Of a DNA stretch of 64,000 nt, positions 1 to 64,000 are shown one piece after another. The notes under the pieces are model-generated. The model saw nothing but the letters and a program-made list of their open reading frames with translations. It searched no databases and was not told where the DNA came from. Where the stretch lies: contig JAUTXP010000014.1 of assembly GCA_030837965.1 (NCBI GenBank), positions 72,605 through 136,604 of the forward strand, given 5' to 3'. Both the position numbers and the translations under genes were made by a program. Source of the DNA: Acidimicrobiaceae bacterium. Lineage in GTDB: Bacteria > Actinomycetota > Acidimicrobiia > Acidimicrobiales > JAUTXP01. Every line of letters starts with the position of its first letter. Positions within the stretch are counted from its first letter, which is position 1.

Positions 1-1
1 G

Positions 2-1321
2 CACCCCAACATCCACGGCGGCATCCTGGCCGACCGCTCCAAGCCCGAGCACCTGGCCGCCATCGAGGAGCGGGGCATCGCGCCCATCGACATCGTCGTG
101 TGCAACCTCTATCCGTTCCGGTCCGAGCCCTCGGTCGAGATGATCGACATCGGCGGGCCCACCATGGTGCGGGCCGCGGCCAAGAACTTCGACCACGTGG
201 CTGTCGTCGTGGACCCGGCCGCCTACGGCCCCGTCCTCGACGAGCTGCGCAGGGAGAGCAGCCTGGGGGACCAGACCCGACGGCGACTGGCCCGGGCCGC
301 CTTCGCCCACACGGCCGCCTACGACGCAGTGATCACCACGTGGTTCGACGAGACGTCGCCCACCCCCGAGGCCCTGCCCCCCACCATCCACATCGCGCTG
401 GAGAAGGCCGAGGAGCTGCGCTACGGCGAGAACCCGCACCAGCGGGGCGCCCGCTATCGCAACACGTGCCCGCCCAGTTGGTGGGACACCTACACCCAGC
501 ACGGCGGCAAGGAGCTGTCCTACCTCAACCTCTACGACACTGAGGCCGCGTGGCGGCTGGTGCATGACGTGGGCGGGGCGACCGGGCAGCCCACAGTCGC
601 CATCATCAAGCACGCCAACCCGTGCGGCGTGGCCGTGGCCGAGGACTTGACCACCGCCTACAAGCTGGCCCACGACTGCGACCCGCGCTCGGCCTTCGGC
701 GGCATCGTGGCGTCGAACCAGCCCGTTACCCGCGAGTTCGCCGAGGCCTTGGCGCCGGTCTTCACCGAGGTCGTGGTGGCGCCCGGCTACGGCGAGGGCG
801 CGCTGGACGTGCTGCTGGCCAAGAAGAACATGCGCGTCCTCGAAGCTGAGGCGCCCGGACCGAATGGACTCGACCTGCGCCAGATCAGCGGCGGCTTCCT
901 CGTCCAAGAGCCGCACCGCTTCGAGGCGGGCAGGGACGACTGGCGGGTCGTCACCAAGGTGCAGCCCACCGACGAGCAGTGGCGCGACGCCGAATTGGCA
1001 TGGCGCATCGTGGGCCACGTGAAGTCCAACGCCATCGTGTTGGTGGCGGGCGGACAGGCCGTGGGCATTGGGGCGGGCCAGCAGAACCGGGTCGAGTCGG
1101 GGGAGATCGCGGCGGCCAAGGCCGCGGGCCGGGCCAAGGGCGGGGCCTGCGCGTCGGATGCCTTCTATCCGTTCAGGGACGGGGTCGACGCGGCCGCGGC
1201 CGCGGGCGTGGCCGTGGTCGTCCAGCCCGGAGGGTCGCTGCGCGACGACGAGACCATCGCCGCGGCCGACGAGCTCGGCCTGGCCATGGTCTTCACCGGG
1301 GAAAGGCACTTCCTCCATTGA
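2..1321 (+). CDS. purH: Bifunctional AICAR transformylase/IMP cyclohydrolase PurH (5' truncated by window edge)
   Basis: Frame is open from base 2 ([13 protein letters not shown]...); contains [16 protein letters not shown] and [12 protein letters not shown] motifs of PurH. Confidence 0.95.
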
Positions 1322-2178
1322 GCGCGGTCCTGCTTCCGGGCCAGCCCGTGGCCGACGCCGTCTTGGCCGGGCTGCTGCCTCGCATCGAAAAGCTCAAGGC
1401 CGCGGGCAAGACCCCCGGCCTGGCCACCATCCTCGTGGGCGACGACGGGGCCAGCGCCCGGTACGTCGGCATGAAGCAGGCCAAGGCCGCGGAGCTGGGC
1501 TTCACCGCGGCCCATGCCGAGCTGCCCGCCGATGCCACCCAGGCCGACGTGGTGGCGGCCATCCGCAGCTTCAACGACGACGACCGCATCGACGGCATCT
1601 TGTTCCAGCACCCGATCCCCGGCCACCTCGACTACGAGGCCGCGCTGTTCGAGGTCGACCCCGACAAAGACGTGGACGGCGCCCACCCCATGAACATGGG
1701 CAGGCTGGCCTTGGGCATGCCCGGCCCTGTCCCGTGCACTCCCGCGGGCATCGAGGCGTTGCTCGACTACTACGACATCCCGGTGTCCGGACGCGGCGTG
1801 TGCGTGCTGGGTCGGGGCTTCACGTTGGGCAGGCCGTTGTCGATCCTGCTCAGCCAGAAACGGCCCACGGCCAACGCGGCGGTGACGCTGGTGCACACCG
1901 GCGTGCCCGACTGGCCCGAGTACACCAAGCGGGCCGACATCGTGATCGCGGCCGCGGGCGTGCCCGGCATCCTCCAGCCCGAGCACATCACGCCTGGCTG
2001 CGTGGTCATCGGCGGCGGGGTGCGTTACGAAGGCCGCACGCTGCTGCCCGACGTGGACGAGCGCTGCGAGGACGTGGCCGGGTGGATCACGCCTCGCGTG
2101 GGCGGCGTCGGCCCGACCACCATCGCCATGCTGTTCAGGAATGCAGTGGAGGCGGCGGAGCGCAGGCTGCGAGGCTAG
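1318..2178 (+). CDS. folD: Bifunctional methylenetetrahydrofolate dehydrogenase/cyclohydrolase FolD
   Basis: TTG start overlaps the purH stop; motifs [51 protein letters not shown]. Confidence 0.93.
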
Positions 2179-2182
2179 CCAG

Positions 2183-3040
2183 ATGGCCAAGATCGGGGAC
2201 CTGTTGCGGGCGGGCCGGACGTTCTCATTCGAGTTCTTCCCGCCCAAGACGGACGAGGAGCAGCGCGTGCTCGTGCAGACGCTGCGGGATCTAGAGCCGC
2301 TCGATCCGTCCTTCGTCTCCGTCACCTATCGGGGCGGGCGCTCGTCGCGGGAGCGCACCACGTCGTTGGTGGCCGGGCTGGCCCAGACCACGTCCCTCAC
2401 GCCGATGGCCCACCTCATCTGCGTGGCCCACACCCGCTTGGAGCTGGCCGAGATCCTGGTCGACTTCCGCAAGGCGGGGCTGGAGAACGTGTTGGCCTTG
2501 GGGGGCGACCCGCCCACCGACCCCGACTCGGCCGATGGCGAGCTGCGGCACGCCATCGACCTGGTCGAGTTGGCCCGGGCCGTGGGCGGCTACTCCATCG
2601 GCGTGGCCGCTCATCCCGAGGGCCATCCCCGATCGGCGTCGAGGGCCGAGGACAGGGATCGGCTGGCCGAGAAGCTGCGGCTGGCCGACTTCGCCATCAC
2701 CCAGTTCTTCTTCCGGGTGGAGGACTACCTGGGCCTGTTGGACGACTTGGAGGCGCGGGGAGTGGACAAGCCCGTCATCCCCGGGATCATGCCCATCACC
2801 AACCTGCGCTCGGTGGGGCGCATGGCCGAGATGTCCGGGTGCGAGGTGCCGGGCGAGGTGGTGGCCCGCATCGAGGCCGCAGGGTCCGACCCCGCTGACA
2901 CATGGCGGGCGGGTGTCGAGGTGGCCACCGAGCTGTGCGAGAAGCTCCTGGCCGAGGGGGCGCCCGGCCTGCACTTCTACACCTTGAACCGGTCGACCGC
3001 GACCCGCGAGATCTACGCCAGCCTCGGCCTGTCCGCCTGA
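2183..3040 (+). CDS. metF: Methylenetetrahydrofolate reductase
   Basis: [53 protein letters not shown] motifs. Confidence 0.93.
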
Positions 3041-3076
3041 AGGCGGTTCTGACCGGCGGGACTAACCTCGCACGCC

Positions 3077-4273
<1,197 letters not shown>

Positions 4274-4337
4274 TCCGTCCCGGCCCTGCGCCCGCGGCTC
4301 GACGGGCGCCGTCGACGACGCAGCTATGCAAGCCGCG

Positions 4338-4775
4338 TCAGGTGGTCGACTCGGCCGCGGTCTTGAGCGAGCGCAGCGTGCGCTCCAGGCCCTTCTGCAA
4401 CTGGCGCCCCCTGAAGACCACCGCGTAGGCCAGTTCCAACAGCGCGGGTCCGTGGGTCTCGAACGACTCCACCACCTCAGTCGACGTTCCATCGGCGCGG
4501 TCGTTGAACTGGTAGCGCCACAACGTGGAGCCGGTGTCGAAGGCGAACACCCGGCCGGGCTCGCACTCGGTCACCTTGGGGGTGGTCGACCATCGAGCCA
4601 CGCCGAGCCGGTTGGCCCCTTTGAACTTGGCGCCCACGGCGGGACCTGTGGCCCCGTCGACCCATTCGCAGCGGTGCGTCTCCGGGCTCCACTCGCCCAT
4701 GCGGGTCACGTCGGAGACCATGGACCAGAGTCGGTCGGCGGGGGCGTTGACGGTCGTGCGGGCTTCACCCTTCAT
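4338..4775 (-). CDS. SRPBCC family protein (polyketide cyclase/START-like)
   Basis: [32 protein letters not shown]..., typical SRPBCC N-terminus. Confidence 0.8.
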
Positions 4776-4800
4776 AGACGCACTGTCTAGCCTCCGGGGC

Positions 4801-5796
4801 ATGCCCGCAACGACCCCAGTGCACGTCACCGTCACCGGCGCGGCCGGCCAGATCGGCTACGCCCTGCTGTTCCGCATCGCCTCCGGCCACCTGCTCGGCC
4901 CCGACCAGCCCGTGGTGTTGCGGCTGCTCGAGATCGAGCCGGCCATGAAGTCGCTCGAAGGCGTGGTGATGGAGCTGGACGACTGCGCCTTCCCGCTGTT
5001 GGCCGACGTGGTGCCCACGTCGGATTTGAAGACGGCGTTCGACGGCACGTCGTGGGCCTTGCTCGTGGGGTCCATCCCTCGCAAGGCGGGCATGGAGCGC
5101 GGCGACCTGCTGAACGTGAATGGCGGCATCTTCAAGCCGCAGGGCCAGGCCATCAACGACAACGCGGCTGACGACGTGCGCATCCTGGTCGTCGGCAACC
5201 CGTGCAACACCAACTGCCTGATCGCCCGATCGAACGCGCCCGATGTGCCTGCCGACCGCTGGTTCGCCATGACCGGGCTGGACCAGAACCGGGCCAAGTC
5301 GCAGTTGGCCAAGCGGGCGGGCGTCCCCGTGGCCGACGTCACCAACGTGGCCATCTGGGGCAACCACTCGGCCACCCAGTACCCCGACTTCCGCAACGCC
5401 CGCATCGGCGGCCGCCCCGCGCCCGAGGTCATCGGCGACGACGAGTGGCTGCAGGGCGACTTCATCTCCACCGTGCAGAAGCGGGGCGCGGCCATCATCG
5501 AGGCGCGGGGCGCGTCCTCGGCCGCGTCCGCCGCCAACGCGGCCATCGACAGCGTGGTCGGCGTGCGCACCAAGACGGCGGCGGGGGACTGCGTGTCGGT
5601 GGCCGTGGCCTCGACCGGCGACTACGGCGTGCCCGAAGGCTTGCAGTTCGGCTACCCGGTGGTGGCCGACGGCAGCGGCGGCTGGACCGTGGCCACCGGC
5701 TTCGAGCACGACGACTTCGCGGCTGACAAGATCCGCATCACCACCGAGGAACTGTTGGCCGAGCGGGACGAGGTCAAGCAGCTCGGCCTCATCTGA
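4801..5796 (+). CDS. mdh: Malate dehydrogenase
   Basis: [21 protein letters not shown]...[25 protein letters not shown]...[12 protein letters not shown]...TGLDQNRA...IWGNHS. Confidence 0.95.
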
Positions 5797-5824
5797 CCGC
5801 CCCACCCGACCGCCCCACCCGAAA

Positions 5825-5854
5825 CTTTCCACAGCAACAGGTGCTGTGGAAAAG
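5825..5854. repeat. Family-1 palindrome, copy 1 (TTTCCACAGCA-acagg-TGCTGTGGAAA)
   Basis: Inverted repeat between the convergent mdh and the 70-aa ORF; near-identical to copies at 17182 and 54602. Confidence 0.9.
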
Positions 5855-5858
5855 CGCG

Positions 5859-6071
5859 TCAGACGGAGACGGAGACCTGCACCCCGCACTTCTGGAGGTA
5901 GCTGAGCTTTCGGTTGATCGCCTGCTTCCACTCGGCCAGGTCTTGGTCGAAGTGCGCCCGGTCGCCGTCTTCGTAGGCGTGCTCCAACTCGTCGAACGCC
6001 TTGTCCTCGGCATCGAGCAACTGTCGATACCGGACGAGGAAGTGTTCGTCGATCACCTCGGCAAGCGTCAC
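5859..6071 (-). CDS. Small hypothetical protein (70 aa)
   Basis: ORF with conserved-looking soluble sequence MTLAEVIDEHFLVRYRQLLDAEDKAFDELEHAYEDGDRAHFDQDLAEWK. Confidence 0.6.
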   Translation of the reverse strand: MTLAEVIDEHFLVRYRQLLDAEDKAFDELEHAYEDGDRAHFDQDLAEWKQAINRKLSYLQKCGVQVSVSV

Positions 6072-6126
6072 AGTGCGGCCCCCTCGTGCTCGGTGGGAAG
6101 TGGGCTCAGCCTACCCTTTTGGCCCT

Positions 6127-6732
6127 ATGCGACGGCCAGCCGACGACGCCACCCTGCTCGGCATGCTGGCCGACGAGGCCCGGCTGCGGGCCTTCGCAGC
6201 CGTGGTCCTGGGAGCTCGCACGCCCGCCGCCGTGGCCGAGGCGACCGGCTTGTCGGCCAAGGCCGCGGTCAAGGCGTTGGAGCGGTTGGCGGGCGCCGGG
6301 CTCGTGGTCGACCAGCCCGGCCTGGGCCTCCACGCGGCCACCGAGCCCTTCCAGGCCGCGGCCAGGGCGGCGGCGTCGGCCCGTCCTGAGGTCGATCCCA
6401 CTGCCTTGGGCGCCACGCCCGAGCAGGCCGACGTGCTGCGCAACTTCCTCACCGACGACGGCCGCCTCAGCCATATCCCCGTGGCCCGGGCCAAACGACT
6501 TGTCGTGCTCGACTTCCTGGCCCAACAGTTCGAGCCAGGTCGCAGTTACCCGGAGCGGGACGTGAACTTCATGCTGGGCAAACTGCACAGGGACTATGCC
6601 GCCCTGCGCCGCTACATGGTGGACGACGGCTTTCTGGAACGGCGGGACAACTTCTACTGGCGGGCGGGCGGCACCTTTGAGATCGAGGGTGAGGGCGAGG
6701 TCGACCGCGCCGTCGAGGGCGACCCCGAATAG
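6127..6732 (+). CDS. DUF2087 domain-containing HTH regulator
   Basis: ArsR-like N-terminus (ADEARLRAFAAVVLG..LSAKAAVKALERLAGAGLV) and DUF2087 C-terminus (PGRSYPERDVNFMLGKLHRDYAALRRYMVDDGFLERR). Confidence 0.85.
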   Translation: MRRPADDATLLGMLADEARLRAFAAVVLGARTPAAVAEATGLSAKAAVKALERLAGAGLVVDQPGLGLHAATEPFQAAARAAASARPEVDPTALGATPEQADVLRNFLTDDGRLSHIPVARAKRLVVLDFLAQQFEPGRSYPERDVNFMLGKLHRDYAALRRYMVDDGFLERRDNFYWRAGGTFEIEGEGEVDRAVEGDPE

Positions 6733-7310
6733 GCGGGCCACGACTCGGCCGCCGCGGCCAAGGCCTCGACGAGCGGCTCGATCGGGTACCGGTGCGGCGT
6801 CAGGCCCCGGGCTCGGGGCGGCAGCTCGATCTGGACGCCGCCCGCCGCGGTGCGGTTCACCGGGTTGTCCTTGTGCATGCCTTGCAGGGTGCGGGGGATG
6901 AGGGCGAGGTCCGACACGATGTCGAGGTGGTCGAGCCCGGCCCGCAGATGCGAGGCCACGTGCTCGGCCAAGGCCCGGTTCGACCCGCCCACCAGCACCC
7001 GGTGCCAATAGCCCTCGCGCCCGAATCCGTGGAGGGCGATGGCCACGTCGACATGGCCGAGGAAGGCGGCCAGCCCTTCAGAGCCGTCGACGTGGTGGGA
7101 GGGGATGTGCCAACGCAGGTCGGCCGGTTGCAACACGGCGTAGAGCGAGGCCCCGGCCCGGGCCGCGGCGTCGGCCGCGATCACGTCGGTCATGCGCTCC
7201 AGCGATCCGCCGTGAAAGGCCATGAACCCGAAGGCCGAGCGCAACTCGACGATCTCCTCCACCCCGGGCGTGGCCAGCAGGTCGGTGAAGGCGGTGGGCG
7301 CAGTGGTCAC
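6654..7310 (-). CDS. Poly-gamma-glutamate hydrolase family protein (DUF867/YjqB-like)
   Basis: GVEEIVELRSAFGFMAFHGGSLERMTDVIA...VDVAIALHGFGRE; 3' end overlaps the DUF2087 gene on the other strand. Confidence 0.75.
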   Translation of the reverse strand: MTTAPTAFTDLLATPGVEEIVELRSAFGFMAFHGGSLERMTDVIAADAAARAGASLYAVLQPADLRWHIPSHHVDGSEGLAAFLGHVDVAIALHGFGREGYWHRVLVGGSNRALAEHVASHLRAGLDHLDIVSDLALIPRTLQGMHKDNPVNRTAAGGVQIELPPRARGLTPHRYPIEPLVEALAAAAESWPAYSGSPSTARSTSPSPSISKVPPARQ

Positions 7311-7314
7311 GGCT

Positions 7315-7701
7315 TCAAGGCCGGCGCCGCAACGGATGGTCCTCGGGCACCTCGATGACGGCGATGCGCACGCCGTCGGGGTCGGCGATCCACATCTCGC
7401 GCAACCCCCATGGCATCAGCTCCGGCGGTTGCACGACGGGCACGCCCGCGGCCGTCAGCTCGTCGTGCACGGCGATCACGTCCCGTACTTGGAACCACAG
7501 GGCCAGGTTGGGGCCGGGCGGCGTGGAGGACCGGCCCGCCACCTCGAGGAAGCCGCCGCCCGTGAAGTACACGATGCCGCCGTGGTCGGGGGGCGAGCCG
7601 TACTCGCGGTAGACGGGCAGCCCGAGGACCTGGCCGTAGAAGCGGTGGGAGCGTTCCGGGTCCGTGGGTCGCAGCAGCACGCGGGCGGACAAGACCTCCA
7701 T
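7315..7701 (-). CDS. VOC/glyoxalase family protein
   Basis: VLLRPTDPERSHRFYGQVLGLPVYREYG...WIADPDGVRIAVIEVPED. Confidence 0.85.
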   Translation of the reverse strand: MEVLSARVLLRPTDPERSHRFYGQVLGLPVYREYGSPPDHGGIVYFTGGGFLEVAGRSSTPPGPNLALWFQVRDVIAVHDELTAAGVPVVQPPELMPWGLREMWIADPDGVRIAVIEVPEDHPLRRRP

Positions 7702-7731
7702 GGGCTGGACGCTACGCCGCGGAAAAGGCGG

Positions 7732-8376
7732 TCAGGAGAAGGCGCAGTCGTCCAAGCCGTTGGCCCGGGCGAACAGGTCGGCCCGCCTGCCCGTCGTGAC
7801 CCCTTCGGCCGCCACCTTCTGCTGCCGCTGCGTGCCGCCCCGCACCAGGTCGGCGTATTGATGGCCCAGGTCGTTGTAGCGGTCCCAGTCGGCCAGCCAC
7901 CCCTGCACCGCGGCCTGGTCCTCGCTGTGCACGGGGATGCCACGCAGGTCGTCGGCCAAGGCTTCGAGGCGGTCGGCCACGTCGTCGACCTGACCGGCCA
8001 CCTTCTCGTTGGAGCCGGGGTCCTTGGACTCCGGGGTGCCGGGTCGCGGCCGGTCCTCCTTGAGGGGCTTGAGGATGTCGCGGCAGCGGGCGTTGGCCGC
8101 GCTGATGAAGGACTGGTCGTGCACGGTACGAGGCGGCAGCTTCACGCCCGACGTGAGGGCCTTCACGCTCACGGCGAGGAACAGCAGTCCCGCGATCCCG
8201 CCGAACACGATCCAATGGCGGGCCGGTCTGCCCTTGCGAGTGGCCGTGCCCGCCCACGGCGGCATGTCCCTGCTCTCGCCCGTCCAGCGCTCGCCGTCCC
8301 ACTTGCGCATGCGGCCCGTGGACGCGTCCGGGTACCAGCCCGGCGCGTCGGGCCGACCGGTGGGCCCGGAGATCAA
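7732..8376 (-). CDS. DUF2510 domain-containing membrane protein
   Basis: PGWYPDASTGRMRKWDGERWTGESRDMPPW then one TM segment. Confidence 0.8.
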   Translation of the reverse strand: MISGPTGRPDAPGWYPDASTGRMRKWDGERWTGESRDMPPWAGTATRKGRPARHWIVFGGIAGLLFLAVSVKALTSGVKLPPRTVHDQSFISAANARCRDILKPLKEDRPRPGTPESKDPGSNEKVAGQVDDVADRLEALADDLRGIPVHSEDQAAVQGWLADWDRYNDLGHQYADLVRGGTQRQQKVAAEGVTTGRRADLFARANGLDDCAFS

Positions 8377-8762
8377 AACGTGGTCCTGTCCCGCAGCCCG
8401 GCGAACACGGCGTCGAGCCCTTGCAGGGACCCTTGGGCGTCGAGCAGGACTCCCACGTTGCCCCCCACCCGGATGCGCCCGGTCATGAACGCGGCCGGGG
8501 CGGGCAGCTCGCCGCTGGCCACGGCCACAGCCGTGCCCCAGTCCTCGGTGATGGTGACGTCGGCCTCAGGATCGTCGCCCACAACGACCTGCACCTCGCC
8601 GCGCCGAACCCGCACGGCGTAACGGATCTCGCCCTCGGGCCCGTCGGTCACCACCTGTTGGATGGTGAGCACGACCCCGGCCGTGTCCGTGCGGATGCGT
8701 TCGTCATCGGCCGTAGCCCGATTGACCTCGTCGAACCACTCGGGACTGAGGTATCGGGCCAC
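8373..8762 (-). CDS. SCP2 sterol-binding domain protein
   Basis: RYAVRVRRGEVQVVVGDDPEADVTITEDWGTAVAVASGELPAPAAFMTGRIRVGGNV. Confidence 0.8.
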   Translation of the reverse strand: MARYLSPEWFDEVNRATADDERIRTDTAGVVLTIQQVVTDGPEGEIRYAVRVRRGEVQVVVGDDPEADVTITEDWGTAVAVASGELPAPAAFMTGRIRVGGNVGVLLDAQGSLQGLDAVFAGLRDRTTF

Positions 8763-8805
8763 GGCCGATGGTTTAGCCGTTCGGCGAGCGAGGGTTCTAA
8801 GTGGT

Positions 8806-10548
8806 CTAGGCCGTCACGATGTAGAAGTAGACGTCCCAGGCGGCCAGCGAGGTGCCGGACCAGTTCTGGCGCCCGACCGGCAGCGTGTCCACTGCGCCCG
8901 TGGCGTAGTACTGGCCACCGGAGTCCCGGGACGACCAGCCCCCGTCGTCGTCGAAGTACTCGGCGTCGAACCGCCACGTGGTGCCCTTCAGCATGCGGCC
9001 CTTCCACACCGTCTCGGACTCGACGACGCCGTTGTTCTTGGCGTCCACGCCGATATCGACCCAGCTATGCGCGGCGCGGGAGTAGTGCGAGCTGTCGTCG
9101 GGCGAGCCGCGGAAGATGGTGCCCGCGTAGCCGTCCCTGCCCGCATGGATGGTGAACTGGGCCTCGGTGTTGCAGCAGGGCTCGAGCGTGTCGTCGAGCC
9201 AGGCCTTGTCCAGCCCGAAGGTCACCAACCGGGTCTGGCCGACCTCCGACGTGGCGCCGTTGAGCGAGACGCGGAAGGTGTTGGTGCCGCCCTTGGCGTC
9301 GGGCGCGGTGGACGTGTAGTAGTCCTGGCCGTCGAGGTCGTCGGACAGCATGACGTTGGTGAAGAAGACGGTGGACACCGCCTCCCGGGCACCAAACGGG
9401 TCCGACTCCCACACATCCAGCTTCACGTCCATGCGCGGGCTGGTGCCGGGCAGGTTGATGGCGGCCGAGAGGGGACCGGTGTTGCCCCAGTTCTGCGTGA
9501 AGGGCGCGTCACGCGTATAGGCGATGGTGTTGAGGAACTGATAGCCGTCGTTGTTGCCGTCCGGGTCGACGTAGACGTCGAAGCGGAAGTCGTCGGACGT
9601 GCCGAAGTCATGGTCCTGGACGATGTTGGCGTACTCGATCCTGATGGTCGCGGTGCCCGCCAGGTTGGCCTGCCCCGTGCCCGTCTGGGTCGACGTGAAG
9701 TCGAGGGCTTGAATGGTGAGGTCGATGGGGGCGTCGGCCGTCACCAATTCGCCGTGGTGGTTGTTGACCAGCGACTGCACTGAGCCAGTCATGAACGGCG
9801 ACTCGGCGGGCACGACCCCGTCGAACCCGTGCTGGATGCCGTCGCCGTTGTAGTCGTATTTGAAGAACTGGAGATAGGTCGGGTCGCCGCCGACCGTCGT
9901 GTAGAACTCGCCCGCAGGCTGGGTGGTGCCCATCAACTGGAGGAACTTCGAGTTGGGCGCCATGTCGCCGCCCGTGGTGTTCCAGTTGCCGAATCCGCCG
10001 ATGGTGCCCGGAACCCAGCCCTCCCACGTGCCGTGGTTGGGCGTACCCAACATCACGAGGTCGTCGACGCGGGCTTTCCAGTTGGTGTCCACGTCGGCCA
10101 CGCCGTCGCCGTACCAGCCCGTGGTGCTGGACCAGTTGTCGACGTCTGCCCCCGGCTTCTCCAACAGGAAGCGGGCGACCAGGCCACCCATCGAGTGGGC
10201 CACGATGTCGACCTTTTGGGTGTTGGCGTCGTAGCCGTTGGCCGTGAGCGCGGCTTTGATCTTCTGCTGCACGATCTTCCCGGCCACATAGCTGATGTGC
10301 TGGCCCGCGGCGGTGGGCGCATAGCTCATGGCCTGGACGCCGGGCGTGGCCGAGTCGAAGTCGAGGACGGTGAAGCCCTGGGCCTGAAGCTTGGGGATCA
10401 TCTCGGTGAAGGTGGCGGCCGAGCCGTGCCAGCCGGGGATGAGGACGATGGGGTAGTTGCCCTCATGGGCCCGGGCAGGCGCCGTGAGGCTGGGGGCCAC
10501 CCCGAGCAGGAGGGCGGCGCCGAGCACGGCGCGCAGAAAACGTCGCAA
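8806..10548 (-). CDS. Secreted alpha/beta-hydrolase (triacylglycerol lipase-like) with C-terminal extension
   Basis: Signal peptide; YPIVLIPGWHGSAATF; VDIVAHSMGGLVARFLLE; TPNHGT. Confidence 0.82.
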   Translation of the reverse strand: MRRFLRAVLGAALLLGVAPSLTAPARAHEGNYPIVLIPGWHGSAATFTEMIPKLQAQGFTVLDFDSATPGVQAMSYAPTAAGQHISYVAGKIVQQKIKAALTANGYDANTQKVDIVAHSMGGLVARFLLEKPGADVDNWSSTTGWYGDGVADVDTNWKARVDDLVMLGTPNHGTWEGWVPGTIGGFGNWNTTGGDMAPNSKFLQLMGTTQPAGEFYTTVGGDPTYLQFFKYDYNGDGIQHGFDGVVPAESPFMTGSVQSLVNNHHGELVTADAPIDLTIQALDFTSTQTGTGQANLAGTATIRIEYANIVQDHDFGTSDDFRFDVYVDPDGNNDGYQFLNTIAYTRDAPFTQNWGNTGPLSAAINLPGTSPRMDVKLDVWESDPFGAREAVSTVFFTNVMLSDDLDGQDYYTSTAPDAKGGTNTFRVSLNGATSEVGQTRLVTFGLDKAWLDDTLEPCCNTEAQFTIHAGRDGYAGTIFRGSPDDSSHYSRAAHSWVDIGVDAKNNGVVESETVWKGRMLKGTTWRFDAEYFDDDGGWSSRDSGGQYYATGAVDTLPVGRQNWSGTSLAAWDVYFYIVTA

Positions 10549-10643
10549 GACAGGTCCTTTCGATGGGGCAGGGGGCGGGGGTCAGAGAGTCCTGCGGCGA
10601 CGAAAGGCGACAGTCATGCGGCGTTTTGCGGAACGATAACTGC

Positions 10644-11273
10644 ATGACTCGATTATTGATACCCGCCATTTCGGGGGTATTCGCGGTGGCCGACTGGGTG
10701 GCGGTGCACCGCCGGCAGCGGTCATTGGAGTATTTCTGCAAGCCCGCGGTGATGGTCGCGCTGCTGGCCGCAGCCCTGGCCTTGCACCCGGAATCGACCG
10801 GGCAACGGGCCTGGTTCGTGGCCGCCTTGGCGCTGTCATTGGCAGGCGACGTGTTCTTGATGCTGCCCCGCGACCGGTTCGTGTTCGGGTTGGGATCGTT
10901 CCTGTTGGCCCATCTGGCATACATCGGCGGACTCCGGTTGGAGCCGGGCGGACTGTCGACCGCTCGCTTCCTGGGCGGGGTCGAGGTGGTGGCCGTGGCC
11001 TTCGCCGTCTTCGGGCGGCCGGTGCTGCGGGCGGTCGGCCCGTCGTCCCTTCGAGGGCCGGTGGTGGCCTACATGGCCGTCATCTCGGTGATGGTCGCCT
11101 TCGCCGCGGCCACGGGGGACTGGCTCGCCCTGGTGGGCGCGACCCTCTTCTACGTCTCCGACGCCTCGATCGCGTGGAACCGTTTCGTCAACCCCTTCCC
11201 TTCGGCCAAGGTGGTGATCATCGTGACCTACCACCTGGCCCAGTTCGCCCTCGTCGCCTCGCTCCTCACGTGA
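10644..11273 (+). CDS. Lysoplasmalogenase / YhhN-like TMEM86 family membrane protein
   Basis: EYFCKPAVMVALLAAAL...LSLAGDVFLMLPRDRFVFGLGSFLLAHLAYIGGL...FYVSDASIAWNRF. Confidence 0.85.
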   Translation: MTRLLIPAISGVFAVADWVAVHRRQRSLEYFCKPAVMVALLAAALALHPESTGQRAWFVAALALSLAGDVFLMLPRDRFVFGLGSFLLAHLAYIGGLRLEPGGLSTARFLGGVEVVAVAFAVFGRPVLRAVGPSSLRGPVVAYMAVISVMVAFAAATGDWLALVGATLFYVSDASIAWNRFVNPFPSAKVVIIVTYHLAQFALVASLLT

Positions 11274-11758
11274 GTGGCCGGGCGGTTGCCCTCGACTTCT
11301 GGTCGGACGACGTGGCTGGGTTCGCAGGGCTCTGGATCGACGGGCGACGGGCCGAGTACTGGGCCGGGTTGGTGGGCCGCGGACGGCCGTACGTCCTGGT
11401 GAAGGAGTTGGACGTGGTGCCGCCGCGAAGGGCCGACTCGTGGGAGATCAGGGCCGAGGGGCTGTGGGCCGATCACAACTGCGAGACGGCGGGGGAGCAC
11501 TGGTCGTTCGGGCTGGAGGCTTTCGGTCTGGCCTTCGATTCGGCCGACGACGCGCTGCACGCGGACTGGGGCGACCGCATGGCCCTGGGGCTGGACGTGG
11601 AGTGGGAGGCCCCGGACGTGGTGCACGGCGAGGTGCTGGTGGGGTCGGAGCGCATCGCCTTCGACGGGTCGGGCCGCTTCAGCACCGACGCCGACGCAGG
11701 CACGGGAGCCGACCACTGGCGCCGCTGGGTCGCCTGGCCGGCCGACCTTGCGCCCTGA
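11270..11758 (+). CDS. Hypothetical protein (GTG start overlaps the preceding stop)
   Basis: Translationally coupled ORF, ALDFWSDDVAGFAGLWIDGRRAEYWAG... Confidence 0.65.
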   Translation: MSGRAVALDFWSDDVAGFAGLWIDGRRAEYWAGLVGRGRPYVLVKELDVVPPRRADSWEIRAEGLWADHNCETAGEHWSFGLEAFGLAFDSADDALHADWGDRMALGLDVEWEAPDVVHGEVLVGSERIAFDGSGRFSTDADAGTGADHWRRWVAWPADLAP

Positions 11759-11809
11759 GACCTGACCGCCTGACCCCTAACGCCTTCCCCGCTGTCGTCC
11801 GTGGCCTTT

Positions 11810-11862
11810 CGCATTTGGGTGCAGTTCGGTCGGGTTTTGCGACACATGTGCGCCCAAATGCG
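11810..11862. repeat. Family-2 stem-loop, copy 1 (CGCATTTGGGTGC-N27-GCGCCCAAATGCG)
   Basis: 12/13 paired arms, the exception being a G-U-type position; lies in a convergent intergenic gap. Confidence 0.85.
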
Positions 11863-11865
11863 TAA

Positions 11866-11893
11866 GACCGCGGTCTGATCTGACCGCGGTCTG
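11866..11893. repeat. Tandem pair of the palindrome GACCGCGGTCTG (16-bp period)
   Basis: GACCGCGGTCTG at 11866-11877 and again at 11882-11893; each core GACCGCGGTC is self-complementary. Confidence 0.85.
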
Positions 11894-11909
11894 GCCGCGC
11901 CCGGCGGTG

Positions 11910-13484
11910 TTACTGCTGGCGGGGGTGGAGCGGGGGCGCGAAGGGCGTGAGCAGGGTGTCGCGCGTGGCCGCGTCGATGACGCCGGTGATGGGCAGGCGG
12001 GCGGCCCGCTGGTAGTCGGCCACCGCCGCGGCCGTCGGCGCGTCCCACGCCGCGGTGACGGGCGCCGGGAAGCCCAGGCTGGTCAGCAGGGTCTGGTAAG
12101 CCCGGATCTGCGGGGCGGACAGCGGCTTGGCCGGATCGGCCGGGAGCATGAACTCGGCCGAGTCCCGCACTGCGTCCCACGCCTGTTGGTCTGCGTGCTG
12201 CCACGACCACCACGAAACGCTTGCCGCCCCCGCCTTCTCGGCCGACTGCATGAAGGCGATGATCTGGTCACGGGACGGCACGCCCGCGGGCCCGCCCTCC
12301 GAAGCGCCGTCGTAGGCCTGTCCGACCGGGATGATGGGCCGGTCCAACGGGGCCAGCTTGGCGATGGTGTCGGCCACGGTGGCGGCCGGGTCGTTGCCCA
12401 TCCAATAGACCATCGGGGCGATGGCGTCGAAGTGGGCGGCGATCTCGGCGAAGGGGTAGGTCACCAGCGCGGCGGAGGGCCGGGGCACGGTTGCGATCAG
12501 CGGGAAGGCAGGGCCCACCGCATCGCGCAGCTTCTCGCCGTACACGAAGCCGGTGATGTTGTTGATGTTGACGCCCATGCTCCGCAGCTCGATGTCCGAC
12601 GCGAAGCCGTCGATGCGATGGCCGTCGGGCGTGAGGTAGGTGATGGCGGCCACGGCCCGGTTCACATCGCTGTCGATGTCGTTGAGGTAGGGGAAGTCCC
12701 ACCCGTAGACCCGGATGCCGGCGGCGTGGGCCGCGGGGAGCAGGTGGTTCAAGAAGTCGGCGGCCACGAAGCCGCCCTTCAGCGTGCCGGTGCGCACATA
12801 CACATGCGTGAGCCCGGTGAGCTTGGCCCGGGCCACGATGGCCTCGGCGTTGCCGCCCTCGGTGCGCTCTGGCTGCCAGATCCACATGCCCTTGCCCACA
12901 GGCAGGGCGCCCCGGTTGGTGGGGATGGTTCGGGGCGCGGGGGCGGGCGCCGCGGTCGGGGCGGGAACGGCCGGGCCTTGGCCGCCGGTGGCAGGGACCA
13001 CGCCCTCGGTGGGCGTGCCCGGGGCCGCGGCCGCGGCGGGGTCCTCCTGGGCCAGGGCTTGGAGCCGGGCGGGGGCTTGCGTCGAGGCCAGCCGGTCGAT
13101 GGGCACCCGGTCATGGGCTCCGCCCAAGGTGGCGAAGGCGGCCATGGAGACGATGCCGAGCATGGCGGTGAGGGCCGTGGTCGTGCGGGCCAGCCGGGCG
13201 GCCCGGGCCGGACGGAGCAGGTCGGGACGAAAGCCCTCGACGCGGGCGGCGACGAGGTCGAGGCGCTGAACCAGGCCGACCAGCACGCCGGCGACCAGGC
13301 CGGCACACCGATCGACGAACAGCGGCAACGCGGCCCAGAACCCGTCGACCCGCTTCGGGATGCCCCGGCGGACGACCTCGTCGCGCAGGCGCTCGGCGTC
13401 GCCGTCGAGCAGTTCAGCCGCATGCCGAAGATCGGCAGCGAGCGTGTTGGCGAGGCGGCGGGTGCGGTGGATGAGTGCAGACAT
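11910..13484 (-). CDS. Membrane-anchored putative glycosidase-like (TIM-barrel-like) protein with C-terminal peptidoglycan-binding domain
   Basis: Central GKGMWIWQPERTEGG...LTHVYVRTG...IRVYGWDFPYLNDI...APMVYWMGN; C-terminal PG_binding_1-like repeat (TAAWDAPTAAAVADYQRAARLPITGVIDAATRDTLL). Confidence 0.65.
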   Translation of the reverse strand: MSALIHRTRRLANTLAADLRHAAELLDGDAERLRDEVVRRGIPKRVDGFWAALPLFVDRCAGLVAGVLVGLVQRLDLVAARVEGFRPDLLRPARAARLARTTTALTAMLGIVSMAAFATLGGAHDRVPIDRLASTQAPARLQALAQEDPAAAAAPGTPTEGVVPATGGQGPAVPAPTAAPAPAPRTIPTNRGALPVGKGMWIWQPERTEGGNAEAIVARAKLTGLTHVYVRTGTLKGGFVAADFLNHLLPAAHAAGIRVYGWDFPYLNDIDSDVNRAVAAITYLTPDGHRIDGFASDIELRSMGVNINNITGFVYGEKLRDAVGPAFPLIATVPRPSAALVTYPFAEIAAHFDAIAPMVYWMGNDPAATVADTIAKLAPLDRPIIPVGQAYDGASEGGPAGVPSRDQIIAFMQSAEKAGAASVSWWSWQHADQQAWDAVRDSAEFMLPADPAKPLSAPQIRAYQTLLTSLGFPAPVTAAWDAPTAAAVADYQRAARLPITGVIDAATRDTLLTPFAPPLHPRQQ

Positions 13485-13617
13485 GTGTGGTCCGGGATCG
13501 CCCGCGGACCACGTCCGCTTCCCCTCCCCCGTGAGTTATCGGCGGCTCTGACCATGACTGAAGAGCCGACGTGGGACTAGTTAGACCTCGGACCCCCGTT
13601 TTCCTGTGCCCGATGGC

Positions 13618-13676
13618 GTCCTCCAGACAACTCTGGAGGACATACCCCCGCGAATCCGACACCTATGTCCTCCAGA
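13618..13676. repeat. Triple motif giving two mutually exclusive hairpins (GTCCTCCAGA / TCTGGAGGACATA / TATGTCCTCCAGA)
   Basis: 13618-13627 pairs with 13632-13641 (4-nt loop), or 13632-13644 pairs with 13664-13676 (19-nt loop); lies downstream of sdhB. Confidence 0.8.
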
Positions 13677-13732
13677 CGGAGAAGGTCGAGGACGGGGGCG
13701 GCGGCGGGCGGCGGCGGTGCCTGCAGGGCGGG

Positions 13733-14487
13733 TCAGGCCCGTTTCATCCCGCGGCCCGCGCGGGACCGGATGAGGTCGCGGTTCAGGAAGGAGATGACGT
13801 CCATGGGGATCTCGGCCGGGCACACGGCCGAGCACTCGCCGATGTTGGTGCAGCTTCCGAACCCGAGCCGGTCGTGGGTCTCCACCATCTCCGACACCCG
13901 GTCGTAGCGCTCGGGCTGGCCCTGCGGCAGCACGCCCAGGTGCATCACCTTGGCCGACATGAAGAGCATGGCCGAGGCGTTGGGGCACGCGGCCACACAG
14001 GCCCCGCAGCCGATGCAGGCCGCCGCGTCCAGCGCCGTCTCGGCCACTGCCTGCCCCACCGGTGCCGAGTTGGCCTCCGGTGCCGAGCCCGTCGAAACGC
14101 TGACGAAGCCGCCCGCCTGGACGATCTGGTCCAATGCCGACCGGTTGACCACCAGGTCGCGCACGACCGGGAAGGCCCGGGCCCGCCACGGCTCGATGGT
14201 GATGGTGTCGCCGTCTTTGAACTTGCGCATGTGCAGTTGGCAGACGGTGGCGCCGTGGTCTGGCCCATGGGCCTGGCCGTTGATGACGCAGCCGCACATG
14301 CCGCAGATCCCCTCGCGGCAGTCGCTGTCGAAGGCGATGGGGTCCTCGCCCTTCAGGGTCAGCTCCTCGTTCACCACGTCGAGCATCTCCAGGAACGACA
14401 TGTCCGGGCTGATGTCACGCGCCTCGTAGGCGACCATGGCGCCCTTGTCGTTGGCGCTCTTCTGCCGCCACACCTTGAGGGTGAGGT

Positions 14488-14491
<4 letters not shown>
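13733..14491 (-). CDS. sdhB: Succinate dehydrogenase/fumarate reductase iron-sulfur subunit
   Basis: [65 protein letters not shown]. Confidence 0.93.
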
Positions 14492-16443
<1,952 letters not shown>

Positions 16444-17127
16444 CTACTTCACCAATCTGAAGAGGACGGCAAGGGGCACGATGCTGTACCCGCCCGCGAT
16501 GACGACGGCCAGAGCGGTGGCCCCGCGGCGGATGGTGCGGTCCCAGCGGGCCTGGTTCACGCCGAGCGTCTGGGTCACGCTCCAGGTGCCGTGGTACAGG
16601 TGCATGGCCAAGGCGAACATGGCGGCCAGGTAGATCACCGTGACCGGCACGCGGGTGAAGCCGGTGATGAGGTTGTGGTACACCTCGCCGCGCTGGAAGT
16701 CCGGGTGCACCCCCCACGTGAAGTCGGCCAGGTGGAACACGATGAACAGGAGCAAGGCGGTGCCGCCCCAGCGCATGGTGCGCGCCGCCGGGTTCTTGCG
16801 CACCGGCTCGGTGTACTCGTAGCCGATGGGCCGGGCCCGCCTGCTTTGCTGCATCAACTGGTAGGTCAGGGTGATGTGGATCACCACCGCGGAGATCAGC
16901 ACCAGCCGCAGGGTCCACAGGACGAACGAGCGGGGGAAGATGGGCTCGCCCATGTCCCGCAGGAACTCGCCGTAGTGGTTGATGGGCTCGCGGCCGAGGA
17001 ACACCTTGAGGTTCCCCACCATGTGGGCGAACACGAAGCCGACGCCGATGAGCCCGGTGGCGGCCACGGCCACCTTCTTGCCCACGCTGGTCCGGCCCCC
17101 GGCCGCCGCGGTGATCGATGCAGTCAT
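16444..17127 (-). CDS. sdhC: Succinate dehydrogenase cytochrome b subunit
   Basis: Multi-TM protein directly upstream of sdhA; KKVAVAATGLIGVGFVFAHMVGNLKVFLG; HLYHGTWSVTQTLGVN. Confidence 0.88.
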   Translation of the reverse strand: MTASITAAAGGRTSVGKKVAVAATGLIGVGFVFAHMVGNLKVFLGREPINHYGEFLRDMGEPIFPRSFVLWTLRLVLISAVVIHITLTYQLMQQSRRARPIGYEYTEPVRKNPAARTMRWGGTALLLFIVFHLADFTWGVHPDFQRGEVYHNLITGFTRVPVTVIYLAAMFALAMHLYHGTWSVTQTLGVNQARWDRTIRRGATALAVVIAGGYSIVPLAVLFRLVK

Positions 17128-17181
17128 CGCGGCGAAGCTTTGCACAGCGCCCCTGCCTCCCCACCACTGCACCCCCTCCGA

Positions 17182-17212
17182 CTTTTCCACAGCACCTGCT
17201 GCTGTGGAAAAG
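17182..17212. repeat. Family-1 palindrome, copy 2 (CTTTTCCACAGCA-cctgc-TGCTGTGGAAAAG)
   Basis: Perfect 13-bp arms; ends 1 bp before the GH2 gene stop codon. Confidence 0.95.
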
Positions 17213-17213
17213 A

Positions 17214-19370
17214 TCAGGCTGGCGCCTGGTCGGTGGTGAAGCGGTTGGTCGCCTTGACGCCGTCGGCGGCCGACAGCTCGAGGTCGAGGACGAGCAACGT
17301 GACGCCGTCGGGCACCACGAACGAGACCGTGCCGATGCGCGCCACCGAGTCCGCGTCCACGTCACCCGCCCACGACCATTCGTGCGACCCGCCGGGCCAC
17401 GACAACACGGCCCGCACGCGGCCGTCGACGATGGGCGTGCGCAGGTCCGACACGACATGCACGTCCAGCGCCAGCGCGTCGCCTCCCGCGACCTGGGCGG
17501 GCACGGCGTCGGCCACCACGATCACCGGTGCACAGGCCGCGGCCAGCGCGTCGTACCCGGCCTTGGGCGAGCGGTCGACGCCCAGCACGGACCACGTGGC
17601 CCCGGGCGCGCCGTCGGCGAACATCAAGTGGGAGAAGCCGCCGGTGGGCCGGTACTTGAGCCGACGCAGCGTCTCGACTGTCCGCCGCACGACCACCGCC
17701 TGGTACTCCTGGGTGGCGTCCCGCCAGTCCTCGAACGACGAGAACCCAGAGCGCGGGACATGGCGCTCGATCTCGCCGGCGACGGTATCCCCGCCCGCGC
17801 CCTCGGTCCACTCCCGCCAGTCCGCCTCAGTCCACCCCGTGGGCACGGATCGGGCGCCGAACTCGGACACGAAGCGGGCCATGCGGGGCCACGCCGCCAG
17901 GTAGCCGGCCACGTCCCGCCACGACCCGCGGTGCCAGCCGAAGAACAGGTGCGAGTCGGTGCCGCCGCTCACCAGCCCGGGCAGCACGCCGGAATGGGCC
18001 ACCACCGGACGCGACCCGTCGGCCCGCTCGAAGGCCCGCTTCACCGACGAGTCCAGCACCGTCTTGTTCCACGTCGGCACCTGTTGCAGCACGACCCGCT
18101 TGAACGACCGGGCCGCCTCCGGCGCCGCGGCCGGGTCCATGGCCATGGGCTCGTTGTGGCCGCACCACACGGCGATGGACGGATGGTGGCCGAGCAGGTC
18201 GACGGCCTCTCTGGCCTGGCGGGCGGCCTGCTTGCGGATGCCCCGCGCGTACCCCCACTGCAACGGGAAGTCCTGCCACAGCAGCATGCCGTGGCGGTCG
18301 GCCGCCTCGTACAGCTCGGGCCTGCTGATGTGGGCGCCCAGCCGCAACAGGTCGAGGCCTGCGTCGCGGGCCAACAGCACGTCTCGCTCGAAGTCAGCGG
18401 CATGGGCGCAGGCCAGATCCATGCGCGTCGGCCCTTGGACCGAGCCCTTCAAGAACAGGCGCTCGCCGTTGACGGTGAACACGAAGTCCTTCATGGCGAC
18501 GTGGCGAAGACCAGTCCGCAACGACCGCGAGTCGCTCGCCGTCTCGGGCTGGCCCGTCCCGTTGACGATCGACACGGACACGTCCACGTCGGTCATCGTC
18601 TGCGGCCCCAACGACCACGGCCACCACAGGTCCGGCCCCTCGACGAACACGTTCCACGACACCCGGTTCTCGCCCGCGGCCACGGGCTGTTCCAGCTCGT
18701 GCTCGACCGAGCCGACCGTCGTCCGCAGCCTCACGACCGCTGCCTCGGCCGCGTCGAGGACGGCCCGCAGGGACACGACGGCGCGCTCCTCGGACGCCTC
18801 CGGGCACAAGGCCCGCAGCCTGGCGATGCGCACCGGGCCCGACTGCTCGACGCGCACGTCGCGCCAGATGCCGCCCGGGTTCCATCCGGGATCCAGGAAG
18901 TCGGAGTGCTGGAACGTGCCCGTGATGTTGCGCTTGGCCCTCGGGTCACCCGGTCTGCTGCACGCCACCTCCACGGCCAGCACGTGCTCCCCGTCGGACC
19001 GGCCGGACGGGGACGACAAGGCCTGGGTCACCTCGAAGGCGTGCGGGAAGAAGTAGCCCTCGGTGTCGCCCACATACGAGCCGTCGAGCCAGACGTCGCT
19101 CTGGTAGAAGACGCCGTCGAATACCAGCCACGACCGCTGCCCGGTCGGAGCCGTGGGCCACCCGAACCTCCGTCGATACAGGAGGGGCCCGTCGCTTTCG
19201 GCGAAGGCCGAGGTCGAGCGCCAGTGGGATGGGACCTCGATCTCGGCCCAGGACGAGTCGTCGAAGTCAGGTTCCGGGTAGGCCCGGCGCAAGGCCTCGT
19301 CTGCCTCTGCCGCCCGCCACGCCCCGTGTGGCCCGCCGCTCAGGCCCACGTCCACCGGCAGGCGGTTCAC
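17214..19370 (-). CDS. Glycoside hydrolase family 2 protein (beta-mannosidase-like)
   Basis: WLVFDGVFYQSDVWLDGSYVGDTEGYFFPHAFEVT; GVNPGGIWRDVRVE-like; DLLRLGAHISRPELYEAADRHGMLLWQDFPLQWGYARG; WCGHNEP. Confidence 0.88.
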   Translation of the reverse strand: MNRLPVDVGLSGGPHGAWRAAEADEALRRAYPEPDFDDSSWAEIEVPSHWRSTSAFAESDGPLLYRRRFGWPTAPTGQRSWLVFDGVFYQSDVWLDGSYVGDTEGYFFPHAFEVTQALSSPSGRSDGEHVLAVEVACSRPGDPRAKRNITGTFQHSDFLDPGWNPGGIWRDVRVEQSGPVRIARLRALCPEASEERAVVSLRAVLDAAEAAVVRLRTTVGSVEHELEQPVAAGENRVSWNVFVEGPDLWWPWSLGPQTMTDVDVSVSIVNGTGQPETASDSRSLRTGLRHVAMKDFVFTVNGERLFLKGSVQGPTRMDLACAHAADFERDVLLARDAGLDLLRLGAHISRPELYEAADRHGMLLWQDFPLQWGYARGIRKQAARQAREAVDLLGHHPSIAVWCGHNEPMAMDPAAAPEAARSFKRVVLQQVPTWNKTVLDSSVKRAFERADGSRPVVAHSGVLPGLVSGGTDSHLFFGWHRGSWRDVAGYLAAWPRMARFVSEFGARSVPTGWTEADWREWTEGAGGDTVAGEIERHVPRSGFSSFEDWRDATQEYQAVVVRRTVETLRRLKYRPTGGFSHLMFADGAPGATWSVLGVDRSPKAGYDALAAACAPVIVVADAVPAQVAGGDALALDVHVVSDLRTPIVDGRVRAVLSWPGGSHEWSWAGDVDADSVARIGTVSFVVPDGVTLLVLDLELSAADGVKATNRFTTDQAPA

Positions 19371-22075
19371 CCCTCGCGCCGCGCGCCCGCCAGCCGGCGT
19401 CGGCCGGCGGTCAGGCCCAGCCCCAGCATCCCCAGGCCCAAGCCGATCAAGGCCCAGTCGCCCAGGTCGCCGGTGGCAGGCAGGGTGCCGCTGCCGCCCG
19501 CCGCGCCCGGCGTCCCGCCCGGGCCGTTGCCGCCCTTCAAGATGTCCTGGGCGCCGGGGCCGGCCAGGGCCACGTCGAAGGTGGGCGTGGCGTCGACCGT
19601 GATGGGCGCGGTGTTGAGGGTCACCATCTGGTCCTGGGGGCCGATAAGCGCGTAGCTGCCGACGGAGTACAGCGGTGAGTTCACGGTGGGCGAGCCGATG
19701 GCCTCCAACGGCACGTCGATGACGATGGCCCCGTCCTCCACCTTGCCCGTGGCCGCGGTAAGCGGCTGGTACGTGTTGCCCATGACCCCGCCGGAAGCGG
19801 GCGACAGCATGCCCTCGTCGTTCGAGACCTTGCCCGAGAAGAACGTGGGCGTGGTCGAGCCCGCGGGGACGTTGGCCCCCACGTACCAGGCGTTGCCGCC
19901 GAAGTCCCAGCGGGTGATGTACTTGGCCTGCTGCAACTGGGAGAGGTCGTCCATGCCCGTGGGGATGGCGCCCACCTTCGACGAGTCCGCCACGCGCATA
20001 CGCACCGTCGCCGTCTTGGCATCCTTGATCTCGATGGTGGTGCCGAGCAGGTCGAGCCCTTGCTGGTTGGACGCGGTGAGGAGCTTCTTCCCGGCGATGG
20101 GGTAGAGGGCGTCGCCCGCAGGGTCGCCCACGCCGTTGACCCGCTTGCCCAACAGGACGCCAGGCTTGCCGTCGAACAGGCTCGGGCCGGTGGCCTGCCT
20201 GGCCACCTTCACGAACGGGAGGCCGGTGGCGTTGCGGGTGTCGCTCCAGACGAAGCCGAGGTGGCCCTGCCTGTCCAGCGAGACGTCGAAGTAGTCGAGC
20301 AGGTTGCGGTTGCCCGGCTTGGCGGGCGAGGGCTGGGCCACGCACGCCGTCCCCGAGGTGCAGATGTTGTCGTCGTGGTTGGCCTGATGGGCGATCACGC
20401 TCTGGTGGAACGACGGGCTCTTGCACGGCGTGGCGTCCCATTGGCACAGCGCGTTGTACGAGGTGGAGACGAACGGATACCAGCCGCCTTGGCCGGTGAG
20501 GACGTGGTCGGGGTCGATCGCGTCGGCCGCGGTTCCGTAATAGGACACGGCGATCTTGCCCGGCGAGCCCGCGACCACATCAGGGAAGATGGTCACGGTC
20601 AACGGGTCGCCGTCGACGATGACCGGAGTCGACCACTTGGAGGCCGGTGCGGCGGCGTTGGCCGGGTCCGCGGCCAGGCTCGTCGACAACCACGTGTGCT
20701 CGGTGTTGCTCTCCGCCCACGTGATGTAGAGGTTGCCCGCACTGTCGATCTGGAGCTTGTTCATGCTGCGCACGCTGGCCGTGTTGGGGATGCGGTGATC
20801 GGTCCAGTTGGCGCCGTCGTCGGTGGACACGGCCACGTGGAAGGTGCCCAGGTCGTCCAAGCCGTTGAGCACATGGGCGATGTAGCTGACGTAGAGCGTG
20901 TGGTTGTGAGGCCCGCCGGTGTTGTCGATCACCAGCGCTCCGCTCTGGGTCACGTTCTGGAAGCCGATGGCGGGCGGCTGCCACGTGCCCGTCGTCCCGC
21001 CGGTGGTGCTGTGGCTGATGCACTCGGCCACCACCGGCACATGGAAGGCGAGGAACACGTCGTTGGTGCCCTTGTACGACGCCAGCCACTGGCGGTCGAC
21101 CGGCGCGCACGGGGCGCTCACGACGGGGTCGGTGTGGTTGGTGTCGAAGGACACGCCGTGGTCGAACGAGGAAGCCACCGCTTGCGCGCCGAGCGACTCC
21201 TGTGACGCGAAGTAGACGTTGCCGTTCCCCTCGTTGACGTTCACGTCCGTATCGCCGCCCCCGCCCGTCGTGCACATGGGGACCTGTCGGCCCGCGCAGA
21301 CCAGGCCCGCGTTGGACGGGTCGCCCGCGTCCGCGTAGCGCTTGCGGAACGTCAGCCCGCCGTCGTCGGATCTGAAGAGCACGCCGATGTTGGTGCGGCT
21401 CGACACGGGCCAGTCCACAAAGGCGCGCGAGCCGTCGGTGGTGGCGTCGAAGTTGAGGCCCGGCTCGCCGCCGAAGACGAGCGGGTCGACGACCGTGGCC
21501 GCGGTGAACTGCAAGAGGTTGTCGTTGGCCGAGTTGGGGTTGCGAGGCGGCTTGGCCGCGCTGGCCGCGGACGTGGTGGTGACGGTGAGCGAGCCCTTGT
21601 AGGGCTGGTCGCTGGTGTTGATCGATCCGCACGCGAGGACCTTGTAGGTGCCCGCCTTCAAGTTGGCGGCCACTGCCGTCTCGGTCGTCTCCGCGCCGTC
21701 GTTGCGGGCCACCACGGTGCCGTCCGGGGCCAGCACGGTGATGACCTCGTCGTTGTAAGCGGCGTCGGCCTGCGCGTTGGTGGGCGTCCACGTGATGGAG
21801 AACTTGAAGTTCGCCGACCGCGTGTCGTAGAAGCCGCTAGGCAAGGTGAACGTGACCGCGAAGGCATCGGCGAAGGTGTCGTCCGAGCACTGCCCCGTCA
21901 CGTTGGGCGGGGCCACCGGGATGGTGCCCGTCCACGAGGCCGAGGCCGTGCCTCCCGGGTTGGCGGGGACGGCCACCGTTCCTGAGGACGGGTTGGCCGC
22001 GAAGAGGGGCGAGGTGAGGGCGCCGACGAGGCCGACGGCGGCGGCCACGACGGCCGCTTTGGTTGTTCTGCGCAC
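19367..22075 (-). CDS. Secreted sialidase/BNR-like surface protein with LPATG sortase signal
   Basis: N-terminal signal peptide; BNR-like SDDGGLTFRK, STDDGANWTDH; C-terminal LPATGD (19469-19483) + hydrophobic helix + RRRLAGARR tail. Confidence 0.8.
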   Translation of the reverse strand: MRRTTKAAVVAAAVGLVGALTSPLFAANPSSGTVAVPANPGGTASASWTGTIPVAPPNVTGQCSDDTFADAFAVTFTLPSGFYDTRSANFKFSITWTPTNAQADAAYNDEVITVLAPDGTVVARNDGAETTETAVAANLKAGTYKVLACGSINTSDQPYKGSLTVTTTSAASAAKPPRNPNSANDNLLQFTAATVVDPLVFGGEPGLNFDATTDGSRAFVDWPVSSRTNIGVLFRSDDGGLTFRKRYADAGDPSNAGLVCAGRQVPMCTTGGGGDTDVNVNEGNGNVYFASQESLGAQAVASSFDHGVSFDTNHTDPVVSAPCAPVDRQWLASYKGTNDVFLAFHVPVVAECISHSTTGGTTGTWQPPAIGFQNVTQSGALVIDNTGGPHNHTLYVSYIAHVLNGLDDLGTFHVAVSTDDGANWTDHRIPNTASVRSMNKLQIDSAGNLYITWAESNTEHTWLSTSLAADPANAAAPASKWSTPVIVDGDPLTVTIFPDVVAGSPGKIAVSYYGTAADAIDPDHVLTGQGGWYPFVSTSYNALCQWDATPCKSPSFHQSVIAHQANHDDNICTSGTACVAQPSPAKPGNRNLLDYFDVSLDRQGHLGFVWSDTRNATGLPFVKVARQATGPSLFDGKPGVLLGKRVNGVGDPAGDALYPIAGKKLLTASNQQGLDLLGTTIEIKDAKTATVRMRVADSSKVGAIPTGMDDLSQLQQAKYITRWDFGGNAWYVGANVPAGSTTPTFFSGKVSNDEGMLSPASGGVMGNTYQPLTAATGKVEDGAIVIDVPLEAIGSPTVNSPLYSVGSYALIGPQDQMVTLNTAPITVDATPTFDVALAGPGAQDILKGGNGPGGTPGAAGGSGTLPATGDLGDWALIGLGLGMLGLGLTAGRRRLAGARREG

Positions 22076-22084
22076 CCGGTCACG

Positions 22085-22825
22085 CTACCCGGCTTCAGGT
22101 TCGAACAGCCCCAGCACGCCCAGTCCCCCGGCCGCGGGCCTGACCGTCACCCGGTAGCCGCCGGAGAGCTGCACGCCGTCGACATGGGAGGCGCGTTCGT
22201 CAGTCGGAGTGCGCACGCCGACCCTTCCCTCGATGTGCACGACGCCGGGACCCTCGATGGTCAGCGGACCGCCGGGCAGGGCCAAGAAGGCGCCCCCGTG
22301 GGTGGACATGACCGTGGTCTCGTCGGCCGTGAAGTCGACGCTGGGGCGAGACGTGGCCAGGCCGGACACACCCACGGCCACGGGCGAAAGCACCGAGTAG
22401 CGGCCAGGCGCGAAGGCGTGGGTCGGCCCGTCGAGGCTCCAGCGGATGCCCGCCCCGTCGACCTCCACCTTGGACCCGGACACGTCCAGTGCCCCCGCCC
22501 CCGCCCCCGCGGCCCGCAGGACGAGCGGCGTGCCGCCGTCCCACACGATGGTGGAGCGCTTGTTCCCCACCAGCGCGTTGGCGATGGTGGCGCCGCCCGC
22601 GCCCCGCTGGGGCACGTTGAGGGTGAGGGGCAGCGGAACCGGCGCGGTGTTGGCGGGCTCGGCCCGGAGCGCGGTGGCCGTTCCCCTGACCTCGGTCTGC
22701 CCCAGCCGCAGCCTGGTCTCGTCGGTGGGGACCTTGCGGACGGTCCTCGGCCGGTGGTCCAACGCCACTGCAACCAGCCCGAACACGAGCAGCGCGGCGA
22801 TGGTCGTGGCGAGGAAGCCTTTCAT
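22085..22825 (-). CDS. Hypothetical membrane-anchored/secreted protein
   Basis: N-terminal TM MKGFLATTIAALLVFGLVAVAL; no recognised family. Confidence 0.6.
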   Translation of the reverse strand: MKGFLATTIAALLVFGLVAVALDHRPRTVRKVPTDETRLRLGQTEVRGTATALRAEPANTAPVPLPLTLNVPQRGAGGATIANALVGNKRSTIVWDGGTPLVLRAAGAGAGALDVSGSKVEVDGAGIRWSLDGPTHAFAPGRYSVLSPVAVGVSGLATSRPSVDFTADETTVMSTHGGAFLALPGGPLTIEGPGVVHIEGRVGVRTPTDERASHVDGVQLSGGYRVTVRPAAGGLGVLGLFEPEAG

Positions 22826-22849
22826 CCGGGGCGAGCGTAGATTGGCCCC

Positions 22850-24250
22850 ATGAGCTCTCGACCGGCGACCTTGGGGCAGCTACGCGACTCAGGATGGGAG
22901 TCCGTGCCCGTCAAGGAGGAGGTCAGGCGCAACGCCGCGGCCCGCATCGCCGAGGGCAAGCCCCTGGTCGACGGCGTGCTGGGTTACCAGGACACCGTCC
23001 TGCCCCAGTTGGAGAACGCGCTGTTGGCGGGCCACGACATCATCTTCCTGGGCGAGCGGGGACAGGCCAAGACCCGCATGATCCGCTCGCTCACCGGCCT
23101 GCTGGACGAGTGGCTCCCGATCGTGGCCGGCAGCGAGATCAACGACGACCCGTACACGCCGGTGTCCAAGCACGCCCGCGACCTGGTGGCCGAGAAGGGC
23201 GAGGACACGCCGATCGAGTGGATCCATCGGTCGGCCCGGTTCGGCGAGAAGCTGGCCACGCCGGACACGTCGATCGCCGACCTCATCGGCGAGGTCGACC
23301 CCATCAAGGTGGCCGAGGGCCGGTACCTGTCGGACGAGCTGACCTTGCACTACGGCCTGGTGCCGCGCACCAACCGCGGCGTGTTCGCCATCAACGAGCT
23401 GCCCGACCTGGCCGAGCGCATCCAGGTCGGCCTGCTGAATGTGTTGGAAGAGCGGGACGTGCAGGTGCGTGGCTACAAGATCCGCCTGCCCCTGGACGTG
23501 ATGCTGGTGGCGTCGGCCAACCCGGAGGACTACACCAACAGGGGCCGCATCATCACGCCGTTGAAGGACCGCTTCGGCGCCCAGATCCGAACGCACTACC
23601 CGCTCGACGTGGCCACCGAGCTGGACGTGGTGCGCCAGGAGTCGACGCCGTTGGAGGCGTTGGGGCTGCGGGTGCAGGTGCCCGAGTTCATGTCCGAGAT
23701 CGTGGGCACGCTCACCCATCTGGCCCGGGCCAGCGCCCACGTCAACCAGCGCTCCGGCGTCTCCGTGCGGCTGTCGATCGCCAACCACGAGACGCTGATC
23801 GCCAACGCGGCCCGTCGGGCCTTGCGGCTGGGCGAGAAGGACGTGGTGCCGCGCGTGAGCGACCTGGATGCGCTGGCCGCGTCGACCGCGGGCAAGGTCG
23901 AGATCGAGACGCTGGAGGACGGGCGCGACGAGCAGATCATCGAGCGGCTGTTGAAGTCCGCCGTCCTCACCGTGTTCAAGGAGCGCTGCCCGATGGAGCG
24001 CTTCCGCGATGTGGTCGGGGCCTTCGACGAGGGCACCGTGCTGCACACCGGCGACGACGTTTCGTCCACCCGCTACGTCGAGGCCCTTGCCTCCATGCCC
24101 GCGTTGCGAGGCCCGGTGATGGAGTTGGCGGGCAGCGAGACGCCCGCAGCCGTGGCCAGCGCCACGGAGTTCGTGCTCGAGGGGCTGCACCTGTCGAAGC
24201 GGCTCAACAAGGAGGAGGCGGGCGGCCGGGCCACCTACCGCGGCCGATGA
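22850..24250 (+). CDS. MoxR-family/Mg-chelatase ChlI-like AAA+ ATPase
   Basis: DIIFLGERGQAKTRMIRSL (Walker A-like); FAINELPDLAERIQVGLLNVLEERDVQVRG; LVASANPEDYTNRGRIITPLKDRFGAQI. Confidence 0.88.
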   Translation: MSSRPATLGQLRDSGWESVPVKEEVRRNAAARIAEGKPLVDGVLGYQDTVLPQLENALLAGHDIIFLGERGQAKTRMIRSLTGLLDEWLPIVAGSEINDDPYTPVSKHARDLVAEKGEDTPIEWIHRSARFGEKLATPDTSIADLIGEVDPIKVAEGRYLSDELTLHYGLVPRTNRGVFAINELPDLAERIQVGLLNVLEERDVQVRGYKIRLPLDVMLVASANPEDYTNRGRIITPLKDRFGAQIRTHYPLDVATELDVVRQESTPLEALGLRVQVPEFMSEIVGTLTHLARASAHVNQRSGVSVRLSIANHETLIANAARRALRLGEKDVVPRVSDLDALAASTAGKVEIETLEDGRDEQIIERLLKSAVLTVFKERCPMERFRDVVGAFDEGTVLHTGDDVSSTRYVEALASMPALRGPVMELAGSETPAAVASATEFVLEGLHLSKRLNKEEAGGRATYRGR

Positions 24251-24254
24251 CCTG

Positions 24255-26282
24255 ATGCCCGTGCGCTACAAGTACTCGCGCTGGGACGGCACCCAGGTCG
24301 GCTTCGAGCTCGATGCCGACGACGTGCTGTCGCAGATGACGGACGACCTGCTCTACCACGGCGACCTCAACGCGGCGTTGAAGCGCATGCTGCAACAGGG
24401 CTTCTCCGATCGGAACAACGAACGCATCGCCGGCATCCGCGAGCTGTTGGAGAAGCTGAAGCGGCGGCGGCGTGACGAGTTGGAGCGCTACGACCTGGGC
24501 GGGGTCTACGACGACATCGCCGAGCAGATCCGCGAGGTCGTGGACATGGAGCGCGAGGGCATCGACTCGCTGGTCGACGAGGCCCGGCAGTCGGACGACG
24601 AGCGGCGCCAGGAGATCACCGACGAGGTGGCGTCCGAGCGCAGGCTGCAACTGGACATGCTTCCTCCGGACCTGGCCGGGATGGTCCGCGGCCTCCAGGA
24701 GTACGAGTTCACCTCGAGCGAGGCCCGTGAGAAGTTCGACTCGTTGATGGACCAGCTCCGCGAGCAGCTCATGCAGAGCTACTTCAACCAGATGGCCGGG
24801 GCCATGTCGGGCGTGTCGCCCGAGCAGATGCAGCGCATGAAGGACATGTTCAACGCGCTCAACTCGATGCTGGAGATGCGAGAGGCCGGGCAGGACACCA
24901 CGGGTGCCTTCGACCAGTTCATGCAGGAGTACGGCGACTTCTTCCCCGAGAACCCGCAGACGCTGGACGAGCTGCTGGAGGGCCTGGCCCGCCAGATGGC
25001 GGCCATGCAGTCGATGCTCAACTCGATGACGCCGGAGCAGCGGGCCCAGCTTCAGGGCCTGGCCCAGCAGTTGTTGGAGGACATGGACCTGCGCTGGCAG
25101 ATGGATCGGCTGGGGGCCAACCTGCGGTCCGCGTTCCCCGGCGCGGGCTGGGAGCGGGTGTACGACTTCTCCGGCCAGGACCCGCTCGGGTTCGCCGAGG
25201 CCGCGTCCCTCATGGACCAGTTGGGCGACATCGACCAGTTGGAGAACCTCCTGCGCTCGGCCACGTCGCCAGGCGCGCTGGCCGACGTGGACCTTGACCG
25301 GGCCAGGCAGTTACTGGGCGACGACGCGGCGAGGTCGTTGGAGCGGCTGGCCGAGCTGACCAAGATGCTGGAGGAGTCGGGCCTGATCGAGCAGCGCGAG
25401 GGCCGATTGGAGCTGACGCCCAAAGGCATGCGGCGCGTCGGCGCCAACGCACTGTCGGACCTGTTCACCAAGCTGGCCAGGGACCGCTTGGGCCGCCACC
25501 AACAGGACAGGGCCGGCGTCGGGCACGAGCGGTCGTACGAGACCAAGGCCTACGAGTTCGGCGACCCGTTCAACCTCTCGATCGAGCGGACGGTGCGCAA
25601 TGCGCTGGTGCGCACCGGCGGCGGTGTGCCAGTGCAGTTGTCGCCGGACGACTTCGAGGTGGAGCGGACCGAGACGCTGGTGCGGACGTCGACCGTGCTG
25701 ATGCTTGACCTGTCGCTGTCCATGCCCATGCGCGACAACTTCTTGGCCGCCAAGAAGGTGGCCATGGCCCTCCACTCGCTCATCACCACGCAGTTCCCGC
25801 GGGACTTCCTCGGCATCGTCGGGTTCAGCGAGGTGGCCCGCGAGCTGAAGCCCGAGCAGTTGCCCGAGGTCTCGTGGGACTTCGTCTACGGCACCAACAT
25901 GCAGCACGCGTTCGTGCTGTCCCGCCGGATGCTGGCCCGCCAGAGCGGGACCAAGCAGATCATCATGATCACCGACGGCGAGCCCACGGCTCACGTGATG
26001 GCCGACGGGAACGTGTTCTTCAACTACCCGCCCGTGCAGGAGACGGTCGACGCCACGTTGTCCGAGGTGGCCCGCTGCACGCGTGAGGGGATTCGCATCA
26101 ACACGTTCATGCTCGACGCCACGTCGTACCTGCGCGACTTCGTGGAGAAGCTGACCCGGATGAACCGGGGCCGGGCCTTCTTCACCACGCCGGAGACGCT
26201 GGGCGACTACGTGCTGGTGGACTTCATCGAGCAAAAGCGGGCCCAGCGCGCCGGGGCCGCTTCCGCGAACCGGAGGACATAG
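24255..26282 (+). CDS. VWA-domain protein (partner of MoxR-like ATPase)
   Basis: VLMLDLSLSMPMRDN (MIDAS DxSxS-like), IIMITDGEPTAH; adjacent to AAA+ gene. Confidence 0.88.
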   Translation: MPVRYKYSRWDGTQVGFELDADDVLSQMTDDLLYHGDLNAALKRMLQQGFSDRNNERIAGIRELLEKLKRRRRDELERYDLGGVYDDIAEQIREVVDMEREGIDSLVDEARQSDDERRQEITDEVASERRLQLDMLPPDLAGMVRGLQEYEFTSSEAREKFDSLMDQLREQLMQSYFNQMAGAMSGVSPEQMQRMKDMFNALNSMLEMREAGQDTTGAFDQFMQEYGDFFPENPQTLDELLEGLARQMAAMQSMLNSMTPEQRAQLQGLAQQLLEDMDLRWQMDRLGANLRSAFPGAGWERVYDFSGQDPLGFAEAASLMDQLGDIDQLENLLRSATSPGALADVDLDRARQLLGDDAARSLERLAELTKMLEESGLIEQREGRLELTPKGMRRVGANALSDLFTKLARDRLGRHQQDRAGVGHERSYETKAYEFGDPFNLSIERTVRNALVRTGGGVPVQLSPDDFEVERTETLVRTSTVLMLDLSLSMPMRDNFLAAKKVAMALHSLITTQFPRDFLGIVGFSEVARELKPEQLPEVSWDFVYGTNMQHAFVLSRRMLARQSGTKQIIMITDGEPTAHVMADGNVFFNYPPVQETVDATLSEVARCTREGIRINTFMLDATSYLRDFVEKLTRMNRGRAFFTTPETLGDYVLVDFIEQKRAQRAGAASANRRT

Positions 26283-26425
26283 AGGGCGAGCCGATTGGCG
26301 AGCCCGTGGCCCGAGCGGCCCGGCGGCGAAGCCGCCAAGAGCGGGGAGTGCAGCGGCCATCGCCCGGAGGCGGACGCCGGAGGGCGGGTACGGCGTGACC
26401 TATCCGCTGGCCCTCTATGTCCTCC
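26272..26425. repeat. 154-bp inverted-repeat unit with perfect 16-bp arms (GGAGGACATAGAGGGC / GCCCTCTATGTCCTCC)
   Basis: Arms 26272-26287 and 26410-26425; left arm contains the VWA gene stop codon. Confidence 0.85.
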
Positions 26426-26450
26426 AGATGCGCGTATGGGGGCGGTGTGG

Positions 26451-27950
26451 TCAGGGCTGGGGGGCGAGCGGGATGCGCACCAGTGCCGTCGTCCCGCCGT
26501 CGGTCCACATCTCGATGGTCCCGTCCAACTGGCCGGTCACCAGGTTTCGCACGATGGACAGGCCCAGGCTGGTCGAGTCGTCGATGGTGAAGCCGTCCGG
26601 CAGGCCTCGCCCGTTGTCGCACACCTTGACCACCAGTTCCACGCCCTCGTTGACGAGCGAGACCTCCACCGTCTGGTCGACGGCCGGCTCGGCGCCCGAG
26701 TGGGCGTCTGAGCCAGAGACTGAGTCGGCGCCGGAGACCGAGTCGGGGTCGGGGTCGAAGGCGTGCTCCACCGCGTTCTGCAGCAGCTCGGTCAGAGCCA
26801 CGGCCAACGGCGTGGCCGTCTCCGCGGGCAATTCCCCGGCATCGCCGCTCACGTTGATGCGAACCGGCCGGTCGCTCACCACCGCGTCCTTGGCCATGCG
26901 CACGACCTGCTCCACGATCTCGCCGAACGGCACCTGCTGGCCCGGCTCGCGCGACAGGATCTCGTGGACCAAGGCAATGGACCGGATGCGCCGCTCCGCC
27001 TCCTCCAACGCCGTCTTGCCCTCGCCCGGTGGCAGCCGACGAGCCTGAAGCCGCAGCAACGACGAGATGGTCTGGAGGTTGTTCTTGACTCGGTGATGGA
27101 CCTCGCGGATGGTCTCGTCCTTGGACAGGAGCAGCCGGTCCCTGCGGCGCACGTCGGTGACGTCGCGCATGAGGACCAATGCGCCGGTGACCTCGCTGTG
27201 CTCGAGCATGGGGATGCATCGCAGCAGCACGGTCGACTCGGGCCGCTCGATCTCCTCCGTGATCGGGATGGCCTCGAAGAACGCCCGCTGCACGGCCGTC
27301 TCGTCCACGCCCAACTCGTCCAGCCGCATGCCCTCGGTGTTCGAGTAGATCCCCATGCGGTGCAAGGCGTTGATGGCGTTGGGCGACGCGTATTCGATGC
27401 GGCCGTGCGAGTCGAGGACGAGCACGCCGTCGCCCACTCGGGGCGCCTCCTCGGCTGGTCCCTCGTCGGCCTCGAAGGGGAACTCGCCGTTGAGGATCAT
27501 GCGGGCGAAGCGGTCGAAGATCTGGACGTACACCCGCTCCAACTCGCCCGGCCGGCGGCCCACGGCCAAGGCCGACTCGCGGGTCAGCACGGCCAGCAGC
27601 TCGCCCCGCCACCGCACAGGGATGCACTGGATCTTGGCCCGCTCGCCACGCGACGGCAGCGAGATCTCGCCCTCCACCAATTGCGACTGGCGCCAGGCCC
27701 TGGCGACCAACGGCCGCTCGACCTCGTCCATCATCACGCCCACCAGGTCCTCGTGGTGCAGCGTCTGGCTCGTGGTCGGGCGCATCTGGCCGTAGACCTG
27801 GAACCGGGCGTTGTCGGGGCCGGGGGCGGGCACGAACAACAGCAGGTCGGCGAAGCACAGGTCGGCCAACATGCCCCACGACGCCATGAGCCGGCGCAGG
27901 TGGGCGTGGCCCTCGTCGGGGATGGAGAACAGCTCGCCCTGCTGCGCCAT
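26451..27950 (-). CDS. Sensor histidine kinase, PdtaS-like (PAS + HisKA_2 + HATPase)
   Basis: KDETIREVHHRVKNNLQTISSLLRLQARR (HisKA_2); PAS-like GVLVLDSHGRIEYASPNAINAL; DNGRGLPDGF; GLSIVRNLV. Confidence 0.9.
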   Translation of the reverse strand: MAQQGELFSIPDEGHAHLRRLMASWGMLADLCFADLLLFVPAPGPDNARFQVYGQMRPTTSQTLHHEDLVGVMMDEVERPLVARAWRQSQLVEGEISLPSRGERAKIQCIPVRWRGELLAVLTRESALAVGRRPGELERVYVQIFDRFARMILNGEFPFEADEGPAEEAPRVGDGVLVLDSHGRIEYASPNAINALHRMGIYSNTEGMRLDELGVDETAVQRAFFEAIPITEEIERPESTVLLRCIPMLEHSEVTGALVLMRDVTDVRRRDRLLLSKDETIREVHHRVKNNLQTISSLLRLQARRLPPGEGKTALEEAERRIRSIALVHEILSREPGQQVPFGEIVEQVVRMAKDAVVSDRPVRINVSGDAGELPAETATPLAVALTELLQNAVEHAFDPDPDSVSGADSVSGSDAHSGAEPAVDQTVEVSLVNEGVELVVKVCDNGRGLPDGFTIDDSTSLGLSIVRNLVTGQLDGTIEMWTDGGTTALVRIPLAPQP

Positions 27951-27963
27951 CAGATCGCAACCA

Positions 27964-28836
27964 TCAGATGGCAACCAGGCGACGGTGCCTGCCCCGGAAC
28001 GAGGCCAGCTTCTCGTAGCCCGCACTGCTCAACAGCGCTCGCAGGTCGTCGGCCCGGTCGGCCACGTGCGACAGGCCGTGGGCATCGGACGCAGTGGTCA
28101 CGGGCACGCCCCGTTGGCGGAAGCGGGCCAGCAGCGGCGGGGCCGGGTAGGCCTCGCCGATGGGCTTGCGCCAGCCCGCGGACGACACCTCGACGGCCAT
28201 GCCGCTCGCCGCCGCGGCCTCGGCCATGCGGTCGTAGAACTCGTCGGGCACGGCGGGGACGCGGCCGGTGAGCTTGCACAGGTCGGGGTGGGCCAGCACG
28301 TCGCACACGCCGGAGTCGGCCAACTCCTCCAAGGCCCGCGTGTACGCGGCCCACACGTCCTCGGTCGTGCGCCGGTCCCATTCCGCGGCCACCACCTCGT
28401 CCTCGAAGTAGTCGAACCCCCACGCGCCGATCCAATGGACAGACCCCAACAGCACGTCGAACGGATAGCCGTCGAGGAGCGCGGCGACCTTGTCCATACG
28501 GTCCGGGTAGTAGTCGACCTCGAGGCCGACGACGACGGGCAGACCCGAGCGCTTGGCCCGCAGCACCACGTCGACGTACTCGTCCAGGTCGGCGTGGGCG
28601 TGCTCGTCCCAGTAGGCGGCCATGCCCGACCGCACCTCGGGACCGACCGTCGCGTCGTCGTCCCAGAAGCCGCGCAGCACGGCGTCGGCCTGTCGGAACC
28701 TGAACAAGTGCTCGGTCAGCGCGATCTCGTGTACGCCCACGGCCGCGGCCCGCTCGCAGTAAGCGGTCAGCTCGTCGATGGTGGGCGCCGCGGCCTGCTG
28801 CCCGTGGGGCCACAGGTGCAGGTGATAGTCGAGCAC
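27964..28836 (-). CDS. PHP-domain phosphoesterase (histinol-phosphatase-like)
   Basis: DYHLHLWPHG; ALTEHLFRF; GLEVDYYPDR; LLGSVHWIGAWGFD; LAHPDLCK; ASDAHG. Confidence 0.88.
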   Translation of the reverse strand: MLDYHLHLWPHGQQAAAPTIDELTAYCERAAAVGVHEIALTEHLFRFRQADAVLRGFWDDDATVGPEVRSGMAAYWDEHAHADLDEYVDVVLRAKRSGLPVVVGLEVDYYPDRMDKVAALLDGYPFDVLLGSVHWIGAWGFDYFEDEVVAAEWDRRTTEDVWAAYTRALEELADSGVCDVLAHPDLCKLTGRVPAVPDEFYDRMAEAAAASGMAVEVSSAGWRKPIGEAYPAPPLLARFRQRGVPVTTASDAHGLSHVADRADDLRALLSSAGYEKLASFRGRHRRLVAI

Positions 28837-28870
28837 GTCAGCCAGTCTTGTCGACGCTCAGTCCGGCATG

Positions 28871-28905
28871 GGAGCGCGATCGCCGGGTACCCGAAATCGC
28901 GATCC
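28871..28905. repeat. Compound palindrome around CGGGTACCCG
   Basis: GGAGCGCGAT...CGGGTACCCG...ATCGCGATCC; outer arms 9/10 complementary. Confidence 0.7.
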
Positions 28906-28997
28906 TCTTGTCGTTGACGACCCCGACGCGTGCTGGGCTGCCCCATTCACCGCGCCGATCCCGTTCGACACCGTCTCTGGACCGGCTGAGGCGTCAG

Positions 28998-29375
28998 TCA
29001 AACGCGCCGTATCGCAAGAGGCGTCGGCAGTTGGTCCGACAGACGACGCAGATCGTCAGGGTCTGAAGTGAGCACCGCCGCGAAGACCGTGGCCGCGCTA
29101 AGCACGACGTGAGCGTCGACGACATCCGACATGCCCGATCCGGCGAGAAGGGTTCCCACCGCGTGGGCATCGTCTGCCAAGAACGGCACGACGGAGCAGC
29201 CCCTGAGGAATCGTCGTAACTGTGCCTGTCGCGGGGAGCGGCTCACTTGGGCAACGACCGGTGCAGTCGTCACCGGAACCAACCCGACTTCGAGCCGTAC
29301 CCGGTGATCGGCCCAAACTTCCCGGTCATTGCGGTCCGCGGCGACGAGCACGCCGGCGTCGTAGACGACGCTCAC
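28998..29375 (-). CDS. PIN-domain toxin (VapC-like)
   Basis: SVVYDAGVLVAADRNDREVWADH...MSDVVDAHVVLSA...LTSDPDDLRRL; preceded by RHH antitoxin. Confidence 0.82.
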   Translation of the reverse strand: MSVVYDAGVLVAADRNDREVWADHRVRLEVGLVPVTTAPVVAQVSRSPRQAQLRRFLRGCSVVPFLADDAHAVGTLLAGSGMSDVVDAHVVLSAATVFAAVLTSDPDDLRRLSDQLPTPLAIRRV

Positions 29376-29640
29376 GCGGAGCGAGGATGGGCGGACGCGC
29401 GACCTCGTCGGCGATGCGCGCCCGTGCGTCGTCAAGCTCATCCGCGGTAAACGCGCCGTGGTCCTTCTCCCACTCGGCCACGGCGAGCAGCCCGTCTCGT
29501 ACGAGCAGCGCTCGCCGGGCCGCTTCGGTGAGCCAGGCCGACACGCTGACCCCTTCGTCGGCGGCAGCGGCGACGACTTGCTCGTGGACGTCGGCATCGA
29601 CGGTGATGGCCAGCTTCGGCGACGGCTTTCCCCGCGGCAT
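29326..29640 (-). CDS. Ribbon-helix-helix antitoxin (VapB-like)
   Basis: KLAITVDADVHEQVVAAAADEGVSVSAWLTEAARRALLVRDGL; overlaps toxin start. Confidence 0.78.
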   Translation of the reverse strand: MPRGKPSPKLAITVDADVHEQVVAAAADEGVSVSAWLTEAARRALLVRDGLLAVAEWEKDHGAFTADELDDARARIADEVARPPILAPRERRLRRRRARRRGPQ

Positions 29641-29744
29641 ACAGAAGCTCTACTACCACGGAATGACCGTTGTCATAAGTCGTCTGTCAGGGCCAATCCG
29701 GCTGGGGACAGGCGTGCCCTGCCATCCACGCTCTCATCTCGGAA

Positions 29745-29758
29745 TCAGCGCGACAAGT
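29745..29758. repeat. Half-copy of family-3 palindrome arm (TCAGCGCGACAAGT)
   Basis: Reverse complement of 35020-35033 ACTTGTCGCGCTGA; abuts the stop codon of the methyltransferase gene. Confidence 0.7.
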
Positions 29759-30393
29759 CACTTCTTGCGGACGAGGGTGACGCCGTCGCGCACGGTGAGC
29801 TGCACGCACACCACCCGGTCGTCGGCGGCCACGTGGTCGTTGAACGCCTTGATGGCCCTGGTGTTCTCGTCGTCGTCATCGCTGACGACGCGCCCGCTCC
29901 ACAGCGTGTTGTCCGCGGCGATGAGCCCGCCCGTCGACAGCTTGGGCAGGACGGCCTCGTAGTAGTTGCGGTAGTTGGGCTTGTCGGCGTCGATGAACAC
30001 GAAGTCGAACGGCCCGTCGAGCGCGGCAATGGTGTCGAGGGCGGGACCGAGCCGGAACTCGATGCGGTCGGCGACGCCCGCGTCGGCGGCGTGGCGCCGG
30101 GCGACTGCGTTCGACGTCTCGTCCACATCGCACGTGATGATGCGCCCGTCCGGCGGCAGGGCCGCGGCCATGGAGATGGACGAGTAGCCCGTGAAGGTGC
30201 CGATCTCCAGCACCAGCGTGGGCCGCAGCGCGAAGACGAGCATCTCCAAGAAACGGCCTTCCAGGGTGCCCACCATCATCCCGTGGGCTGGAAAGTCGCG
30301 GGTGGTCTCCTCGGCCAGCGCGGCCAACACCGGCGTCGGGGGCGACGTGTGCGCCTCCGCGTAGGCGTCGATGGCGGGGTCGATCTCGATCAT
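29758..30393 (-). CDS. Class I SAM O-methyltransferase (caffeoyl-CoA OMT family)
   Basis: VLEIGTFTGYSSISMAAALPPDGRIITCDVDE; FDFVFIDADKPNYRNYYEAVLPKLSTGGLIAADNTLWSG. Confidence 0.92.
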   Translation of the reverse strand: MIEIDPAIDAYAEAHTSPPTPVLAALAEETTRDFPAHGMMVGTLEGRFLEMLVFALRPTLVLEIGTFTGYSSISMAAALPPDGRIITCDVDETSNAVARRHAADAGVADRIEFRLGPALDTIAALDGPFDFVFIDADKPNYRNYYEAVLPKLSTGGLIAADNTLWSGRVVSDDDDENTRAIKAFNDHVAADDRVVCVQLTVRDGVTLVRKK

Positions 30394-31547
30394 GACCAGA
30401 TCCTCTCTCCGAGTCGGAGCAGTCCGGCGAGGTCGAAGATGTCGACCTCGAAGTAGGGGACGGTGGCGACCACGTCTGGGGCCACGGCCAACTCCGAGCG
30501 CTGCTCAGCCTCGCGCTGGGCCACCACCTGGAAGCGAAGGAAGCTCTCCGCGATTTCGACCAGCACCCTGCGCACTAAGGCCGCGTCTCCGATGTCAGGC
30601 CCGAGCTTGGCCGCCAACTCGCCCGCCTGCTTCTCCATCACCGCGGCTGCCGCGGCCGCGCCCTCGTCGAGCAGGTACGAGGGCAGCACCTTGTTGAGCA
30701 CGACCGCGCCCAAGTGGAACTTCTTGTCCTGCAAGACGTCGATGAAGAACTCGGCTTCGTGCAGTGGGGCGGCCTCCAACGTGGACACCACGAGGAAGGT
30801 GGTGCGCTTGTCGTGCAGCAGCCGAGTGACGGCATCGGCCCGCTCCACGAAGCCAGGGGCCATGGTCTGGAACAGGCCGAAGAACTCGGCCACGTCTTCG
30901 AGGAACTCGGTGCCGAGGATGCGGTCGGCCACCGTGTAGAAGGGCTTGGACGCGAAGCTCACGATGCGGCTGCGGTAGGGCGCGGTGAGCAGGCGCAGGA
31001 ACCGGCTGGAGAAGAACTCGGCCATGCGCTGCGGGGCTTCGAGGAAGTCGAGGGCATTGCGGGTGGGCGGCGTGTCCACCACGATCAAGTCGTACTCGCC
31101 TTCGCAGTGCAGCTCGTACAGCCGCTCCATGGCGATGTACTCGTGGCTCTGCACGAAGCGGCTGCTGATGTTGTCGTACAGCTTGTTGTCGAGGATGGCC
31201 TGGGCCGTCCGCCGGTCGGGCGCGTGTCTGGCCACCAGCGCGTCCCACGACTCCTTGGTGTCGAGCATGGCCGCGAACAACTGGCCCCGCGGCTTGACGC
31301 CCGCCGCCGCGAAGGCCTCGGACGGGACCTGCTTCTCGGTGTTGCCGAAGCCCTCCAGGCCCAGCGCGTTGGCCAGGCGCTTGGCCGGGTCGACAGTGAG
31401 GACGAGCACCTTGCCACCGTGGCGCACCGCGGCCATGGCGGCCAGCGACGCGGCCGTGGTCGTCTTGCCCACGCCCCCGGACCCGCACGAGATCACGACC
31501 TCTTTGGAGGCCAGCAACTGCTCGATGGATGCGGGGCGGGCGGGCAT
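30390..31547 (-). CDS. ArsA-family ATPase 2
   Basis: CGSGGVGKTTTAASLAAMAAVRHGGKVLVLTVDPAKRLANALG; VVDTPPTRNALDFLEAPQRM. Confidence 0.9.
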   Translation of the reverse strand: MPARPASIEQLLASKEVVISCGSGGVGKTTTAASLAAMAAVRHGGKVLVLTVDPAKRLANALGLEGFGNTEKQVPSEAFAAAGVKPRGQLFAAMLDTKESWDALVARHAPDRRTAQAILDNKLYDNISSRFVQSHEYIAMERLYELHCEGEYDLIVVDTPPTRNALDFLEAPQRMAEFFSSRFLRLLTAPYRSRIVSFASKPFYTVADRILGTEFLEDVAEFFGLFQTMAPGFVERADAVTRLLHDKRTTFLVVSTLEAAPLHEAEFFIDVLQDKKFHLGAVVLNKVLPSYLLDEGAAAAAAVMEKQAGELAAKLGPDIGDAALVRRVLVEIAESFLRFQVVAQREAEQRSELAVAPDVVATVPYFEVDIFDLAGLLRLGERIWS

Positions 31548-31568
31548 GAGGAGTCTGGCGACGGGCCG

Positions 31569-32516
31569 TCAGTAGCCCAGCTCGGCGGCCAGTGCTTCGG
31601 CCACCTGGCGGGTGGTGCGAAGGCCGTGGGAGCGGGTGAAGAGGTAGGGGACGTAGAGCAGCGGGATGCTGCGGTCGATCTCGTGGCGCAGCCGTTCCAG
31701 ATGGCCGGCGCGGGTGCGGCGCAGGGTCACGGCCAGTCGAGCCGCCTCCACGATCGGGGCCACCGAGCCACCGACGGCACCCGACAGCGCGGCGACCGCG
31801 TCGGGCTCGGCCAGTCGATCGAAGACCTCCTCCTCGCCTCGGCCGAACAGCTCGGGCAGCACCCGGTTCACGACGATGGCGGCCAGCTTCACGCTGGTCT
31901 CCTGCTCGACCCGGTGGGACAGGTCGATGGTCTCGCTCACCGGCATCTCCTCCGGCGTGGCCACGATCACCAGGCCGGTGCGCTCGGGGTCCGACAAGAT
32001 GTCGAGCATCCAGCCCGTCTGGCTGCGGACCAGGCCGACCTTCACCAGTTCGTTGATGGCCTCGGGCGCGGCGAGCTGCCCGACGATGTGGCCGGTGGGC
32101 GAGGCGTCGACCACGACGAGGTCGTAGTTCTCCTCGCGGACCTCATAGGTGAGCTTGCCCACGGTGAGGATCTCCTTCACCCCGGGCGCGGCGGTGGCCA
32201 CGAACTCGAAGATGCGGGCCAGCGGTCCGATGCGGGCCATCACCGGGAGGCGAAGGTTGATGCTCAGGTACTCCTTCAGCGACTCCTCCGTGTCCATGGA
32301 CATGGCGTAGAGGTTGCGCTCGACCTCACCGGGCTGGAACTTGGTGGGGCCGGTCTCGAAGAAGGCGCTGAGGTTGCCCTTGGCGTCGACCTCGCAGACG
32401 AGCGTGCGCTTGCCCCGCTCCGCAGCCAGCAGGGCCAGGCCCGCGGCCACCGTCGACTTGCCCACGCCCCCCTTGCCGGTGACGAAGACCAGCTTGCGGT
32501 CGAGGAGGTCCTTCAC
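31569..32516 (-). CDS. ArsA-family ATPase 1
   Basis: FVTGKGGVGKSTVAAGLALLAAERGKRTLVCEVD; DLVVVDASPTGHIVGQLAAP. Confidence 0.9.
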   Translation of the reverse strand: MKDLLDRKLVFVTGKGGVGKSTVAAGLALLAAERGKRTLVCEVDAKGNLSAFFETGPTKFQPGEVERNLYAMSMDTEESLKEYLSINLRLPVMARIGPLARIFEFVATAAPGVKEILTVGKLTYEVREENYDLVVVDASPTGHIVGQLAAPEAINELVKVGLVRSQTGWMLDILSDPERTGLVIVATPEEMPVSETIDLSHRVEQETSVKLAAIVVNRVLPELFGRGEEEVFDRLAEPDAVAALSGAVGGSVAPIVEAARLAVTLRRTRAGHLERLRHEIDRSIPLLYVPYLFTRSHGLRTTRQVAEALAAELGY

Positions 32517-32519
32517 CCC

Positions 32520-32753
32520 TTAACCGCTGCTGAAGCCGACCCGGCGCTCATCGTCGCGTCCGCTGATCTCCACGTAGGCCACCTTGGCCGAAGGGATGCC
32601 GACCCGCCTGCCCCGACGGTCCGTAAGCCAGAGGATGGCGTCGCTGGCGATGGCCTGCTCGACCTGCTTGACCAGCGCGTCGCGATCGGCGTCCTCGGGG
32701 AACTCGAGCTCGATCTCCTTCGGCGCATAGGTGACACCGATGCGGACCTCCAC
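32520..32753 (-). CDS. DUF3107 family protein
   Basis: MEVRIGVTYAPKEIELEFPEDADRDALVKQVEQAI...LTDRRGRRVGIPSAKVAYVEI. Confidence 0.88.
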   Translation of the reverse strand: MEVRIGVTYAPKEIELEFPEDADRDALVKQVEQAIASDAILWLTDRRGRRVGIPSAKVAYVEISGRDDERRVGFSSG

Positions 32754-32756
32754 TCG

Positions 32757-33761
32757 CTACTCCTCTCGCTCGGCCGACGCGGCCTCCTCGACCGCTGCGG
32801 GGTCGCCTACGGCCCAATCGTCGACGGCTTGGTCGTCGTCTTGGTTTTCGTCGGGCTCGTCGTGTTGCGCCCCGGGCTCGGCCATCGTAGGCAACTCGTC
32901 CCACCTTCCCCATTTGGGCGTGCGGCGCACAAACGACAGATGCCACATGCACAACAGCACGGTGAGGATGGCCGTGATCTGGCTGCCGGTCAGGCCGAAG
33001 TGGCGGGTGTCCTCTCTGAGGAAGTCCTCGATGATGCGCTGCACCCCGTACCACGCGCCGAAGACCGAGATGAGAAAGCCGTCGTAGTGGTCAGGCCTGC
33101 GGCGGCGGAGGAACAACAGGCCGGCCAAGAGGACGGTGACGAGAATCAAGTCGTACAGCGCGGTCTGGTGGACGATGGTGCCGGGCACGCAGCGCTGCGC
33201 CGTCTCGATGTCGGCCGGGGGGCACTTGTAGCCGAGGAAGAACGTGGTCGGCTTGCCCAGGTGGTCGCCCACGATCAGATCGCCGATGCGGCCCACGAAC
33301 ACGCCCAAGGCCATGCCGGGCGCGGCCGCGTCCATCACCTTCCAGAACGAGAGCCGGCGCTTTCGCATCTCGGGGAGGGCCAGGAGGATGGCGCCGAAGA
33401 ACCCGCCGAGCAGCGAGATGCCGCCCTTCCAGACCTGGAGCGCCTCCATCGGGCTGCTGTAGTCGCCCAGGTGGTTGACGACGTAGGCCAGCCGGGCGCC
33501 GAGGATGGCGCCGATGGCCGCCCTGGTCAGCAGCGAGTAGACGTCGTCCTCGGTGATGCCCTTGCGCTTGGCCGCAGGCAGCATGAGCCGGGCGCCCAAC
33601 AGAAAGCCGACGGCGATGCCCACGCCGTGGGGCGAGATGGACAGCGGCCCCAGCTTGACGTGGACCAGCGGGTGGTAGGAGATCGTGGCCAAGCTGGTGT
33701 GGCGGGCGATGGTGGCGTGGGTGGCGATGGTGGCGATGGTGGCGAGGGCCATTGCCCGCAT
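32757..33761 (-). CDS. lgt: Prolipoprotein diacylglyceryl transferase
   Basis: GPLSISPHGVGIAVGFLLGARLM; GAILGARLAYVVNHLGDYSSPMEALQVWKGGISLLGGFFGA; GRIGDLIVGDHLGKPT. Confidence 0.92.
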   Translation of the reverse strand: MRAMALATIATIATHATIARHTSLATISYHPLVHVKLGPLSISPHGVGIAVGFLLGARLMLPAAKRKGITEDDVYSLLTRAAIGAILGARLAYVVNHLGDYSSPMEALQVWKGGISLLGGFFGAILLALPEMRKRRLSFWKVMDAAAPGMALGVFVGRIGDLIVGDHLGKPTTFFLGYKCPPADIETAQRCVPGTIVHQTALYDLILVTVLLAGLLFLRRRRPDHYDGFLISVFGAWYGVQRIIEDFLREDTRHFGLTGSQITAILTVLLCMWHLSFVRRTPKWGRWDELPTMAEPGAQHDEPDENQDDDQAVDDWAVGDPAAVEEAASAEREE

Positions 33762-33841
33762 TCTTATTGGCCCGTGCCCGTGCTTCTCGGCCCGTTGCCC
33801 ATGGCCGGTCCGCGTCGCGCCCCGTCGGTATGGTCGGGGTC

Positions 33842-34987
33842 ATGGAACCGAGCGACCGGGCCGCGGCCTGGGCCCACACCATGAGCGGGCACCAGACGGG
33901 CTCGTTGGTGCAGGCCCACGCCGGGAGCGAGGCCAAGGTCGGGGCGGTGGCGCCCTTCGACCGGGAGGCTCGGGAGGAGGCGGAGGACGCGGTGTTGGCC
34001 GCGGGCGCCACCCGGGCTCGCGGCGCCGGGGCGCGGCTGCGGGTGGAGGAGCCGGACCGGTACCGCACCTGCTTCGAGCGGGACAGGGACCGCATCCTGC
34101 ACTCGGCCGCCTTTCGGCGGCTGGCGGGCAAGACGCAGGTGTTCATCTTCCCCGAGGACCATCAACGCACGCGGCTGACCCATGCGTTGGAGGTGGCCCA
34201 GGTGGCGGGGTCGCTGGCCCGGGCCCTGCGGCTGAACGTGGCCTTGACCGAGGCCATCGCGCTGGGGCACGACTGCGGGCACGGACCCGGCGGGCACGCG
34301 TCCGAGGACGCCTTCGCCCCGTTCGTGGAGGGCGGTTACGACCACGCCGTCTGGGGCGCCGACGTGGTGCTGGCCCCGCTCAACCTGTGCGCGGAGACGC
34401 TCGACGGCGTGCGCAACCATTCGTGGTCGCGGCCCGCGCCTTCGACCCCCGAGGGCGAGGTCGTGTCGTGGGCCGACCGCATCGCCTACGTCTGCCACGA
34501 CTTCGAGGACGCGGTGCGGGCCGGCATCGTAACCGGCTCGATGCTGCCCGACGTGGTGCGCGAGCGTTGCGGCCACGTCCACAGCAGGCAGTTGGGCGCC
34601 TTCATCGACGCCGTCGTGCAAGCGGTGGCGGACACGGGGCGTGTGGGCATGGCCCCACCGATGGCCGAGGCCCTGGCCGAGTTCCGACGCTTCAACTACG
34701 AGCGCATCTACATGCGGCCCGCCTCGGTCACCCAGGGCGACGCCGTCGTGCGGGTGTTGCAGGCCCTGGTCGACTTCTACGCCGACCGGCCCAACACGCT
34801 CCCCCTGGACGGGGCGGGCCCCACGGGTCCTGCGTCGGGCGGGTGGGCGGCCGGGAGCGCGGAAGCCTTGCGGGAGGCGGTCACCTACGTGGCGGGCATG
34901 ACCGACCGGTTCGCCCTGGCCCAAGCCGTGGCCCATTTGGGTTGGGACCCGGCCCGACTCCCCTTCGCCCCCAACCCGCTCTCCTAG
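33842..34987 (+). CDS. dgt: Deoxyguanosinetriphosphate triphosphohydrolase family protein
   Basis: HD domain: FRRLAGKTQVFIFPEDHQRTRLTHALEVAQVAGSLARAL; ALGHDCGHGPGGHASEDAF; DRIAYVCHDFEDAVRAG. Confidence 0.92.
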   Translation: MEPSDRAAAWAHTMSGHQTGSLVQAHAGSEAKVGAVAPFDREAREEAEDAVLAAGATRARGAGARLRVEEPDRYRTCFERDRDRILHSAAFRRLAGKTQVFIFPEDHQRTRLTHALEVAQVAGSLARALRLNVALTEAIALGHDCGHGPGGHASEDAFAPFVEGGYDHAVWGADVVLAPLNLCAETLDGVRNHSWSRPAPSTPEGEVVSWADRIAYVCHDFEDAVRAGIVTGSMLPDVVRERCGHVHSRQLGAFIDAVVQAVADTGRVGMAPPMAEALAEFRRFNYERIYMRPASVTQGDAVVRVLQALVDFYADRPNTLPLDGAGPTGPASGGWAAGSAEALREAVTYVAGMTDRFALAQAVAHLGWDPARLPFAPNPLS

Positions 34988-35020
34988 CCCCCGCCCGCCA
35001 GCCCGCCAGCCGCAACCCGA

Positions 35021-35062
35021 CTTGTCGCGCTGAGTGCCATATATGGCATTGAGCGCGACAAG
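35021..35062. repeat. Family-3 42-nt palindrome (CTTGTCGCGCT-gag-TGCCATATATGGCA-ttg-AGCGCGACAAG)
   Basis: 11-bp outer arms plus perfect 14-bp central palindrome in the convergent gap between dgt and the cytochrome b gene. Confidence 0.92.
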
Positions 35063-35076
35063 ACTGGCCGGGCCGG

Positions 35077-35718
35077 TCAGTCGGAGGGCATGTCGTCGTG
35101 CCAGCGAGGGTGGTGATGGGCGGCCCAGGCCCCGTCGACGTCCCCGCCGACCATCCCCCGCAAGGCCACCGGGTCGGAGACGGCCTTGACGATGTGGCCC
35201 ACGATGGCGAAGACCAGCACCGTCGCCACCCAGTCGTGCACAAAGGTGGCGCCCGTGCGCCACGACAGGTCGAACGAGCGGGGCCAGCGCATGATCGACC
35301 CGGTCAGCAGCATCACGGGGATGGCGCCCGCGGTGAACGCCGCGTTCAGCTTCTGGCCCGGATGGAATTTGCCCAGCCGCACCGACCGGTCCCGGCCCAG
35401 CGTCCGGAACCACCGTCGGTCGTCGGCCAGCCAGCGGTTCAGTCGTCCGAAGTCCGACCGCAGGCCGCGGCCCCACCGCCCCGCCGCGCCCACCACGACC
35501 GGCAGCGGCAGCAACAGCCCGGCCCACACGTGCACGTCCTTCACCGTCTCGCGCCGCCCGACCAACACCGACAGCGGCCCGAAGGACAACACCAGCCCGC
35601 TCGACAGCAGCACCAGGAACAGCGTGGCGTTGGCCCAGTGCACCACTCGGGTGGCCACGTCGAACCGGCGCACTCGCACCGGCACCTGGCCGATGAAGGG
35701 CTCAGACAGGCTCGTCAT
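35077..35718 (-). CDS. Cytochrome b561/formate dehydrogenase gamma-type membrane subunit
   Basis: RRFDVATRVVHWANATLFLVLLSSGLVL; HVWAGLLLPLPVVVG; WRTGATFVHDWVATVLVFAIVGHIVKA. Confidence 0.85.
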   Translation of the reverse strand: MTSLSEPFIGQVPVRVRRFDVATRVVHWANATLFLVLLSSGLVLSFGPLSVLVGRRETVKDVHVWAGLLLPLPVVVGAAGRWGRGLRSDFGRLNRWLADDRRWFRTLGRDRSVRLGKFHPGQKLNAAFTAGAIPVMLLTGSIMRWPRSFDLSWRTGATFVHDWVATVLVFAIVGHIVKAVSDPVALRGMVGGDVDGAWAAHHHPRWHDDMPSD

Positions 35719-36475
35719 CGCGCCCGTTCGACGTGCCGATCCACGCGTCCACGTCGTAGCCCCGCCGCTCCCAATACCCCTCTTGCACCCGGTCGGTGAC
35801 CTCGATCCCCGACAGCCATTTGCACGACTTGTAGCCGTACATGGGCGCCACGTATAGGCGCACGGGCCCGCCGTGGGCCCTCGATATGGGCCCGCCCTGC
35901 ATGCTGTACGCCACCATCACATCGGGCCTGCGGGCCTGCTCCATGGTCAGGCTCTCCGTGTACGAGCCGTCGAACGACGTGAACCGAACCGCCGTGGCCC
36001 GGGTCCCCCGCGCCCCGCCGGCCTGCACGCCTGCCCGGTCCAGCACGTCGGCCAGGCGAACACCGACCCACGGCACCTGGTGCACGCGCCAACCCGTCAC
36101 ACACTGAAAGTCCTTGGTGAGCGACGTGGCGGGCATGGCCCGCAAGTCGGCCACGGACAACGAGGCGGGCCGATCGACCAGGCCGCCGACGGTCAGCCGA
36201 TATGAGGCCTCGTCGGCCGATGGCAGCGAGCCCGTCACCGTGTAGATGCGAAAGCCGCCGCCCGCGGGCAACAGGTCGGAAAGCCCCGTGCGGTCAGCCG
36301 CGGTGATGGGGGCCAACAGCCTGCTCAGCGCGTCGGACAGTCGAGCACCGACGAGCACACCGCCGACGCCGAGCCCGAGCATCCCCAGCACGATCCGCCG
36401 CCCCACCGGCGCACCCGGGTCCACCACTTCAGCCTCGGCCGGCGTGGCCGGGCCGGTGTCATCCATCACGGCCAA
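35702..36475 (-). CDS. Membrane-anchored molybdopterin-dependent oxidoreductase (sulfite oxidase/YedY-like)
   Basis: KDFQCVTGWRVHQVPWVGVRLADVLDRAG; MVAYSMQGGPISRAHGGPVRLYVAPMYGYKSCKWLSGIEVTD. Confidence 0.88.
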   Translation of the reverse strand: MAVMDDTGPATPAEAEVVDPGAPVGRRIVLGMLGLGVGGVLVGARLSDALSRLLAPITAADRTGLSDLLPAGGGFRIYTVTGSLPSADEASYRLTVGGLVDRPASLSVADLRAMPATSLTKDFQCVTGWRVHQVPWVGVRLADVLDRAGVQAGGARGTRATAVRFTSFDGSYTESLTMEQARRPDVMVAYSMQGGPISRAHGGPVRLYVAPMYGYKSCKWLSGIEVTDRVQEGYWERRGYDVDAWIGTSNGRDDEPV

Positions 36476-36512
36476 CAGTACGGAGCCGGTGGCCCCTCGG
36501 TACGTCGGGCGC

Positions 36513-37691
36513 CTAGTTGATGCGCAACTCGGGCCGGAACACCCGGGCCGGGCCCATGTTGTCGATCTCCTTGGCCAGCGCCGCGAACGCCTGCGCGGCC
36601 TCGCCGTCCGGGTCCGACGCCGTCACCGGCAGCCCCACGTCGCCGCCCTCACGCAGGGCGGGCACGAGCGGCACCTGGGCCAGCAGGGGCACGCCCAACT
36701 CCTCGGACAGGACCGACCCGCCGCCTGCGCCGAACAGCTCATACCGGTGGCCGTCGTCGCCCGTGAACCAGGACATGTTCTCGATCACGCCTCGCAGCGG
36801 GAGGTTGATCTTCTTGGCCATGTAGGCCGTGCGCTGGGCGACGCGCTGGGCCGCGGCTTGCGGGGTGGTCACCACGAAGACCTCGGACTTGGGCAGGTAC
36901 TGGGCCATGGACAAGGCCACGTCGCCGGTGCCGGGCGGCATGTCGATCACGAGGTAGTCGAGGTCGCCCCAGTACACGTCGGTCAGGAACTGCTCCAGCG
37001 CCTTGTGCAGCATGGGGCCGCGCCACATCACCGGTTGGTTCTCCTCCACGAAGAACCCGATGGAGATGACCTTCACGCCGTAGGCCACGGGCGGGACCAG
37101 CAGGCCGTCGATGACGACGGGCTCTTGATCAATCCCCATCATCTTCGGGATGGAGAAGCCGTACACGTCGGCGTCGAGGATCCCGACCTCCCGACCCATC
37201 TTGGCCAGGGCCAACGCGGTGTTGACCGTGACCGACGACTTGCCCACGCCGCCCTTGCCCGACGTCATGCCGATCACACGCGTGCGCGAGCCGTCAGCCA
37301 TGAACGGGTTGGTGCGACCCTCCTCGTGGCCGAGCCGCTGGCCCTGACCGCCGTGACCGCCCCCGTGGGCGTGGCCCTCGTGGCCGCTTCCCGCCCCGGC
37401 GGCGCCGCCAGACAGCTTGTTGCGGAGGGCCTCGCGCTCGGCATCGGTCATGACCGTCAGGTCGACGTCGACGGCATCGACGCCGGCCAGCCCGCCCACT
37501 GCGGCGGTGACCCGGCTGGTGATCTCGGCCCGCAGCGGACAGCCCGCCACCGTCAGCGCCACCACCACCCGAACCTGTCCGCCCGCCACGTCGACGGACT
37601 TGACCATGTCCAACTCGACGATGCTGCGGTGAAGCTCGGGGTCCTGCACAGGGCGGAGGGCTTCGAGGACCTCGGCTTCGGTGACCGGCAT
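36513..37691 (-). CDS. Mrp/NBP35 family Fe-S carrier P-loop ATPase (ApbC)
   Basis: VIGMTSGKGGVGKSSVTVNTALALAKMGREVGILDADVYGFSIPKMMG; VIDMPPGTGDVALS; GVIENMS. Confidence 0.93.
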   Translation of the reverse strand: MPVTEAEVLEALRPVQDPELHRSIVELDMVKSVDVAGGQVRVVVALTVAGCPLRAEITSRVTAAVGGLAGVDAVDVDLTVMTDAEREALRNKLSGGAAGAGSGHEGHAHGGGHGGQGQRLGHEEGRTNPFMADGSRTRVIGMTSGKGGVGKSSVTVNTALALAKMGREVGILDADVYGFSIPKMMGIDQEPVVIDGLLVPPVAYGVKVISIGFFVEENQPVMWRGPMLHKALEQFLTDVYWGDLDYLVIDMPPGTGDVALSMAQYLPKSEVFVVTTPQAAAQRVAQRTAYMAKKINLPLRGVIENMSWFTGDDGHRYELFGAGGGSVLSEELGVPLLAQVPLVPALREGGDVGLPVTASDPDGEAAQAFAALAKEIDNMGPARVFRPELRIN

Positions 37692-37728
37692 TGGGGGAGC
37701 GCCTCCTAATTTCCACTACGGCGATAGG

Positions 37729-37738
37729 TAGAATATCG
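37729..37738 (+). promoter_or_regulatory. Putative leaderless promoter -10 (TAGAAT) embedded in an inverted repeat CGATA-N7-TATCG
   Basis: TAGAAT 37729-37734, 7 nt before the GTG start at 37742; IR arms 37722-37726 and 37734-37738. Confidence 0.5.
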
Positions 37739-37741
37739 ACC

Positions 37742-38494
37742 GTGGGTTCATTACCCCTCACCGAGCGTCCGTTGGACGACCGGGAGTTCGCCGCCGCAGT
37801 GGCCGCCGTCACCAACGCATTCGGTGACCCCACCCGGCGCGACATCTACCTCTTCGCCAGGGAGACGCCGCTTGGCGTGACCGCGGCCCAGGTGGCCCAG
37901 CGCTTCGACCTGCACCCCAACGTGGCCCGCCACCACCTCGACAAGCTGGCCGCGGGCGGCTACCTCGACGTGCACGTCGAGCGCGGCGCGGAGCGGGGCC
38001 CGGACGAGCCGGGCCGGGCAGGCCGTCCGTCGAAGATGTATCAAGTGCCCGACAAGGCCTTGTCCACCGGGCTCGAGTTTCCGGGCCGCAGGGACGAGCT
38101 GCTCATCACCCTCCTGGGCCGGGCCCTCGCCCTCATCCCAGACGACCAGGCCGAAGCCATGGCCGAGCAGGTCGGCGAGGATTACGGCCGGACTCTCGCC
38201 GCCTCCATGTCCCCGGCCGACGGGCACCGCAGCTTCCGCACCGCGCTGCACGCGGTGGCCGACGCTCTCACCGCCCACGGCTTCGCGGCCCACACCGAGC
38301 CCAGGGGCGGGTCGCTGGCCATCGTGTCCGAGCACTGTCCGTTCGGCGACGCCGCCACCCAGCACCCGGTGATGTGCGCGGTCGACCGGGGCATCGTGCG
38401 GGGCATGCTGGCAGGCCTCTACGGCGACACCACCCCGGCCACCACGGCGTCGCGCGCCCAGGGCGACGAGGCCTGCGTCACCAGCCTCTCCTAG
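37742..38494 (+). CDS. SufR-like HTH transcriptional regulator with C-terminal Cys motif
   Basis: AFGDPTRRDIYLFARETPLGVTAAQVAQRFDLHPNVARHHLDKL; SEHCPFGDAATQHPVMCAVDRGIVRGMLAGLYG. Confidence 0.85.
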   Translation: MGSLPLTERPLDDREFAAAVAAVTNAFGDPTRRDIYLFARETPLGVTAAQVAQRFDLHPNVARHHLDKLAAGGYLDVHVERGAERGPDEPGRAGRPSKMYQVPDKALSTGLEFPGRRDELLITLLGRALALIPDDQAEAMAEQVGEDYGRTLAASMSPADGHRSFRTALHAVADALTAHGFAAHTEPRGGSLAIVSEHCPFGDAATQHPVMCAVDRGIVRGMLAGLYGDTTPATTASRAQGDEACVTSLS

Positions 38495-38508
38495 CGGCGG
38501 GCGCCTGA

Positions 38509-39630
38509 TTGCCCCGCCACTACCTCGACCACGCGTCCACCTCGCCCGCGCGCCCCGCAGTCGTCGAGGCCATGCTGCCCTGGCTCACCGGCGACGGGGC
38601 GGGCGACCCGGGCCGGGTGCACACCGAGGGGCGGATGGCCAGGGCCGCCATCGAGGACGCCCGCGAGCAGGTGGCCGTCTTGTTGGGCGCCCGGCCCCGC
38701 GAGGTCGTCTTCACCAGTGGGGCGACCGAGGCGGCCAACGCCGCGGTCTGGGGCGCAGCCCGTCGTCGGCCCGAAGGCTTGATGGCGTATGCGGAGGTGG
38801 AGCACTCGGCCGTGCGCGACGCCTCGGCTCGGCACCGCAGCACCGTCGTCCCGGTGGACCGCACTGGACGAATCGACCCGGCCGCGTTGTCCAACCTCGA
38901 CCCGGCCGACGTGGCCCTGGTCCACTGCCAGTGGGGCAACCACGAGGTGGGCACGTTGCAACCGGTTGCGCAGGTCGTGGAGTGGTGCCGGGCCCACGAG
39001 GTGCTCGTGCACATCGACGCGGCCCAGGCCGCCGGCCGCGTGCCCATCGACTTCGACGGGTTGGGGGCAGACCTCATGTCGGTCAGCGCCCACAAGCTGG
39101 GCGGGCCCAAAGGCGTGGGCGCGCTGCTGGTGCGCCGCGGCCTGCGGCTGGACCCGATGCTGGTCGGCGGCGAGCAGGAGCGGGCCCGCCGGGCCGGGCT
39201 GGAGAACGTGCCCGGCATCGTGGGCTTCGGCGCCGCCGCCCGAGCACTCTCAGAGTGCCTGCTCCAAGAGTGCGAGCGGTCACTCCAACAGTCGGAGCGG
39301 TTGCTCACACGGTTGGAGCAGATGCTCGGCGTGCACGCGTTCACGCCCGCCGACCGGGCGCTTCGACTGCCGCACATCGCCTGCTTCGCGGTCGACGGGG
39401 TGGAAGCCGAGCCCGTGCTGCTGGGACTGGACCAGGCGGGGATCGCGGCTCACTCGGGGTCGGCGTGCTCGTCCGAGTCGCTGGAGCCGTCGCCCGTGCT
39501 CGAGGCCATGGGCGTCGACGCGGACCACTCGCTTCGCTTCAGCGTGGGATGGTCGACCACCGAGGCGGACGTCGACGCTGCGATCGACGCCCTGCCTCGT
39601 GTCGTCGAGCGGCTGCGCGCCCTGCGCTGA
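38509..39630 (+). CDS. Cysteine desulfurase (NifS/IscS-like)
   Basis: YLDHASTSPARPAVVEAM; FTSGATEAANAAVWG; SAHKLGGPKGVGALLVRRG; GSACSSESLEPSPVLEAMG. Confidence 0.92.
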   Translation: MPRHYLDHASTSPARPAVVEAMLPWLTGDGAGDPGRVHTEGRMARAAIEDAREQVAVLLGARPREVVFTSGATEAANAAVWGAARRRPEGLMAYAEVEHSAVRDASARHRSTVVPVDRTGRIDPAALSNLDPADVALVHCQWGNHEVGTLQPVAQVVEWCRAHEVLVHIDAAQAAGRVPIDFDGLGADLMSVSAHKLGGPKGVGALLVRRGLRLDPMLVGGEQERARRAGLENVPGIVGFGAAARALSECLLQECERSLQQSERLLTRLEQMLGVHAFTPADRALRLPHIACFAVDGVEAEPVLLGLDQAGIAAHSGSACSSESLEPSPVLEAMGVDADHSLRFSVGWSTTEADVDAAIDALPRVVERLRALR

Positions 39631-39674
39631 GCGGCAGTCAACCCCACGCGTCTGGAGGACCGGCGGCGGGTGAG

Positions 39675-40310
39675 TCAGTCGCCCCAGTAGCGCTGTTCGA
39701 GGAACGGGTCGCCGTACATGTGGTAGCCGTTGCGCTCCCAGAAGCCGGGGGCGTCGGCGGCCATGAACTCCACGCCCCGAAGCCACTTGGCCGACTTCCA
39801 GAAGTAGAGCCGGGGCACGAAGGCCCGCAGTGGATAGCCGTGCTCCGGCTCCAATGGCCGCCCGTCGAACTCGTAGGCCAGCAGGCACCGGGGTTGGCCC
39901 TGCTCGTCCACGCCCCGTACGTCGTCAAGGGGCACGTTGGCCGTGAACCCGTACTCCGAGTGCCACATGACGTGGGTGGCCGACGGGTCGACCGACACGA
40001 GGTCGAGCATGGCGTCGAAGGCCACGCCTCGCCAGACCGTGTCGAACTTGGACCACTTGGTGACGCAGTGGATGTCGACCGTGGCCTCAGCCGCAGGCAA
40101 GGCCCGCAACTCGTCCCACGACAAGGTGCGCTCGCGCTCGACCAGGCCGAAGACCTTGAAGTCCCAGTCGGCCAGGTCCTCATAGACAGGGACGCTGCCT
40201 GCATGCAGGACCGGGAAGCGCTCGGTGAAGTACTGGCCGGGCGGCAGTCGGGCCGGGTCGATGCCCCGTTCTTCGAGCGACTTGCGATTTCGGTCGAAGA
40301 AGCCAGCCAC
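39675..40310 (-). CDS. Molybdopterin-dependent sulfite oxidase-like protein
   Basis: WDFKVFGLVERERTLSWDELRALPAAEATVDIHCVTKWSKFDTVWRGVAFDAMLD...VPRLYFWKSAKWLRGVEFM. Confidence 0.88.
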   Translation of the reverse strand: MAGFFDRNRKSLEERGIDPARLPPGQYFTERFPVLHAGSVPVYEDLADWDFKVFGLVERERTLSWDELRALPAAEATVDIHCVTKWSKFDTVWRGVAFDAMLDLVSVDPSATHVMWHSEYGFTANVPLDDVRGVDEQGQPRCLLAYEFDGRPLEPEHGYPLRAFVPRLYFWKSAKWLRGVEFMAADAPGFWERNGYHMYGDPFLEQRYWGD

Positions 40311-40327
40311 ATCCCTATCCTTTCACG

Positions 40328-41059
40328 GTGCTTCGCGCCCCCCGACCCGTCGTGCTCGCCGCCCTGCCCGTCGTCACGGCGGTCGGCGTGTTCGGCATCT
40401 CGTACGGCGTGCTGGGCGTGGCCGCGGGCATCCCAGGGTGGCAGCTGGTCGTGATGTCGATGACCGTGTTCGCCGGATCGTCCCAGTTCGCAGCGGTGTC
40501 GGCCCTGGGCGGGGCGGGCGGGGCAATCGGCGCCATCGTGTCGGGCGGGCTGTTGAACACTCGGTATCTGGCGACCGGCACGGCGGCCGGTCGAGTGCTT
40601 CCCGGCGGCAGGATTCGACGGGCCTTGCTCGGCCAACTGGTAGTGGACGAGAGCTATGCCCTGGGCGTGGCCGTGGGCGGGCCAGACAGTCCCGACCCGG
40701 ACGCCATGCTCGCGGCCGGCTCGATGGAGTGGCTGGCGTGGGTGGTGGGATCGGCGATCGGTGTGCTCATCGGGCCGGTGGTGGGCGACCCGATGCGGCT
40801 GGGGCTGGACGCCGCCTTCCCGGCCATGTTCGTGGCCTTGCTGTGGCCGCTGCTCGACCGGCCGGGGGCCCGGCGGTGTGCGCTGGGCGGTGCACTGGCC
40901 GTGGCCGTCGTCGCCCCGCTGGCGCCTGGCGGACTGGAACTGGCGGCGGCGGGCGTGGTCGGGCTCATCCTCGCAGGGGACGGCGACTCCCCAGGAGGCG
41001 CCGGCAATGCGGGCGATGCCGGCAATGCGGGCGATGCGGCGTTGGGCGGGCCGGCATGA
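40328..41059 (+). CDS. azlC: Branched-chain amino acid exporter AzlC family
   Basis: PVVTAVGVFGISYGVLGVAAG...MTVFAGSSQFAAVSALG...LNTRYLATG; paired with AzlD. Confidence 0.88.
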   Translation: MLRAPRPVVLAALPVVTAVGVFGISYGVLGVAAGIPGWQLVVMSMTVFAGSSQFAAVSALGGAGGAIGAIVSGGLLNTRYLATGTAAGRVLPGGRIRRALLGQLVVDESYALGVAVGGPDSPDPDAMLAAGSMEWLAWVVGSAIGVLIGPVVGDPMRLGLDAAFPAMFVALLWPLLDRPGARRCALGGALAVAVVAPLAPGGLELAAAGVVGLILAGDGDSPGGAGNAGDAGNAGDAALGGPA

Positions 41060-41355
41060 GCGAGTCGATGCTCGCCCTCGTCGGGCTGACCGCCGTCACC
41101 GTGGTCTTCAAGGGCGCGGGCCCCATGCTCCACCGCGTGCCCGAGCCCCTGGCCCGCCGACTGGCCGGGCTGGCGCCCGCCCTCCTGGCCGGACTGGTGA
41201 TGAGCGAGGTCATCGGGCGCAACGGCCTGCCCCACGTCGACGCCAAGATGGCAGGTGTGGCCGGGGCCGTCGGGCTGGCCTCCCGCCGGGCCCCGCTGGC
41301 CGTGTGTGTGGTCGCGGGCGCGGCGGTGGCCGCCCTCCTCCGCCTCGTCACCTGA
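41056..41355 (+). CDS. azlD: AzlD family branched-chain amino acid transport protein
   Basis: Start overlaps the azlC stop; 99-aa TM protein (MSESMLALVGLTAVTVVFKGAGPMLH...). Confidence 0.82.
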   Translation: MSESMLALVGLTAVTVVFKGAGPMLHRVPEPLARRLAGLAPALLAGLVMSEVIGRNGLPHVDAKMAGVAGAVGLASRRAPLAVCVVAGAAVAALLRLVT

Positions 41356-41422
41356 GTCACCTGATCGCCCGGCCGCCGGTCCCCGGCCCGCCGGGACGAC
41401 AAGGGCGATGGCGCAACGGCGA

Positions 41423-41833
41423 TCAGCTCACACAGAACTCGTTGCCCTCCGGGTCCTGCATCACGAAGTGGACCTCGTGGAAGGGCCCGAAGTCGCCCTC
41501 GTAACGGACCTGCACGGTGGCCCCCAACTCGACCAGCCGCTGCACCTCGGCATCCAGCCCGGCCTCGCCGGACTTCACATCGACGTGCAGTCGGTTCTTG
41601 CCCACCTTGCCTTCGGGCACCCGCTGGAAGAACATCCGGGGCCGCACGCCATCGGGGTCCGACGCCGCGCTGCGAGCGCCGAACTCGGCGTCGGGCAGGC
41701 CGTTCTCGCGCATCCACTTGACCGTGTCGTCGTCCCACTCCCACTCGAGCTTGTAGCCCAAGGCCTCGGCCCAGAACCGGGCTAGCGGCTCGGGGTCGGC
41801 GCAGTCGAACACCACTTGCAATGAATGGGCCAT
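41423..41833 (-). CDS. VOC/glyoxalase family protein
   Basis: LQVVFDCADPEPLARFWAEALGY...LHVDVKSGEAGLDAEVQRLVELGATV...VMQDPEGNEFCV. Confidence 0.85.
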   Translation of the reverse strand: MAHSLQVVFDCADPEPLARFWAEALGYKLEWEWDDDTVKWMRENGLPDAEFGARSAASDPDGVRPRMFFQRVPEGKVGKNRLHVDVKSGEAGLDAEVQRLVELGATVQVRYEGDFGPFHEVHFVMQDPEGNEFCVS

Positions 41834-42213
41834 CACGTCCTCCATGCGTCGAGCGGCGCCCGCCTGCCCCTGCGGACCGACGCGGCCGCCACTTCGTCCG
41901 GCACCTCGATCTCCAAGCGCAACAAGGCGGCGCCGAAGGTCTTGCCCAGGTTGTCGCTGCGCAGGCTGCGGGGCGCGCCCCCGCCCAGCGCGGCCTGCAT
42001 CACGAACTTCAAGGCCCACACATTGGCTGCCTCGTAGCGCACGACCTCGCCTTGCACCAGTGATCCAAAGAGGGCCTTGACCCGTTCGGCCGTGACCTCG
42101 GCCTTGATCACCTCGAAGGCGGCCTCGTCGTCGGCGAACAACGACAGGTCGCTGATGTCGCCCTTGTCGCCGGACCGGGCCCCGCACAGGTCGCGCAACG
42201 GGATGCGGGCCAT
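41833..42213 (-). CDS. AtuA-like C-terminal (ferredoxin-fold) domain protein
   Basis: IPLRDLCGARSGDKGDISDLSLFADDEAAFEVIKAEVTAERVKALFG; adjacent to DUF1446 gene. Confidence 0.75.
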   Translation of the reverse strand: MARIPLRDLCGARSGDKGDISDLSLFADDEAAFEVIKAEVTAERVKALFGSLVQGEVVRYEAANVWALKFVMQAALGGGAPRSLRSDNLGKTFGAALLRLEIEVPDEVAAASVRRGRRAPLDAWRT

Positions 42214-42217
42214 GACC

Positions 42218-43534
42218 TCAGACCTCCTGCACGTCGACGCGGACCTGGGCGTCGACCAACGCCTTGTCGACGGGGAACGGGTCGACGGCCAGCAGTTGCG
42301 TGGGCTTGCCGCCCCGGTCCCTGCCGGTGCCGCTGATGGTGGGCGGGCCGGACAGGCCGAGCACGCCCACCGACCGCGCCACTGCGCTAGCCGTCTCCGC
42401 GTCGGCGCAGCGCCACGCCAGCCTGCCCACGACCTCCGGCGGCTCACAGTCGGACCGCTCGCCCCAGTAGGCGCCCGCGCCGAAGAACTCCTCGCACCAC
42501 TCATCGACGACCACGCCGCGCTGCTCGGCCTTGGTCCTGATGAAGTGCAGCGCGGCCCTGGCCTTGGCCTCCGCGTCCGGCCATGAGTAGGCCATGCGCA
42601 CCTCACCGGACCATCCGGCAGGCGTACAGCGCAATGCCTTGTACGAGGCGGGCGGCGGCCCGCCCCGCGCCCCGCTGACGCGCACCCGATCGCGGCCTTG
42701 GTCCTCGACCGCGAGCGAGGTGAAGTCGGCCGTTGCGTCGGGGTTGAGATAGTGCGCCGGGTCGTGCACCTCGTAGAGCAACTGCTCGCGCACGGTGTCG
42801 AACGTGACCATGCCGCCGGTCTTGTCGGGCTTGGTGATGACGGCCGAGCCGTCGGCCTCGCACTCGGCCAAGGGAAAGCCCACCCGCATCGGGTCCGGGT
42901 TCTCCCACCACGCGCCCGAGTAGTTGCCGCCCGCGACCTGGCCGCTGCACTCCAGCAAGTGGCCGATGGCCACGCCCGCGGCCAAACGGTCCCAGTCCTC
43001 CCACGACCACCCGAACTCGTGCACCAGCGGGGCCACGAACAACGACGCGTCGGCCACCCGGCCGGTGATCACCACGTCGGCCCCCTGTTGCAGCGCATCG
43101 ACGATGGGCCGCGCCCCCAGGTAGGCGTTGGCGAACAGCGTGTCGTCGGGCAGGTCGATCACGCCCTGTTCGGCCAAGGGCCGGACGTCGTCGCCCACCA
43201 CAGTGGCGACCTTCAAGCCATTCGCCCCTGCCGCCTTGGCTGCGGCCACCGCGGCCCGTCCCGCGGCGATGGGATTGATCCCGCCTGCGTTGGTGATGAA
43301 CTTCGTGCGCCCGTCGAGGATGTGGGGCAGGGCCACTCGCAAGTACAGCGGCAGGTCACGCGTGTAGCCGAGCGACTCGTCCCGCTGACGGTCCTTCTGC
43401 AAGATGGCCAAGGTGAGTTCGGCCAACGCCTCGCACACGAGGTAGTCGACGCCCGCATCGAGCACGTCGGCAACCGGCTCGATCCCGTCGCCGTAGAAGC
43501 CCTGTCCGCCGCCGATGCGCACGGTGCCCGTCAC
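42218..43534 (-). CDS. DUF1446/AtuA family acyclic terpene utilisation-type protein
   Basis: VRIGGGQGFYGDGIEPVADVLDAGVDYLVCEALAELTLAIL...FITNAGGINPIAAGRAA...GQVAGGNYSG. Confidence 0.85.
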   Translation of the reverse strand: MTGTVRIGGGQGFYGDGIEPVADVLDAGVDYLVCEALAELTLAILQKDRQRDESLGYTRDLPLYLRVALPHILDGRTKFITNAGGINPIAAGRAAVAAAKAAGANGLKVATVVGDDVRPLAEQGVIDLPDDTLFANAYLGARPIVDALQQGADVVITGRVADASLFVAPLVHEFGWSWEDWDRLAAGVAIGHLLECSGQVAGGNYSGAWWENPDPMRVGFPLAECEADGSAVITKPDKTGGMVTFDTVREQLLYEVHDPAHYLNPDATADFTSLAVEDQGRDRVRVSGARGGPPPASYKALRCTPAGWSGEVRMAYSWPDAEAKARAALHFIRTKAEQRGVVVDEWCEEFFGAGAYWGERSDCEPPEVVGRLAWRCADAETASAVARSVGVLGLSGPPTISGTGRDRGGKPTQLLAVDPFPVDKALVDAQVRVDVQEV

Positions 43535-43543
43535 GCCCCGAAG

Positions 43544-44731
43544 CTACCCGCCTGGCGGACCGCCGCCCGCGCCCGTGCCGACCGCCTGCTTGGCCGCGTC
43601 CAGCTCCTGTTGCACCAACGACGCCATGTCCGGCTCGCCCCCGCCGGAGAGGAAGGCCTCGAACTCCGGGATGGCTCCAGCCGCGTCGTGCTTGTCCCGC
43701 AGCAGGATCTCGCCTCGGAAGAAGTGGGCGTCCGGGTATTTCGGGTCGGCCGCGATGGCGCGCTCCACATAGGAGAGGCCCTTGTCGATCAAGGCCGGAT
43801 CGGACCCGGACCGTCCGGCCAGCCGCACCAGCCAGCCCCGGTAGGCCAGCGCCTGCGCGTTCTGCGGGTCGTCCTTGATGACCTGGTCGTAGAGCTTGAT
43901 GGCATCGAGCAGCTTGCCCTGGCCTGCCAGCGCGGCAGCCCGAGCAAGGCGCTCGCCGGACGTTTCCGTGATCCCGCCCGCCACCGTCTGCCCCGGCACC
44001 CGCTCCCCGGCGGTGCGGGCCACGGCCATGCCCGCCACGCCCGCCAGGGCCAGCACGCCCGCGCCCACGACGACGGGCCGAAGCGGCCGACGCGTTCGCG
44101 TCGGGGACACGACTCGGTCGCCGCGCAGCCGGGCCGCGGCGCGAGCGGTGTAGTCGTCCCGCAAGGCCGAGTAGTCGGCGTCCTCGATATCGCCCGCGGC
44201 CCGCTCGCGGTCCAAGTCGGCCAACGATGTCAACAGGAAGGCCAGCTCCTCGTCCTCGTCGGCGCCTTCGCCTTGCTGTCCGCCAAGCGCGGCCGCGACC
44301 AACGACCGGTCCTCCTCGCTCACCGCCGGACCGCCGACGCGCCGACGCCGCCAACCGCGGAACACGACCACCAGTCCGGCCAGGCCCAGCACGCCGCCCG
44401 CGACAGGCAAGGCCCAGACCAGGGCGCTGACGCCGGACGACTGGGGCCGCAACAAGATGTCCTGCCCGTAGCGGTCGACCAGATAGGCCCGCACCTGCGC
44501 GTCCGAGTAGCCCGCCTCGACCTGCGACTTGATCTGGGCCCGGATGGCCTCGGACGCGGGCGCGTCCGACTCGTCAGCCGACAGGCTCTCGCACGTCGGG
44601 CAGCGCACCTCCTTGGCGATGTGCAGGACGCGCTCGTTGACCGTCGGCGTGTGACCGCCGCGCAGCGAGCCCGCCACCACCGCGCCCGCCATCACGACAG
44701 CCAGCACCAGCACGGGGAGCCAGCGCTTCAC
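43544..44731 (-). CDS. ccmH: Cytochrome c maturation protein CcmH fused to CcmI/CycH-type TPR
   Basis: CcmH domain KEVRCPTCESLSADESDAPASEAIRAQIKSQVEAGYSDAQVRAYLVDRYGQDILLRP; C-terminal TPR. Confidence 0.88.
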   Translation of the reverse strand: MKRWLPVLVLAVVMAGAVVAGSLRGGHTPTVNERVLHIAKEVRCPTCESLSADESDAPASEAIRAQIKSQVEAGYSDAQVRAYLVDRYGQDILLRPQSSGVSALVWALPVAGGVLGLAGLVVVFRGWRRRRVGGPAVSEEDRSLVAAALGGQQGEGADEDEELAFLLTSLADLDRERAAGDIEDADYSALRDDYTARAAARLRGDRVVSPTRTRRPLRPVVVGAGVLALAGVAGMAVARTAGERVPGQTVAGGITETSGERLARAAALAGQGKLLDAIKLYDQVIKDDPQNAQALAYRGWLVRLAGRSGSDPALIDKGLSYVERAIAADPKYPDAHFFRGEILLRDKHDAAGAIPEFEAFLSGGGEPDMASLVQQELDAAKQAVGTGAGGGPPGG

Positions 44732-45321
44732 GGCCTGCCTCCTCGCAACGCCCGGTCGGCTTGGGCCAACAGCCGCTCCAGTCCCACGTCGCTCACGCCG
44801 CCCACGACGCGTGTCAGCACGATGCCGTCGGGCGAGACGAGGAACGACTCGGGCACACCTCGCACGCCCCAGTCGACCTTGGCCGCCTCGTCCTCCACCA
44901 CCGGCCAGCCCCCGCCCCGCTCGTCGAAGAACCGGCGCACGTCGGCGGGCTCGTCCCTGTAGACCACCGAGACCACGGCCGCGTCGCCCGCGGCCTGATG
45001 GCGCTCGAAGAACAATCGCAACTGCGGATGCTCCTGCACACACGGGATGCACCACGTGGCGAAGAAGTTCACCAACACGTACTTGCCCTGTTGGGCGGAC
45101 AAGGCGAATCGGGACCCGTCCAGTCCCGGCCCAGACACGTCGGGCGCCGGACGGCCGATGAGCCGAGACGGCGCCACTCTGTCGGCCGCGGGCTTGCGGG
45201 TGGCCAGCACGCCGACGAACAAGGCAATGGTCAGCCCCACAGCCACCGCCGCGTACAGCGCGGTGCGTCGACGGGGCCGGTCGTCGACTGGCCCGGACTG
45301 CTCGTGCACTGCCGCGGTCAT
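44728..45321 (-). CDS. ccmG: TlpA/DsbE-like thioredoxin (CcmG)
   Basis: YVLVNFFATWCIPCVQEHPQLRLF (WCxxC); GVRGVPESFLVSPDG. Confidence 0.85.
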   Translation of the reverse strand: MTAAVHEQSGPVDDRPRRRTALYAAVAVGLTIALFVGVLATRKPAADRVAPSRLIGRPAPDVSGPGLDGSRFALSAQQGKYVLVNFFATWCIPCVQEHPQLRLFFERHQAAGDAAVVSVVYRDEPADVRRFFDERGGGWPVVEDEAAKVDWGVRGVPESFLVSPDGIVLTRVVGGVSDVGLERLLAQADRALRGGRP

Positions 45322-47288
45322 GCCGGAGCGAGCTCGGGTTCCTCTTCGGCCACGGGCACAGGCTCAGAGGCGGGCGCGGTAGGACGGCGCCTGCGCCCGG
45401 GAAGGGCCGCCATCAGCGTGCCCACGGCCATGATCCCGCCGCCCACCCAGAGCCACATGATCAACGGCTGCACGATGACGCCGATCACCACCGTGCCGCC
45501 CGGCTCGCGCGGCGGCGTCACCAGCGTGAGGTACACGTCGTCGACTCCGGTTGTGCGCACCGACGGCGTCCCGATGGCGTCGTTGGCGAACGGGAACTTG
45601 TTGAGAGCTGGGCGGAACACGCGTCCGCCGTCCACGCGCACGTCGGCCACGATCGACTTCTTGTTCGGATGGTCGACCTGCTTGGCCCCGAGATAGGTGA
45701 CGGTATGGCCGGCCAGTCGGGCCGACTCGCCTTCGGCCAGGCGGAACTGGTGGCGATGTCCGTAAGACGAGCTGGCCGCGAAGGCAACGGCGATGACGAC
45801 CACGCCGACGTGCACGACCATCCCGCCGTTGGCCCGCCCGAACAAGCCGTGCAGCCCTTGCCGGCGCGTCGACAAGAGCAGTTGCCTGCCCGCGCCCGCG
45901 GCCGCGAACGCGCCGAGGCCGAAGGCCAGCAGCGGCGCCGCGCCTCGAAGGCCGAAGGCGACGCACAACACGACGGTGGACGCGGCCACCGTCAACGGCC
46001 ATTGCAGCCGATGGCGCAACAGCTCGCTGCCCGCCTTCCGCCATGGGAGCGCGGGCGCGACCGCCATGAGGAACAGCAGCGTGAAGCCGATGGGCCTGGT
46101 CATGCGGTCGAAGTACGGACGGCCCACCGACAGCCGGTCGCCGTTCAGGGCCTCGGCGATGAGCGGGAACACCGTTCCCAGCAGGACCACGAAGGCGAAG
46201 GCTGCGAACAGCATGTTGTTGGCGAGGAAGGCCCCTTCTCGCGACACCGGCGAGTCCATGGTGCCCGGCGATCGCAGGCGGTCGCCTCGCCAGCCGATGA
46301 GGCCGACGCCGACGGCCACGATCACCGCGAAAAAGGTGAGGATGGCGGGCCCGATGGGCGACTCCGTGAACGCGTGCACCGAGTCGAGCACGCCCGAGCG
46401 GGTGAGGAACGTGCCCAGGATGGTGAGGCTGAACGTGGCCAGCAGCAGCGACAGGTTCCAGACCCGCAGCATCCCGCGGCGCTCCTGCACCATCACCGAA
46501 TGGATGAATGCGGTACCGGTCAGCCACGGGAGGAACGACGCGTTCTCAACCGGGTCCCACGCCCAGTACCCGCCCCAGCCGAGAACCTCGTACGACCACC
46601 AGGCGCCGAGAACGATGCCGACGGTGAGGAAGCCCCACGCGAACAGCGTCCAGCGCCGGGTCTCGACCAGCCAGCCCTCCCCGACCCGGCCCGTCACCAG
46701 CGCGGCCACCGCGAACGCGAAGGGCACGGTGAAGCCGACGTAGCCCAGGTAGAGCATGGGCGGGTGGAACGCGACCAGTGGATGGTTCTGCAGCAGCGGG
46801 TTCGGGCCGGGGCCGTCGGTGGGCAGCACGCCGGAGAGCTGCTTGAACGGGTTGGCCGGGCCCAGCATGAGCCCGAAGAAGAAGGCGGCCACCACGAACA
46901 TCACCAGCAGGGCCCAGCCCACCATCGGGTCGGCCTGCCGGTTCTTGAACCGGTGGGCCACTGACGCGGTGTAGCCCGCCAGTACCAGCGACCACAGCAG
47001 GATCGAGCCTTCCAAGGCCGACCACATGCCGGTGATGCAGAACAGCAGCGGCGTGGTCGTGCTGTTGTTGTCGGCCACGTACTTCAGGGAGAAGTCGTGG
47101 GTGATCAAGGCCCGCTGCATGGCCAGCACCGCCACCAATGCCGCGCCCAGGAGCAGCCAGACATAGATGCGCCCGCCCCGCAGGATGGCGGCCCTGCCCT
47201 TGGCCAATCCGAAGGCCATGGTCCCTGCCCCGGTGAGGGCGGCGAGGAATCCGAGGAGGACGGCGCTTTGGCCGAGAAGCGCGTTCAT
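45318..47288 (-). CDS. ccmF: Heme lyase CcmF
   Basis: GMWSALEGSILLWSLVLAGY; GWGGYWAWDPVENASFLPWLTGTAFIHSVMVQERRGMLRVWNLSLLLATFSLTILGTFLTRSGVLDSVHAF. Confidence 0.95.
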   Translation of the reverse strand: MNALLGQSAVLLGFLAALTGAGTMAFGLAKGRAAILRGGRIYVWLLLGAALVAVLAMQRALITHDFSLKYVADNNSTTTPLLFCITGMWSALEGSILLWSLVLAGYTASVAHRFKNRQADPMVGWALLVMFVVAAFFFGLMLGPANPFKQLSGVLPTDGPGPNPLLQNHPLVAFHPPMLYLGYVGFTVPFAFAVAALVTGRVGEGWLVETRRWTLFAWGFLTVGIVLGAWWSYEVLGWGGYWAWDPVENASFLPWLTGTAFIHSVMVQERRGMLRVWNLSLLLATFSLTILGTFLTRSGVLDSVHAFTESPIGPAILTFFAVIVAVGVGLIGWRGDRLRSPGTMDSPVSREGAFLANNMLFAAFAFVVLLGTVFPLIAEALNGDRLSVGRPYFDRMTRPIGFTLLFLMAVAPALPWRKAGSELLRHRLQWPLTVAASTVVLCVAFGLRGAAPLLAFGLGAFAAAGAGRQLLLSTRRQGLHGLFGRANGGMVVHVGVVVIAVAFAASSSYGHRHQFRLAEGESARLAGHTVTYLGAKQVDHPNKKSIVADVRVDGGRVFRPALNKFPFANDAIGTPSVRTTGVDDVYLTLVTPPREPGGTVVIGVIVQPLIMWLWVGGGIMAVGTLMAALPGRRRRPTAPASEPVPVAEEEPELAPA

Positions 47289-47720
47289 CTACTGGTTACT
47301 TGCGTCGCCGCTGGTCGTGGAGTCGGTCGGATAATCCTTGACCCGGTCCGGGTTCTTCACTCGGTACGACTCGGTGTGCCTCACCATGATGCGGTCGCTG
47401 GCGTAGTGCGAGCCCTCCCACCGTCCTTCCAGCACGACAGGGATGCCGGGCTTGAAGGTGGAGGGCTGGTTCCCTTGGTGCACGACGTCGATGCGCGTGC
47501 CCTTATTCTCGATGGTGAAGTCGACCTTGTCGCCCCGCTCCACGAGGTCGGACGCCACGGTGCCCTCGACGCGGAACCGCCGCGTGCCCAGGTCGGCCTT
47601 GTCGCGCACGGCCTCGTCGGCCGTCTTGAAGAACACGGTCGCGTTGCCGAGCCCTTGGAACACCAGGAACCCGAGCGCGCCCAGGATGACGGCCGACGCG
47701 ATCCACAGCCTGCGGTTCAT
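47289..47720 (-). CDS. ccmE: Cytochrome c maturation protein CcmE
   Basis: Single N-terminal TM; FRVEGTVASDLVERGDKVDFTIENKGTRIDVVHQGNQPSTFKPGIPVVLEG. Confidence 0.85.
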   Translation of the reverse strand: MNRRLWIASAVILGALGFLVFQGLGNATVFFKTADEAVRDKADLGTRRFRVEGTVASDLVERGDKVDFTIENKGTRIDVVHQGNQPSTFKPGIPVVLEGRWEGSHYASDRIMVRHTESYRVKNPDRVKDYPTDSTTSGDASNQ

Positions 47721-47806
47721 ACCCGCCGTCCTCGGCGCACGACGTAGAGGGCGTAGAGCGCGAGCGTCCCCACGGTGATGGCGTAGCCCGCACCGACGTA
47801 TCCCAT
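47717..47806 (-). CDS. ccmD: CcmD-like 29-aa membrane peptide
   Basis: MGYVGAGYAITVGTLALYALYVVRRGRRV between ccmC and ccmE, overlapping both. Confidence 0.7.
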   Translation of the reverse strand: MGYVGAGYAITVGTLALYALYVVRRGRRV

Positions 47807-48540
47807 TACCGGCCCACCGCCGTCGTCGTTGTCGCCGCCCCGGCTTCGGCCCTGCGCTCGGCGATGGCCGCATCCAGCGAGCGGTCGCCCGCCTCGTCCA
47901 TGGCCCGCTCCACGCGGAAGCGGTGCATGGTCAGCCACGCGTACGTCAACGTGATGGCGACGAAGCCGAGCAGCATTACCGCGATGTAGTTGCCGTCCAG
48001 GTTCTCCTTGGGCGTGAGGGTGAGTGACTGGCGCTGATGCAACGTGCGCCACCACTGCACGGCGAAGTGGTCGATGGGCACGACGGTGACGGCCAGGAGG
48101 GCGGCGATGGCGCTGCGCTTGGCGTTGGTGTCAGGGTCGCCGCCCACCCTTCGCAGGGCGAGGTAGCCGAGGAAGAGGAACAGCATCAGCGCGGTCAGCG
48201 TGAGGCGCGCGTCCCAGACCCACCACACGCCCCACGTGGGCCTGCCCCAGATGGAACCGGTGATCAGGGTGAGGGCGGTGAAGACCACACCCACCTCGGC
48301 CGAGGCACCCGCGATGTGGTCCCAGCGCCGGGCGCGGGTGCGAGGCAGGAGGTAGGCGGCGCTGGCCAGCGCGGTCACGCCGAACGAGAGGTACGAAGCC
48401 CACGCCAGTGGCGGGTGGATGGCGATGAGGCGGACGTAGTCGCCCTGCTCCTGCGTGGGCGGCAGGCCCAGGCCGAGCACGACGGTGGTGGCCAGCGTGA
48501 TCAGCGCCGCTCCTCCCACCAGTCGCGTCAGGGTGCTCAT
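47806..48540 (-). CDS. ccmC: Heme exporter CcmC
   Basis: AIHPPLAWASYLSFGVTALAS; GSIWGRPTWGVWWVWDARLTLTALMLFLFLGYLALR (WWD domain). Confidence 0.92.
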   Translation of the reverse strand: MSTLTRLVGGAALITLATTVVLGLGLPPTQEQGDYVRLIAIHPPLAWASYLSFGVTALASAAYLLPRTRARRWDHIAGASAEVGVVFTALTLITGSIWGRPTWGVWWVWDARLTLTALMLFLFLGYLALRRVGGDPDTNAKRSAIAALLAVTVVPIDHFAVQWWRTLHQRQSLTLTPKENLDGNYIAVMLLGFVAITLTYAWLTMHRFRVERAMDEAGDRSLDAAIAERRAEAGAATTTTAVGR

Positions 48541-49208
48541 GCCTCCTCCAAGAGGGTCTCGAAGGCCAAGACCCCGAACGTCGTGTAGATCACGGCGAAG
48601 ACGCTCAACAGGCGCACCCAAGGCCAGGCGTCGGACACCGGGGTGATGTCGAGCGCCGCTTCCGTCGCTCTGGTGGCGGCCAGCAGGACCGGCGCCACCA
48701 CCGGCAACAGTAGGAGGGGCAAGAGGGTTTCCCGCACTCGGAGGCCGGCGGCCAGCATGCCGTAGACCACGCCTGCGGCGGCCAGGCCCACCGTGGCCGC
48801 GGCGGCGGTGGCCATCACGATCACGGCCCGGTGCACGTCGGCGTCGTAGAGCAGCACCACGAAGACACCGAGCAACAGCTCCAAGGCCAGTAGTTGCAAG
48901 GCCACTGCGCCCGCCTTGCCCAAGAAGATGCCTGCCGGGTCGAGGCCGGAGAGGCGCAGCCCGTCACGCGCGCTGTCGGCCGACTCGACCGCGAAGCTGC
49001 GTTGCACGGCCAGCAGCGAGGCGAAGAGCACGGCCACCCAGAACAGGCCCGGCGCCGCTCGTTGCAGCACGCCCCGGTCGGGGTCGAGGGCGAAGGCGAA
49101 CAGCACCAGGACGAGAACGCCGAAGGGCGCGATCTGGTTCGTGGCCACGCGTGACCGGGCCTCGATGCGCAGGTCCTTGCCCGCCATGAGGGCGGCGTCA
49201 CGCCACAT
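48537..49208 (-). CDS. ccmB: Heme exporter permease CcmB
   Basis: Multi-TM; AGKDLRIEARSRVATNQIAPFGVLVLVLFAFALDP...LFASLLAVQRSFAVE. Confidence 0.88.
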   Translation of the reverse strand: MWRDAALMAGKDLRIEARSRVATNQIAPFGVLVLVLFAFALDPDRGVLQRAAPGLFWVAVLFASLLAVQRSFAVESADSARDGLRLSGLDPAGIFLGKAGAVALQLLALELLLGVFVVLLYDADVHRAVIVMATAAAATVGLAAAGVVYGMLAAGLRVRETLLPLLLLPVVAPVLLAATRATEAALDITPVSDAWPWVRLLSVFAVIYTTFGVLAFETLLEEA

Positions 49209-49869
49209 GCACTCGGTCCTGCTCGTGGACATGGCCGCCCGCCATGACGAGGGTGCGGTGGGCCAACGCCGTGGCCCGGTCGATCTCGTGCGAGGCCAGC
49301 ACCACGGCCGCGCCCGCGGCGGCCGCGTCCTTGACGATGGCGTCGACCGTGTCCCTGCTCTCGGCATCGAGCCCGGCGTGCGGCTCGTCGAGCAGCCACA
49401 GCTCGGGCGCTTTGGCCAAGACCACGGCGAGCGCGGTGCGTCGGCGCTGGCCGGTGGAGAGGCGGCCGACGGCGACAGTGCGCAGGCGCGTGTGCAGGCC
49501 CAGTCGCTCCAAGGCCCTGCCCGTGGCGGCATGCGGGTCGGGCAGGCCCGCGGCCTTCACCGCGAAGCGGACGTTGTCCTCGACGGTGAGGTCGTCGTAC
49601 AAGAAGCCCGCGTGACCGAGCAGCCCGATGTGGCGGCGTACGTCTCGACGGCCACGGCCCGTCCGCAGGTCGTGGCCGAGGACGTGGGCCTCGCCTTGGG
49701 CCACAGGCAGGAGGCCCGCGCAGGCCCGCAGGAGGCTGGTCTTGCCCGCCCCGTTTGCCCCCTGCACGAGGACGACCTCACCGGGATCGACGTCGAGGTC
49801 GACGCCGGCGAGGGCGGGGAAGCGGCCAAGGAGCGCCACAGCGGCACGGAAGCGGACGGCGGGAGCCAT
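49198..49869 (-). CDS. ccmA: Heme exporter ATP-binding protein CcmA
   Basis: ABC ATPase: VQGANGAGKTSLLRACAGLLP; LSTGQRRRTALAVVLAKAPELWLLDEPHAGLD. Confidence 0.9.
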   Translation of the reverse strand: MAPAVRFRAAVALLGRFPALAGVDLDVDPGEVVLVQGANGAGKTSLLRACAGLLPVAQGEAHVLGHDLRTGRGRRDVRRHIGLLGHAGFLYDDLTVEDNVRFAVKAAGLPDPHAATGRALERLGLHTRLRTVAVGRLSTGQRRRTALAVVLAKAPELWLLDEPHAGLDAESRDTVDAIVKDAAAAGAAVVLASHEIDRATALAHRTLVMAGGHVHEQDRVHVA

Positions 49870-49939
49870 GGGGAACGGTGCCAATGGTACGAGGGGGCGG
49901 CGCGACGGTTCCATGCGAGGGCGCCGCTACCGTGGCCGG

Positions 49940-50917
49940 ATGGACTGGCGTCGGTGGGTGGGGGGCCTCGGGCGCACGTTGATCGCGGCGGGCACGCTGA
50001 TCCTGCTGTTCGTCGTGTACCAGCTTTGGGGCACCGGCATCGCCGAGGCCCGCAGCCAGCGGGGCCTGGTCGACGACTTCCGCCGGGCCCATCCCGGCCT
50101 GGCTCGGGGCGGGCCCAGTACCACTGGTGTGCCCGGCCCGGAGCCGACGACCACCACCACCTTCCCCGACGCGCCCGGCCCGGCCCCCACCGGCTCGGCC
50201 GTGGCCATCATCCGCATCCCCAAGATCGGGGTGGACAAGGCCGTGGTCGAAGGGGTGGCCCTGTCCGACCTCAAGAAGGGGCCCGGGCACTACTCGGCCA
50301 CGCCCATGCCGGGCCAGCCCGGCAACGCGGCCATCGCCGGGCACCGGACCACGTACGGGGCGCCCTTCTACCGGCTGGACGAGCTGTCCAAGGGCGACAA
50401 GATCTACGTCACCACTCCCCAGGGGGCGTTCGAGTACCACGTGCGCGAGACGCAGGTGGTGAAGCCGTCAGACGTGTTCGTGCTCGACTCCACGCCCGAC
50501 AACCGGCTCACCCTGACCACCTGCAACCCGCGGTTCTCGGCCCGCCAGCGCATGGTCGTGGTGTCCGACTTGATCGGCCCGGCCGCGCCCGCGCCGCCGC
50601 CGTCGGCCGTCGTCCCTGGTCCCGGCCCCGAGGGCGGAGACAACCCGGTGGTAGGGAGCACGACCACCACCACGACTGGGTCGGGCACTGAGTCCGAGCC
50701 CGGCTCGCAGTTCGAAGGCGGCCTGTCCGGCCAGCGTGCCCCCAAGGGACCGGCGCTGTTGTGGGGACTGGCCGCCGCGCTGGTGGCATTCGGCGTGTGG
50801 GTCCTGTCTCGGCGCTGGCGGCGCTGGCCTGCGTACCTGTTGGGCGCCCCGGTGTTCTTGCTCGTGCTGTTCGTGTTCTTCGAGAACTTCAGCCGCCTCC
50901 TGCCCGCCAACTTCTAA
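49940..50917 (+). CDS. Class E-like sortase
   Basis: N-terminal TM; IRIPKIGVDKAVVEGV; GNAAIAGHRTTYGAPFYRLDEL; LTLTTCNPRFSARQRMVV (catalytic TLxTC...R); C-terminal TM. Confidence 0.9.
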   Translation: MDWRRWVGGLGRTLIAAGTLILLFVVYQLWGTGIAEARSQRGLVDDFRRAHPGLARGGPSTTGVPGPEPTTTTTFPDAPGPAPTGSAVAIIRIPKIGVDKAVVEGVALSDLKKGPGHYSATPMPGQPGNAAIAGHRTTYGAPFYRLDELSKGDKIYVTTPQGAFEYHVRETQVVKPSDVFVLDSTPDNRLTLTTCNPRFSARQRMVVVSDLIGPAAPAPPPSAVVPGPGPEGGDNPVVGSTTTTTTGSGTESEPGSQFEGGLSGQRAPKGPALLWGLAAALVAFGVWVLSRRWRRWPAYLLGAPVFLLVLFVFFENFSRLLPANF

Positions 50918-50953
50918 AGCCCCCGCCCGCCCCGCCGCCGCCCCCACGCCGCC

Positions 50954-51014
50954 TTCTCGCATTTGGGCGTACTTGCGTCGACTCTTCCGCCAGAACCACG
51001 CCCAAATGCGAGAA
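50954..51014. repeat. Family-2 stem-loop, copy 2 (TTCTCGCATTTGGGCGT-N27-ACGCCCAAATGCGAGAA)
   Basis: Perfect 17-bp inverted repeat, 27-nt loop, in the convergent gap between sortase and ccdA. Confidence 0.95.
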
Positions 51015-51087
51015 CAACCACCGCCGGCGGGCGTGCGGGCCGGGGCCGGCGCCGGGGTCGGGTCGGGCCCCAGGCAGGGCGGGCGTT

Positions 51088-51855
51088 TTAGATCTTGGCC
51101 AGGCGGTCCAGGCCGACGCGCTCCATCCACCGCAGGATCGTGGCCGACATGCGGTTCACCTCCCCGGCGAACAGCAGCAAACCGAACGCCACCAGCAGCA
51201 CGCCCGACACCAGGTTGATGATCCGGTAGTGCCGCTTCACCCAAGCGAACGCGGTCGTCAGCCGCCCGAACGCCAGCCCGGTCACCACGAACGGCACGCC
51301 CAGCCCGAGCGAGTAGAAGAACAGCAACAAGATGCCCTGCGTGAGCTGCGCCCCAGTCGCGGCGTAGATCAGGATGGGCCCGAGCACGGGGCCGATGCAC
51401 GGCGTCCACCCGAAGGCGAAGGCCATCCCCATCACGGGCGCGCCCCAGTCGCCCAGTCGGGACGGCGAGATGTGGAACCGTCGCTCCGTCTGCATGACCC
51501 GGGGCGAGATGAACCCGGCCAGGAACAGCCCCATCACCACGATCACCGCGCCGCTGAGCTGCTCGAGGCCGCGCTGATGGTCCTGCAACGTGCGACCCAC
51601 CGTGCTCGCGGCCGCGCCCAACGACACGAACACCACGGTGAACCCGAGCACGAACAGCACGGTCGAGCGCAGGATCTGCCGGGTGTCGGCCTTGGTCTGC
51701 ACAGACAACTGCCCGGCACTCACCCCCGACATCAGCGAGATGTAGCCCGGTACGAGCGGCAGCACGCAAGGCGACAGGAACGACAGCATCCCCGCACCGA
51801 AGGCGCCGAGCCACCCCAACGGCCCGGTCGACAGCGCCAACAGCAACGCCACCAC
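51088..51855 (-). CDS. ccdA: Cytochrome c biogenesis protein CcdA/DsbD-like
   Basis: GAFGAGMLSFLSPCVLPLVPGYISLMSG; GMAFAFGWTPCIGPVLGPIL. Confidence 0.93.
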   Translation of the reverse strand: MVALLLALSTGPLGWLGAFGAGMLSFLSPCVLPLVPGYISLMSGVSAGQLSVQTKADTRQILRSTVLFVLGFTVVFVSLGAAASTVGRTLQDHQRGLEQLSGAVIVVMGLFLAGFISPRVMQTERRFHISPSRLGDWGAPVMGMAFAFGWTPCIGPVLGPILIYAATGAQLTQGILLLFFYSLGLGVPFVVTGLAFGRLTTAFAWVKRHYRIINLVSGVLLVAFGLLLFAGEVNRMSATILRWMERVGLDRLAKI

Positions 51856-51861
51856 GCCCGC

Positions 51862-52596
51862 CTATCGGCCCTGGAACCGGGGCGTCCTGCGCTCCCGGAA
51901 TGCGGCCATCCCCTCGGCCAGGTCCTCGCTCCCCCACGCCCGGCGCACGGCCTCATCAACCGACGGATCGTCGGCCGCCGCCTCCAACCGGGTCAGCGCC
52001 AGCTTGTGGCCGGCCATGGTCAGCGGGGCCAGCTTTGACGCCATCGAATCGGCCCACGCCAGGGCGTCGTCCAGCCCGCCGAGCCGATGCACCAGGCCGA
52101 GCGACAGGGCCTGCTCGCCCGACACCTCCTCGGCGGCCAACAGCATCCCCTGCGCAGGCCCGAAGCCAGCGAGCCGGGCCAGACGCTGCACGGTCCAATG
52201 GTCGACCATCAGGCCCAGCTTGGCCGCGGGGATGCCGAAGCGGGCATCGGCCGCGGCCACCCGCAAGTCGCAGGCCACGGCCAACTGCGTGCCCGCGCCC
52301 AGGGCGGCGCCGGACACCGCGGCCAGCACCGGGACCGGCACCGAGACGAGCGCGTCCAGCAACGATCGCAACGCGCCCCGAAAGTCCGAGTCCTCCACGC
52401 CCTGCAAGTCCGCGCCGGCACAGAAGTGGCCGCCCGCCCCAGTCAGGACAACGACACGCACCCCCTCGGCCACGAACGACCTGAGCCCGTCCTCCAGCTC
52501 GACGCACGACTGCGTGTCCACCGCGTTGCGCCGCTCGGGCCGCTCGATGGTCAACACCCCGACGCGCCCGTCGGCCTGCGAGTCCCGACCGATCAC
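51862..52596 (-). CDS. Enoyl-CoA hydratase/isomerase family protein
   Basis: VGVLTIERPERRNAVDTQSCVELEDGLRSF...VVLTGAGGHFCAGADLQG...PVLAAVSGAALGAGTQLAVACDLRVAA. Confidence 0.9.
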   Translation of the reverse strand: MIGRDSQADGRVGVLTIERPERRNAVDTQSCVELEDGLRSFVAEGVRVVVLTGAGGHFCAGADLQGVEDSDFRGALRSLLDALVSVPVPVLAAVSGAALGAGTQLAVACDLRVAAADARFGIPAAKLGLMVDHWTVQRLARLAGFGPAQGMLLAAEEVSGEQALSLGLVHRLGGLDDALAWADSMASKLAPLTMAGHKLALTRLEAAADDPSVDEAVRRAWGSEDLAEGMAAFRERRTPRFQGR

Positions 52597-52628
52597 CCGA
52601 TCACCCGATCACCCGATCACCCGATCAC
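52591..52628. repeat. 8-bp simple sequence repeat (GATCACCC)4.75 spanning the start codon of the enoyl-CoA hydratase gene
   Basis: Units at 52591, 52599, 52607, 52615, and partial at 52623. Confidence 0.95.
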
Positions 52629-52660
52629 GACAGTCACGGCGACCGCCGAGGTCGCGGCGA

Positions 52661-52891
52661 TCACTCGATCACGGCGATGAGGTCGCCCTCCTGGATCTGG
52701 TCGTCGGGTTTGACCCGGACGTCGGTCACCGTGCCCGCCACAGGCGCCTCGACCGGGATCTCCATCTTCATCGACTCCAGGATGGCGAGGGTGTCCCCCT
52801 CGGCCACGCTCTGGCCCGGCTCCACGTGCACTTGCCACACGTTGGCCGTGATTTCAGCGCGAACCTCGGTCACCAGGGCAGGATAGGCCAC
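52661..52891 (-). CDS. Small biotin/lipoyl attachment (BCCP-like) protein
   Basis: EITANVWQVHVEPGQSVAEGDTLAILESMKMEIPVEAPVAGTV (ESMKMEIP biotinylation motif). Confidence 0.9.
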   Translation of the reverse strand: MAYPALVTEVRAEITANVWQVHVEPGQSVAEGDTLAILESMKMEIPVEAPVAGTVTDVRVKPDDQIQEGDLIAVIE

Positions 52892-53137
52892 GTGTTCCTC
52901 ATCTCCTTGGTGATCGGCGGCCTTGTGATCGGCGCTCTGGGCAGGCTGGCCATCCCCGGCCCCAACCCCATGAGCATCGGCATGACCATCCTCGTGGGCA
53001 TCGGCGGGTCGCTCGTCGGCGGCGCCGTGGGCTACGTCCTCACCGGCGGGCGCCGCCCGGGCGGGTGGGTGCTGGCCGTACTCAGCGCCGCGGGTATCGT
53101 CTGGCTCATACAACGCCCCAGACGCAGCGCCGTCTAG
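52892..53137 (+). CDS. GlsB/YeaQ/YmgE-family membrane protein
   Basis: FLISLVIGGLVIGALGRLAIPGPNPMSIGMTILVGIGGSLVGGAVGYVL. Confidence 0.75.
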   Translation: MFLISLVIGGLVIGALGRLAIPGPNPMSIGMTILVGIGGSLVGGAVGYVLTGGRRPGGWVLAVLSAAGIVWLIQRPRRSAV

Positions 53138-53185
53138 CCCTTGGCCGTCTAGCCCTTGGCCGTGCAGCCGGCCAACCCAGACCGG

Positions 53186-54169
53186 CTATCGGGTCTGGTG
53201 GGCCAAGGCGTCGATGTCGGCGTCCACCATCATCTCCACCAACGAGGCGAAGTCGACCTCGGGCGTCCAGCCCAGCACGTCACGCGCCTTGGCCGAGTCG
53301 CCGACCAACAGGTCGACCTCGGCCGGTCGGAAGAAGCGCTCGTCGATCTCGACGTGGTCCTCCCACTTCAGCCCGGCCCGGGAGAAGGCGATGTCGCAGA
53401 ACTCCCGCACGGCATGGGTCTCGTTGGTCGACACCACGAAGTCGCTGGGCTCGTCCTGCTGGAGCATGAGCCACATGGCCCGGACGTAGTCCCCCGCGAA
53501 GCCCCAGTCCCGTTGGGCGTCGAGGTTCCCGAGGGCGAGCTTGTCCTGAAGGCCGTGCTTGATGCGGGCCACCGCATGGGTGATCTTGCGGGTCACGAAC
53601 TCCAACCCGCGGCGGGGCGACTCGTGGTTGAACAGGATCCCGCTCGACGCGTGCAGGCCGTAGGACTCCCGGTAGTTCACGGTGATCCAGTGGCCGTAGA
53701 GCTTGGCCACTCCGTAGGGACTTCGGGGGTAGAACGGCGTGCTCTCTCGTTGCGGGACCTCGACCACCTTGCCGAACATCTCGCTCGACGAGGCCTGGTA
53801 GAAGCGGATCTCGGGGTCGACGATGCGGATGGCGTCGAGGACCCGCGTGACCCCGAGGGCAGTCGTCTCGCCGGTGAGCACGGGCTGGGCGAACGACGTC
53901 TGCACGAACGACTGGGCGGCCAGGTTGTAGACCTCGCTGGGCCGGTACTCCCGAAGCACATGGATGATGGACGCCTCGTCCAGCAAGTCCCCCTGGGCCC
54001 GCGGATCGAGGATCAACCGGTCCTGGATGTGGGCGATGCGCTCGAAGTTCAGCGTGCTGCTGCGCCGGATCATGCCGACCACCTCGTAGCCCTGGTCGAG
54101 CAGCAGCTCGGCGAGGTAGGAGCCGTCCTGGCCGGTGATGCCGGTGATGAGGGCGCGTCGTGCGGGCAT
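53186..54169 (-). CDS. gmd: GDP-mannose 4,6-dehydratase
   Basis: [86 protein letters not shown]. Confidence 0.93.
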
Positions 54170-54282
54170 CCCCTTGTTCTACTGGCTGGCCCAGGGGCGT
54201 CTGCTAACTCAGGTAGCACCTGGCCGAATCCCTGGGGCGCGGCTCGCCCAAGCCACCACCGCCAGCACCCCCACCACCGCCA

Positions 54283-54540
54283 TCAGGGTGGCGGCTCCAA
54301 GCCCGTGACCAGCTCGCTCGGGTCCACGCCGAGGGCCTTGGCCAGTTTGAGCACGGTGCCGATGGTCGGGTCGTGGCGGCCCTGCTCGATGAAGCCCACA
54401 TAGGTCCGGTGGATGCCCGCCCGCTCGGCCAGCACCTCCTGCGAGACGATCGTGCGCCCCGGCGGCGGCGGAAGGGCCAACCGCCTGCGCCTGACGCGGT
54501 CGGCCAGCTCGACCAGGTAGGGCTTGCGGGGCCGGGGCAT
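54283..54540 (-). CDS. XRE-family HTH regulator
   Basis: LADRVRRRRLAL...SQEVLAERAGIHRTYVGFIEQGRHDPTIGTVLKLAKALGVDPSELV. Confidence 0.85.
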   Translation of the reverse strand: MPRPRKPYLVELADRVRRRRLALPPPPGRTIVSQEVLAERAGIHRTYVGFIEQGRHDPTIGTVLKLAKALGVDPSELVTGLEPPP

Positions 54541-54601
54541 GACCCGGCCCATGGGAGCCGGGTGCTGACCATGCGTCTACAGACGACACATAGCAACCCA
54601 A

Positions 54602-54632
54602 CTTTTCCACAGCACCTGCTGCTGTGGAAAAG
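54602..54632. repeat. Family-1 palindrome, copy 3 (CTTTTCCACAGCA-cctgc-TGCTGTGGAAAAG)
   Basis: Identical over 32 nt (with preceding A) to copy 2; 28 bp downstream of the carboxyltransferase stop. Confidence 0.95.
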
Positions 54633-54660
54633 TTCGCGGGTAGGGCGACCAGGGCGTCGG

Positions 54661-56241
54661 TCAGACGGGCAGGACGCCGTGCTTGCGCCAGGGGCGCTGC
54701 ACCTGCTTGGTGCGCGACGCCTGGAGGCCGCGCCAGATGGCCAGGCGGGTCTCGGCCGGGTCGATGATGTCGTCCACCTGCGCGTGCCCGGCCGCGATGT
54801 ACGGGTCGATGTTCTTGCGCAACTGGTCGGCCATGGCCAGGCGGGTCTCGTCGCGCTCCTTGCCCTCGGGGATGGCGTCCAACTGCTTGCGCATGATGAT
54901 GTTGACCATCCCGTCCGGCCCCATCACCGCGATCTCGGCCGTCGGCCAGGCCGCGATGTAGTCGGCCTCGTACGCCGTCCCGTTCATCACGAAGTACCCG
55001 GCGCCGTAGGCCTTGCGCAGCACGATGGTCACCTTGGGCACGGTCGCCTCGGACACGGCGAACAGCATCTTGGCCCCGTGCCGGATGATGCCCTGCTTCT
55101 CGACAGCCGACCCCACGATGAACCCGGGGACGTCTTGCAGGAACACGAGCGGGATGCCAAAGGCGTCGCACAGCCACACGAACCGGGCCGCCTTGTCGGC
55201 CGAGTTCACGTCCAGCGTCCCGCCCAGCACCTTGGGCTGCGAGGCCACGATCCCCACCGGCTGTCCGCCCACGCGAGCGAACGCGGTGATCACGTTCTTG
55301 GCCCACTCGGGCTTCATCGGGAAGACCTCGCCGTCGTCCACCACCGCCTCGATGACGCGGTACATGTCGTAGGCCCGGCGGGGCGCGGTGGGGACGATGT
55401 CGTACAGCTCCTCGCATCGACGGTCGACCGGGTCGCTGCACTGGCGCACGGGCGGCGACTCCTGGTTGTGCGAAGGAAAGAACGACAAGTAGCGACGGAT
55501 GGTCTGAAGGCACGACGCGTCGTCCTCCACCTCCAGGTCGGCCACGCCGCTGACCTTGGTGTGGACGCCAGACCCGCCCATCTCCTCCTCGCTCACGTCC
55601 TCGCCCGTGGCCGCCTTGACCAGATGCCGACCGCCCAAGGCCATGGACGAGTTGCCTTTCACCATGGGGATGAAGTCGGCCAACGCAGGGATGTAGGCCG
55701 TGCCCGCGGCGCAGTGCCCGAGCATGGCCGCGACCTGCGGCACCACGCCCGACAGCGTGACCTGCTCGCGGAACAGCGCCCCCGCGGCCGCGAACGTGGA
55801 GCCGGTCGACTGTTGGATGCGGGCGCCCGCGGAGTCGAGCAGCCACACCATGGGGATGCGCTGACGCTCGGCCAGCTCGCGCATGCGCGCCGTCTTGTGC
55901 TCCCCCACCCCGCCCATCGACCCGGCCATGACGGTGAAGTCGTACGCCATGACCGCGACGCGCCGGCCGTCGATCAACCCGATGCCCGCCACCATGCCGT
56001 CCGCGGCCAGGTACCCCTTGTCGGCTTGCAACTGCGGGTCCATGGAGTCGGCCAGCAACCCGTACTCGATGAACGTGCCCGCGTCGACCAGCGCGTCGAT
56101 GCGCTCGCGCACCGGCCATTTGCCCAACGACCGCTGCCGCTCGACGCGCTCGGGGCCGCCCATGGCGTAGGCCCGCTCGCGTCGGCCACGCAGGTCCTCG
56201 ACGAGCGGCTTCCAGTCGTGCAGGGACGGGTCGTCAGCCAC
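54661..56241 (-). CDS. Acyl-CoA carboxylase carboxyltransferase subunit
   Basis: MMGSMGGVGEHKTARMRELAERQRIPMVWLLDSAGARIQ; LGHCAAGTAYIPALADF; FGIPLVFLQDVPGFIVGSAVEKQGIIRHGAKMLFAVSEATVPKVTIVLRKAYGAGYFVMNG. Confidence 0.93.
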   Translation of the reverse strand: MADDPSLHDWKPLVEDLRGRRERAYAMGGPERVERQRSLGKWPVRERIDALVDAGTFIEYGLLADSMDPQLQADKGYLAADGMVAGIGLIDGRRVAVMAYDFTVMAGSMGGVGEHKTARMRELAERQRIPMVWLLDSAGARIQQSTGSTFAAAGALFREQVTLSGVVPQVAAMLGHCAAGTAYIPALADFIPMVKGNSSMALGGRHLVKAATGEDVSEEEMGGSGVHTKVSGVADLEVEDDASCLQTIRRYLSFFPSHNQESPPVRQCSDPVDRRCEELYDIVPTAPRRAYDMYRVIEAVVDDGEVFPMKPEWAKNVITAFARVGGQPVGIVASQPKVLGGTLDVNSADKAARFVWLCDAFGIPLVFLQDVPGFIVGSAVEKQGIIRHGAKMLFAVSEATVPKVTIVLRKAYGAGYFVMNGTAYEADYIAAWPTAEIAVMGPDGMVNIIMRKQLDAIPEGKERDETRLAMADQLRKNIDPYIAAGHAQVDDIIDPAETRLAIWRGLQASRTKQVQRPWRKHGVLPV

Positions 56242-57020
56242 TAGCGGCCTTTCCATTGAGGCGCTCGCTTCTCGACGAACGCGGTGATGCCTTCCTTCGA
56301 GTCCTCGGTCATGGTGGTGAGGGTGAGCATCGGGTGCAGGAGCTTGAGGGCCTCGGCCGCCCCTTGGTCCCACACCGCGTAGAACGAGTCGCGACCGAGC
56401 TTGACGATGGCGGGCGACTTGGACGCCAGCGCGCCGGCCAGATCGGCCACGGCCGCGTCCAACTCGTCGACCGGGACGACCCGATTCACGAACCCGATGC
56501 GCTCGGCCTCGTCGGCTTTGACCCGCCTGCCGGTGAGCATCAGCTCCAACACCTTCTTGGGCGGCATCGACCGCACCAGCGGCACCGTGATCATGTACGG
56601 CCACAGGCCCACGTCGATCTCGGGCGTGCCGAATTGGGCATCGTCGGCGGCCACCACGAAGTCATGGGCCAACGCCAGCCCGAACCCGCCCGCTAACGCG
56701 TAGCCGCGGATGCGCGCAATCGTCGGCTTGCCCAACATCCACATGTCGTTGAAGAGCCGGGCCAACTCCCCCCTGCCCTCGTGCAGGTCGACAAACCCTG
56801 CGCCCTCGGCCATCCCGGTGAGGTCGGCGCCCGCGCAGTACGCCTTGTCGCCCGCGCCGGTGGTCACGATCACGCGCACGTCGGGGTCGTCCTTGGCCAC
56901 GGCCAGCAGTCGCCGCATCTCGCGCAATACGTCCCACGACATGGCGTTGCGGCGCTCCGGGCGGTTGATGGTGATGCGGCCGATCCCGTCGGCCACCTCC
57001 CAGAGAACCTCTTCGGACAT
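56241..57020 (-). CDS. Enoyl-CoA hydratase/isomerase family protein
   Basis: GIGRITINRPERRNAMSWDVLREMRRLL; VIVTTGAGDKAYCAGADLTGMAEG; GYALAGGFGLALAHDFVVAADDAQFGTPEIDVGLWPYMITVPLVRSMPPKK. Confidence 0.92.
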   Translation of the reverse strand: MSEEVLWEVADGIGRITINRPERRNAMSWDVLREMRRLLAVAKDDPDVRVIVTTGAGDKAYCAGADLTGMAEGAGFVDLHEGRGELARLFNDMWMLGKPTIARIRGYALAGGFGLALAHDFVVAADDAQFGTPEIDVGLWPYMITVPLVRSMPPKKVLELMLTGRRVKADEAERIGFVNRVVPVDELDAAVADLAGALASKSPAIVKLGRDSFYAVWDQGAAEALKLLHPMLTLTTMTEDSKEGITAFVEKRAPQWKGR

Positions 57021-57046
57021 AGGGCCGGACGGTAGCCTCAGGAGAG

Positions 57047-57556
57047 ATGCGCTTCACGACCGTCGCCCTCGTCGCGGGCGTGGTGGCGGGCCTGCTCGCA
57101 GGCGGACGCCTGGCCAACCTGGGCCGGCGCGGCTTCCGAGGCTGGCCGTTCCTGGCCGCGGGCCTGGTCCTGCCGCTCCTCCCGAACGCCGGCGCGCTGG
57201 GCGCGTCCTACCTCTGCTTGTTGGCCTTCGCGCTGCTCAACCTGCGGGTGCCCGGCATGGGACTGCTGGCCGTGGGACTGGGCCTGAACGCGTTGGTCGT
57301 GGGCGTCAACGCAGGGATGCCCGTGCACCAGGGCGACGCCGCCCTGTCGGGGAAGCACCACGCGGAGACGGGCTCCGACTCGCTCACCTTCTTGGACGAC
57401 CGCGTGCCCGTCGACCCGCTGGACGAGGTGCTGTCCTTCGGCGATCTGGTGCTGGCCGTGGGCCTGGTGGTGACCGCCTCTTCACTGGTGCGGCGCCCAC
57501 CCGAAGGGCGCCACGCTCAACTGGCCGAGGAGAGCGCGGGACCGCGGCTGAGATAA
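57047..57556 (+). CDS. DUF5317 family membrane protein
   Basis: LVAGVVAGLLAGGRLANL...GLGLNALVVGVNAGMPV...VPVDPLDEVLSFGDLVLAVGLVV. Confidence 0.8.
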   Translation: MRFTTVALVAGVVAGLLAGGRLANLGRRGFRGWPFLAAGLVLPLLPNAGALGASYLCLLAFALLNLRVPGMGLLAVGLGLNALVVGVNAGMPVHQGDAALSGKHHAETGSDSLTFLDDRVPVDPLDEVLSFGDLVLAVGLVVTASSLVRRPPEGRHAQLAEESAGPRLR

Positions 57557-58125
57557 CGGTTGAGCGCATGCAGGGTGGCGCGTGCGGCCGCCTCCTCCAC
57601 GCTCGACCCGCGGGCCACGCCATAGCGGGTGCCGCCCGCGTCCTCGGGCTCGAGGATCACGATGACGGCGTGCTCCGTCTCGCTCCCCACCGGTGCGGCC
57701 GCAGCCTCGACCCGAAAAGGGAGGACGGCGCCCAGGTCGCTCAAGGCCCGCAAGGTGGCGTCCACTGCGTCGGAGGGCGATCCGGCCGAGGCCCGACCCA
57801 CCGTCTGCACCCCTTGGTGGGCCAGGTGGACCTCCATCTCCTGCGAGAAGCGCTCCACCCGGACCGACACGAGCTGGACCCGCCCGCGATCGGCCGAGGC
57901 CATCGACTGCACCTCGTGGATGTCGACCACCACGGCCCGGGCCACCGAGGCGCGCGCGTGCTGCACGACCTGGCGGCGCAAGGCGGCGATGCCAGACGTG
58001 ACTTCGGCCTCGACGTGGACGACGAGGGCGTCGTCCTCCTCGGTGAAACCGACGCCAGCCACACCGGGCAGCCGGCGCAAGGCGAGTTCCAGCCGATCGA
58101 GCGGCGTGGCGCGCAGCGAATTCAC
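57517..58125 (-). CDS. Hypothetical protein
   Basis: ORF abutting the GGDEF gene; VAGVGFTEEDDALVVHVEAEV...ARAVVVDIHEV; overlaps DUF5317 3' end. Confidence 0.7.
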   Translation of the reverse strand: MNSLRATPLDRLELALRRLPGVAGVGFTEEDDALVVHVEAEVTSGIAALRRQVVQHARASVARAVVVDIHEVQSMASADRGRVQLVSVRVERFSQEMEVHLAHQGVQTVGRASAGSPSDAVDATLRALSDLGAVLPFRVEAAAAPVGSETEHAVIVILEPEDAGGTRYGVARGSSVEEAAARATLHALNRYLSRGPALSSAS

Positions 58126-58979
58126 CGCGCCCGCTTGGCCTGGTAGAGGCGCTCGTCGGCCAGTCGGTAGAGCTCATTGACGTCGGTGGCCTCGTCGGGG
58201 GCCAGGGCCACGCCGACGGAGAACCCGGTCTCGCTGGACTGGAGGATGCCGCCCAGTGCGCCGCGCAGACGGGCCACGATGGCGTCGATCGTCTCGAGCT
58301 GGCTGTTGGCCAGGATGATGGCGAACTCGTCGCCGCCGATGCGCGCCGCGATGTCGCCCGATCGCAGCGAGTGCCGCAGCGCGGAGCCGATGGCCCGCAG
58401 CACGCGGTCGCCGCCGTCGTGGCCGTGCTTGTCGTTGATGATCTTGAAATTGTCGAGGTCCAACAGGGCCAAGCCGAAGGGCCACCCGTAGCGCAGGCTG
58501 CGCGACGAGGCCTGGCTCAACAGGTCGTCGAAGGACCGCCGGTTCATCAGCCCGGTCAGCGCGTCGTGGCTGGCGTCGTGGCGCAACAGCTCCAACTGAA
58601 GGGCCACGGCGGACAGGTGGGTCACCACCGTCTCCAGCTCGTCGTCGCCGTGGTCGGGGATGGTGTGCAGGCCTGCGGGCATCTCCACCAGCGGCCGCAG
58701 CGGCCAGTCGGATGCGGGCCTGCGTCCGGCCCGGAAGACCTGGCGGCCCAGGGTCACGTCGTCGATGACCACGGCTGCGTCGTGCCAGCCCGCGTCGTCG
58801 ATGAGCCGGTCGAGGAGGTCGTAGATGAAACCCAGCCCCGAGTCCGCGTGGGCCAGATCCTGCGTCAGGGTCGACAAGCTCATCGGCAGGCCCATGCCTT
58901 CCGACTCACTCAACCCGCTCATGTTTTCCGCTACGACCCGACGCAGTCCGCGTCGACGTACGGCACCGACCTGGCTCAT
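58122..58979 (-). CDS. GGDEF-domain diguanylate cyclase (site RIGGDEF)
   Basis: HDALTGLMNRRSFDDLLSQA...IAARIGGDEFAIILANSQLE. Confidence 0.92.
   Translation of the reverse strand: MSQVGAVRRRGLRRVVAENMSGLSESEGMGLPMSLSTLTQDLAHADSGLGFIYDLLDRLIDDAGWHDAAVVIDDVTLGRQVFRAGRRPASDWPLRPLVEMPAGLHTIPDHGDDELETVVTHLSAVALQLELLRHDASHDALTGLMNRRSFDDLLSQASSRSLRYGWPFGLALLDLDNFKIINDKHGHDGGDRVLRAIGSALRHSLRSGDIAARIGGDEFAIILANSQLETIDAIVARLRGALGGILQSSETGFSVGVALAPDEATDVNELYRLADERLYQAKRAR

Positions 58980-64000: not shown

Follow-up and report, generated by a model that had tools for sequence, protein, structure and literature searches.

A dispersed 31-nt palindrome family, after and within genes of an Acidimicrobiales-like genome, as a candidate lineage-specific selfish element

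The window analysed here, by which we mean the whole stretch of 64,000 nt, is part of a 3.55-Mb, 88-contig Acidimicrobiales-like assembly with a completeness of 97.9%. The malate dehydrogenase encoded in it is 75-79% identical to those of Acidimicrobiaceae/Acidimicrobiales metagenome assemblies, with a value of 78% for Acidimicrobiaceae MAGs. Three copies of a short palindrome, which we call family A, lie in the window together with the following genes and members of other palindrome families (the palindromes are given without a strand):

4801 to 5796, plus strand: malate dehydrogenase gene (mdh; PF00056, PF02866), upstream of family A copy 1
5825 to 5854: family A copy 1, with loop ACAGG and one T fewer in the left arm, between mdh and a short convergent ORF, 28 nt past the mdh stop (5796)
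13633 to 13675: family B member, CTGGAGGACATRG..CYATGTCCTCCAG, 43 nt, with location and flank skew as in family A
17182 to 17212: family A copy 2, with 13-bp arms around a CCTGC loop, the stop of the glycosyl hydrolase 2-like ORF being 1 nt away
17214 to 20447, minus strand: glycosyl hydrolase 2-like ORF (PF22666, PF02837), ending at copy 2
35021 to 35062: family D member, CTTGTCGCGCTGA..TGAGCGCGACAAG, 42 nt
54602 to 54632: family A copy 3, with the sequence of copy 2 and arms reaching 15 bp here, 28 nt from the carboxyl transferase stop
54661 to 56604, minus strand: carboxyl transferase ORF (PF01039), ending near copy 3

The mdh ORF opens at 4525, and the gene itself most likely starts at the MPATTPV codon; the true start of the carboxyl transferase ORF is probably internal. 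A sequence-only reading of this DNA had reported the three copies, the identity of copies 2 and 3, the ACAGG loop of copy 1 and the closeness of all three to stop codons. Coordinates and stop distances were reproduced, and Pfam agrees on all three neighbouring genes. At copy 1, the convergent stop lies about 4 nt away on the side opposite mdh. Within 3 mismatches, the window holds three copies, versus none in 100 dinucleotide shuffles. Folded as RNA, copy 2 forms a hairpin of -19 kcal/mol (z = -6.1), and at the Rfam gathering score the only match in the window was a tRNA, so that the palindrome matched no known RNA family.

An intrinsic terminator is a GC-rich hairpin followed by a U-tract. 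Family A resembles intrinsic and Rho-dependent terminators in its stable hairpin soon after a stop and in its C-rich lead, but differs from them in being identical at unrelated loci, in also occurring inside genes and in lacking the U-tract: the 12 nt downstream contain 2.1 T on average, and a T-run of at least 4 is found on 2 of 176 sides. The earlier view that the palindrome is not a classical intrinsic terminator was thus borne out.

Throughout the genome, about 177 copies of CTTTTCCACAGCA-N5-TGCTGTGGAAAAG (also written TTTTCCACAGCA-N5-TGCTGTGGAAAA) were found within 3 mismatches, while a reversed control pattern gave 0 matches in the whole genome. The copies are strikingly uniform. All but two (175 of 177) have at most 1 mismatch over 20 arm positions, and 177 full-length matches compare with 180 core matches, leaving no decayed tail. 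A base-by-base reading, which covered 1.71 of the 3.55 Mb and contained 92 copies, found 87 of them exact; their loops, taken in either orientation, fall into three types (GCAGG 70, ACAGG 17, GGGGG 5), and both loop orientations occur within genes and after genes. The conserved unit is 31 nt long (C + 29 + G), with an information content of 1.9 bits at position -1 and 0.6 at -2. None of the 178 half-sites in the 1.71 Mb was solitary, and genome-wide counts of half-sites were 168/171 against 177 copies. On this ground a DNA uptake sequence was rejected. Neighbouring copies are on average 11 kb and never less than 926 nt apart, with a coefficient of variation of 0.93, close to random. Several contigs start or end at a family A copy (C14:1, C17:34, C29:31 and the end of C43), suggesting that the assembly struggled with the palindrome or that repeats were collapsed.

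Family A is the most abundant and most uniform palindrome family in this genome, and at least three further, unrelated ones (B, C and D) occupy the same kind of site, none of them having been seen inside genes. Family B has 94 copies in this genome and is found in two further families within the order as well, with 34 copies in one genome (G013) and 3 in another (G024), where the outer arm reads GAGTACATRG instead of GAGGACATRG and paired changes are found in the inner arm; the order thus has a tradition of such palindromes. In G013 the foot of the stem bears CGTC, as in CGTC REPs. Family C (TTCTGGGCACCTTTTCTT..AAGAAAAGGTGCCCAGAA, 47 nt) has 15 copies close to stop codons in 980 kb (for example, at 0-based starts C12:1870, C24:20243 and C25:56609) and shows the strongest flank C-skew. 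Family D numbers 9 copies in the same 980 kb, at a median of 11 nt from the facing stop (also at C12:27152 and C11:9349). A longer repeat, GAGGGCGAGCCGATAGGCGAGCCCGTGGCCCGAGCGGCCCGGCGGCGAAGCCGCC.., with about 8 copies in 980 kb, begins right after or within a stop-like TAG/TAA (C3:156, C5:9685, C13:8051 and C25:98916, the last at about 26312 of the window). The convergent gaps at C1:73069 and C5:24565 share a long imperfect hairpin with the inner motif CAGCCTCAGTTCG..TTCCAGCCGT and may represent a further small family. In a complete genome of the same order (G006, C1:1-120000), dense interspersed repeats, CACCTGACCCGG and GAGGTGACGGCGAGGAACGAG, have inverted partners and occur 13 to 22 times per 120 kb.

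For the position of family A relative to genes, we used our own simple codon-score predictor, and because it is home-made, gene starts are approximate while stops are exact. Intergenic placement was evaluated in the first 980 kb against random placement in intergenic DNA. As many as 36 of 41 copies have a facing stop within 35 nt, where 8.5 are expected and the maximum of 5000 simulations was 22. Convergent gene pairs flank 21 of the 44 intergenic copies (null 5.0 +- 2.1) and divergent pairs 3 (null 13.8 +- 3.1); a family A copy is present in 26% of the convergent gaps that measure 31 nt or more. The sequence-only reading had placed the palindrome at gene 3' ends and proposed that a dispersed family should be sought across the genome; copies are indeed neither few nor indifferent to 3' ends. 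This location is nevertheless an incomplete description, since 15 of the 92 copies examined fall within ORFs and share a single frame, and family A is therefore not purely a 3'-end signal.

The bias toward stops could also be read functionally: the palindrome would be a bidirectional 3'-end signal, in which a C-rich, G-poor lead on each strand recruits Rho while the hairpin blocks trimming or makes polymerase pause, ending transcripts from both sides. The placement just described and the stable hairpin speak for it, as does the composition between stop and copy (C 60%, G 15%, compared with 40/32% after other genes). Yet a terminator needs no invariant 31-nt sequence, the U-tract is missing, and most convergent gaps contain neither families A to D nor any strong hairpin. 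Further difficulties are the codirectional gaps, which are equally C-rich on the side away from the stop, and the 15 copies in translated genes, whose core is unchanged and which are likewise skewed on both sides. We consider this explanation of the family on the whole rather unlikely. A 3'-end RNA role is plausible for many copies and secondary to the selfish-element reading developed below; it does not explain the in-gene copies, the invariant sequence or the skew on the far side.

The in-gene copies, about one in six of those examined, deserve a closer look. The palindrome is stop-free in all three frames, but all 15 copies are read in the same one, encoding FSTAxxAVEK, a coincidence expected by chance about 2 times in ten million. 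Intergenic copies show a mixed phase to the upstream stop (31/24/39), so the frame bias is confined to translated DNA, as expected if copies in the other frames were removed by selection. Judging from the sequences, the host genes appear to include those for NadB, a CheA-receiver hybrid, MurC, NuoG, a ferredoxin, a desaturase and an M23 peptidase, in which the copies occupy linkers, surface loops and terminal tails. The strongest individual proof of insertion is MurC, recognised by its Pfam Mur ligase domains: in an alignment with 24 orthologues it has a net gain of 9 residues between the conserved VAASL and VTYG. This corresponds to a net 27 nt, a length that comes from one gene compared with distant orthologues. 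The linkers of NadB and NuoG are too variable in length to reveal an insertion, and the evidence for insertion thus comes from MurC.

What was copied appears to be the core itself. Between positions -11 and -40, identity between the flanks of different copies (0.3373) equals that expected from composition (0.3373), and left and right flanks vary independently, with no covariation. The absence of shared flanking sequence identifies the 31-nt core as the copied unit, and co-copying of the flanks was rejected. The flanks were likewise rejected as parts of a longer RNA stem: real pairs of flanks fold no better than shuffled partners, and with the flanks independent, an extended RNA stem is not under selection. 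Six main types of tetramer adjoin the core (CATC, CGAC, CAAC, GAAC, GATC and GCGC), and no direct repeats of 2-10 nt indicating target duplication surround the copies. A MITE or an IS with matching ends was rejected, as no solitary half-site serves as an IS end and target duplication is missing.

Although the flanks share no sequence, they share a composition. On each strand, the 40 nt 5' of the palindrome have a C fraction of about 0.5 and a G fraction of about 0.2, and the 40 nt 3' of it mirror these values. This symmetric skew is present at convergent copies, on both sides of codirectional copies and at in-gene copies; it is also found at families B and C and, weakly, at D. Convergent gaps without a palindrome family and 206 other hairpins are flat, which rules out a generic property of 3'-UTRs or hairpins. 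Fourfold-degenerate sites of the 15 host genes switch from a C:G ratio of 104:21 in the 12 codons upstream to 20:64 in the 12 codons downstream (p = 4e-18), and element-free orthologues of MurC, NadB and NuoG have no such switch. The skew scores of 8 of the 15 in-gene copies exceed those of all 35,884 random in-gene positions, so plain target choice looks insufficient; the in-gene signal becomes weaker once the 10 nt nearest the core are excluded. The skew may stem either from extreme target preference or from later remodelling or selection. It is, in any case, not predicted by simple insertion followed by purifying selection.

Family A was absent from 396 other genomes of the order (203 genera, all from other families) and from 230 further genomes of the phylum, that is, from 626 other genomes in all. 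Spread by phages was rejected, since an exact-match search of 2.9 million viral contigs gave 0 hits. The lack of family A in the 396 genomes of the order also weighs against another interpretation, namely that a protein, chromosome-organising or otherwise, binds the palindrome as DNA and that selection for binding keeps the copies identical. Such a site would suit arms that are invariant, perfectly symmetric and independent of RNA orientation, with flanks that do not covary. But the loop is conserved too, as a few discrete, non-symmetric types, the spacing is close to random, and the one-frame placement in MurC, NadB and NuoG is hard to explain by binding. We therefore regard a binding site as improbable.

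Several known repeats invite comparison. The small dispersed repeats (SDRs) of Nostoc are reportedly 21-27 nt hairpins recently dispersed in one lineage, encoding no enzyme and standing in heptamer and HIP1 contexts. Family A agrees with them in size class, hairpin shape, single-lineage dispersal and lack of an encoded enzyme; it differs in phylum and sequence, and heptamer or HIP1 contexts were not seen. For SDRs, PMC3116915 cites Elhai et al. 2008. CGTC and GTAG REPs are short palindromes that number from tens into the hundreds in a genome and lie downstream of genes or between convergent ones, some of them within ORFs; the CGTC class has stems of 8-9 bp and no known transposase, and untagged REP-like families are acknowledged in the REP literature (PMC3733652). 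Like them, family A is short, high-copy and mostly located downstream of genes or between convergent ORFs, with some copies in ORFs. Unlike them, it has no GTAG or CGTC at the stem ends, its arms are 13 bp long (against the 8-9 bp of the CGTC class), its in-gene copies all keep one frame and its flanks carry a symmetric skew. Unlike REPIN/RAYT systems (PMC3116915), it consists of singlets and not of inverted doublets, as the smallest spacing of 926 nt indicates.

The sequence-only reading had pointed to a possible cognate RAYT/REP transposase, and this suggestion found no support: the Y1_Tnp domain (PF01797) had no match in the approximately 98%-complete assembly, and the same search was positive in 5 of 14 control genomes. 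With the assembly only about 98% complete, a single RAYT gene could be missing, and family A might be a REP or REPIN moved by a RAYT that the assembly lacks or that has diverged too far for PF01797 to recognise. The REP-like size, copy number and place after genes and between convergent genes would fit (PMC3733652, PMC3116915), but with no Y1_Tnp match, no GTAG tag at the stem foot and singlets in place of inverted doublets, we find this very improbable.

The Rickettsia palindromic elements (RPEs), from Rickettsiales, are palindromic repeats of about 105-150 bp, with no known transposase, that lie in frame within unrelated conserved genes and encode a conserved peptide (PMC10969869, PMC2229807). 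Family A shares this in-frame occurrence and conserved peptide, with 15 of 15 copies in one frame and 9 additional residues in MurC, whereas its core is only 31 nt long and it belongs to Actinomycetota; no sequence relation is claimed. As family A lacks their tags, transposase, doublets or size, we do not place it in the GTAG/CGTC REPs, the REPINs or the RPEs.

Overall, we favour, with moderate confidence, the view that family A is a selfish palindrome of the same general kind as REPs and RPEs, specific to its lineage and, at 31 nt, very small. This reading rests on the restriction to one lineage, the uniformity of the copies, a core copied without its flanks, the in-gene insertion and the filtering by frame, and it fits them best; counted against it are the lack of a Y1_Tnp match and of target duplications, and a flank skew that it does not predict. 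The sequence-only reading had attributed identity across unrelated loci to spread or strong constraint, a framing that about 177 near-identical copies uphold. It is tempting to suppose that a putative enzyme acting in trans recognises the hairpin and pastes copies of it at other sites, duplicating no target sequence. Purifying selection would then spare the least harmful sites, just after stops and, above all, between convergent genes. Survivors inside genes would be those in loops, linkers and tails, in the frame giving the hydrophilic FSTAxxAVEK and not in those giving LLLW- or CCC-containing peptides. Where a copy is transcribed at the end of a gene, its hairpin would probably protect or trim back the transcript's 3' end, an effect also proposed for REPs.

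A more far-reaching version would make families A, B and C substrates of one unrecognised palindrome-acting system of the order. Besides moving or maintaining them, this system would over time reshape about 40 nt to either side, making each strand rich in C ahead of the palindrome and rich in G behind it, synonymous positions within genes included. We consider this unlikely; if true, a palindrome with a compositional collar would be a new kind of element and not a REP variant.

As a practical caution, such copies look like terminators when a single window is inspected. How CGTC REPs, RPEs and similar enzyme-less repeats move can be tested in this genome, where four sequence families stand side by side, one of them also present elsewhere in the order in other families, with a measurable flank signature. 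If the selfish-element reading is true, a 31-nt piece of selfish DNA with no known transposase has reached about 177 places and is tolerated even in murC, nadB and nuoG, and the idea behind RPEs, that palindromes seed protein insertions, would extend to a different phylum and a far smaller unit.
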